Below, one piece after another: positions 1 through 42,647 of a stretch of 42,647 nucleotides of DNA. Position numbers and translations under genes: made by a program. Each line of letters opens with the position of its first letter. Positions within the stretch are counted from its first letter, which is position 1. Origin of the DNA: Pseudomonadota bacterium. Its GTDB lineage: Bacteria; Pseudomonadota; Gammaproteobacteria; Acidiferrobacterales; UBA6901. The stretch covers positions 10,579-53,225 of the forward strand of contig JAJYCY010000009.1 of NCBI GenBank assembly GCA_021778035.1, written 5' to 3'. The notes beneath the pieces were generated by a model that saw only the letters and a program-made list of their open reading frames with translations, was not told the origin of the DNA and ran no database searches.

Positions 1-79
1 GTCGTCGCGTTTACCCGGACAACCCGGACAGGTAGACTATGCCATTGCCGTGGCGTCCGGCAGACTGCTGGCGGACTGG

Positions 80-107
80 CAGACAGGACATTGCTACTCG
101 TTATCAG
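80..107 (+). promoter_or_regulatory. possible ffs promoter
   Basis: CAGACA at 80-85 (four of six bases of the -35 consensus) and TATCAG at 102-107 (four of six of the -10) lie 16 bp apart. They would start transcription close to position 115, where the SRP RNA helix begins. Both hexamers are weak matches, and the placement rests mainly on the position of the RNA gene. Confidence 0.25.
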
Positions 108-114
108 CGGTCAC

Positions 115-225
115 GGCGGCGACGGTCGGTCCCTCCGCGACGAAGGATTGTGAACCCGGTCAGGTCCGGAAGGAAGCAGCCGCAGCAGTCACTTCGGGTG
201 CGGAGTGCGGCCGGCCGGAGCCGCC
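115..225 (+). ncRNA. ffs: 4.5S / signal recognition particle RNA (small bacterial SRP RNA)
   Basis: This is the RNA scaffold of the signal recognition particle. It binds Ffh and targets inner membrane proteins to FtsY and the translocon. The universally conserved apical segment (GGTCAGGTCCGGAAGGAAGC and the following CC) lies at 158-181. The long hairpin folds clearly: 115-120 GGCGGC pairs with 220-225 GCCGCC; 123-131 CGGTCGGTC pairs with 209-217 through G-C, A-U and G-U pairs; and 133-138 CTCCGC pairs with 200-205 GCGGAG. The length of about 111 nt matches the short gammaproteobacterial form without an Alu domain. Exact ends are inferred from the helix. The gene sits directly upstream of dnaX. 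Confidence 0.93.
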
Positions 226-239
226 ACCCATATTTTTTT
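209..239 (+). terminator. probable ffs terminator
   Basis: The 3' arm of the closing helix of the SRP RNA (209-225) is followed seven bases later by an unbroken run of seven T at 233-239. The mature RNA helix would therefore also serve as the terminator hairpin. It ends the RNA gene before the dnaX start at 280. Confidence 0.55.
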
Positions 240-279
240 CCGGATTCGGGCAGATTTGAATGTCCAGGAACGTTCAGGC

Positions 280-1887
280 ATGAGCTACCAGGTGCTGGCA
301 CGCAGGTGGCGTCCGCGCCAGTTTGCCGATCTGGTCGGCCAGGAGCATGTGGTCCGTGCGCTTGTCAACGGCCTCGACAGCAACCGTCTGCACCATGCTT
401 TTCTTTTCACGGGTACGCGTGGTGTCGGCAAGACCACGATCGCCCGCATTCTGGCGAAATCACTGAACTGCGAGAGCGGTGTAAGCTCCAGACCCTGCGG
501 CAGGTGCAAGGCCTGCACAGAGGTAGACGAGGGCCGGTTCGTTGACCTGATCGAGGTCGACGCCGCGTCGCGCACCAAGGTTGATGATACACGCGAGCTG
601 CTTGAGAACGTCCAGTACGCGCCGACCCGCGGCCGCTTCAAGGTGTACCTCATCGACGAGGTGCACATGCTTTCGACCCACAGCTTCAATGCGCTGCTCA
701 AGACGCTCGAGGAACCTCCGCCGCACGTCAAGTTCCTGCTCGCGACCACGGATCCACAGAAGCTTCCGGTCACCGTGCTGTCGCGCTGCCTGCAGTTCAA
801 TCTCAGGCGGTTGTCGCCGGAGCTGATCGAGGCGCAGCTGGCGCATATAGTGGATGCGGAGGGAATCGCTGCGGAAGCACCGGCGCTCGCACTGCTGGCG
901 CATGCCGCGGACGGGAGCATGCGCGATGCGCTGAGTCTGCTGGATCAGGCCATCGCCTACTGCGGCGGACGGGTCGCCGAACACGAAGTGCGGGACATGC
1001 TGGGCACGATCGACAGCGCGGTGATCGAGCGCCTGCTTGGCGCGCTCGCCGCCGGTGATGCCGGCGGCGTGCTGGCGGCAGTTGCGGATTCGTCCGCGCA
1101 CGGCATGGATTGCGACGGTGTACTGCGCGAGCTGCTGGCCCGGCTGCATCGCATTGCGCTGGCACAGGTGGCGCCGGAAGTGATCGATCCGGGTGCACCG
1201 GACGCGGAGCAGCTGCAGGCGCAGGCACGTGCCATGACTCCGGAGGATGTGCAGCTCTATTACCAGATCGGCGTTGCCGGCCGGCGCGATCTGCCACAGG
1301 CGGCGGACGCCCGCAGTGGCCTGGAGATGACGCTGCTCAGGATGCTTGCATTCCGGCCAGTGCCGGCAGCCGCCGGGACTGGCACGGTCCGGGAAGAGGT
1401 TGCGCAGGAGGGCACGGGAGCTTCCGCACTCCAGGGACGGGCACCTGCGGCCAGGAATCCGTCCGGCGAGACGGCTGCGCCGGCGGCCGGCGGTGTGCGG
1501 CCGGCCGGTAGCGGCAGCTGGCCGGATATTGTCGCGCAGCTGAAACTCTCGGGACTGATGCGCGAACTCGCGAGTCACACGACTCTGGATTCGGACAGCG
1601 GCGATACGTTTATTCTGACGCTGGACCAGGGCATGGGACACCTGCTTAACAAGGACCGTGAAGGGGCGCTGCGGCAGGCGCTCGAGGAGCACCTGGGACG
1701 TACAGTGAGCCTGCGTGTGCAGGTGGGTGTACCGGCCTCGGAAACACCGGCACGGACCAGAAGCCGGGTGAGCGAGGAGCGCATCCAGGCCGCGACGCGC
1801 GCCATCGACGGCGATCCCAACGTGCGGGTGCTGGAAGAGACATTCAATGCGCGTGTCAGTCCGGGATCGGTCCGTTCCAAGCTCTGA
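280..1887 (+). CDS. dnaX: DNA polymerase III subunit gamma/tau
   Basis: This is the clamp-loader ATPase of the replicative polymerase holoenzyme. The product has 535 residues from ATG 280, which gives the family's usual N-terminus MSYQVLARRWRP; the frame stays open upstream to 205, but that part overlaps ffs. Visible motifs are Walker A GTRGVGKT (45-52), four zinc-binding cysteines (64, 73, 76, 79), Walker B LIDEVH (124-129), sensor 1 ATTDPQKLP and the SRC arginine-finger motif (168-170). A low-complexity Ala/Gly/Pro linker separates the AAA+/collar part from a C-terminal tau domain that binds DnaE and DnaB. No A-rich slippery heptamer like that of E. coli dnaX is present in the linker, so a separate gamma form is not evident. 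It heads a dnaX-ybaB-recR cluster. Confidence 0.97.
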   Translation: MSYQVLARRWRPRQFADLVGQEHVVRALVNGLDSNRLHHAFLFTGTRGVGKTTIARILAKSLNCESGVSSRPCGRCKACTEVDEGRFVDLIEVDAASRTKVDDTRELLENVQYAPTRGRFKVYLIDEVHMLSTHSFNALLKTLEEPPPHVKFLLATTDPQKLPVTVLSRCLQFNLRRLSPELIEAQLAHIVDAEGIAAEAPALALLAHAADGSMRDALSLLDQAIAYCGGRVAEHEVRDMLGTIDSAVIERLLGALAAGDAGGVLAAVADSSAHGMDCDGVLRELLARLHRIALAQVAPEVIDPGAPDAEQLQAQARAMTPEDVQLYYQIGVAGRRDLPQAADARSGLEMTLLRMLAFRPVPAAAGTGTVREEVAQEGTGASALQGRAPAARNPSGETAAPAAGGVRPAGSGSWPDIVAQLKLSGLMRELASHTTLDSDSGDTFILTLDQGMGHLLNKDREGALRQALEEHLGRTVSLRVQVGVPASETPARTRSRVSEERIQAATRAIDGDPNVRVLEETFNARVSPGSVRSKL

Positions 1888-1919
1888 GATCACGCAAAAA
1901 TGACTGGAGGTAGACGTCG

Positions 1920-2240
1920 ATGAAAGGTGGATTGGGCAATCTCATGAAGCAGGCTCAGGTGATGCAGGAAAGCCTGCGCAAGGCGCAGGAGCAGCTCGCC
2001 CAGATCGAGGTCACCGGCAATGCCGGCGGCGGCATGGTGACGGTGACGATGACCTGCCGCCACGATGTGCGACGCGTGCAGATCGATCCGTCGCTGATGA
2101 AGGATGATCGCGAAGTGCTGGAGGATCTTGTAGCGGCGGCAATGAACGACGCGGTGCGCAAAGCCGAGCAGACGAGCCAGGAGAAGATGGCGGGTCTGAC
2201 CGCCGGTTTCAATATCCCCGGGCTGAATCTGCCGTTCTGA
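1920..2240 (+). CDS. ybaB: YbaB/EbfC family nucleoid-associated protein
   Basis: This is a small DNA-binding dimer of 106 residues, the normal size for the family. The N-terminal helix carries the typical [12 protein letters not shown] start and a Gln/Glu-rich coiled-coil stretch (about 8-28). A beta region around [11 protein letters not shown] and a C-terminal helical part ending in [11 protein letters not shown] follow. A good ribosome site (TGGAGG) lies about 10 bases before ATG 1920. Its place between dnaX and recR is conserved across Proteobacteria. The family coats DNA and has been linked to gene regulation and to RecR-associated repair, but the precise role here is inferred from family and context. 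Confidence 0.95.
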
Positions 2241-2248
2241 TACAGACG

Positions 2249-2845
2249 ATGTCTGACTCTCCGGCAATCGAGGATCTCAAGCAGGCGCTGCGGCGCCTGC
2301 CCGGTGTGGGGCCGAAGACCGCCCAGCGCATGGCGTTCCATCTCCTGGAGCGTGACCGCGACGGCGCCCGGCTCATCATGCAAGCGCTGGGAAGCGCGAT
2401 AGAGCGGGTCCGGCGGTGCGGGCGCTGCAACAACCTGAGCGAGCAGGAAATCTGCACGCTCTGTTCCTCCGTGCGCCGTGATCCGGGTCTGCTGTGCGTG
2501 GTCGAATCTCCGGCTGATCTTGCGTCGCTGGAGCAGTCCGGTGCCTACAATGGGCGCTACTTCGTGCTGATGGGTCATCTGTCGCCGCTTGACGGGATCG
2601 GCCCCGAGGAGCTGGGCATTCCGCGCCTTGAAGCCCTGCTCGATGCGGGCGGTGTCAGGGAGGTCATACTGGCGACCAATCTTACCGTGGAAGGTGAGGC
2701 GACCGCCCACTATATCGGTGAGCTTGCGCGCGAACGCAGGATCTATGTCACCCGCATCGCGCACGGCGTGCCGCTTGGCGGGGAGCTTGAATACACCGAC
2801 CGCGGTACGCTGGCACGGGCATTCAGCGGCCGGCGCGAAGCCTGA
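2249..2845 (+). CDS. recR: recombination mediator protein RecR
   Basis: RecR works with RecO (and RecF) to load RecA onto SSB-coated gaps. The 198-residue product has the family layout: a helix-hairpin-helix [16 protein letters not shown] (14-29), a four-cysteine zinc finger (C57, C60, C69, C72), then a Toprim domain starting at the VVES motif (about 84-87). The C-terminus contains [12 protein letters not shown], which matches the conserved Walker-B-like end of RecR. It starts eight bases after the ybaB stop, so it is almost certainly in the same transcript. Nothing unusual is seen. Confidence 0.97.
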
Positions 2846-2889
2846 AGTTCGTGCCGCTGCCCGGCGGCGCCCCCGTTAGCGGTCATCCA

Positions 2890-4716
2890 ATGCCAGATTC
2901 CCGGGATCCCTCTCCAGCCGCAGCAGCCCCTCGCCGCCCGCCCGCGGCCATACGGCAGATCGCGCCGATCCTCGGCTTTCTGCGGCCGTACCGCGCAAGG
3001 GTGGTTGTGGCGTCAGTGGCGCTGGTCATTGCAGCCGGCACTGTGCTCGCCGTAGGCCAGGGACTGCGGCTCCTGGTTGACCGCGGATTTGCCGCGGGCA
3101 ATCCCGCGGTGCTGGACCACATGCTGATCGCACTGCTTGCGGTGGTGGTCATGATGTCCGTGGCCACCGGTGTGCGCTTCTATCTGGTGTCCTGGATCGG
3201 GGAGCGGGTGAGCGCCGATATCCGCGAAGCGGTTTTCAGCCATGTGCTTGGCCTCAGTCCGGGATTTTTCGAGGTGGCGCGCACCGGAGAAATCCTGTCG
3301 CGCCTGATCGCGGATACCACGCTGCTCGAGACGGTTGTCGGGTCGTCGGCGTCGCTTGCGCTGCGCAACGTACTGCTGTTCGTCGGTGGCACGGTCATGC
3401 TTGCCGTGACCAGTCCGGCACTGACCGGTCTGGTGATGGTCGGAGTGCCGCTGGTCGTGGTTCCCATCCTGGTCTTCGGCAGACGGGTGCGCCGCCTGTC
3501 GCGGGCCAGTCAGGACCGCATCGCCGACGTCGGAGCCTATGGCGAGGAAGCGATCCATGCGATCCGGACCGTGCAGGCATTCGGCCATGAGGACCTCGAC
3601 CGCAGCCGGTTCCGCGATTGCGTGGAGGCAGCCTTTTCCACGGCGACCCGTCGCATCCGACAGCGCGCCCTGCTCACGGCATTCGTGATCCTGATCGTGT
3701 TCACGGCAGTCGGTGTGATCCTGTGGTTCGGCGGCCGGGAAGTGATTGCCGGGCATCTTACGGCTGGTGACCTTTCGGCGTTCGTTTTCTACTCAGTGCT
3801 GGTTGCAGGCTCCGTCGGCGCGATCAGCGAGGTGGTCGGCGACCTGCAGCGCGCGGCAGGTGCCGCCGAACGCCTGCTGGAGCTGCTGTCCACGCGCCCG
3901 GACATCGTCGCACCTTCCCCGGTCCGGCCCCTGCCGCAGCCGCCGCGCGGAGAGATCGAATTTGACCAGGTCACCTTTTATTACCCGACGCGCCCGCAAC
4001 TGGCGGCGCTCGATGCATTCAGCCTGCACGTGCACCCCGGCGAACGCGTGGCGCTGGTCGGTCCGTCCGGCGCGGGCAAGACCACCGTATTCCAGCTGCT
4101 GCTGCGGTTCTACGATCCGCAGACCGGGCAGGTGCGGCTCGATGGTGTCAATGTCCGCGACGCGGATCCGGCCGTCCTGCGCAGCCGCGTCGGGTTTGTG
4201 CCCCAGGATGCAGTGATATTCGCGGCGAATGCCTGGGAGAATATCCGTTACGGGCGTCCCGCCGCGAGCGACCAGGAGGTACGGGCAGCAGCGGAGGCGG
4301 CACATGCAACAGAGTTCCTGAACAGACTGCCGCAGGGATTCGACAGCGACCTCGGGGAGCGCGGCGTACGCCTGTCGGGCGGGCAGCGCCAGCGCATCGC
4401 CATCGCCCGCGCCATCCTGCGTGACCCGGCTGTGCTGCTTCTGGACGAAGCGACCAGCGCGCTTGATGCCGAGAGCGAACGCATGGTGCAGGAAGCCCTC
4501 GATCGGCTGATGGCGGGGCGCACCACTCTTATCATCGCCCACCGTCTGGCAACGGTGCTCAAGGCCGACCGCATCGTGGTACTGCTCGACGGACGCGTCA
4601 ATGCCAGCGGCAGGCATGAGCAGCTGATTGCAGAGGGCGGGCTGTACGCGCGGCTGGCGGCGCTGCAGTTCGGCATGATGTCGGGCCATGTGGCGCAGCC
4701 GGCAGCGGCGCAGTAA
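2890..4716 (+). CDS. MsbA-like ABC exporter (fused permease and ATPase)
   Basis: This is a half-transporter of 608 residues that would work as a homodimer in the inner membrane. After an Ala/Pro-rich cytoplasmic start, six membrane segments span about residues 35-330. The nucleotide-binding domain shows Walker A GPSGAGKT (391-398), signature LSGGQ (495-499), Walker B LLLDEAT with D519 and E520, and the H-loop IIAHR. It resembles the MsbA/LmrA-type lipid or multidrug exporter branch, but the substrate cannot be told from sequence. The classical msbA partner lpxK is not adjacent. ATG 2890 is chosen; the frame is open from a GTG at 2851, six bases after the recR stop, which is a possible alternative start. 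Neither has a strong ribosome site. Confidence 0.9.
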   Translation: MPDSRDPSPAAAAPRRPPAAIRQIAPILGFLRPYRARVVVASVALVIAAGTVLAVGQGLRLLVDRGFAAGNPAVLDHMLIALLAVVVMMSVATGVRFYLVSWIGERVSADIREAVFSHVLGLSPGFFEVARTGEILSRLIADTTLLETVVGSSASLALRNVLLFVGGTVMLAVTSPALTGLVMVGVPLVVVPILVFGRRVRRLSRASQDRIADVGAYGEEAIHAIRTVQAFGHEDLDRSRFRDCVEAAFSTATRRIRQRALLTAFVILIVFTAVGVILWFGGREVIAGHLTAGDLSAFVFYSVLVAGSVGAISEVVGDLQRAAGAAERLLELLSTRPDIVAPSPVRPLPQPPRGEIEFDQVTFYYPTRPQLAALDAFSLHVHPGERVALVGPSGAGKTTVFQLLLRFYDPQTGQVRLDGVNVRDADPAVLRSRVGFVPQDAVIFAANAWENIRYGRPAASDQEVRAAAEAAHATEFLNRLPQGFDSDLGERGVRLSGGQRQRIAIARAILRDPAVLLLDEATSALDAESERMVQEALDRLMAGRTTLIIAHRLATVLKADRIVVLLDGRVNASGRHEQLIAEGGLYARLAALQFGMMSGHVAQPAAAQ

Positions 4717-4735
4717 CGGGCGGAAGGAGGGCACG

Positions 4736-4972
4736 ATGACGGACGGACGGGTGAGTTGCGAAAGTGATGCCGAACGGCACCGCCTGGCGGAAGCCGTGAA
4801 GGCGGCCTGCATTGCAGCGGCTGTTTCAGGTTATGAACAGGCCGGTATCAGTGGCCTGTGCCAGGAAGGGGCCCTGGAATGTGCCCTGGATGCGATACGC
4901 ATGCTGGACGTGCAGCCGGTAATCGACCGCGTGCGGGAACTCCGATCAGGCGGCGGCCCCGCTGCGGTGTAG
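4736..4972 (+). CDS. small conserved-looking protein of unknown function
   Basis: This is a 78-residue acidic, alanine-rich protein. The ribosome site is strong (GGAAGGAGG, five bases before ATG 4736), and the gene starts 19 bases after the ABC exporter stop, so it is likely translated from the same mRNA. The sequence looks helical, with two cysteines in the first half and a central GLCQEGALECALDAIRML stretch. There is no signal peptide or membrane segment. I cannot assign a domain. The stretch AGISGLCQEGALE vaguely recalls short uncharacterised proteins of Pseudomonas-like genomes, but that is memory and not a search result. Reality of the gene is supported by the ribosome site and spacing; the function is unknown. 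Confidence 0.7.
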   Translation: MTDGRVSCESDAERHRLAEAVKAACIAAAVSGYEQAGISGLCQEGALECALDAIRMLDVQPVIDRVRELRSGGGPAAV

Positions 4973-5000
4973 GCCTTGCGGCGGGCATCTGTATCCTTCG

Positions 5001-5342
5001 CTACCCGTCGAGCAGGCGGTTGATCCTGGCCGCGCAGATGAAATCGTTCTCGGTAAGCCCGCCTGCCGAATGGGTGCTATAGCGCACCTGGCAGTGGTTG
5101 TAGCCGACTTCCATATCCGGATGGTGGTCTTCGCGGTGTGCGATCCAGGCGAGTGCATTCACAAACGCCATGGTCTTGTAGTAATCGGCAAACCGGAAAT
5201 CGCGCGTGATGGATCCCGCGGTTTCATCCAGAATCCAGCCGGGAACCTGTGCAAGCAGCGCCCTGGCCTCGTCGTGGCCAAGCGCCCGGGTGCCCGGTGC
5301 ATGGGGCCGGCAGTGTCTGCTGCTGAGATCGGTGGTGTCCAT
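5001..5342 (-). CDS. phhB: 4a-hydroxytetrahydrobiopterin dehydratase (pterin carbinolamine dehydratase)
   Basis: This enzyme dehydrates 4a-hydroxytetrahydropterin and so recycles the cofactor of aromatic amino acid hydroxylases. The 113-residue product carries the family signature: the active-site histidines in HREDHHPD (69-76; H73, H74), then H91 in the THxxGGLT-type block (STHSAGGLTEND). The start at 5342 is chosen because GGAG lies just upstream and the product then has the usual length; the frame is open to 5432. No phenylalanine hydroxylase is visible nearby, so the metabolic partner must be elsewhere, or the protein may serve another pterin role. It is 31 bp downstream of the M48 peptidase gene on the same strand. 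Confidence 0.92.
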   Translation of the reverse strand: MDTTDLSSRHCRPHAPGTRALGHDEARALLAQVPGWILDETAGSITRDFRFADYYKTMAFVNALAWIAHREDHHPDMEVGYNHCQVRYSTHSAGGLTENDFICAARINRLLDG

Positions 5343-5373
5343 ACACTCCGGTGGTTGTGAAACGGAACAGCCG

Positions 5374-6618
5374 TCAGGATGCCAGGGCCTCGAGGTGCGC
5401 AATGCGCACCGGTGCTGGCGGATGCGAATCATAGAACGCCGAATACACCGGATCGGGAGTAAGCGTGCTGGCGTTTTCCCGGTACAGTTTCACCAGCGCG
5501 GTGACCATGGCCTGCACATCGGCCTGTTCGGCAGCATAGGAGTCGGCCTCGAATTCGTGGCGCCGCGAGCTCCAGGCGTGCAGCGGCTGGAGAAAGAATG
5601 CAAATACCGGTCCGGCCATGAGAAACAGCGCCAGCGCGGCGTAGACCGAGGGCCGTGATACCCCGAGCCCATGGTAGAACCATGTCTGGTGCATGAGCCA
5701 GGCGAGCAGATACAGTCCGGCGAGCCCCAGACCGAAGACCGTGAACAGGCGCTTGCGGATGTGATGGCGGCGGAAGTGCCCGAGTTCGTGGGCCAGTACG
5801 GCCTCGATCTCCCGTTCGCCGAGCGTCTTGAGCAGCGTGTCGAAAAAGACGATGCGCTTGTTTCTGCCGAAGCCGGTGAAATAGGCATTGCCATGGGCGG
5901 AGCGTCGCGATCCGTCCATGACAAAGATGCCGTTGCTGCGGAAGCCGGTGCGGTCGAGCAGCGCCTGGATCCGGCTCCTCACGGCCGCGTCGGCAAGTGG
6001 CGAAAACCGGTTGAACAGCGGCGCGATGAGTACCGGGTAGGCCCAGGTCATGGCGAGGGTGAACCCGACCCACAGCGCCCAGACGTACAGCCACCACAAG
6101 CCGCCCATGGCGTGCATGAGCCACAGCGCCGCCATGACGAGCGGTGTACCGATCACCGCCAGGAGCAGTGTCTGTCTGGCCAGATCGGCGATGAACACTC
6201 CGGCAGTCGTACGGTTGAACCCGAAGCGTTCCTCGATGACAAAAGTCTGGTAGACCGAAAACGGCAGGTTCAGCGCCCCCATCGCCAGAAACAGGCTCAG
6301 TATGACCAGGGTTCCGGTTACGACCGGCCCCTGGCCGAGGCCATGCCACAGACGGTCGAGAAGATTGAGCCCGCCTCCGAGCGTCCACAGCACGAGCAGC
6401 ACCGCGCCGGCAGCATCGTCAATCAGGCCGAAGCGGGTGGTGGCGACGGTATAATCGGCCGCCTTGCGGTGATCGGCGAGCGGGATGCGATCGCTGAATG
6501 CGGGCGGGACCTTGTCGCGATGCGAACGCACGTGGCGCATGTGCCGCCAGCCCAGCCAGATCTGGGTCAGGAGCATGGCGGACAGTGCGCACAGGAAAAG
6601 TACGGAAAACGCGTTCAT
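5374..6618 (-). CDS. M48 family membrane metallopeptidase (Ste24/CAAX protease 1-like)
   Basis: This is a zinc peptidase of 414 residues embedded in the inner membrane. It has an N-terminal membrane part of the M48_N type with several hydrophobic segments, then the zinc motif HELGH at 277-281, followed by two further membrane helices and the third zinc-ligand region EFEAD. This layout matches Ste24-type proteases rather than the shorter HtpX. Bacterial relatives probably take part in membrane protein quality control; the CAAX substrate itself is a eukaryotic trait, so no substrate is claimed. The start at 6618 (MNAFSVLFLC) puts the first membrane helix at the N-terminus; the open frame runs further to 6669 but would overlap the orn control region. 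It is divergent from orn across 65 bp. Confidence 0.92.
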   Translation of the reverse strand: MNAFSVLFLCALSAMLLTQIWLGWRHMRHVRSHRDKVPPAFSDRIPLADHRKAADYTVATTRFGLIDDAAGAVLLVLWTLGGGLNLLDRLWHGLGQGPVVTGTLVILSLFLAMGALNLPFSVYQTFVIEERFGFNRTTAGVFIADLARQTLLLAVIGTPLVMAALWLMHAMGGLWWLYVWALWVGFTLAMTWAYPVLIAPLFNRFSPLADAAVRSRIQALLDRTGFRSNGIFVMDGSRRSAHGNAYFTGFGRNKRIVFFDTLLKTLGEREIEAVLAHELGHFRRHHIRKRLFTVFGLGLAGLYLLAWLMHQTWFYHGLGVSRPSVYAALALFLMAGPVFAFFLQPLHAWSSRRHEFEADSYAAEQADVQAMVTALVKLYRENASTLTPDPVYSAFYDSHPPAPVRIAHLEALAS

Positions 6619-6683
6619 CGGCCGGGCGGTGCTATCATTGATCGGCCAAGCAGTGTAGCACCAGCCCAACCCGGAGAAAACGT

Positions 6684-7232
6684 ATGCCGCAGGACCCCAA
6701 TGCTCTGGTCTGGATAGACCTGGAAATGACAGGACTGCGTCCGGAATCAGACCGCATCATCGAGATCGCAACACTCATCACGGACAGCAATCTCGAGATC
6801 ATTGAGCAGGGTCCGGTGCTTGCCATATACCAGCCCGATGAGGTGCTTGGCTCCATGGACGAATGGAACACGCGCACGCACAACGCCAGCGGGCTGGTCG
6901 AGCGTGCGCGCACCTCGGGGCTCACCGAGTCCGAGGCCGAAAAGCAGACGCTTGCTTTCATCCGCAAGCATGTTCCGAAGAACCGTTCGCCATTGTGCGG
7001 CAACAGCATCTGCCAGGACCGCCGGTTCCTGGCGCGCTTCATGCCACAGCTCGAGAGCTGGCTGCATTACCGCAATCTGGACGTAAGCTCCATCAAGGAA
7101 CTGGTGAGGCGCTGGCGACCCGCCCTCTACAGCGGTTTCGAGAAAAAGAACACGCACAAGGCCCTGGACGACATCCTGGAGTCGGTGGCGGAGCTGCGCT
7201 ACTACCGTGAGCATTTCCTGCGCCTGACGTGA
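6684..7232 (+). CDS. orn: oligoribonuclease
   Basis: This is a 3'-5' exoribonuclease that clears 2-5 nt RNA fragments, including the pGpG product of cyclic-di-GMP breakdown. The 182-residue product is the expected size and is a DEDDh nuclease: the first pair D12/E14 sits in IDLEMTGL, the second-motif aspartate in [10 protein letters not shown], and the final His/Asp in HKALDDI. The ribosome site CCGGAGAA lies seven to eight bases before ATG 6684. The gene is divergent from the M48 peptidase and converges on queG with a 21-bp gap that shows no clear terminator hairpin. Confidence 0.98.
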
Positions 7233-7253
7233 TTGCGGTGCTGGAGTGCCGGC

Positions 7254-8345
7254 TCAGGCCGCAGTCGATGCGGGTGCGTGCTGCTGGCGTTCGAGTGCCC
7301 AGTGTACGTGTTCGCGCACGAGCGCTGACGGATTGCGCGCGCAAACGGTGAGCGCCGCCACTGCAGCCGGATCGTGCGGGGCGTTGCCGAGGGCAACGGC
7401 AATGTTGCGCAGCCAGCACTCGTAGCCGATGCGCCGGAGGGCGGAGCCTTCGGTGCGGTGCAGGAATTCCTCTTCGCTCCAGCCCAGCAGCTCCGCCAGC
7501 GCGGGTGCGTCCAGTCCGTGACGGGGTGTGAAAGCGGCAGGGGCGCCGGTTGGCGCGAAGCGGTTCCAGGGACAGACAGCCTGGCAGTCGTCGCAGCCGA
7601 AGATGCGGTTGCCGATCAATGGCCGCAGCTCGACCGGGATGGACGTGCGCAGCTCGATGGTCAGGTAGGCGATGCAGCGGCGTGCATCGAGTTCGTAGGG
7701 CGCCACGATGGCGCCGGTCGGACAGGCATCGATGCAGCGCCGGCAGCGGCCACAGTGGTCCGTTGCGGGAGCATCAGGTGGCAGTGGCAGGTCGGTATAC
7801 AGCTCGCCGAGGAAAAACCAGGACCCGGCGTCACGGCTGACGAGGTTGGTGTGTTTCCCGATCCATCCCAGCCCGGCGTTGCGCGCGAGCGGTTTTTCGA
7901 GAACCGGGGCGCTGTCGGCAAAGGCCCGGTAGCCGAAGGCCCCGGTCACTGATTCGATGTGCCGGGCGAGTGCCTGCAGCCGGGTGCGCATCAGGCGGTG
8001 GTAATCGCGCCCGAGGGCATAGCGGGCGATGTATCCGAGCGCAGGATCGGCCAGTACCGATTCCATTACGGCCGCATCCCGCGGCAGGTAGTTCATGCGC
8101 ACCGAGATTACCCGCAGCGTCCCGGCAACCAGGTCCGCCGGCCGGCTGCGGCGGGTACCATGCTGCTCCATGTAGTGCATGGCCCCGTGCCGTCCCTGCG
8201 CCAGCCAGTCGAGCAGCCGCCGCTCATCATCAGCGAGATCAATACCGGTGATGCCGACCTGGTCGAAGCCGAGCGACCGCCCCCACGTCCGTATGTCCCG
8301 GACCAGGCGGTGGAAATCGACCGTCTGCGTTGGAGCCATGGCCAT
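7254..8345 (-). CDS. queG: epoxyqueuosine reductase QueG
   Basis: This enzyme performs the last step of queuosine synthesis in tRNA, reducing epoxyqueuosine with cobalamin and two 4Fe-4S clusters. The 363-residue protein contains the expected ferredoxin-like cysteine sets: CGRCRRCIDACPTGAI and, further on, CDDCQAVCPWN. The C-terminal part looks like the HEAT-like repeat region common in this family. There are two possible starts, 8345 (MAMAP) and 8339; AGGGGA lies at a good distance from the first. It is divergent from nnr with only 20 bp between the two start codons. Confidence 0.96.
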   Translation of the reverse strand: MAMAPTQTVDFHRLVRDIRTWGRSLGFDQVGITGIDLADDERRLLDWLAQGRHGAMHYMEQHGTRRSRPADLVAGTLRVISVRMNYLPRDAAVMESVLADPALGYIARYALGRDYHRLMRTRLQALARHIESVTGAFGYRAFADSAPVLEKPLARNAGLGWIGKHTNLVSRDAGSWFFLGELYTDLPLPPDAPATDHCGRCRRCIDACPTGAIVAPYELDARRCIAYLTIELRTSIPVELRPLIGNRIFGCDDCQAVCPWNRFAPTGAPAAFTPRHGLDAPALAELLGWSEEEFLHRTEGSALRRIGYECWLRNIAVALGNAPHDPAAVAALTVCARNPSALVREHVHWALERQQHAPASTAA

Positions 8346-8365
8346 TAGTCCCCTATGATACCCGT
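8346..8365. promoter_or_regulatory. queG/nnr divergent gap with symmetric -10-like element
   Basis: The only bases between the two divergent start codons include CTATGATACC. Read forward it gives TATGAT at 8354-8359, five of six bases of the sigma70 -10. Read in reverse it gives TATCAT at 8360-8355. For the plus strand, a weak TTGGAG sits 18 bp upstream at 8330-8335, and the predicted start of transcription falls on the nnr ATG at 8366. This is a sequence match only; no transcript data were available. Confidence 0.4.
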
Positions 8366-9856
8366 ATGGAGGAACTGCCCGAAGCCCTGTTCAGTACCGC
8401 GCAGGTACTGGACATCGAGCGCCGCGCCACGTCCGGCCCGGTGACCGAACCACTCATGGAACGTGCCGGCCGCTCGGTGTTGACGCTGCTGCGCGGCCGC
8501 TGGCCGCGTGCCAGACGGGTCACGGTCATCTGCGGCCCGGGCAACAACGGTGGCGACGGCTACGTGGCAGCGCGCCTGGCGCGGGAGGCGGGCATGGCGG
8601 TGCAGGTGCTCAGTCCGGCGCCGCATGTGCGGTTGCAGGGCGATGCGGCGCATGCCCGCGGACGGCTGCTCGCCGCTGGCGTGGCAGTCGAACCGTTCAG
8701 TGCCGGAGCCCTCGGGGCTGCCGACGTGGTGGTGGATGCGCTGTTCGGTACCGGCCTGCAGCGTCCGGTCGAAGGCGAATGGCTCGCGGCGGTCCGCGCC
8801 ATCAATGCCTGCGGTGTGCCGGTGCTGTCGGTGGACCTGCCGTCCGGACTGGACGCTGACAGTGGCCGGATCCTCGGCGAGGCCGTGCGCGCGGATGTCA
8901 CCCAGTGCATGATCGTTCTCAAGCCCGGACTGTTCACCGGTTTCGGGCGTGAATGCTGCGGAGAGATCTGCCATGCCGGCCTCGATGTGCCGGCCGGGAT
9001 TTCCGCGGCGGTGATGCCGGCTGCGCGGCGCATCGTGCCGGCCAACCTGCGCCATCTGCTGCATCCGCGGCCGCGGCATGCCCACAAGGGAGGCGCTGGC
9101 CGCGTGCTGGTGGTCGGCGGCGGTCCGGGCATGGGCGGGGCAGCGCATCTGGCGGGCGTGGCCGCCTACCGGGCAGGGGCCGGACTGGTGACGGTCGCGA
9201 CCCATCCTGCGCATGCCGCGTGCCTCGCCCAGGGGCGGCCCGAACTCATCGTCCATGGAGTGGACGGACCAGCCGGTCTGGAGGTCCTGCTGGAACGGGC
9301 CGATGTCATTGCTGCCGGCCCCGGGCTCGGACAGGATCGCTGGGCGCAGGAACTGTGGGCGGTGCTGCGCACGGTCGAACGGCCGCTGGTGGTGGATGCG
9401 GACGCGCTGAATCTGCTCGCTGCCACGGCGTTTGTGCGTCAGGACTGGATTCTCACGCCACACCCCGGCGAGGCGGCGCGTCTGCTCGGGTGGTCCGCGG
9501 CAGATGTGCAGAACGACCGGTTTGCGGCGCTACGGCAAATCACCCGGCGCTATGGCGGCACATGCATCCTCAAGGGGTCGGGCAGCCTGGTGTGGGGCGG
9601 GGGAGATGAGCCGGTGTGGCTGTGCGACCGTGGCAATCCGGGCATGGCAAGCGGTGGCATGGGTGACGTGCTGACCGGGATTATCGCCGGCCTGCAGGCC
9701 CAGGGACTTCCGGCACTGCACGCCGCACGTATGGGTGTCTGGTGCCATGCGGCGGCGGCCGACGCGGCTGTCCGGCGTGATGGCGAGCGCGGACTGCTGG
9801 CGCTCGACCTGTTGCCCCGGGTGCGGGTGCTGGTAAATGAGCTGGCCCGCGCATGA
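8366..9856 (+). CDS. nnr: bifunctional NAD(P)H-hydrate epimerase / ADP-dependent dehydratase
   Basis: This repair enzyme converts both epimers of hydrated NAD(P)H back to NAD(P)H. Its 496 residues form two domains. The N-terminal epimerase (YjeF_N, about 1-215) contains GPGNNGGDGYVAARL. The C-terminal kinase-fold dehydratase (about 230-496) contains KGGAGRVLVVGGGPGMGGA, the DADALNLL block and GMASGGMGDVLTG. ATG 8366 is chosen; the frame is open to 8330, but that overlaps queG. No clear ribosome site precedes the ATG, which fits a leaderless transcript from the -10-like element at 8354. The gene overlaps tsaE by four bases (ATGA). Confidence 0.96.
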   Translation: MEELPEALFSTAQVLDIERRATSGPVTEPLMERAGRSVLTLLRGRWPRARRVTVICGPGNNGGDGYVAARLAREAGMAVQVLSPAPHVRLQGDAAHARGRLLAAGVAVEPFSAGALGAADVVVDALFGTGLQRPVEGEWLAAVRAINACGVPVLSVDLPSGLDADSGRILGEAVRADVTQCMIVLKPGLFTGFGRECCGEICHAGLDVPAGISAAVMPAARRIVPANLRHLLHPRPRHAHKGGAGRVLVVGGGPGMGGAAHLAGVAAYRAGAGLVTVATHPAHAACLAQGRPELIVHGVDGPAGLEVLLERADVIAAGPGLGQDRWAQELWAVLRTVERPLVVDADALNLLAATAFVRQDWILTPHPGEAARLLGWSAADVQNDRFAALRQITRRYGGTCILKGSGSLVWGGGDEPVWLCDRGNPGMASGGMGDVLTGIIAGLQAQGLPALHAARMGVWCHAAAADAAVRRDGERGLLALDLLPRVRVLVNELARA

Positions 9857-10308
9857 GCATTGTGCGCCGCGTGGACGATGAACGGGGCATGGAAGCGCTG
9901 GGGGCGGCGCTCGCGGCGCGGCTGATGCCGGCTGCGGTGATATTCCTGCACGGGGAGCTTGGCGCGGGCAAGACCACGCTGGTGCGCGGCCTGCTGCGCG
10001 CACTCGGGTACGCAGGTGCGGTGAAAAGCCCCACCTATACGCTGGTCGAGCCGTACGATCTTGATTGCGGCCGGCTCTACCATTTCGATCTCTATCGCAT
10101 GCAGGATCCCGCGGAACTGGAATTTCTCGGATTTCGTGATTATCTTGAAAATCATGCGACATGCATCGTCGAGTGGCCGGAACGCGGCGGCGCGATGCTG
10201 CCGGCAGCGGATATTGACGTTTTCATCAGCAGGGTTGATCATGCGCGCAGCGTGCAACTGGTTGCGAACAGTGACGGCGGGGCGGCACTCCTGAGCGGCC
10301 TTGAATGA
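9853..10308 (+). CDS. tsaE: tRNA threonylcarbamoyladenosine biosynthesis ATPase TsaE
   Basis: This is the ATPase partner of TsaB-TsaD, which builds the t6A base at position 37 of ANN-decoding tRNAs. The product has 151 residues. Walker A is GELGAGKTT (near residue 36), followed by SPTYTLVEPY and YHFDLYRM, which are typical of the family, and EWPERG near the Walker-B-like end. It starts inside the nnr stop codon and ends inside the amiC start codon (ATGA at both ends), so the three genes should be translationally coupled. The nnr-tsaE-amiC order is common in Gammaproteobacteria. Confidence 0.97.
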   Translation: MSIVRRVDDERGMEALGAALAARLMPAAVIFLHGELGAGKTTLVRGLLRALGYAGAVKSPTYTLVEPYDLDCGRLYHFDLYRMQDPAELEFLGFRDYLENHATCIVEWPERGGAMLPAADIDVFISRVDHARSVQLVANSDGGAALLSGLE

Positions 10309-11642
10309 GACCGGTACGCCTCGTCTTCTTTTTTTTCGCTGTTCTTCTGCTAATTCCCGTTCCGGGTCTGGCCCGCGTCGTATCGGTAGAGAATGTGCGC
10401 ATGTGGCCGGCGCCCGATTATACGCGGCTGGTGTTCGACCTCAGCGGATCAGTCGGTTACCGGCTGTTCACGCTCAGCAATCCCGACCGGGTGGTGATCG
10501 ACCTGCACGATGCACGGCTCGTGCACCCGTTGCCGGCGCTCGGCAACAACAGCGCGATCGTTGCCGGTCTGCGCAGCGGACCCCGTCCGGGCCACGGTGT
10601 GCGGATTGTCGTCGATCTGCGGCTTGCCGCCCAGCCCCGCAGCTTCCTGCTTAGACCCGCTGGCCCCTATGGTCACCGTCTGGTCATCGACCTGTACGAC
10701 CCGGCCAAGGCGGCGCGCGACCGGGCGCGTCTCAGGGCCATGGAGATAGCGCCGCCGTCGCGCGAATTTGTGGTGGTGATCGACCCTGGACACGGCGGCG
10801 ATGATCCGGGCGCTACCGGACATATGGGCACGGAAGAAAAGAACGTCGTGCTCGCGATTGCGCGCGATCTTGACCGGCTGGTGTCGGCACAGCCCGGCAT
10901 GAAGGCCATCATGACCCGTACCGGCGACTACTATGTGCCGCTGGTCACGCGGCGGCGCATGGCGCGCGGGGCGGACGTGTTCATCTCCATCCATGCCGAC
11001 TCCGATCCTGGCCGCAGTCCGGATGCCCGTGGCGCCTCGGTCTACGCGCTCTCGGAGCGGGGAGCGACCAGCGCGCTGGCAAAAGCGCTGGCCAGCAATG
11101 AAAACGGATCCGACTGGATCGGTGGCGTGAATCTGGGGGACGTGGAGAGTGGAGTGGGGCAGGTACTGGGGGATCTCACGAAATCAGCGACCATTGCCGA
11201 CAGCCTGAGGCTCGGAGATGACATGCTGCCCTATCTCCAGCGGGTGGCACCGCTGCATTCGCGCAAGGTCGAGCAGGCGGGTTTCGTGGTGCTCAAGTCG
11301 CCAGTGCCGTCGGTGCTGATTGAGACCGGGTTTATCTCCAATCCCCGCGACGAGCGCAGGCTGCGCAGCCCGGTTTTCCAGGAGGCCACCGCCCGTGCCA
11401 TATTCAAAGGATTGAGGCGGGCGGAGCCCTGGCTGCTGGCAAGACGCGGCGTTCCGCTCAGGATCGCGCGGGCTCCCGCCGCCCCGCATGAATATACCGT
11501 GCGCCCCGGGGATACCCTGATGCGCATTGCGCAGAGCCATGGCACTACCGTCGCGGCGCTGCGTAACGCCAATCGCCTGCGGGGCAGCACGATCTTCAGC
11601 GGCATGCAGCTGCGCATCCCGGCAGCCGGCGGGCGCGGCTGA
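10305..11642 (+). CDS. amiC: N-acetylmuramoyl-L-alanine amidase (AmiC type) with C-terminal LysM
   Basis: This periplasmic zinc amidase cuts septal peptidoglycan so that daughter cells separate. The 445-residue product has a signal peptide (1-24, long Phe/Leu core), an AMIN targeting domain (about 25-140) and an Amidase_3 domain (about 155-385). Zinc-site motifs visible are DPGHGG (H163), ISIHADS and the catalytic glutamate region VLIETGFISN. One LysM peptidoglycan-binding repeat closes the protein (about 396-440, YTVRPGDTLMRIA). E. coli AmiC lacks LysM, but such a tail is common in other Gammaproteobacteria. It is the last gene of the nnr-tsaE-amiC unit; mutL, which often follows, is absent here. 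Confidence 0.96.
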   Translation: MRPVRLVFFFFAVLLLIPVPGLARVVSVENVRMWPAPDYTRLVFDLSGSVGYRLFTLSNPDRVVIDLHDARLVHPLPALGNNSAIVAGLRSGPRPGHGVRIVVDLRLAAQPRSFLLRPAGPYGHRLVIDLYDPAKAARDRARLRAMEIAPPSREFVVVIDPGHGGDDPGATGHMGTEEKNVVLAIARDLDRLVSAQPGMKAIMTRTGDYYVPLVTRRRMARGADVFISIHADSDPGRSPDARGASVYALSERGATSALAKALASNENGSDWIGGVNLGDVESGVGQVLGDLTKSATIADSLRLGDDMLPYLQRVAPLHSRKVEQAGFVVLKSPVPSVLIETGFISNPRDERRLRSPVFQEATARAIFKGLRRAEPWLLARRGVPLRIARAPAAPHEYTVRPGDTLMRIAQSHGTTVAALRNANRLRGSTIFSGMQLRIPAAGGRG

Positions 11643-11733
11643 AGGCTGCGGTGGCGGGCGGTACGGCTGCAGGCGGCGGTGCTGTAGCGTCTGCCGGCAG
11701 CAACATTTTGCACAATGACAGAAGGGAGGGGAG

Positions 11734-13104
11734 ATGAGCCTGTTACGGACCAAGCCGATCAATGCAGACATGCACTGCGATACCGGCCTGCGACGCTGTC
11801 TGACCGCTTTTGACCTGACGCTGCTCGGCATAGGTGCGATCATCGGCGCCGGCATATTCGTGCTGACCGGTATCGCGGCGGCGACGCGGGCGGGCCCGGC
11901 AATCGTGCTGTCTTTCGTGGTATCGGGGTTCGCCTGCGCATTTTCGGCCCTGTCCTATGCCGAGCTGGCCTCCAGCATCGGGGGCTGCGGCAGCGCCTAC
12001 GGCTATGCCTATGCCGGCCTGGGAGAACTGGTTGCCTGGATCATCGGCTGGGATCTCATTCTCGAGTACGGAGTGGCGGTGGCCGTGGTGGCGATCGGCT
12101 GGTCAGGATATGCCAACAATGCGTTGACGGCGGCCGGGCTGCACATTCCGGCGGCGCTGCTCAAGGGGCCTATCGATGGCGGAATCGTCAATCTGCCGGC
12201 CGCGCTCATCGTGCTCGCGCTGAGCGGGCTGCTTGCGGCCGGTGTGCGCCAGAGCGCGCGGTTCAACGCCATCATGGTTCTGGTGAAGGTGCTGGCGATC
12301 GCGACCTTTATCGCGGTGGCGGTGCCCAACGTGCAGCCGCACAACTGGCACCCGTTCATGCCGTTCGGCTGGCATGGCGTGATGGGCGGGGCTGCGCTGA
12401 TATTCTTTGCCTACATCGGGTTCGATGCGGTATCGACGGCGGCGGAGGAGGCGGTGAATCCGACGCGCGACCTGCCGATCGGCATCCTGGTCTCGCTTGC
12501 GGTGTGCACGGTGATCTACATAGTCGTTGCCGGACTGCTTACGGGGATCGTGCCCTACGGCACGCTCAATGTTTCATCGCCCGTTGCCGAGTCGATGCTG
12601 CGCCTCGGCTACCGGTGGGCATCGGCGGTGGTTGCGGCCGGCGCCATTGCCGGGCTCACGACGGTCATGCTGGTGCTGTACTATGGACTTACCCGCATCT
12701 TCCTTTCGATGTCCCGCGACGGCCTGCTGCCGCCGGTATTTTCGGCGATCCACCCACGCACGCATACGCCCCTGCGGGTGATTCTGGCGAGCGGTCTGCT
12801 GATCGCCGCCGTCGCCGGTTTCACACCGATCGGAGATGTGGCGGAGCTCGTCAACATCGGAACGCTGGCCGCGTTCGTGCTGGTGTGCTGCGGCGTCATC
12901 GTCCTGCGCCGCACCCGCCCGCAGCTCAAGCGACCCTTCCGGACCCCGTGGAGCCCGGCGATACCGCTGCTGGGGGTAGCGTTCTGCCTCTACCTGATGG
13001 CGAGCCTGCCGTTGATCACCTGGATGCGTTTCGTGATCTGGCTTGTCATCGGGCTGGCGATCTACTTCGGGTATTCACGCCGGCACAGCTCGCTGAACGC
13101 CTGA
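11734..13104 (+). CDS. APC family amino acid permease (cationic amino acid transporter-like)
   Basis: This is an inner membrane secondary transporter of 456 residues with about 12 predicted hydrophobic segments. The first helix carries GIGAIIGAGIFVLTG, the signature of the APC fold, and helix 6 contains FFAYIGFDAVSTAAEEAVNPTRDLPIG, characteristic of the YfnA/CAT subgroup. The likely substrates are amino acids such as branched or cationic ones, but the exact substrate cannot be read from sequence. A very strong ribosome site (AGGGAGGGGAG) directly precedes ATG 11734. It follows amiC after 91 bp without a visible terminator and converges on glnD with a 21-bp gap. Confidence 0.93.
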   Translation: MSLLRTKPINADMHCDTGLRRCLTAFDLTLLGIGAIIGAGIFVLTGIAAATRAGPAIVLSFVVSGFACAFSALSYAELASSIGGCGSAYGYAYAGLGELVAWIIGWDLILEYGVAVAVVAIGWSGYANNALTAAGLHIPAALLKGPIDGGIVNLPAALIVLALSGLLAAGVRQSARFNAIMVLVKVLAIATFIAVAVPNVQPHNWHPFMPFGWHGVMGGAALIFFAYIGFDAVSTAAEEAVNPTRDLPIGILVSLAVCTVIYIVVAGLLTGIVPYGTLNVSSPVAESMLRLGYRWASAVVAAGAIAGLTTVMLVLYYGLTRIFLSMSRDGLLPPVFSAIHPRTHTPLRVILASGLLIAAVAGFTPIGDVAELVNIGTLAAFVLVCCGVIVLRRTRPQLKRPFRTPWSPAIPLLGVAFCLYLMASLPLITWMRFVIWLVIGLAIYFGYSRRHSSLNA

Positions 13105-13125
13105 TCGCGGTCCGCGCGCAGCCGG

Positions 13126-15846
13126 TCAGAATTCAGTGATCCGGGCGCCGTGCTGTGCCGCATCACCTGCGCTTGCCGGATCCAGGCGCTCCCTGATGCC
13201 GGTGTCGAGGCACGCCTGGCGCGCCGGGTCGGTGATCGGCTCGCCATCGCGGTCGACGACGTAGAAGATGTCCTCGGCACGTTCCCCGTAGGTCGCCACC
13301 TTGGCAGTCACCAGCCGTGTGCGGCAGTGCTGCAGCGCGAGCGCAATCTGGTACAGCAGGCCGGGCCGGTCCTGCGCGATGACCTCCATCATCGTCTGCT
13401 GCCCGCCAGGGGCGGTGGCAAAGCTGACCTTCGTGGCGATCGGAAAATGGCGCAGCAGCCGCGGCAGGCGCGCGTTTTTCAGGTCCCGCCCGGGTTTCGG
13501 CGACTGCAGCTGGGCCCGCATCGCGGCTTCAAGCTGTTCCAGCTGCCCGGGGTCGGTGACCGGATTGCCGTTGTGGTCGAGGACGACGAAGGTATCGAGC
13601 GCAAAGCCCGATCCGGTGGTATGGATGCGTGCGTCCATGATCGAGAGGTTCAGGCGGTCGAATCCTCCGGTGATCACGGCAAACAGGTCGTCGCGGTCAG
13701 GGGTGAACACCAGGAACTCGGTGCCGCCGGCACCCGGGTGGAACCGGGCCGCGACCAGCGGAAGGTCAGAGACCATGGTGGTGGCCATCTTGTCCGCATG
13801 CCAGGCGAGCGCTTCGGGCTCGTGGCGCAGGAAGTAGTCGTTGTCCATTCGCGCCCAGTGGCGGCGCACCAGATCAAAGTCTGCGCCCCGGTTTGCGAGG
13901 ATACGCAGGACCTCTTCCTTGAGGTCGCTGATGCGTTCCTCGAGATCGATCGGCTGTGCGAAGCCGCGGCGCAGCACCCGGGCCGTGGCCGAGTGCAGCT
14001 GCGACAGCAGGCGGTCCTTCCACACGTTCCACACGGTGGGGCTCGTCGCGCGCATGTCGGCCACGGTCAGGAGGTAGAGGTTGTCCAGACGTTCCTGGTC
14101 TCCAACCTTCTGGGCGAATTCCAGGACTACCCCGGGATCGGTGATGTCCCGGCGCTGCGCGGTCCAGGACATGACCAGGTGATTGCGCACGAGCCAGCTG
14201 ACGAAGCGCGTGTCGTATTCGCTGAGACCATGGATTTCGCAGAATGCACGCGCTTCTTCCTCGCCGAGGGCGGAATGGTCGCCGCCGCGGCCCTTGGCGA
14301 TGTCATGGAAAATTCCCGCGATGTACAGCCGCTCAGGCTTGACCAGATTCTGGATCAGCTGGCTTGCCATCGGAAATTCGTCGCGGAACTGCGGTACCGT
14401 AAAGCGGCGCAGGTTGCGTACGACGAACAGCGTGTGTTCGTCGACGGTGTAGGCATGGAAAAGATCATGCTGCATCTGTCCGACGATGTGCCCGAATGCC
14501 GGTATGTAGGCCGCCAGTACGCCGTAGGCATTCATGCGCCGCAGGGCGTGAGTAATGCCCTGGGGCTGGCGCAGGATTTCCATGAACAGGCCGCGGCAGG
14601 CGATGTCCTGGCGGAAACGGCTGTTCACCCGGTGCAGGTTTTCGCGCAGCAGCCGTATGGTCTCGGCGCGCACGCCCCTGAGGGAGGGGTGCTGCTCGAG
14701 CACCAGGAACAGCTCGAGGATCGCATACGGAGATTTCTCGAAGACATCCCTGCGGGTTACTTCAAGAAATTCGTCGCGTGCCTGGAAGCGCCGGCTGATC
14801 GGTCGCACCGGTTTCCTGCCAGGGCTGAGAATGGCCTCCTGGAAATGCTGCAGGAGGATTTCATTGAGCAGTGACAGCTCCTTCACGGTGCGGTAGTAGT
14901 GCTTCATGAACTGCTCGACGGCAAGACTTCCGGGCTGGTCGGCATATCCCGCGTGCCGCGCAAGCGTCGCCTGGTAGTCGAACAGCAGCCGGTCATCGCG
15001 GTGTCCGGCTAGGTAGTGGATCCCGCAGCGCAGCTGTGCCAGAAGCTGCCGCCCGCGGGTGAGGGTGCGGTATTCGGACTCGCTCAGGAACTGCAGCGCC
15101 ACCAGGTCGTGCAGGGTCGCAGTGCCGAACTGGCGCTGCGTCACCCAGGAGATCATCTGGATATCGCGCAGGCCGCCAGGCCCTTCCTTGATGTTCGGCT
15201 CGAGCCGGTAGATGGCATCATCGAAATGATGGTGGCGCTCGGTCTGTTCCTGCAGCTTGGCCTGGAAGAACTTCCGGCTGGGCCAGATGCGGTCCGGACC
15301 GGTGACCGCGCGCATCTCGTCGAACAGTGCCGCGTCTCCGCAGAGGTATCTCGCTTCCATGAGGTTCGTGGCGACCGTGATGTCCTTGCGCGCTTCGCGT
15401 ACGCAGTCTTTCAGCGTGCGCACGCTGTGTCCCACCTCAAGACCCATGTCCCAGAGAAACCCGAGCAGCATCCGGGAAAATTCCCTGGCGCCCGGGTGTG
15501 TGCTCTTTTCCAGCAGGATGAGCAGGTCTATGTCAGAGGCGGGGTAGAGTTCGCCACGACCGTAGCCGCCGACGGCAGCAAGCGCTGTGCGCCCGCAGCC
15601 CTGTGCGAACTGCATGTGCAGCGACCAGACACGGGATAGCAGCTGGTCGACCAGCCAGGCATGGATGTGCAGGATGTCCTGGACTGCAGCGCCAGCGAGA
15701 TAGCGCTCCCTGAGCAGTGCGCGTCCGGTGCGCAGCGCACCACGGAACAGGGGCAGCGCCCCGGTCGCCGGCCGGCCGTCCGGAAGCGCAGCCAGACTGG
15801 CATCAAACTGCCGCGGGTCAAATATATCCTGTCTGTGCAGGGACAT
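13126..15846 (-). CDS. glnD: [protein-PII] uridylyltransferase / uridylyl-removing enzyme
   Basis: This is the glutamine sensor that adds UMP to PII proteins under nitrogen limitation and removes it when glutamine is plentiful. The 906 residues have the full architecture: a nucleotidyltransferase domain with GGYGRGEL (93-100) and catalytic D105/D107, a UTase helical linker, an HD hydrolase domain with FHDIAKGRGGDHS (H514, D515), and two C-terminal ACT domains (VITGGFDRLNLSIMDA and EVIAQDRPGLLYQIALAL). The ribosome site AGGA lies close before ATG 15846. It is downstream of map on the same strand, the same order as in E. coli, with a 73-bp gap. No PII gene is in the window. Confidence 0.97.
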   Translation of the reverse strand: MSLHRQDIFDPRQFDASLAALPDGRPATGALPLFRGALRTGRALLRERYLAGAAVQDILHIHAWLVDQLLSRVWSLHMQFAQGCGRTALAAVGGYGRGELYPASDIDLLILLEKSTHPGAREFSRMLLGFLWDMGLEVGHSVRTLKDCVREARKDITVATNLMEARYLCGDAALFDEMRAVTGPDRIWPSRKFFQAKLQEQTERHHHFDDAIYRLEPNIKEGPGGLRDIQMISWVTQRQFGTATLHDLVALQFLSESEYRTLTRGRQLLAQLRCGIHYLAGHRDDRLLFDYQATLARHAGYADQPGSLAVEQFMKHYYRTVKELSLLNEILLQHFQEAILSPGRKPVRPISRRFQARDEFLEVTRRDVFEKSPYAILELFLVLEQHPSLRGVRAETIRLLRENLHRVNSRFRQDIACRGLFMEILRQPQGITHALRRMNAYGVLAAYIPAFGHIVGQMQHDLFHAYTVDEHTLFVVRNLRRFTVPQFRDEFPMASQLIQNLVKPERLYIAGIFHDIAKGRGGDHSALGEEEARAFCEIHGLSEYDTRFVSWLVRNHLVMSWTAQRRDITDPGVVLEFAQKVGDQERLDNLYLLTVADMRATSPTVWNVWKDRLLSQLHSATARVLRRGFAQPIDLEERISDLKEEVLRILANRGADFDLVRRHWARMDNDYFLRHEPEALAWHADKMATTMVSDLPLVAARFHPGAGGTEFLVFTPDRDDLFAVITGGFDRLNLSIMDARIHTTGSGFALDTFVVLDHNGNPVTDPGQLEQLEAAMRAQLQSPKPGRDLKNARLPRLLRHFPIATKVSFATAPGGQQTMMEVIAQDRPGLLYQIALALQHCRTRLVTAKVATYGERAEDIFYVVDRDGEPITDPARQACLDTGIRERLDPASAGDAAQHGARITEF

Positions 15847-15892
15847 GCTGGTCCTGGCCGGCCGTGGGGCCTCAGATCGGTTGATTCCGCCG

Positions 15893-15906
15893 GTCCGGTA
15901 CCGGAC
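15893..15906. repeat. 14-bp perfect palindrome in the map-glnD gap
   Basis: GTCCGGTACCGGAC reads the same on both strands. It lies in the 73-bp spacer between the map stop and the glnD start. It could form a small hairpin only with a very tight loop, so a dimeric protein-binding site is as likely as an RNA structure, and chance is possible in GC-rich DNA. Confidence 0.4.
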
Positions 15907-15919
15907 GACTCCCTCTCCT

Positions 15920-16687
15920 TTACAGACCGTCTCCCGGGAGCTGGGTGAGCACTTCGTGACCGGTCTCGGTGACGAGGATGGTGTGTTCCCACTGCGCAGA
16001 CAGGCTATGGTCGCGGGTCACTACCGTCCAGTCGTCCGGCAGCAGCCGCACCTGCCTGCCGCCGGCATTGATCATCGGTTCGATGGTGAGGGTCATGCCC
16101 GGTGCGAGCTCCATGCCGGTGCCGGGTTGCCCGAAATGCAGCACCTGCGGCTCCTCGTGGAACTGGCGGCCGATGCCGTGGCCGCAGTATTCACGCACCA
16201 CCGAGCAGCCGTTCTGTTCGGCATGGGTCTGGATGGCATGCCCGATGTCGCCGAGACGCACGCCCGCCTTGACGATCGCGATGCCCCGGCACATGCATTC
16301 ATGGCTCACCTGGGTCACCCGGCGGGCCTGGATCGAGGGTTCGCCGACAAAGAACATCTTGCTGGTGTCGCCGTGGTACTGGTCCTTGATCACCGTGATG
16401 TCGATATTGACGATGTCCCCTTTCTTGAGCACTCGTTCCCCGGGTATCCCGTGGCAGACCTGGTGGTTTACCGAGGTGCAGATCGACCTGGGGAAACCGT
16501 GATAGTTGAGCGGCGCGGGAATGGCATGCTGGACGTTGACGATATGATCATGACAGATGCGGTCGAGTTCGCCGGTGGTTACGCCCGGCTGCACGTGCGG
16601 GCCGATCATCTGCAGTACTTCGGCCGCCAGGCGGCCTGCGACACGCATTTTCTCGATTTCTTCGGGACTCTTTATGGTGACGGGCAT
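15920..16687 (-). CDS. map: methionine aminopeptidase, type I
   Basis: This enzyme removes the initiator methionine from nascent proteins. The product has 255 residues, close to the 264 of E. coli Map. The metal ligands are recognisable: aspartates in NIDITVIKDQYHGDTSKMF, the histidine in the GIGRQFHEEP region, the glutamate in LTIEPMIN and the last glutamate in SAQWEHTILVTE. The start MPVTIKSPEEIEKM at 16687 matches the family N-terminus; the frame is open for another 99 codons upstream, but that reading runs into the rpsB promoter and lacks any recognisable domain. No strong ribosome site is seen. The gene is divergent from rpsB, the classical arrangement. Confidence 0.97.
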   Translation of the reverse strand: MPVTIKSPEEIEKMRVAGRLAAEVLQMIGPHVQPGVTTGELDRICHDHIVNVQHAIPAPLNYHGFPRSICTSVNHQVCHGIPGERVLKKGDIVNIDITVIKDQYHGDTSKMFFVGEPSIQARRVTQVSHECMCRGIAIVKAGVRLGDIGHAIQTHAEQNGCSVVREYCGHGIGRQFHEEPQVLHFGQPGTGMELAPGMTLTIEPMINAGGRQVRLLPDDWTVVTRDHSLSAQWEHTILVTETGHEVLTQLPGDGL

Positions 16688-16893
16688 GTTCTGCGGGTAT
16701 CCGGATTCCGGGATAAAGCCCCGGGTTGGAATCAGTCGATATAGCGGCACTTTATCACGGACGCCACCAAACCTCCCATTTGTGCGGCCCGCGTGCGCCG
16801 GGTTCGGCGCATCCGGCGGAGCGCCCCCGGAACGGGGCAGGGCCGCTGCGGCGGGCGGGGTTGCCCGAGGACCCGCCCCTGAATGGATACACG

Positions 16894-16923
16894 TTGCCGC
16901 TGGACCCATGATTATGGTATAAA
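16894..16923 (+). promoter_or_regulatory. rpsB operon promoter
   Basis: TTGCCG at 16894-16899 and TATAAA at 16918-16923 are separated by 18 bp, a good sigma70 match and the best promoter in the window. Transcription would start near 16930, giving a leader of about 150 nt before the rpsB ATG. A GC-rich segment (GCCGCG) follows the -10, as in stringently controlled ribosomal promoters; that link is inference. Confidence 0.65.
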
Positions 16924-16983
16924 GCCGCGTTTTCAGGCAGTTAATCCCGGCCGGGCGATACCGCTCGGTCCGGAAAACACACA

Positions 16984-17075
16984 CGTGATCCGGCCATGGC
17001 CATCCGGGTGCCGACCGGCAGAGTTTGCCGGGCGGTTGGATGTTCCTGGATCACGGCGGAAAAACCCGACCGGAG
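16984..17075 (+). promoter_or_regulatory. structured rpsB mRNA leader, candidate S2 autoregulatory element
   Basis: Three helices can be read by eye. P1 pairs CGTGATCC (16984-16991) with GGATCACG (17048-17055), eight perfect pairs. P2 is a hairpin CCGGCA/TGCCGG (17015-17020 / 17026-17031) with loop GAGTT. P3 pairs CGGTTGG (17033-17039), inside P1, with CCGACCG (17066-17072), outside P1 and touching the Shine-Dalgarno GGAG (17072-17075); together with P1 this is a pseudoknot. S2-mediated feedback through the rpsB leader is established in E. coli; that this leader does the same is inference. Confidence 0.55.
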
Positions 17076-17082
17076 ACAATCC

Positions 17083-18003
17083 ATGAGTGAAGTGACGATG
17101 CGCCAGATGCTGGAGGCCGGTGTTCATTTCGGCCACCAGACGCGGTTCTGGCATCCCAAAATGCGCCCCTACATCTTCGGTGAGCGCAACAAGGTCCATA
17201 TCATCAACCTCGAGAAGACCCTGCCGATGTTCAACGAGGCAATGGGTTTCCTGGGCCGGCTCACCTCGAACAAGGGCACTATCCTGTTTGTCGGCACCAA
17301 GCGTCAGGCTGGCGACATCATCCGCGAGGAGGCAACGCGCTGCGTCAGCCCCTACGTCGACCATCGCTGGACCGGCGGGATGCTGACGAACTACAAGACG
17401 GTGAAGAAGTCCATCGAACGGCTGAAGGCGCTGGAAGCGATGGAACAGGACGGCACGTTCGACAAGCTCAACAAGAAGGAGACGCTGCTGCTGCAGCGCG
17501 AACGCGAAAAACTCAATCGCAGCCTGGCCGGCATCAAGAACATGGGCGGACTTCCGGATGCGATGTTCGTGATCGACGTCGGTCACGAATACATTGCGGT
17601 CTCCGAGGCCAACAAGCTGAACATTCCGGTCGTTGCCGTGGTGGACTCCAACTGCAAGCCGGACGGGGTGGACTACGTCATCCCGGGCAACGACGACGCG
17701 CTGCGCGCGATCCGTCTCTATGCGCGGGCGGCCGCCGACGCCATCATCGAAGGACGCAAGAGCGTGACCATCCCGCTGCCGGCCGATGACGAGGAGTTTG
17801 TGGAGATTGCCGAAGAGCCGGCGAAAGTCAAGGTTGCAGCGAAGCGCAAGGCGGCGCCTGCAGCCAGTGAAGGAACGGAGCCGGGACTCGATCCGGAAGA
17901 CGGTGGTGACACCGGGGGGGCGCCGCCGCCCGCCGACGTGCGGCGCCCGGCACGCCCAAGGGGCAAGGCTCCGGCCGCCCGGGGGCGAGGGAAGGCCGGT
18001 TAG
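17083..18003 (+). CDS. rpsB: 30S ribosomal protein S2, with long C-terminal tail
   Basis: S2 is a structural protein of the small ribosomal subunit. Residues 1-240 are a complete S2: [15 protein letters not shown] at the start, the GTKRQA block, WTGGMLTN, and [24 protein letters not shown] with [14 protein letters not shown]. The gene continues to 306 residues where E. coli S2 has 241. The additional 66 residues are first acidic, then Lys/Ala-rich (AKRKAAPAA), then Gly/Pro/Arg-rich, ending RGRGKAG, and look disordered. ATG 17083 has GGAG seven bases upstream. The downstream hairpin at 18014-18038 separates it from tsf. Confidence 0.97.
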
Positions 18004-18011
18004 GGCGGATG

Positions 18012-18041
18012 AGAAAAAGGGGGCCTCGCCCCCTTTTTCTT
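18012..18041 (+). terminator. intrinsic terminator/attenuator between rpsB and tsf
   Basis: A perfect ten-pair stem, AAAAAGGGGG (18014-18023) with CCCCCTTTTT (18029-18038), has loop CCTCG and is extended by A-T and G-C pairs on the outside (18012-18013 with 18039-18040). The U-run is part of the stem, and on the other strand it would also act as a terminator. It starts nine bases after the rpsB stop, within an operon, so partial termination that lowers tsf relative to rpsB is likely. Confidence 0.85.
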
Positions 18042-18078
18042 AACGCATCGGAAGAAATCGATTCAGCGGGGACGTGTA

Positions 18079-18969
18079 ATGACGATTACTGCAAGTCAGG
18101 TGAAGGAGTTGAGAGAGCGCACCGGGCTCGGAATGATGGAGTGCAAGAGCGCCCTGACGGAAACTGGCGGTGACATCGACGCGGCAATAGAGCTGCTGCG
18201 CAAGAAAGCCGGAGCCAAGGTGGAGAAGAAAGCTGGCCGCACCGCTGCGGAGGGTGTGGTAGCGGTGTACCTCAGTCCGGACCGGAAGATTGCGGCGATG
18301 GTGGAAGTGAACTCGGAAACCGATTTCGTTGCCAAAGGTGATGAGTTCGGTGCATTTGCGGCGGCCGTGGCAGCGTGCGTCGCGGAACGCAATCCTGCGA
18401 CGGCCGAGGCGCTGGGTGCGCTTCCGCTCGGCGGCGTGAACGCTGCCGGAACGGTTTCGCAGGTACGCGAAGGGCTGGTTGCCAAGCTTGGCGAGAACAT
18501 CGGGGTGCGGCGTTTCGTGCGCTACGTATCCGGCGGCGGTCACGTCGCCAGCTACATCCATGGTCGCAGGATCGGGGTGCTGGTCGAAACCGCCGGTGGT
18601 GACGAAGTGCTCGGACGCGACCTGGCCATGCACGTGGCCGCCAGCCGTCCTGCCTATGTTTCCAGGGACGAGGTGCCGGCAGAGGTCGTCGCCAAGGAGA
18701 AGGAGATATTCGTCGCGCAGGCTGCTGGCAGCGGCAAGCCGGCTGATATCGTCGAGAAGATGGTGGTCGGGCGCGTCAACAAGTATCTGGGCGAAATTAC
18801 CCTGCTTGGCCAGCCCTTCGTCAAGGATCCGGAAGTGACGGTTGACAAGCTGCTCAAGAAGTCGGCAGCCCGGGTGATACGATTCTGCCGCTATGAGGTC
18901 GGTGAAGGCATAGAGAAGGGCGGCGGCGATTTTGCCGCAGAGGTCATGGCGCAGGTACGGGGAGGTTAG
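18079..18969 (+). CDS. tsf: elongation factor Ts
   Basis: This is the nucleotide exchange factor that releases GDP from EF-Tu. The product has 296 residues (E. coli 283). The N-terminal UBA-like domain carries [19 protein letters not shown], and the core contains [13 protein letters not shown], the EF-Tu contact region. The C-terminal part ends in a conserved [11 protein letters not shown]-type segment (here [14 protein letters not shown]). GGGGAC precedes ATG 18079. It follows rpsB after a strong terminator-like hairpin, so expression depends on read-through or on a promoter not recognised here. Confidence 0.97.
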
Positions 18970-18977
18970 GGACCTTG

Positions 18978-19721
18978 GTGAGTCCATCCGCTGCCGGGCA
19001 CGGCAAGCCTGCATACCGACGTGTCCTGCTCAAGTTGAGCGGCGAGGCGCTGATGGGCGAAGATGCCTATGGCATCAACCGCGAAGTGCTGGCGCGTATT
19101 GTCGGTGAAATCAGGCAGGTTGCTGCTGCCGGCGTGCAGCTGGCGATTGTCATCGGCGGCGGCAACATCTTCCGCGGGGTAGCTGCAGGTGCCCGGGGGA
19201 TGGACCGGGCGACGGCCGACTACATGGGCATGCTGGCGACGGTGATGAATTCTCTGTCGCTGCAGGATGCGCTGCGACAGGCGGGTGTGCCGGCGGTTGT
19301 GCTGACGGCACTAGCCATGGATGTCGTCGCCGAGCCCTATTCACGGCGGGCCGCCCTGGACCATCTGGAGGCCGGCCGCGTGGTGATATTCGGAGCTGGT
19401 ACCGGGAATCCGTTTTTCACCACGGACACGGCGGCGAGTCTGCGGGGAGCAGAGATTGCAGCGGATATCGTGCTCAAGGCGACCAAGGTCGACGGTGTTT
19501 ACACGAAGGATCCGATGCGCTTTCCGGATGCCAGCCGCTATGATGTCCTGACCTATGACGAGGCGCTGGAAAAGCGGCTCGCAGTGATGGATGCCACGGC
19601 GCTTGCGCTGTGCCGCGAGCAGAACATGCAGCTGCGGGTGTTCAGCATCAACGCTGCGGGAAGCCTGGTGCGGATTGTGCAGGGCGGGAACGAAGGTACG
19701 CTGGTCAGACGCGGAGATTGA
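18978..19721 (+). CDS. pyrH: uridylate kinase (UMP kinase)
   Basis: This enzyme phosphorylates UMP to UDP for nucleic acid and envelope precursor synthesis; the bacterial hexameric enzyme belongs to the amino acid kinase fold. The product has 247 residues: KLSGEALMG near the N-terminus, GGGNIFRG for phosphate binding, [18 protein letters not shown] in the core, and [11 protein letters not shown] near the nucleotide site. The start is GTG 18978; a TTG at 18975 directly before it is an alternative. The sequence GGAGGTTAGGGA before it supplies the ribosome site, overlapping the tsf end. Confidence 0.96.
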
Positions 19722-19725
19722 CATC

Positions 19726-20292
19726 ATGCAAGAGGTGATCAGCAGGATCAGCCGGGATGCCGAGGCCCGGATGGTGAAGTCGGTCGAAACGCTCAAATCT
19801 GCGCTCGAGAAGGTCCGCACCGGCCGAGCCCACGCCGGCCTGCTCGAGCATATCCACGTGGACTATTATGGAAGCCGCACGCCGCTCAACCAGGTCGCGA
19901 ACATCACCGTGGCGGACGCGCGTTCGCTTGCTGTCGCGCCGTATGACAAAAGCATGGTCCAGGCCATCGAGAAGGCGATCCAGGAGTCCGGTCTCGGTCT
20001 CAATCCTGCGGTGGCGGGACAGACCATACGCGTTCCGCTTCCGATGCTCACCGAGGAGCGGCGCCGTGAGCTCGGGAAGGTCGTGCGCACCGAGGGCGAG
20101 GACGCGAAGATTGCCATCCGCAATGTGCGCCGCGACGGGTTGACCCATCTCAAGGAGGCCCTGAAGAAGAAGGAGATCTCCGAAGACGATGAGAAGCGCG
20201 CGCACGAAGTGATTCAGAAGCTTACCGACCGATTTACCGCGGATGTGGACAAGGTGGTCGCCTCCAAGGAACAGGACCTGATGGCGATCTAG
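19726..20292 (+). CDS. frr: ribosome recycling factor
   Basis: With EF-G it splits the post-termination ribosome so that subunits can start again. The product has 188 residues against the typical 185. Family landmarks are [11 protein letters not shown] with [14 protein letters not shown] in the first half, the [11 protein letters not shown] segment, and [22 protein letters not shown] in the long helix domain. The start is ATG 19726, four bases after the pyrH stop, with GGAG of the pyrH end as ribosome site. The open frame upstream of it is within pyrH and is not used. Confidence 0.97.
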
Positions 20293-20294
20293 GT

Positions 20295-20345
20295 GACGGC
20301 GCGTGCGGGATGCGCCGTCAGGCTGGTCCGTCCGGTGAACGGACC
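20295..20345 (+). promoter_or_regulatory. tandem stem-loops in the frr-uppS spacer
   Basis: Two perfect hairpins follow each other. The first pairs GACGGCGC (20295-20302) with GCGCCGTC (20312-20319), eight pairs and a 9-nt loop. The second pairs GGTCCGT (20325-20331) with ACGGACC (20339-20345), seven pairs and a 7-nt loop. Neither is followed by a T-run, so they look more like mRNA-stabilising or processing elements than terminators. Confidence 0.55.
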
Positions 20346-20365
20346 CAGAATCAGGTTTCAGCGAG

Positions 20366-21160
20366 ATGTCCGAGCCAATCAAATCATCCACGTCGGCGGC
20401 GATTCCGCCGCTTTCCGGGGTGCCAGTGCATGTGGCAGTCATCATGGACGGCAACGGGCGCTGGGCCAGGAGCCGCGGACTGCCGCGCTTCGCAGGACAC
20501 CGCCGTGGTGTCGAGGCGGTGCGCGATCTGGTGGCCGCCTGCGGAGAGAAAGGCATCCGCTATCTGACCCTGTTTGCCTTCAGCAGCGAGAACTGGCGCA
20601 GACCCGAGACCGAGGTGCATCTGCTGCTTGACCTGTTCGGGATGGCGCTCGACAAGGAGGTAAAGAAGCTGCACGCGAACAATATCCGCTTTCGCGTGAT
20701 AGGCGACATCGTGGCGTTCGGCGACAAACTGGTCGAGCGCATCCGCCAGGGCGAGGCGCTTACCCGCGACAATACGGCGCTGACCCTGACCATCGCCGCC
20801 AACTACGGTGGCCGCTGGGACATCGCTCAGGCGTGCCGCGAACTTGCGCGCCGCGCCGCATCCGGGCTGGTCGATCCAGCATCCATCACGCCGGACAGTC
20901 TGGAGCCGTTTCTCAGCATGGCAAAGGTGCCGGAGCCGGATCTGTTCATCCGCACCGGCGGCGAGCAGCGGGTGAGCAATTTCCTCCTATGGCAGCTGGC
21001 GTATACCGAGCTCTATTTCACTCCGGTGCTATGGCCGGATTTCGATCGTGCACAGTTTGAGATTGCGCTGGCATCGTACGCCGGACGGCAGCGCCGCTTC
21101 GGTCATACCGGCGAGCAGATAGAGGCCGCTTCATCGGGGAGCACCGGCAAGCGTGCTTAG
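20366..21160 (+). CDS. uppS: polyprenyl (undecaprenyl) diphosphate synthase, cis-prenyltransferase
   Basis: This enzyme makes undecaprenyl diphosphate, the lipid carrier for peptidoglycan and O-antigen units. The product has 264 residues. The catalytic P-loop-like motif VIMDGNGRWAR (D28), HRRGVEAVR, the AFSSENWRRP segment, and the C-terminal RTGGEQRVSNFLLWQ plus ELYFTPVLWPDF are all family hallmarks. It starts 73 bp after frr beyond two stem-loops. Its end overlaps the cdsA start by eight bases. The substrate, isopentenyl diphosphate, comes from the pathway served by the downstream dxr gene. Confidence 0.97.
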   Translation: MSEPIKSSTSAAIPPLSGVPVHVAVIMDGNGRWARSRGLPRFAGHRRGVEAVRDLVAACGEKGIRYLTLFAFSSENWRRPETEVHLLLDLFGMALDKEVKKLHANNIRFRVIGDIVAFGDKLVERIRQGEALTRDNTALTLTIAANYGGRWDIAQACRELARRAASGLVDPASITPDSLEPFLSMAKVPEPDLFIRTGGEQRVSNFLLWQLAYTELYFTPVLWPDFDRAQFEIALASYAGRQRRFGHTGEQIEAASSGSTGKRA

Positions 21161-21968
21161 GCTTCGCGTCTTGACCGCCGCGGTACTGGTGCCGCTGATG
21201 GTCTGGGCGACGTTTCATCTGTCCACTCCCGCCCTCGCGCTGCTGTTCGGAGTCTTCTTCGTCGCTGCGGCATGGGAGTGGACCGTACTCTGCGGTTTGC
21301 ACGCCACGGCGGCACGGGTGCTGTACGTGACCGCGCTGCTTGCAGCCGGAGTGATCCTGTACCGGGCGCCGGCGCTGCCGGTGATGATCGCCGGCGTTGC
21401 CTGGTGGATCTGGGAGTTCTCCGAACTCGTCCTTTATCCCGACCTGCGCAAGGGGTTTCTCGCCACGGTTCCTGGCAGGCAGCTCAGTGGTTTCTTCATG
21501 CTGGTGCCGGCCTGGATTGCGCCCCTTGCCGTGCACGCCCGGCGCGACGGTGGTCCGGGGCTTACCCTATTTATAATGGTGTTGGTATGGACCGCTGATT
21601 CCGGTGCATACTTTATCGGCCGACCCTGGGGGAAGACCAAGATCGCACCACAGGTCAGTCCCGGAAAGAGCCTTGAGGGACTGCTTGGGGGTCTGGTCAT
21701 GGTCGCGCTGGTCGCGCTGGTGTGCGGGAAGTACATATGGAAATTCGGCACGTTGGCGCTGATGCTGTGGTTGGCAATCGCCGTGATAGCCATGCTGTTT
21801 TCGGTGCTGGGTGATCTTGCGGAAAGCCGGGCAAAACGCATTGTCGGGGTCAAGGACAGCGGCCATCTGCTTCCGGGCCACGGCGGAGTACTGGACCGCA
21901 TTGATGCCTTTACTGCGGCGGCACCGGCGTTTGTGCTCGGGTGGCTGCTGCTGAGGCCACTGCTATGA
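21153..21968 (+). CDS. cdsA: phosphatidate cytidylyltransferase (CDP-diglyceride synthase)
   Basis: This inner membrane enzyme makes CDP-diacylglycerol, the branch point to all phospholipids. The 271-residue product is strongly hydrophobic with about eight membrane segments. The diagnostic C-terminal signature is complete: [20 protein letters not shown] followed by GVLDRIDAF. The start is GTG 21153, inside the uppS 3' end. It overlaps dxr through ATGA at 21965-21968, so uppS, cdsA and dxr are probably translationally coupled. Confidence 0.96.
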
Positions 21969-23221
21969 ACATTCTCCAGAGTTCCCCCTCGGTGCCCGGA
22001 GGTCCCGGTACCGCAGGGATGCAGGGTGTCACGATACTCGGGTCGACCGGATCGATCGGCATGAATGCCCTGGATGTCCTGGCGCGTCATCCGCAGCGCT
22101 TCCGGGTGACCGCCCTCACCGCCAATAAGCAGGTCGACAGGATGTTTGAGCAGTGCCGGCACCATGCGCCGGATGTGGCGGTGATGCGTGACGTGCGCGC
22201 CGCCGGCGAGCTGCAGCGCCGGGTCGAGGCTGCCGGGCTGAAGGTCGAGGTGTTGTCGGGCGAAAACGGTCTGGCCAGGGCGGCAGCCCTGGCGCAGAGC
22301 AGCATCGTGGTAGCGGCGATCGTCGGGGCGGCGGGACTTCTGCCGACCCTCGAAGCGGTGCGCTGCGGCAAGCGCGTGCTTCTTGCCAACAAGGAGCCGC
22401 TGGTCATGTCTGGCCATATCCTGATGCAGGAGGCATGCCGCTCGGGCGCGGAGCTGCTGCCGGTCGACAGTGAACACAACGCCATCTTCCAGTGTCTGCC
22501 CGGCGGCTACCGGGCGGGGCTGCCGATCCCCGGTCTGAGCCGGATTCTGCTGACCTGTTCCGGCGGCCCGTTCCGTACCACACCCCTTGCGGAGCTGGCC
22601 GGCGTCACGCCGGAGCAGGCTTGTGCGCACCCGCGCTGGGCGATGGGCAGGAAGATTTCGGTCGATTCGGCAACCCTCATGAACAAGGGGCTGGAGATGA
22701 TCGAGGCCTGCCGGCTGTTTGGCGTATCGCCGCAGCAGATCGAGATCGTTATCCACCCGCAAAGCGTGATACATTCTCTCGTGTCCTACGTGGACGGATC
22801 GGTGCTTGCGCAGCTTGGCAATCCGGACATGCGTACGCCGATCGCTCATGCCTTGGCCTGGCCCGAACGCATCGACTCCGGCGTCCGCCCGCTTGACCTG
22901 GTGGAAGTCGCGCGGCTTGATTTCGAACGGCCTGATCCGCAGCGCTTTCCCTGTTTGCGGCTCGCCGCGGAAGCGGTTCGCCGGGGAGGCACCGCGCCGG
23001 CCATTCTCAATGCGGCCAACGAGGTTGCTGTGGCGGCCTTTCTCGACGAAGCGGTCGGATTCATGGATATCCCGCGGATCATCGAGCATGTACTGTCGCA
23101 GGTTCCGGAAAACGAAGAGGCCAAACTCGAGGTGATTCTCGCCGACGACGCGCGTGCCCGCGAGGTGGCGCAGCGCTACATTGCCGGGCACGCGCGCAGC
23201 CCCAGACGAGGCGTGCAGTGA
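21965..23221 (+). CDS. dxr: 1-deoxy-D-xylulose 5-phosphate reductoisomerase
   Basis: This is the first committed enzyme of the MEP isoprenoid pathway, making 2-C-methyl-D-erythritol 4-phosphate with NADPH. The product has 418 residues. The NADPH loop [18 protein letters not shown], the metal-site motif [11 protein letters not shown], and [20 protein letters not shown] with [12 protein letters not shown] are present. The usual NKE(S/A/T)LV motif reads NKEPLV. ATG 21965 gives about 20 additional residues ahead of the NADPH fold; a later ATG at 22019 is a possible alternative, but the ATGA overlap with cdsA favours 21965. Its stop overlaps the rseP GTG start. Confidence 0.97.
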
Positions 23222-24582
23222 CGAATTTCCTTATTTCAGCGCTTGCGTTCCTGGTTGCGATCGGGGTGCTGGTGATCGTCCACGAGTTTGGGCATTACTG
23301 GGTGGCGCGGCGTCTGGGAATCAAGGTGCTGCGTTTTTCGGTCGGATTCGGCAGACCCCTGTGGTCGCGTCGCATGGGTACCGACGGCACCGAGCTGGTG
23401 GTGGCGGCGCTGCCGGTCGGTGGTTACGTCAAGATGCTCGACGAGAACGAGGGAGAAGTGCCGGATGCCGAGCGGCACCGCGCCTTCAACCGCCAGCCAC
23501 TGGCCAAGCGAGCCGCAGTGGTGCTGGCCGGGCCGGCGTTCAATTTCCTGTTTGCGGTGGTGGTGTACTGGGCGCTGTTTATGGTGGGTTTCAGCGGCAT
23601 CAAGCCAATTGTCGGGCGGGTAGTTCCCGGCTCCCTTGCCGCGAAGGCCGGTTTCCAGACTGGCGATGACATTCTCGATGTCAACGGCCGGCCTACGCTG
23701 AGCTGGGACCAGCAGCGGCTGTACCTGTTTTCGGAAGCGCTTGCAAAGGCGCAGGTGCGGTTCAGGGTGCGTGATCCGCAGGGACAGATCGTGACCCGCA
23801 TGCTCGACCTGTCGTCACTCTCGGCCCGCAGCCTGAGTTCCGGTATGCTGGAAAGCGCGACCGGACTCTATGGCTATTCGCCGCGGATCATACCGGTCAT
23901 CGGTACCGTGGTTGCGGACAGTCCGGCAGCCAAGGCCGGACTGCAAATCGGTGACCGGCTGGTCAGCATCGATGGCAGGCCGGTTGATTCGTGGCAGAAA
24001 GTGGTCTCCGTCATCAGTGTGAACCCCGGGCACCGCATCACGCTCGGTATCGAGCGTGACGGATCGCCGGTCGATGTGGCACTTACCCCCGAGACCATCG
24101 AGCGGCACGGACGGCGGATCGGGCGTATCGGCATCGGCGTCAGGCCGCCGGGCGTGCCGGCCGGCATGCGCGTGATGGTGCGGCTCAATCCCGTGGATGC
24201 CATGGTCCAGGGTGTGGATGACACCTGGCTGATGACCTCGGTCACTGTCAGGATGCTCGTGAAGATGCTGGAGCTGAGGGTATCCACCCACGCCATCAGT
24301 GGTCCCATTACCATCGCCCGCTATGCCGGATATACGGCACGCATCGGCTTCAGCCGCTTCCTTATGTTTCTGGCGGTGATCAGCGTAAGTCTCGGCGTGC
24401 TCAATCTGCTTCCGGTTCCGGTGCTCGACGGCGGGCACCTGCTGGTGTATGTGATCGAGGCCTTCAAGGGAGAGCCGCTGCCGGAACGGGTGCTTTACTG
24501 GGGCCAGCAGGTCGGAGTCATACTGCTGGCGGCACTGATGGTGCTCGCGTTCTATAACGACTTTGTCAGACTGCTGCAATAA
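23218..24582 (+). CDS. rseP: RIP metalloprotease RseP (site-2 protease)
   Basis: This intramembrane zinc protease cleaves RseA after DegS and so releases sigma E in the envelope stress response. The 454-residue product has the zinc motif HEFGH in the first membrane helix (H22, E23, H26). Two periplasmic PDZ domains follow (around [18 protein letters not shown] and [18 protein letters not shown]), and the third zinc ligand is D404 in [10 protein letters not shown]. The GTG start at 23218 overlaps the dxr stop (GTGA). It is followed by bamA, a classic sigma E target, after 35 bases. Confidence 0.97.
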
Positions 24583-24617
24583 ACCAACCCGCAAATACCA
24601 CCACCCGACACCTAATA
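24583..24617 (+). promoter_or_regulatory. C-rich, G-poor spacer ahead of bamA
   Basis: The 35 bases between rseP and bamA contain 16 C, 14 A, 3 T and only 2 G, unlike the GC-balanced coding DNA around them. No Shine-Dalgarno sequence is present before ATG 24618. An unstructured C/A-rich leader may rely on ribosomal protein S1, or may be bound by Rho or small RNAs. The composition is seen; the role is inference. Confidence 0.4.
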
Positions 24618-26915
24618 ATGAAAGTACTGCCCGCGGTCCTGCTGCTGTGCCTGCTGTCTATCGCTCCTGCATATGGGATCGAATCCTTCGTCGTCAAGGA
24701 CATCAGTGTCGTCGGGCTGCAGCGCATTTCCGCCGGTACCGTGTTCAACTACCTGCCGATCAAGGTGGGAAGCACCATCACGCCACGCAGGGCACGTGAT
24801 GCGATCCGGGCGCTGTTCAAAACCGGGTTTTTCCGCGATGTGACCCTTGACCGCAGCGGCGGCACGCTGATCGTGAAGGTTGTCGAAAGACCCTCGATTG
24901 CCAGTATCAAGGTCACGGGTGTCAAGGAGCTCGACAAGAAAACGCTCAAGAAGGGCATGGCCCAGGTCGGCCTTGCCGAGGGTCGGGTGCTGAACAAGTC
25001 GGTGCTGGACCAGATGGAGCAGGAACTGAAAAGCCAGTATTTCGCCCGTGGCTACTACGCGGTCAAGATCAAGACCACGGTGACACCGCGGCCGCGCAAC
25101 CGTGTTGCCATCAATGTCGTGGTGTCCGAAGGGCACGTGGCCAAGATCAGGCAGATTACCATTGTCGGCAACCACAGTTTTCCGGAAAAGAGGCTGCTCG
25201 GGACATTCAAGCTCGGGACGCCGACGATCTTCAGCTTTCTCACGAAGAATGACCAGTACTCCAAGCAGCAGCTCGCCGGAGACCTGGAAAACCTGCGTAC
25301 CTTTTATCAGGATCATGGTTTCCTCAACTTCAACATCGATTCCACCGAGGTATCGATCACGCCCGACAGGCGCCAGATCTACATCACCGTGAATATCACC
25401 GAGGGTCGCCGCTACAAGGTGGCCGGGTACAGGATCGAGGGCAACCTCATCCTGCCGAAGAAAGTCCTGGATTCGCTCATCAGTATCAAGCCGGGCGATG
25501 TGTTCTCGCGGAAGAAAGTGGTCGATAGCAGCAAGCGCATTTCCGGGCGGCTCGGCGATCTCGGTTATGCATTCGCAAATGTCAACGCCGTACCGAAGAT
25601 CGATCGCAAGAACGCGACTGTATTTTTTACTTTCTATGTTGATCCGGGCAAGCGCGTGTACGTGCGGCGCGTAAATTTTTCCGGCAACAACAGTACCGAT
25701 GATTACGTGCTGCGGCGGGAGATGCGGCAGTTCGAGGGTGCCTGGTTCTCGGCGTCCAAGATCAAGCTCTCGCGCCAGCGCCTGCAGCGTCTGGGCCTGT
25801 TCGACAGCGTGAACGTGCAGACTCCGGCGGTGCCGGGTTCTTCCGACGAGGTCGACATGAACGTCAATGTGAAGGAGCGGCTGGTCAATAACTTCATGGC
25901 CGGAATCGGGTATTCCGACGTGGACCATCTGCTGCTAACAGCAAGCATCACATTCCAGAATCTTTTCGGCACCGGCAAGCAGCTCAGCACGAGCGTCGAT
26001 ACCAGCAGCTACGACAAGCATGTCGATGTCACCTATACCAACCCGTACTACACTGAAAATGGAGTAAGCCGCAGCCTGTCTGTCTATGACAGCCAGATCA
26101 ATGCGGCCGCGGCGTACATTGCTGCCTACAATTCCAGCACCGTCGGTGCGGCAGTGGTCTATGGCATTCCGACCGGGAATTTCCGCACCGTGAGCATCGG
26201 TCTGGGCGTGGAACGCGTGGCGCTCAGTGTCAATCCCACCAGCGCGCTCGTGGCCCAGAACTTTGTCGCGCAGTACGGCGGTGACAACAGTGTTGTCAAG
26301 GGAACGTTCGGCTGGGAGCGCAATACCCTCGATAATCCCATTTTCCCGCGGAAGGGAACCTACCAGCGCGCGCAGACCGAAGTGTCGGTGCCCGGCAGTA
26401 ACCTCGAGTACTACCTGGTAAGGCTGAAGACGGGCGGTTATTACCCGCTTAACTCGCGCTATACGCTCGAGGGGCGGGCCGAATACGATTTCGGTGGCGG
26501 TTACGGCAATACCGCCGGGCTGCCGTTCTACAAGAACTTCTATGCCGGCGGCAGCAGCACGGTGCGCGGATTCAGTCCCGAATCCCTGGGTCCGAAGGAC
26601 GTGGGTGGACCGAATCCAACCCTGCCGGTCGGCGGCGACCGGCGGATACTGGGGAATCTCTCGTTCCTGTTTCCGGTTCCGGGCACCGCGTCGGACAACA
26701 AGTCAATGCGCTTGAGTGTGTTTACGGATGCCGGTATGGTGTATGGCACCGGGCAGCCGGTGGAACTCGGCCAGCTGCGTTATGCGGCCGGTCTTGCCTT
26801 CCACTGGTATTCTCCCGTGGGGCCGCTCAGTCTCAGTGTGGCTGAACCGCTCAACAAGAAGCCGGGAGATAACACCCAGACGTTCCAGTTCACTCTGGGT
26901 ACGACGTTCCAGTGA
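24618..26915 (+). CDS. bamA: outer membrane protein assembly factor BamA
   Basis: This is the central insertase that folds beta-barrel proteins into the outer membrane. The product has 765 residues: a signal peptide (1-20, ending APAYG), five POTRA domains in the periplasm (about 23-420) and a 16-strand barrel. The lid-loop motif VRGF appears in GGSSTVRGFSPESLG. The first POTRA begins FVVKDISVVGLQRIS, as usual. The protein ends LGTTFQ, so the normal terminal aromatic residue of the beta-signal is followed by one glutamine. It sits after rseP as expected, but the chaperone gene skp that often follows is missing; lpxD is next. Confidence 0.97.
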   Translation: MKVLPAVLLLCLLSIAPAYGIESFVVKDISVVGLQRISAGTVFNYLPIKVGSTITPRRARDAIRALFKTGFFRDVTLDRSGGTLIVKVVERPSIASIKVTGVKELDKKTLKKGMAQVGLAEGRVLNKSVLDQMEQELKSQYFARGYYAVKIKTTVTPRPRNRVAINVVVSEGHVAKIRQITIVGNHSFPEKRLLGTFKLGTPTIFSFLTKNDQYSKQQLAGDLENLRTFYQDHGFLNFNIDSTEVSITPDRRQIYITVNITEGRRYKVAGYRIEGNLILPKKVLDSLISIKPGDVFSRKKVVDSSKRISGRLGDLGYAFANVNAVPKIDRKNATVFFTFYVDPGKRVYVRRVNFSGNNSTDDYVLRREMRQFEGAWFSASKIKLSRQRLQRLGLFDSVNVQTPAVPGSSDEVDMNVNVKERLVNNFMAGIGYSDVDHLLLTASITFQNLFGTGKQLSTSVDTSSYDKHVDVTYTNPYYTENGVSRSLSVYDSQINAAAAYIAAYNSSTVGAAVVYGIPTGNFRTVSIGLGVERVALSVNPTSALVAQNFVAQYGGDNSVVKGTFGWERNTLDNPIFPRKGTYQRAQTEVSVPGSNLEYYLVRLKTGGYYPLNSRYTLEGRAEYDFGGGYGNTAGLPFYKNFYAGGSSTVRGFSPESLGPKDVGGPNPTLPVGGDRRILGNLSFLFPVPGTASDNKSMRLSVFTDAGMVYGTGQPVELGQLRYAAGLAFHWYSPVGPLSLSVAEPLNKKPGDNTQTFQFTLGTTFQ

Positions 26916-26930
26916 CGACGGTACCGCTGC

Positions 26931-26998
26931 GGCGCCAGAGGCGTGCAGCGGCCGGCAGGAGTGCCTGAGCCGGCTCCCGGCGGCCTGCGGGCGCCAGA
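26931..26998 (+). repeat. GC-rich repeats and hairpin in the bamA-lpxD gap
   Basis: The element GGCGCCAGA occurs at 26931-26939 and again at 26990-26998. Between them a hairpin pairs GCCGGC (26951-26956) plus AGG with CCT plus GCCGGC (26969-26974), with a two-base bulge and loop AGTG. No T-run follows. It occupies the place where skp stands in many relatives. Confidence 0.4.
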
Positions 26999-27000
26999 TG

Positions 27001-27009
27001 TGGGATAAT
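27001..27009 (+). promoter_or_regulatory. possible extended -10 promoter of lpxD
   Basis: TGGGATAAT fits an extended -10 (TGn followed by GATAAT, five of six bases). No -35 match lies at the right distance. Transcription would begin about five bases before the lpxD ATG at 27021, giving a nearly leaderless mRNA. There is also no clear ribosome site before lpxD. Confidence 0.35.
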
Positions 27010-27020
27010 CCGGATCGGCA

Positions 27021-28064
27021 ATGGTGGCGGTGACACTTGAAGAACTTGCGCGGCGATTCCGCGGCCGGGTACACGGGGATGGGGCGCGGGAGATCGACGG
27101 CGTGGCGACCCTTGCGGATGCAGGGCCGCGTGATATCGCATTTCTGGCGAATCCGAGCTTCCACAGGTATCTGGATACCACCCGGGCGGCCGCGGTCATC
27201 CTGAATGAGGACGACGTCCGCCGGTTTTCGGGCAACGCCCTGGTCGTCGACAACCCGCACCTGTATTTTGCGCGCATCGCTGCACTGCTGAACCCGGATC
27301 CGCAGTGGGAGCCCGGTGTACACCGCAGCGCAACCGTGGCTGAAAGCGCCCGGATCGCGGCAACCGCCTGGATCGGGCCGCAGACCGTAGTCGAGGCCGG
27401 TGCGGTTATCGGGGAGGGTGTGTTCATCGGACCCGGATGTTTTGTGGACCGCGGTGCGCAGATCGGGGCTGGGAGCCGGCTGGTCGCGCATGTGACGGTA
27501 TGCCGTGGCTGTGTGGTGGGCAGGCGCTGCATCATCCATCCGGGGGCGGTGATCGGCAGCGACGGATTCGGGTATGCGCGGGACGGGGTGAGCTGGGTGA
27601 AGGTACCGCAGCTTGGCCGGGTGGTGCTCGGTGACGATGTCGATGTCGGCGCCAATACCACGATCGACCGCGGCGCGCTGGGCGACACGGTTGTCGCCGA
27701 TGGCGTCAAGCTGGACAACCTGATCCAAATTGCACACAACGTGCAAATCGGCGAACATACCGCAATGGCTGCGTTCGTCGGTATTGCCGGAAGCGTAGTC
27801 ATCGGGAAGCGCTGCACTTTCGGCGGGCGGGCGGGTATCGCCGGGCATCTGGAAATTGCCGACGATGTGCATGTTACCGGCACATCGCTGGTTTCGGGGT
27901 CGATCACGAAGCCGGGTGTCTATTCATCGGCCATTTCCTGCGAAGAAGCCGGTGCATGGCGCAAGAATGCGGCGCGGATCAGGCAGCTGGACGCGCTGGT
28001 ACGCCGGGTGAAAGAACTTGAACAGAAGGTGCAGAGGTTAATCGAGGGAGAAGAACTTGACTAG
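27021..28064 (+). CDS. lpxD: UDP-3-O-(3-hydroxyacyl)glucosamine N-acyltransferase
   Basis: This enzyme performs the third step of lipid A synthesis, adding the N-linked hydroxyacyl chain. The 347-residue product has the N-terminal uridine-binding domain ([20 protein letters not shown]), then a long left-handed beta helix of hexapeptide repeats (about 105-280), with the catalytic histidine in [15 protein letters not shown], and a C-terminal helical part. It overlaps fabZ by eight bases. The gene order lpxD-fabZ-lpxA-lpxB is standard and links lipid A to fatty acid synthesis. Confidence 0.97.
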
Positions 28065-28503
28065 TTTGGATATCTGCGACGTACTGAAACATCTCCCGCA
28101 TCGTTATCCTATGTTGTTGATCGACCGAGTGCTGGAATACACCCCTGACGAATCTCTGGTGGCGATCAAGAACGTCACCATTAACGAGCCGTTTTTCCAG
28201 GGACATTTCCCAAACCGCCCCGTCATGCCCGGGGTGCTGGTGGTTGAGGCGATGGCGCAGGCCTGCGGAGTGCTTTCGTTCAGGACGGAGGAAACCCTGC
28301 CGACCCATAACTCGGTGTACCTGTTTGTCGGTATCGACCGGGCGCGTTTTAAGCGCCCGGTAGAGCCTGGAGACCAGTTGCGCATCGAGGTATCGCTTAC
28401 GCGCAAGATGCGCGGCATATACAAATTCAACGCGGTGGCCAAGGTGGACGGGGAGGTCTGCTGCAGCGCGGAGCTGATGTGCACATACAAGGAATTCGAG
28501 TAG
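28057..28503 (+). CDS. fabZ: 3-hydroxyacyl-[acyl-carrier-protein] dehydratase FabZ
   Basis: This enzyme dehydrates 3-hydroxyacyl-ACP in fatty acid elongation and so competes with LpxA/LpxD for hydroxyacyl-ACP. The 148-residue hot-dog-fold protein contains [13 protein letters not shown] and the active-site block [20 protein letters not shown], with the catalytic histidine and glutamate. It starts at TTG 28057 inside lpxD, with GAGGGAGAAGAA as a good ribosome site; the weak start codon may tune its dose. It abuts lpxA without a spacer. Confidence 0.97.
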
Positions 28504-29274
28504 GTGATTCATCCGCAGGCAATCATAGACCCCTCCGCAAGTCTGGGAGAGAACGTCCATGTCGGGCCGTTTTCGGTCATTGGTGCGGGGGTGGAAGTTG
28601 GTGACGGCACATGGATCGGTCCGCACGTGGTAATCAATGGCCCGACGCGCATTGGTCGGGAGAACCGCATTTACCAGTTTGCGTCGCTCGGTGAGGCCCC
28701 GCAGGACCTGAAGTATGCGGGCGAACCGACGCGCCTGGAGGTCGGCGACCGCAACATCGTGCGGGAACACTGCACGTTCAGCCGCGGCACAGTCGCCGGC
28801 GGGGGTCTGACGCACATCGGTGACGACAACCTTTTCATGGCCTACGTACACGTCGCCCACGACTGCCATGTTGGCAGCAAGACCGTGTTTGCCAACTGTG
28901 CCAGTCTGGCAGGACACGTATCGGTCGGGGACTATGCGATCCTTGGCGGATTTACCGGGATTCACCAGTTCTGCCGCGTTGGTGCGCACTGCATGACCGG
29001 TATTGCCACCATTACCTTCAAGGATGTACCGCCGTTCGTGCTGGCCTCGGGAAACACGGCCCGTCCGTACGGGCTCAATCTGCGCGGACTCAAGCGACGC
29101 GGTTTTTCCGAGACGGCGATCGAGTCGCTGAGGCGTGCCTACAAGATCGTCTACCGTTCCGGATTGAAGCTGGACCAGGCGCTGCAGGAGCTGGATGTGC
29201 TGGCACTGCAGCATGAGGAGGTCCGGCAGCTCGCGGAATTCATCCGGCAGTCGGAACGCGGCATCATACGCTAA
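28504..29274 (+). CDS. lpxA: acyl-ACP--UDP-N-acetylglucosamine O-acyltransferase
   Basis: This is the first enzyme of lipid A synthesis, transferring a hydroxyacyl chain to UDP-GlcNAc. The 256-residue product is a left-handed beta helix of hexapeptide repeats (from IHPQAIIDPSASLGENVHVG), with the catalytic histidine in YVHVAHDCHVG and the C-terminal helical domain. The GTG start at 28504 directly follows the fabZ stop codon, with AAGGAATTCGAG as ribosome site within fabZ. The chain length of the acyl group cannot be told with confidence. Confidence 0.97.
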   Translation: MIHPQAIIDPSASLGENVHVGPFSVIGAGVEVGDGTWIGPHVVINGPTRIGRENRIYQFASLGEAPQDLKYAGEPTRLEVGDRNIVREHCTFSRGTVAGGGLTHIGDDNLFMAYVHVAHDCHVGSKTVFANCASLAGHVSVGDYAILGGFTGIHQFCRVGAHCMTGIATITFKDVPPFVLASGNTARPYGLNLRGLKRRGFSETAIESLRRAYKIVYRSGLKLDQALQELDVLALQHEEVRQLAEFIRQSERGIIR

Positions 29275-29289
29275 GGTAGTCGAGCCGGA

Positions 29290-30456
29290 ATGTCGCAGAT
29301 CATCCCGCCAGTCCGCATTGGCGTCGTCGCCGGTGAAGTGTCAGGCGACCTGCTGGGTGCCCGCCTGATTGCCGAGCTGCGCAGGCGGCTGCCGGCCGTG
29401 CAGTTCGAAGGGATCGGGGGGCCGGAGATGGTGGCGCTCGGCTGCCGGAGCCTGTTTCCAATGGAGCGCCTTTCGGTGCTCGGGCTGACGGAGATTATCG
29501 GCAGATACCGCGAGCTGCGCGCGATCCGCGCCAGGCTGCGGCGGCATTTTCTGGAAAATCCGCCGGACCTGTTCATCGGCATTGACTCGCCCGGCTTCAA
29601 TCTCGGGCTGGAACTTGCGCTGAGGCGCGCCGGGATCCGCACGCTGCATTATGTCAGCCCGCAGGTATGGGCATGGCGCAGCTACCGGGTGCGCAAGATA
29701 CGCAGGGCCGTCAACCGCATGCTTACCCTGTTTCCGTTCGAGGAGCAGTTCTACCAGAAACATAACGTGCCGGTGGAATTTGTCGGGCATCCGCTTGCCG
29801 ACGAGATTCCGCCGGAAGTGGACATGCGCCAGATGCGTGCACGGCTGAAGCTGCCACCGGACCGGACCATCGTAGCGCTCCTTCCGGGCAGCCGGGTGAG
29901 CGAGCTGCGGGCTCATGCCGACATGTTCGTCAAGACGGCACTGTGGCTGCAGGGCCGTCACCCCGAGATGCAGTTCATACTGCCGTTTGTCAACCGTGCC
30001 ACTCGCCAGATTTTTGAAGAGGCGGTGAAGCGCAACCGTGCATGGGACCTGCCGATTACGCGCATGCACGGCCACTCGCGTGACGCGCTGGGTGCGGCGG
30101 ACATTGCGCTGACGGCGTCGGGAACGGCAACACTGGAAACGATGCTCACGCGGCGCCTCATGGTGGTCACCTACCGCATGTCCTGGCTCAGCTACATGCT
30201 GATCCGGATTTTTTCGCATATCAAACACTATTCCATGCCGAACAATCTTGCCGGTCGCGCGCTGGTTCCCGAGCTGCTGCAGCGCGATGCGGTACCGGAA
30301 AAACTGGGCACCGAAATTGAGGCTCAGCTGGCTGATCCGGTGCACGCCCGCGAGACGTTGCTGGCTTTCGGCCAGATCGGAGAACAGCTGCGGCGCGGCG
30401 CCAGCGCGCGGGTCGCGGACGCTGTGCTCCGGGAGCTGGGCCGGGCTCCGGCATGA
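29290..30456 (+). CDS. lpxB: lipid-A-disaccharide synthase
   Basis: This glycosyltransferase of family GT19 joins lipid X to UDP-diacylglucosamine at the membrane surface. The product has 388 residues. Family blocks visible are [13 protein letters not shown] near the N-terminus, [64 protein letters not shown] and [14 protein letters not shown]. It starts 15 bases after lpxA and overlaps rnhB by four bases. Together with lpxD, fabZ and lpxA it forms a complete early lipid A block. Confidence 0.97.
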
Positions 30457-31049
30457 TGGCCCCCGACGCCCTGCTGGTCGCCGGGGTGGACGAAGCTGGC
30501 CGCGGCCCGCTGGCCGGCCCGGTCATGGCGGCGGCCGTGATCCTGGATCCAGCCCGGCCTGTGGGCGGGCTCGCTGATTCAAAGACGCTTGAGCCCGCGC
30601 GTCGCGAAGAGCTGGCTTCGGCGATCCGCTCCTGCGCCATCGCCTGGGCCGTGGCGAGCGCATCGGTCGAGGAAATCGACCACCTCAATATCCTGCAGGC
30701 GAGCCTGCTCGCAATGAGCCGTGCGGTCTGCGCGCTGCAGCCCGTGCCCGGGGAGGCGCTGGTCGACGGCAACCGGCTGCCGCGCCTGCCCTGTGCCGGA
30801 CGTGCCATCGTGCGTGGGGATGCCACCGAGCCGGCAATCTCTGCCGCTTCGATCCTGGCCAAGGTCGCACGCGATGCAGAGATGTGCCGGCTGGACGGGA
30901 TCTTTCCGGAATACGGCTTTGCGCGGCATAAGGGCTATCCCACGCCCCAGCATTTGGCGGTGCTGGAACGGCTCGGACCGAGCCGCGTCCACCGGCGCAG
31001 CTTCGCCCCGGTGCGCCGCGTCCTGGTGCTGCGCAACGGACGTGCCTGA
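30453..31049 (+). CDS. rnhB: ribonuclease HII
   Basis: This enzyme removes ribonucleotides from DNA and RNA from RNA-DNA hybrids. The product has 198 residues. The four acidic active-site residues can be placed: the D-E pair in [13 protein letters not shown], the aspartate of LVDGNRLP, and the aspartate of [18 protein letters not shown] conserved [14 protein letters not shown] segment follows. The start is ATG 30453, overlapping the lpxB stop (ATGA); a second ATG directly follows at 30456. Confidence 0.97.
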
Positions 31050-31089
31050 CCCGGCAGCTGCAGTCTGCCTGCCGGTCAGTGGATCACGG

Positions 31090-31095
31090 TATAGT
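31090..31095 (+). promoter_or_regulatory. possible -10 element upstream of dnaE
   Basis: TATAGT matches five of six bases of the -10 consensus in the 96-bp gap between rnhB and dnaE. No good -35 lies 16-18 bp upstream. If used, transcription would start near 31102, just ahead of a mini-ORF at 31114. Confidence 0.35.
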
Positions 31096-31113
31096 GTGAC
31101 CGGAAAGCTTCCC

Positions 31114-31149
31114 ATGATGCCGCCTTTTAGGATGAAATACCGTCCGTGA
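31114..31149 (+). CDS. possible 11-residue leader peptide overlapping the dnaE start
   Basis: ATG ATG at 31114 opens a reading frame encoding [11 protein letters not shown]. Its TGA stop (31147-31149) overlaps the dnaE GTG (31146) as GTGA. A weak ribosome site GGAAAG lies seven bases upstream. The dnaE GTG itself has its nearest AGGA 12 bases away, so coupling through this mini-ORF could supply ribosomes. Only the overlap geometry supports it; chance cannot be excluded. Confidence 0.35.
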   Translation: MMPPFRMKYRP

Positions 31150-34100
31150 GTGCTCCATTTGTCCATCTGCGGGTCCATTCCGAGTTTTCTCTCGTGGACG
31201 GCATTGTCCGCATCGATGAACTGATTGCGGCAGCCGTGGAGCAGGGCATGCCAGCTGTGGCGCTGACCGACCTGGCCAATGTGTTCGGCATGGTAAAATT
31301 TTACCAGGCTGCCCTCGCTGCCGGCGTCAAGCCGGTGATCGGTGCTGATCTGTGGGTGGACCAGGCAGCGGATCACTCCCGGCCCAGCCGGCTCGTGCTC
31401 CTATGCCAGGACCTGACCGGCTACCGCAACCTGAGTGAATTGCTGACACTTGCGTACGGCGAGGGCCAGTTTGCCGGGCGGCCGCGCATCCTGAAGGAAT
31501 GGCTGTGGCCCCGCTGTACTGGCCTCATCGCGCTGTCGGGGGCGGTGGATGGCGATGTCGGCCAGGCGCTTCTGGCGGGCAACCATGAACTGGCCGAAGG
31601 GCTGGTCGCGGAATACCTGCAGGGGTTCGGCGACCGCTATTACCTCGAGCTGCAGCGGACCGGCCAGGAACTGCAGGACGAATACAACAGTGCTGCCGTG
31701 AGTCTCGCGCAGCGCCGTGGACTCCCGGTCGTGGCGACCAATGCCGTGCAGTTCCTGCGTCCCGGAGATTTCGATGCGCACGAAGTGCGGGTGTGCATCC
31801 AGGATGGCCGCATCCTCAGTGACAGCCGCCGTCCGCGGCGTTTTACCGGCCAGCAGTATTTCCGTTCACCCGGCGAAATGGAGGCGCTGTTCCGCGATCT
31901 GCCGGAAGCCCTCGAGAATTCCGCCGAAATTGCCCGCCGCTGCAGTCTGCGGCTGGAATTCGGGCACAACTATCTTCCGGATTTCCCGTTGCCCGGCGGA
32001 CAGAGTGTCGATGAAGCGCTGCGCACCCAGGCGCGCGCCGGTCTTGAGGCGAGATTGGGTTTTATGCCGCCGCAGGTGCGCGAGGCGCGTGCGCACGAAT
32101 ACCTGGGGCGGCTTGATCTCGAGCTTGGCGTGATCGTGCAGATGGGCTTCGCCGGTTACTTCCTGATCGTTGCCGACTTCATCCGGTGGGCGCGCGACAA
32201 CAGCGTGCCGGTTGGACCTGGCCGTGGTTCAGGCGCCGGATCCCTGGTCGCTTACGCGCTCGGCATCACCGCGCTCGATCCGATCAAGTATGATTTGCTG
32301 TTCGAGCGTTTCCTCAATCCGGAGCGTGTCTCGCTTCCGGATTTCGACGTTGACTTCTGCATCGAGGGGCGTGACCGTGTCATTGACTACGTCACCCGGC
32401 GCTACGGCAAGGAAAAGGTGTGCCAGATCATCACCCACGGCACCATGGCCGCCAAGGCCGTGGTGCGTGACGTGGGGCGCGTACTGGACCATCCCTACGG
32501 CTACGTGGACAAGCTCGCCAAGCTGATTCCCATGGAGCTCGACATGACGCTCGACAAGGCGCTCGAGCGTGAGCCGGTGCTGCGCGAGCGCTATGAAGGC
32601 GAGGAGGACGTACGCGAGCTTCTCGATACGGCGCGTGCCCTGGAAGGGCTGGCGCGATCCGCCGGCAAGCATGCAGCCGGCGTAGTGATCGCACCACGCG
32701 CGCTGACCGACTTCATGCCGCTCTACTGCGAACAGGGAAGCAAGCAGTTCGTGACGCAGTTCGACATGAAGGATGTCGAGACCATCGGCCTCGTGAAGTT
32801 TGATTTTCTCGGGCTGCGCAACCTCACCATCATTGACAAGGCAGTGAGGACCATCAACGCCGCACGTTCCCGGACCGGGGAGCCGCCGCTTCTCATCGAG
32901 CAGTTACCGATCGATGATCCGGAAACCTTTACTCTGCTCAAGTCATGCCGCACGACGGCGCTGTTCCAGCTTGAGTCGCGCGGCATGAAGGATCTGATCC
33001 AGCGGATCCAGCCCGACAGCTTCGAGGAAATCGTGGCGCTGGTGGCGCTGTTCCGTCCCGGACCACTGCAGTCGGGGATGGTTGACGACTTCATCAATCG
33101 CAAGCATGGGCGGGAGCGCATCAGGTATCCGCATCCGAGCCTCGAACCCATCCTGCGGCCGACCTACGGCGTGATCCTCTACCAGGAGCAGGTCATGCAG
33201 ATCGCCCAGGTCCTGTCGGGCTATACGCTAGGACGTGCTGATCTGCTGCGCCGTGCGATGGGCAAGAAGAAACCGGAGGAGATGGCCAAGCAGCGCGATG
33301 TGTTTGTGTCCGGCGCTGCCGGCCGCGGGGTCAGCGAGAAGGTTGCTTCCGACATTTTCAGTCTGATCGAGAAGTTTGCCGGATACGGATTCAACCGGTC
33401 GCATTCCGCGGCCTACGCACTGATCGCATACCAGACTGCCTGGCTGAAGGCGCATTATCCGGCGGCTTTCATGGCGGCCGTGCTGTCCGCAGATATGGAC
33501 AAGACCGACAAGGTCGTCACCATGATTGCCGAGTGCCGCAACATGGGAATCAGACTCCTTCCCCCGGACATCAACCACTGCGACTACGCCTTCGTGCCGC
33601 TTGATCGCAGCGGGGCAGACGGAGCCCCGGCAACTGGCGGCGAAAACGGCATGCAGGATCATGGCATGACCATCCTGTACGGGCTCGGCGCAATCAAGGG
33701 TCTGGGCGAAACGGCGATCGACGCGGTGCTCGAAGCGCGCCGCGCCGGCGGCGCGTTCCAGGATCTGTTCGATCTGTGCCGGAGGATCGATCTGCGGCGG
33801 GTGAACCGGCGTGTGCTCGAGTCGCTCATCCGTGCCGGGGCGCTTGATGAGCTCGGGCCAGACCGTGCCACGATGATGGCATCGCTCAATACCGCGCTGG
33901 CCGCTGCCGGTCAGTACAGCAAGAACCGTGATGCCGGACAGGACGACCTGTTTTCCGAGGGAAACAGCCCGGCGGAGGCGCTGCGTTTTGCGCCGACGGC
34001 TGCGTGGACCGAAGAAGAGCGTCTGCAGGGGGAGAAGGAAACGCTTGGCCTGTATCTCACCGGTCATCCCATATGCCGCTACGAAGCGGAGCTTGCACAC

Positions 34101-34676
34101 ATCACGGACTGCAGCCTGGCGGAGCTGCGGCCGGTCGATGACCGCACCGTGGTGGTGGCAGGTCTGGTAGTAGGGATGCGCGTGCTGAATACCCGGCGTG
34201 GTGACCGTATGGCATTCGTGACGCTGGACGACCGTACCGGGCAGCTTGAGCTTGCAGTGTTTTCGGAACAGTTCGAAAGCCACCGGGAGCTTCTCGGAAA
34301 GGACAACCTGCTGATCGTGGAGGGGCAGGTGAGCGTGGATGATTTTACCGGGAGATTCCGCATGAGCGCGGAAAGAATCTACGATCTGGACCATGCCCGC
34401 GACGCAATGGCGAGCCGTTTGGAAATCGACGTGGATGCGCAGCTGGCCGGGAACGGTTTTGCCGGAGAGCTGCGGGAGATCCTGAAACCGGCCACTCCCG
34501 GGCGGTGCCCGGTGCACCTGCAGTACCGCCGCGAGGATGCCGAGGCGCAGATCGTGCTCGGAGAGGAGTGGCGCATCATACCGAGCGGCGTGGTGCTCGA
34601 ACGCCTGTCGCAGCTTGCAGGGCAGGAGCATGTGCGTTTAATCTACGCCCAAAATTCCGGCCAGGCCAAGCCATGA
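31146..34676 (+). CDS. dnaE: DNA polymerase III subunit alpha
   Basis: This is the replicative polymerase. The 1176 residues give the full DnaE1 form (E. coli 1160) with no intein. The N-terminal PHP domain begins [15 protein letters not shown]. The palm carries [19 protein letters not shown] and the catalytic aspartates of [40 protein letters not shown] and [27 protein letters not shown] belong to the fingers. A tandem helix-hairpin-helix region follows (around [13 protein letters not shown]), then the OB fold (about 995-1070) and a tau-binding tail. The start is GTG 31146; the stop overlaps the accA ATG (ATGA). Next to rnhB and accA it has its classical position. Confidence 0.98.
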
Positions 34677-35632
34677 ATCCCAATTATCTCGATTTCGAAC
34701 AGTCGATCGCCGATCTGGAGGCGAAGATCGAGGCGTTGCGTTTTGCCGACAAGAACAGCGAGCTGAACATCAACGAGGAAATAAACCGGCTGCGCCTGAA
34801 GAGCCGCAAGCTCACGGAATCCATATTTACGTCCCTGACCCCCTGGCAGATCTCGCAGCTGGCGCGCCATCCGCAGCGTCCTTATTCGCTCGACTATATC
34901 GGACACATTTTCGCCGATTTTCAGGAGATCCACGGCGACCGCACCTTTGCCGATGACCCGGCCATCGTCGCCGGCATCGCGCGGCTCGACGACCACGTGG
35001 TGGCAATAATTGGACACCAGAAGGGCCGGGATACGCGCGAGAAGGTGCGGCGCAATTTCGGGATGCCGCGTCCGGAGGGGTACCGCAAGGCGCTGCGTGT
35101 GATGAGGCTGGCGGAACGGTTCCGCATGCCGGTCCTTACGTTTATCGACACCCCCGGGGCCTATCCCGGTGTGGGGGCCGAGGAGAGGGGGCAGAGCGAG
35201 GCCATTGCCCGCAATCTTCTTACCATGGCGGCGCTGCGCACACCGATCATCGCCACGGTGATTGGCGAGGGCGGGTCGGGCGGGGCGCTTGCGATCGGGG
35301 TGGCGGACCGGGTCATGATGCTGCAGTACTCGACCTATTCCGTGATTTCTCCCGAAGGCTGCGCATCAATTCTGTGGAAAAGCGCGGACAAGGCGGCGCT
35401 GGCGGCGGAGGCGATGGGAATTACCGCCGACAGCCTGATGAAGCTCGGCCTCATCGACGAGGTGATACCGGAGCCTCTCGGTGGTGCCCACCGCGATGTC
35501 GAGGCCATGGCCGCATCGATCAGGCAGGCGCTGGCGGCCAGCCTCGAAAAGCTGGCCGGCATGGAGGCAGACCAGCTGCTTGCTGCGCGCTACGCGCGTC
35601 TCATGCAGTACGGCAAGTTTGACGAGACCTGA
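34673..35632 (+). CDS. accA: acetyl-CoA carboxylase carboxyltransferase subunit alpha
   Basis: With AccD it transfers CO2 from carboxybiotin to acetyl-CoA, the committed step of fatty acid synthesis. The 319-residue product matches E. coli AccA in size. It shows the N-terminal [20 protein letters not shown] helix, [55 protein letters not shown], the oxyanion-type glycine run [17 protein letters not shown] and [18 protein letters not shown] 34673 overlaps the dnaE stop. The frame is open further upstream within dnaE, but that is not used. Confidence 0.98.
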
Positions 35633-36992
35633 GCCCCCCTTCTCGGCGGCTTCCCTGGCACAGGTGCTGTTCGGGGACCTGGGCCTGTCAGCGGATACCC
35701 CCTTTACAGTCGCCTACAGCGGCGGCCTTGATTCCCACTGTCTCCTGCACGCCCTGGCTTCCCTGCGGGCGGTAGCGCCGCTACGCCTGCAGGCGGTGCA
35801 TGTCGACCATGCACTGCAGGCAGCGTCGGCAGGCTGGGCGCGCCACTGTCTTGGCACCTGCGCCGCCCTGGACGTCCCCTGCCGTGTGGAGCGGATCGAA
35901 GTGCGGCCGTTGCGGGGGGAGGGGGTCGAGGCGGCCGCACGCGAAGCACGCTATGCGGTGCTTATGCGCCACGTGCCGCGGGCGGGTGTTCTCGTAACCG
36001 GACACCAGCAGGATGACCAGGCGGAAACCGTGCTGCTGCAGCTGCTCCGGGGTGCGGGACTGCGCGGGCTTGCCGGGATGCCGGGTCTGGCGGTGTTTGG
36101 CGATGGCCATATTGCCAGACCCCTTCTCGGCTTCAGCCGGGCCGCGCTGCATGCCTATGCGCTCGCCCAGGGGCTTCCCTGGATCGAGGACCCGAGCAAC
36201 CAGGAGACGGGTTACCGGCGCAACCTGCTGCGGCAGCAGTTCATCCCCGGACTGCAGCAGTACTGGCCGCAGATGCAAGCCGCGCTCGCGCGCAGTGCGG
36301 CACATGCTGCCGAGGCTGCGGAGCTGCTGGACGGGATTGCCGCCCAGGATCTGGCGGGCTGCCGGACATCCGGCGGCCGCACGCAGAGACTGAATCCGGC
36401 GCCACTTTCGGTGCCGGCTTTGCTCGGCCTGTCGCAAGCGCGGCGGCGGAACGTTCTGCGGTTCTGGCTGCGGTCGAGGGGATTTCTGGCGCCCAGCTCC
36501 ACCCATCTGGAGGAGATCGATGCCTGCCTCGTGCGTGACTCGAAGTCCCACCACGTGCGCATTGCGTGGCCGCAGGCGGAGGTGCACCGCTACCGCGGCG
36601 AGCTGCATGTCATGCCGCCACTGGCGGCGGTGCCGGCCGACCTATGCCTCGACTGGGATCTTGTCAGTCCGCTGACCATTCCCGGGTCCGGGCGTTGCCT
36701 GCGCCCGGTCGGAGCGACCGGACAGGGGCTTGCGCGTGCGCGTCTCGGTGCCGGAAGCGTGCAGGTACGCCTGCGGGCGGGGGGTGAAACCTGCCGGCTT
36801 CCGGGACGGATCCACCGGCACCAGCTCAAGAAGCTGCTGCAGGCGGCTGGGATAGAGCCCTGGCTGCGGGAGCGCCTGCCGCTGGTGTACGTGGAAGGCG
36901 AGCTTGCGGCCGTGGCGGATCTGTGGGTGTGCGAGCCGTTCGCTGCCCGGAATGAAGAGCCTGCCGTGGCCCTGGTCTGGGAGTTATGCTAA
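35619..36992 (+). CDS. tilS: tRNA(Ile)-lysidine synthetase
   Basis: This enzyme changes C34 of the CAU-anticodon tRNA(Ile) to lysidine so that AUA is read as isoleucine. It has an N-terminal PP-loop ATPase with [21 protein letters not shown] and [29 protein letters not shown], then the TilS substrate-binding domain and a C-terminal domain ending near [18 protein letters not shown]. The start is uncertain. TTG 35619 overlaps accA by 14 bases and gives 457 residues; GTG 35664 would give 442 and an N-terminus closer in length to E. coli TilS. No ATG lies in frame before the PP-loop outside accA. Confidence 0.93.
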
Positions 36993-37014
36993 CAGGCGCA
37001 CGGCAGTGTGCCTG
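36993..37014 (+). terminator. hairpin directly after tilS, weak terminator or processing site
   Basis: CAGGCGCAC (36993-37001) pairs with GTGTGCCTG (37006-37014): nine pairs including one G-U, closed by the four-base loop GGCA. It begins at the first base after the tilS stop. No T-run follows, so it is a poor intrinsic terminator; it may instead protect the 3' end of the upstream mRNA. Confidence 0.4.
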
Positions 37015-37038
37015 GTTGCCCCGGAAGGCGCATTTTCA

Positions 37039-41025
<3,987 letters not shown>

Positions 41026-41089
41026 CCGTTTGCCGGCAGTAACTGGCATATACTTTGAGGCATGCAGCGGGAGCATGTTCCCGGGCAGA

Positions 41090-41104
41090 CCGCCGCAGGG
41101 GCGG
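41090..41104 (+). repeat. small hairpin next to the ftsB ribosome site
   Basis: CCGCC (41090-41094) pairs with GGCGG (41100-41104) around a five-base loop, directly in front of AAGGAG, the ribosome site of ftsB. The upstream 92-bp gap also holds TATACT (41049-41054), a fair -10 match without a well-spaced -35. Confidence 0.35.
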
Positions 41105-41117
41105 AAGGAGTCGGAAG

Positions 41118-41531
41118 ATGCAGAATGCAGCCAGCAGGCCCGGCAGGGCGCGCTTCCGCGATATGATCGGCCGTCTTGTTCCGTGGCAGGAAATGCGGAT
41201 TCCCGGGCTGCGGTCGCACGAGGATACCGCGACAGTCGCGGCGTATGTGGTCGGTTTTCTGCTGCTGGCGCTGCTGCAGTACGCGCTGTGGTTCGGAACC
41301 GGCGGTATCCTGAACCTGGTGCGGCTGAAACGCGAGATTGCGGCCCAGCAGACGCAGAATGCAAGCATGCAGACGGGCAACCGTGCGCTCGCCGCCAAGG
41401 TGCTTGACCTGAGACAGGGGCTGGCATCAGTGCAGGATCTGGCACGCTCACAGCTCGGCATGGTGAAAAAAGGCGAGACTTTCTACCAGGTGATCCAGCA
41501 GCGTGGCGCTGGCGGCGGGATGCACCACTGA
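41118..41531 (+). CDS. ftsB: cell division protein FtsB, with N-terminal cytoplasmic extension
   Basis: FtsB joins FtsL and FtsQ in the divisome and helps activate septal wall synthesis. The product has 137 residues against about 103 in E. coli. The family part begins at the membrane helix (about 42-62, VVGFLLLALLQYALWFG). It continues with a periplasmic coiled coil rich in Gln, Asn and Leu, and ends with QLGMVKKGETFYQVI, the typical FtsB end. The roughly 40 residues ahead of the helix are basic, then mixed (IGRLVPWQEMRIPGLRS). AAGGAG seven bases before ATG 41118 supports this long start. The position after eno is conserved. Confidence 0.93.
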   Translation: MQNAASRPGRARFRDMIGRLVPWQEMRIPGLRSHEDTATVAAYVVGFLLLALLQYALWFGTGGILNLVRLKREIAAQQTQNASMQTGNRALAAKVLDLRQGLASVQDLARSQLGMVKKGETFYQVIQQRGAGGGMHH

Positions 41532-41544
41532 CCCCTCGCCGCAG

Positions 41545-42612
41545 TCAGCGTTTCGATGCAGCCGGGTCCGGTTCGATCGTGTAGGGCATCGGCAGCAGCC
41601 TCAGAGCACGGCCGGCGGGGCTGTCGAGCTTTAGTTCCCCGTTGTGGATGCTGCTCAGCTGTACGACCGCCAGTACATCAAATCCTCCTTCGGGAGCGGG
41701 CCGGGCGTCAACCACGGTGCCCGCCGACTGTCCTGTGAAATCCGGTGCATAGACCGGCGCTCCGGGTCCGGGCTGTGTCCCGGTATCGACCCGGGCGCGG
41801 ACCATGCGCTGCTTGAGGCGGCCAAGGTAGTGCATGCGGGCTACGATCTCCTGACCGGGATAGCAGCCTTTGTTGAAGCTGATCCCTCCCACGAGATCGA
41901 GATTTGCCATCTGGGGAACAAACTGTTCCAGGGTCTGGGGCAGCACAGTGGGGATCGCGGCGGCAATGTCTAGCCATGACCAGACCCCTGCACCTACCGC
42001 GGTCAGCCGCGTGCGCAGCCGTTTCCACAGCGGCGCCATCACTTCACCGGCGGCAATGAGCTCGAACCGCGGTACGGGCCCGGCGATGCGCAGGACAGTG
42101 ACGCCGCGGTCCGTCGCACAGGCATCCGCCGTGTCAGGCGGAACCAGCCCTTCGGCCGACAGAGCCGCCGGAGTGCCTGGCCCCGAAACGCCGATGCGCA
42201 TCCAGGATCCGCCCGCGTCATCAAGCCGGACCTTTGCGCGCAGGACGAACATCCGCAGCCGTTTGAGAGTCGGTTCCAGCAGACTCGCTGGAACCTGCAG
42301 GAAATAGGTGCCATCGCGCATGAAAATCCGGAAAATCGCCAGCATGCGGCCCTGCGGGGTGCAGTACCCGGCGATTTTGCTGTGTGTGGCGCTGACCAGG
42401 CGGATATCGTTGCTGAGCTGACCCTGCAGAAAGCTGCCGGCGTCCTCGCCATCGGCGCTGATCAGTGCCAGATGTGACAGATCGGCAATGATATCGCCCT
42501 CGCCGGCAGTGCGGCGTTCCAGTACGGGATCTCCGAAGTGGCTGACTTCGCCGTCAACCTGGACTGCACCTTCGGTCTGTAGAAAATCCTGCCATTCCTG
42601 ACCTGATCGCAT
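41545..42612 (-). CDS. ygfZ: YgfZ/GcvT-like folate-binding Fe-S cluster repair protein
   Basis: This is a tetrahydrofolate-binding protein of the aminomethyltransferase fold that helps maintain some 4Fe-4S enzymes, such as MiaB-type radical enzymes. The product has 355 residues from ATG 42612. The decisive family motif is KGCYPGQEIVARMHYLG, with the conserved cysteine. The N-terminal part shows DLSHLALISADGEDAGSFLQGQLSNDI, as in GcvT relatives. An upstream ATG at 42627 is possible, but AGGA lies seven bases before 42612. It converges on ftsB with 13 bp between the stops. The product may serve QueG-like or other Fe-S proteins, but no direct link is shown. Confidence 0.93.
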   Translation of the reverse strand: MRSGQEWQDFLQTEGAVQVDGEVSHFGDPVLERRTAGEGDIIADLSHLALISADGEDAGSFLQGQLSNDIRLVSATHSKIAGYCTPQGRMLAIFRIFMRDGTYFLQVPASLLEPTLKRLRMFVLRAKVRLDDAGGSWMRIGVSGPGTPAALSAEGLVPPDTADACATDRGVTVLRIAGPVPRFELIAAGEVMAPLWKRLRTRLTAVGAGVWSWLDIAAAIPTVLPQTLEQFVPQMANLDLVGGISFNKGCYPGQEIVARMHYLGRLKQRMVRARVDTGTQPGPGAPVYAPDFTGQSAGTVVDARPAPEGGFDVLAVVQLSSIHNGELKLDSPAGRALRLLPMPYTIEPDPAASKR

Positions 42613-42647
42613 GAAACCATCCTGCATTTCTGCTGCGGTGCATCGGC

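Follow-up and report, generated by a model that had tools for sequence, protein, structure and literature searches.

The 20-bp gap separating the divergent genes queG and nnr in a stretch of gammaproteobacterial DNA (42,647 bases, here called the window) is best read as holding a conserved bidirectional -10 element of the sigma70 type, which is likely to give leaderless or nearly leaderless mRNAs of both genes. A sequence-only reading of the window had proposed a symmetric two-way -10 with a leaderless nnr. This is supported by recurrence in relatives, by geometry and by peaks of -10 matches at spacers of 6–8 bp before the start codon (N6–N8), the start sites being predicted from geometry. The proposed scope was too narrow: leaderlessness would not be confined to nnr, as by the same geometry queG is also predicted to be leaderless or nearly so.

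The gap would function as a minimal bidirectional promoter, in which RNA polymerase with the housekeeping sigma factor would recognise TATGATA (Table 1) in both directions. In one orientation, transcription would start on the A of the nnr AUG and yield a leaderless nnr-tsaE-amidase mRNA; these three genes probably form one transcript. In the other, it would start 0–4 nt before the queG AUG and yield a nearly leaderless queG mRNA. The ribosome would then initiate on the 5'-terminal AUG without a Shine-Dalgarno sequence. Since one site would serve both directions, a single polymerase could use it at a time, and the two directions would be mutually exclusive.

Table 1. Features of the queG/nnr region of the window, with the basis of each assignment.
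Feature	Positions	Strand	Basis or remark
queG, epoxyqueuosine reductase	7254..8345	-	TIGR00276, 487 bits, above cut-off
queG ATG (8345-8343) with predicted start range (8349-8345)	8343..8349	-	geometry, inferred
queG/nnr intergenic gap, 20 bp	8346..8365	.	sequence reading
AGGGGA, read as queG promoter discriminator, not Shine-Dalgarno	8349..8354	-	position; not kept in congeners
TATGATA, symmetric heptamer, predicted shared bidirectional -10	8354..8360	.	sequence; kept in relatives
TATGAT, predicted nnr -10 hexamer, 6 bp before ATG	8354..8359	+	sequence and relatives
TATCAT, predicted queG -10 hexamer, 9 bp before ATG	8355..8360	-	sequence and relatives
nnr ATG, with 8366 as predicted transcription start	8366..8368	+	geometry, inferred
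nnr (yjeF), NAD(P)HX epimerase/dehydratase, two-domain	8366..9856	+	TIGR00196 226 bits, TIGR00197 146 bits, above cut-offs
tsaE	9853..10308	+	overlaps nnr end by 4 nt
N-acetylmuramoyl-alanine amidase gene, AmiC/AmiA/AmiB-like	10305..11642	+	below models' cut-offs; overlaps tsaE end by 4 nt

The gap and its predicted start points

TATGAT on the forward strand (8354-8359) and TATCAT on the reverse strand (8360-8355) lie over the same seven positions of the gap, as had been described. TATNATA occurs once in the window, and that copy is the one in the 20-bp gap. Shuffled windows hold 0.94 copies on average, and 63 of 100 hold at least one; the presence of TATNATA in the window is ordinary, its placement inside the gap is not. 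A consensus scan of 7300-9900 for -35/-10 pairs returned none (shuffles 0.3), which is weak evidence, because a scan that demands a -35 cannot report TATGATA either.

Six bases (8360-8365) lie between the forward -10 and the nnr ATG, and with the usual 7 bp from -10 to start point transcription is predicted to begin on the A of that ATG, in agreement with the sequence-only reading. That nnr lacks a Shine-Dalgarno sequence was likewise confirmed in the window. On the reverse strand, the six bases 8354-8349 (AGGGGA) lead to 8348, and the queG ATG begins at 8345; the predicted leader is 0–4 nt long, according to which base serves as the start (the A at 8349, at 8346 or at 8345). The TANNNT element thus begins 12 bp before the ATG of nnr (N6) and 15 bp before that of queG (N9). 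The spacers of relatives with a strictly shared element range from N6 to N9; with N9 at queG, the window is at the long end, so the queG leader is uncertain. Both genes start with ATG.

AGGGGA had been taken to argue that the queG mRNA starts further upstream. This argument is a poor one, since AGGGGA coincides with the six bases that follow the reverse -10, so that most or all of it would be untranscribed, and since it is not kept in congeners, in which the position reads AGAGAT (L002-L004) or AAAAGC (L005). AGGGGA was rejected as a queG Shine-Dalgarno sequence on the same two grounds; that queG has no true one depends on this interpretation. Upstream of its ATG, the nnr frame stays open and has a TTG at 8330. 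A start there was rejected, because the alignable N-terminus (MEELPEAL) begins at ATG 8366 in congeners and because the 6- and 7-bp spacers of relatives would frame-shift a coding heptamer.

The heptamer and -10 spacing in relatives

Loci came from near genomes (60 sampled, 39 with queG, 30 loci taken), from named genome records (the best 80 loci of a longer list) and from a class search of 276 genomes, 216 of them with a match, which gave 80 regions, one per coded family, among the best-scoring matches listed; E. coli MG1655 was added to the class-wide set. None of these 191 loci was picked for the element. After removal of 40 loci that lacked paired queG and nnr hits, 10 whose gap was a duplicate, eight with an unaligned N-terminus and one too far, 132 were kept: 83 from relatives and named records (set A) and 49 from the class (set B, 48 of the 80 regions plus E. 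coli). Eight further loci came from families picked for having the element (set C). One locus dropped for its unaligned N-terminus (L159) reads, by eye, CAT-TTGTCG-TATGATA-CCGGTC-ATG. Identical gap strings in different surroundings stayed in the main counts, and counts of distinct strings are given beside them.

Under the strict rule, one TATNATA serving both genes, the element is shared in 22/132 loci, all with gaps of 17–21 bp, and in 12 coded families (f1, f5, f7, f24, f27, f39, f77, f83, f92, f100, f121 and f133); related loci are not independent in this and the following recurrence counts. Where the two ATGs are 17–21 bp apart, TATNATA lies between them in 22 of 27 loci of sets A and B (20/25 distinct strings), under an any-pair rule that favours the ATG pair with the heptamer where several are possible. 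With set C the count is 29/34 (23/28 distinct), seven loci being from element-chosen families. Shuffling the gaps of these 34 loci gives a mean of 0.11 and a maximum of 3 in 5000 shuffles. A count by nearest ATG pair gave 15/19 for gaps of 17–21 bp and 16/36 for gaps of 10–30 bp; it was replaced by the any-pair rule because reverse-strand ATGs inside TATNATA made false short gaps.

In the window's own family, TATSATA lies in a 19–20 bp gap in all six sampled genomes with both gene starts (L001-L005, L020). In family f39 TATGATA is present in 6/6 gap-holding loci, which belong to five genomes of four genera and have four different gap strings and flank sets. Family f121 shares the heptamer in two of three loci, and the third (L230) keeps it beside nnr only. 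Loss of the element in relatives with the same divergent layout had been named as an observation that would refute the promoter. The element is kept throughout the six genomes of the family and recurs in 11 other families; it is not universal, as 22 of the 49 class-wide loci, E. coli included, have none at either gene. A quick tree was built from 138 Nnr proteins, with 40 of its 135 inner branches starred; on it, shared status requires at least 15 changes (shuffled mean 27.3; 0/500 as low). Its distribution on this tree is clustered but patchy, and neither one ancient origin nor many origins is claimed.

Two single cases were seen in these sets. Genome G215 has two different queG/nnr loci (L223, L227), both with the shared heptamer; with 5% contamination listed for it, the genome could be a mixed bin. 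In L082 and L107, which have a 23-bp gap, TATACT (queG, N7) and TAAACT (nnr, N6) overlap on opposite strands.

Matches to TATAAT of at least 5/6 were counted spacer by spacer, upstream of any candidate ATG in frame. For nnr in set A, 30 of 81 loci have such a match at N6 and 14 have one at N7 (other spacers 0–3); for queG, the counts are 14, 15 and 15 of 79 at N6, N7 and N8 (other spacers 0–4). Set B gives 8, 10 and 1 for nnr (of 48; other spacers 0–4) and 7, 9 and 3 for queG (of 46; other spacers 0–2). Summed over N6–N8, set A has an element at nnr in 45/83 loci and at queG in 44/83 (both genes 24, either 65), with control 3-nt bins of mean 2.1 (nnr) and 1.9 (queG) and maximum 6. The corresponding values for set B are 19/49 at each gene (both 12, either 26), with control means of 1.4 each and maximum 6. 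As far as spacing tells, such peaks are the pattern expected of leaderless genes, and they are found at both genes across the class. A conserved -35 was looked for across the loci and none is visible, so the promoter may be weak.

Genes with an N6–N8 element nearly always start with ATG (nnr 64/66, queG 63/64; 127/130 together); the share of ATG among candidate start codons is 388/611. Leaderless initiation in E. coli prefers AUG (PMC9031893). A Shine-Dalgarno sequence of at least five bases precedes nnr in 1/66 loci with the element vs. 15/63 without it (Fisher p 9e-5). No such contrast is seen for queG (2/64 vs. 2/61).

A looser shared class, with hexamers overlapping within 2 bp and spacers of N6–N9, comprises 31 of 140 loci. 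For nnr, 20 of these loci have the hexamer TATGAT and eight have TATCAT. The seventh base is A in 30, which is largely forced by the definition; the centre is G or C in 28/31, which is not, as TATAATA would qualify too. Among the 45 loci with an unshared nnr element, 26 have TATAAT, 41 have A as the fourth base and three have A as the seventh. By these counts, the shared elements mostly avoid the directional consensus of nnr, as balanced two-way use would favour. What speaks against this is that a G/C centre also occurs in 13/44 unshared queG elements, and A at position 7 in 22/44, several of them from loci of the window's own taxonomic order with nnr further off. Relatedness inflates the p value of the nnr contrast (2.5e-13), so the contrast itself is relied on and not the number.

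Other layouts and other explanations

It is unlikely that TATGATA is a promoter of queG only, that nnr owes its transcription to another site (e.g., through read-through) and that the N6 spacer of nnr is a by-product of the short gap. Two layouts are in line with such an arrangement. In several loci from the same taxonomic order (such as L008, L009, L011, L012 and L014), 7 bp separate the heptamer from the queG ATG, and nnr is 40–310 bp away and has its own Shine-Dalgarno-like stretch of 4–5 bases. In family f4 (same order as the window; G009 and 17 others), nnr does sit behind another gene: orn is just upstream on the same strand in 18/18 genomes (19 of 20 loci, L255-L274, two of which are the same place). 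No queG was found in any of these 18 genomes, three matches in f4 loci being at chance level (E 0.44–0.77), and QueH was found in 17. At the 19 f4 loci with a candidate nnr start, no -10-like hexamer (at least 4/6) was seen at N4–N9 before any candidate. As nnr behind orn has no element, presence of the element follows the divergent arrangement, at least as judged from f4. What speaks against a queG-only promoter is that nnr has its own peak at N6–N7, to which the 26 loci with an unshared TATAAT at N6–N9 contribute.

The long queG/nnr gaps of L008, L011 and L017 contain similar repeat-like stretches by eye, e.g., CGCAAAGACGCGAAG in L008, which has a partial inverted counterpart. These stretches may have been inserted between the element and nnr.

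An operator for a regulator of both genes, overlapping or replacing the promoter, is still less probable. TATSATA is a short palindrome, mostly with a G/C centre, and is kept despite differing flanks, as an operator might be. Its distance to both ATGs is nevertheless that of a -10 element, and other lineages hold plainly directional -10s (TATAAT, TACAAT) at the same positions. Sixteen kept loci of Dyella, Rhodanobacter, Frateuria and Dokdonella have separate elements for queG and nnr, where they have any, with TATAAT at N6 of nnr in 11/16 and TACAAT at N6 of queG in 9/16 (hand count). Seven base pairs are also short for an operator.

That the heptamer is a chance AT-rich string, and that ordinary leadered mRNAs of both genes start inside the neighbouring gene, is very improbable: a single gap could arise by chance, and AGGGGA lies 9 nt before a second in-frame queG ATG (8339), a plausible Shine-Dalgarno distance, but 22/27 and 29/34 loci carry the heptamer (0.11 expected for the 34), the N6–N8 peaks are sharp, and AGGGGA and the second ATG are both absent from L002-L004.

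Known systems and genome background

Bidirectional promoters with a symmetric -10 are established, and their starts are commonly 10, 18 or 23 bp apart, most often 18 (PMC10268837, PMC12825309). The window resembles the promoters of Warman, Grainger and colleagues in its near-symmetric shared -10 and in the distance between its predicted starts, 8366 and 8348, which is 18 bp if each is 7 bp from the -10. Given these starts, 8355 and 8359 are reciprocally -11 and -7 for the two directions. The window differs from these promoters in that queG and nnr are conserved genes whose predicted mRNAs have no leader or almost none; with the start codons at or beside the predicted start points, hardly anything but the -10 is left between the genes. 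In gaps of 17 bp (L123, L223-L225, L228), the A of each AUG would supply the -18T of the other direction. This arrangement does not hold in the window, where position -18 (8348) is G.

Leaderless TA-led genes have TANNNT about 12 bp before the start codon, and those predicted in gamma-Proteobacteria are mostly from Xanthomonadales and Legionellales (PMC3160421). The Rhodanobacteraceae loci with two separate elements fit this pattern. Different from it is one element common to two divergent genes, found at loci of at least 12 coded families. E. coli MG1655 has the same divergent gene order as the window; there the coding regions of the two genes meet head to head with a 2-bp overlap (4394066-4394067; L111 5567-5568), and no N6–N9 element of the queG/nnr type was found at either gene. 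Searches of the open-access literature, for the queG/yjeF pair and for leaderless genes with divergent, bidirectional or overlapping promoters, showed no account of the present case. Bidirectional -10s and leaderless mRNAs are each known; their combination, kept at one gene pair, is new. With it, a conserved pair of housekeeping genes would join the leaderless genes of Gammaproteobacteria.

A further proposal, which we put forward tentatively and hold to be somewhat doubtful, is that this is a widely kept, doubly leaderless bidirectional promoter with both start codons on start points, in which the balanced TATSATA centre fixes a low, mutually exclusive ratio and selection acts on the balance itself. 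It is proposed because directional copies at nnr use TATAAT and shared copies mostly avoid it. If true, two unrelated functions would be tied in their expression ratio: tRNA queuosine maturation, and the repair of NAD(P)HX, whose gene is followed by tsaE. Symmetric -10s are reportedly common, and selection on bidirectionality itself is hard to show. The same pair in many families, with a symmetric heptamer in a gap of 17–21 bp vs. directional versions at nnr, would offer a comparative and experimental system for such selection.

Within 320 kb of the window genome, a -10 at N5–N8 precedes two of 207 crudely called genes, one of which is nnr; crude as the calls are, this suggests that the genome does not make general use of leaderless expression. 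TATNATA-N4-7-ATG occurs 10 times in the 2.17-Mb assembly vs. four times in the reversed control, and only the copy at nnr has CAT at the mirror position. CAT-N5-TATSATA-N5-ATG has 13 sites in 12 of the 276 class genomes, three of them at queG/nnr, vs. nine in the reversed control. Outside queG/nnr the strict double geometry is therefore at about the chance level (10 sites vs. nine). At one of these other sites (L243), an open frame of 230 codons lies on one side and one of at least 102 codons on the other. The variant CAT-N7-TATSATA-N5-ATG has six sites in the 60 relatives and none in the control, and four of the six are at queG/nnr by their coordinates (L249-L252).
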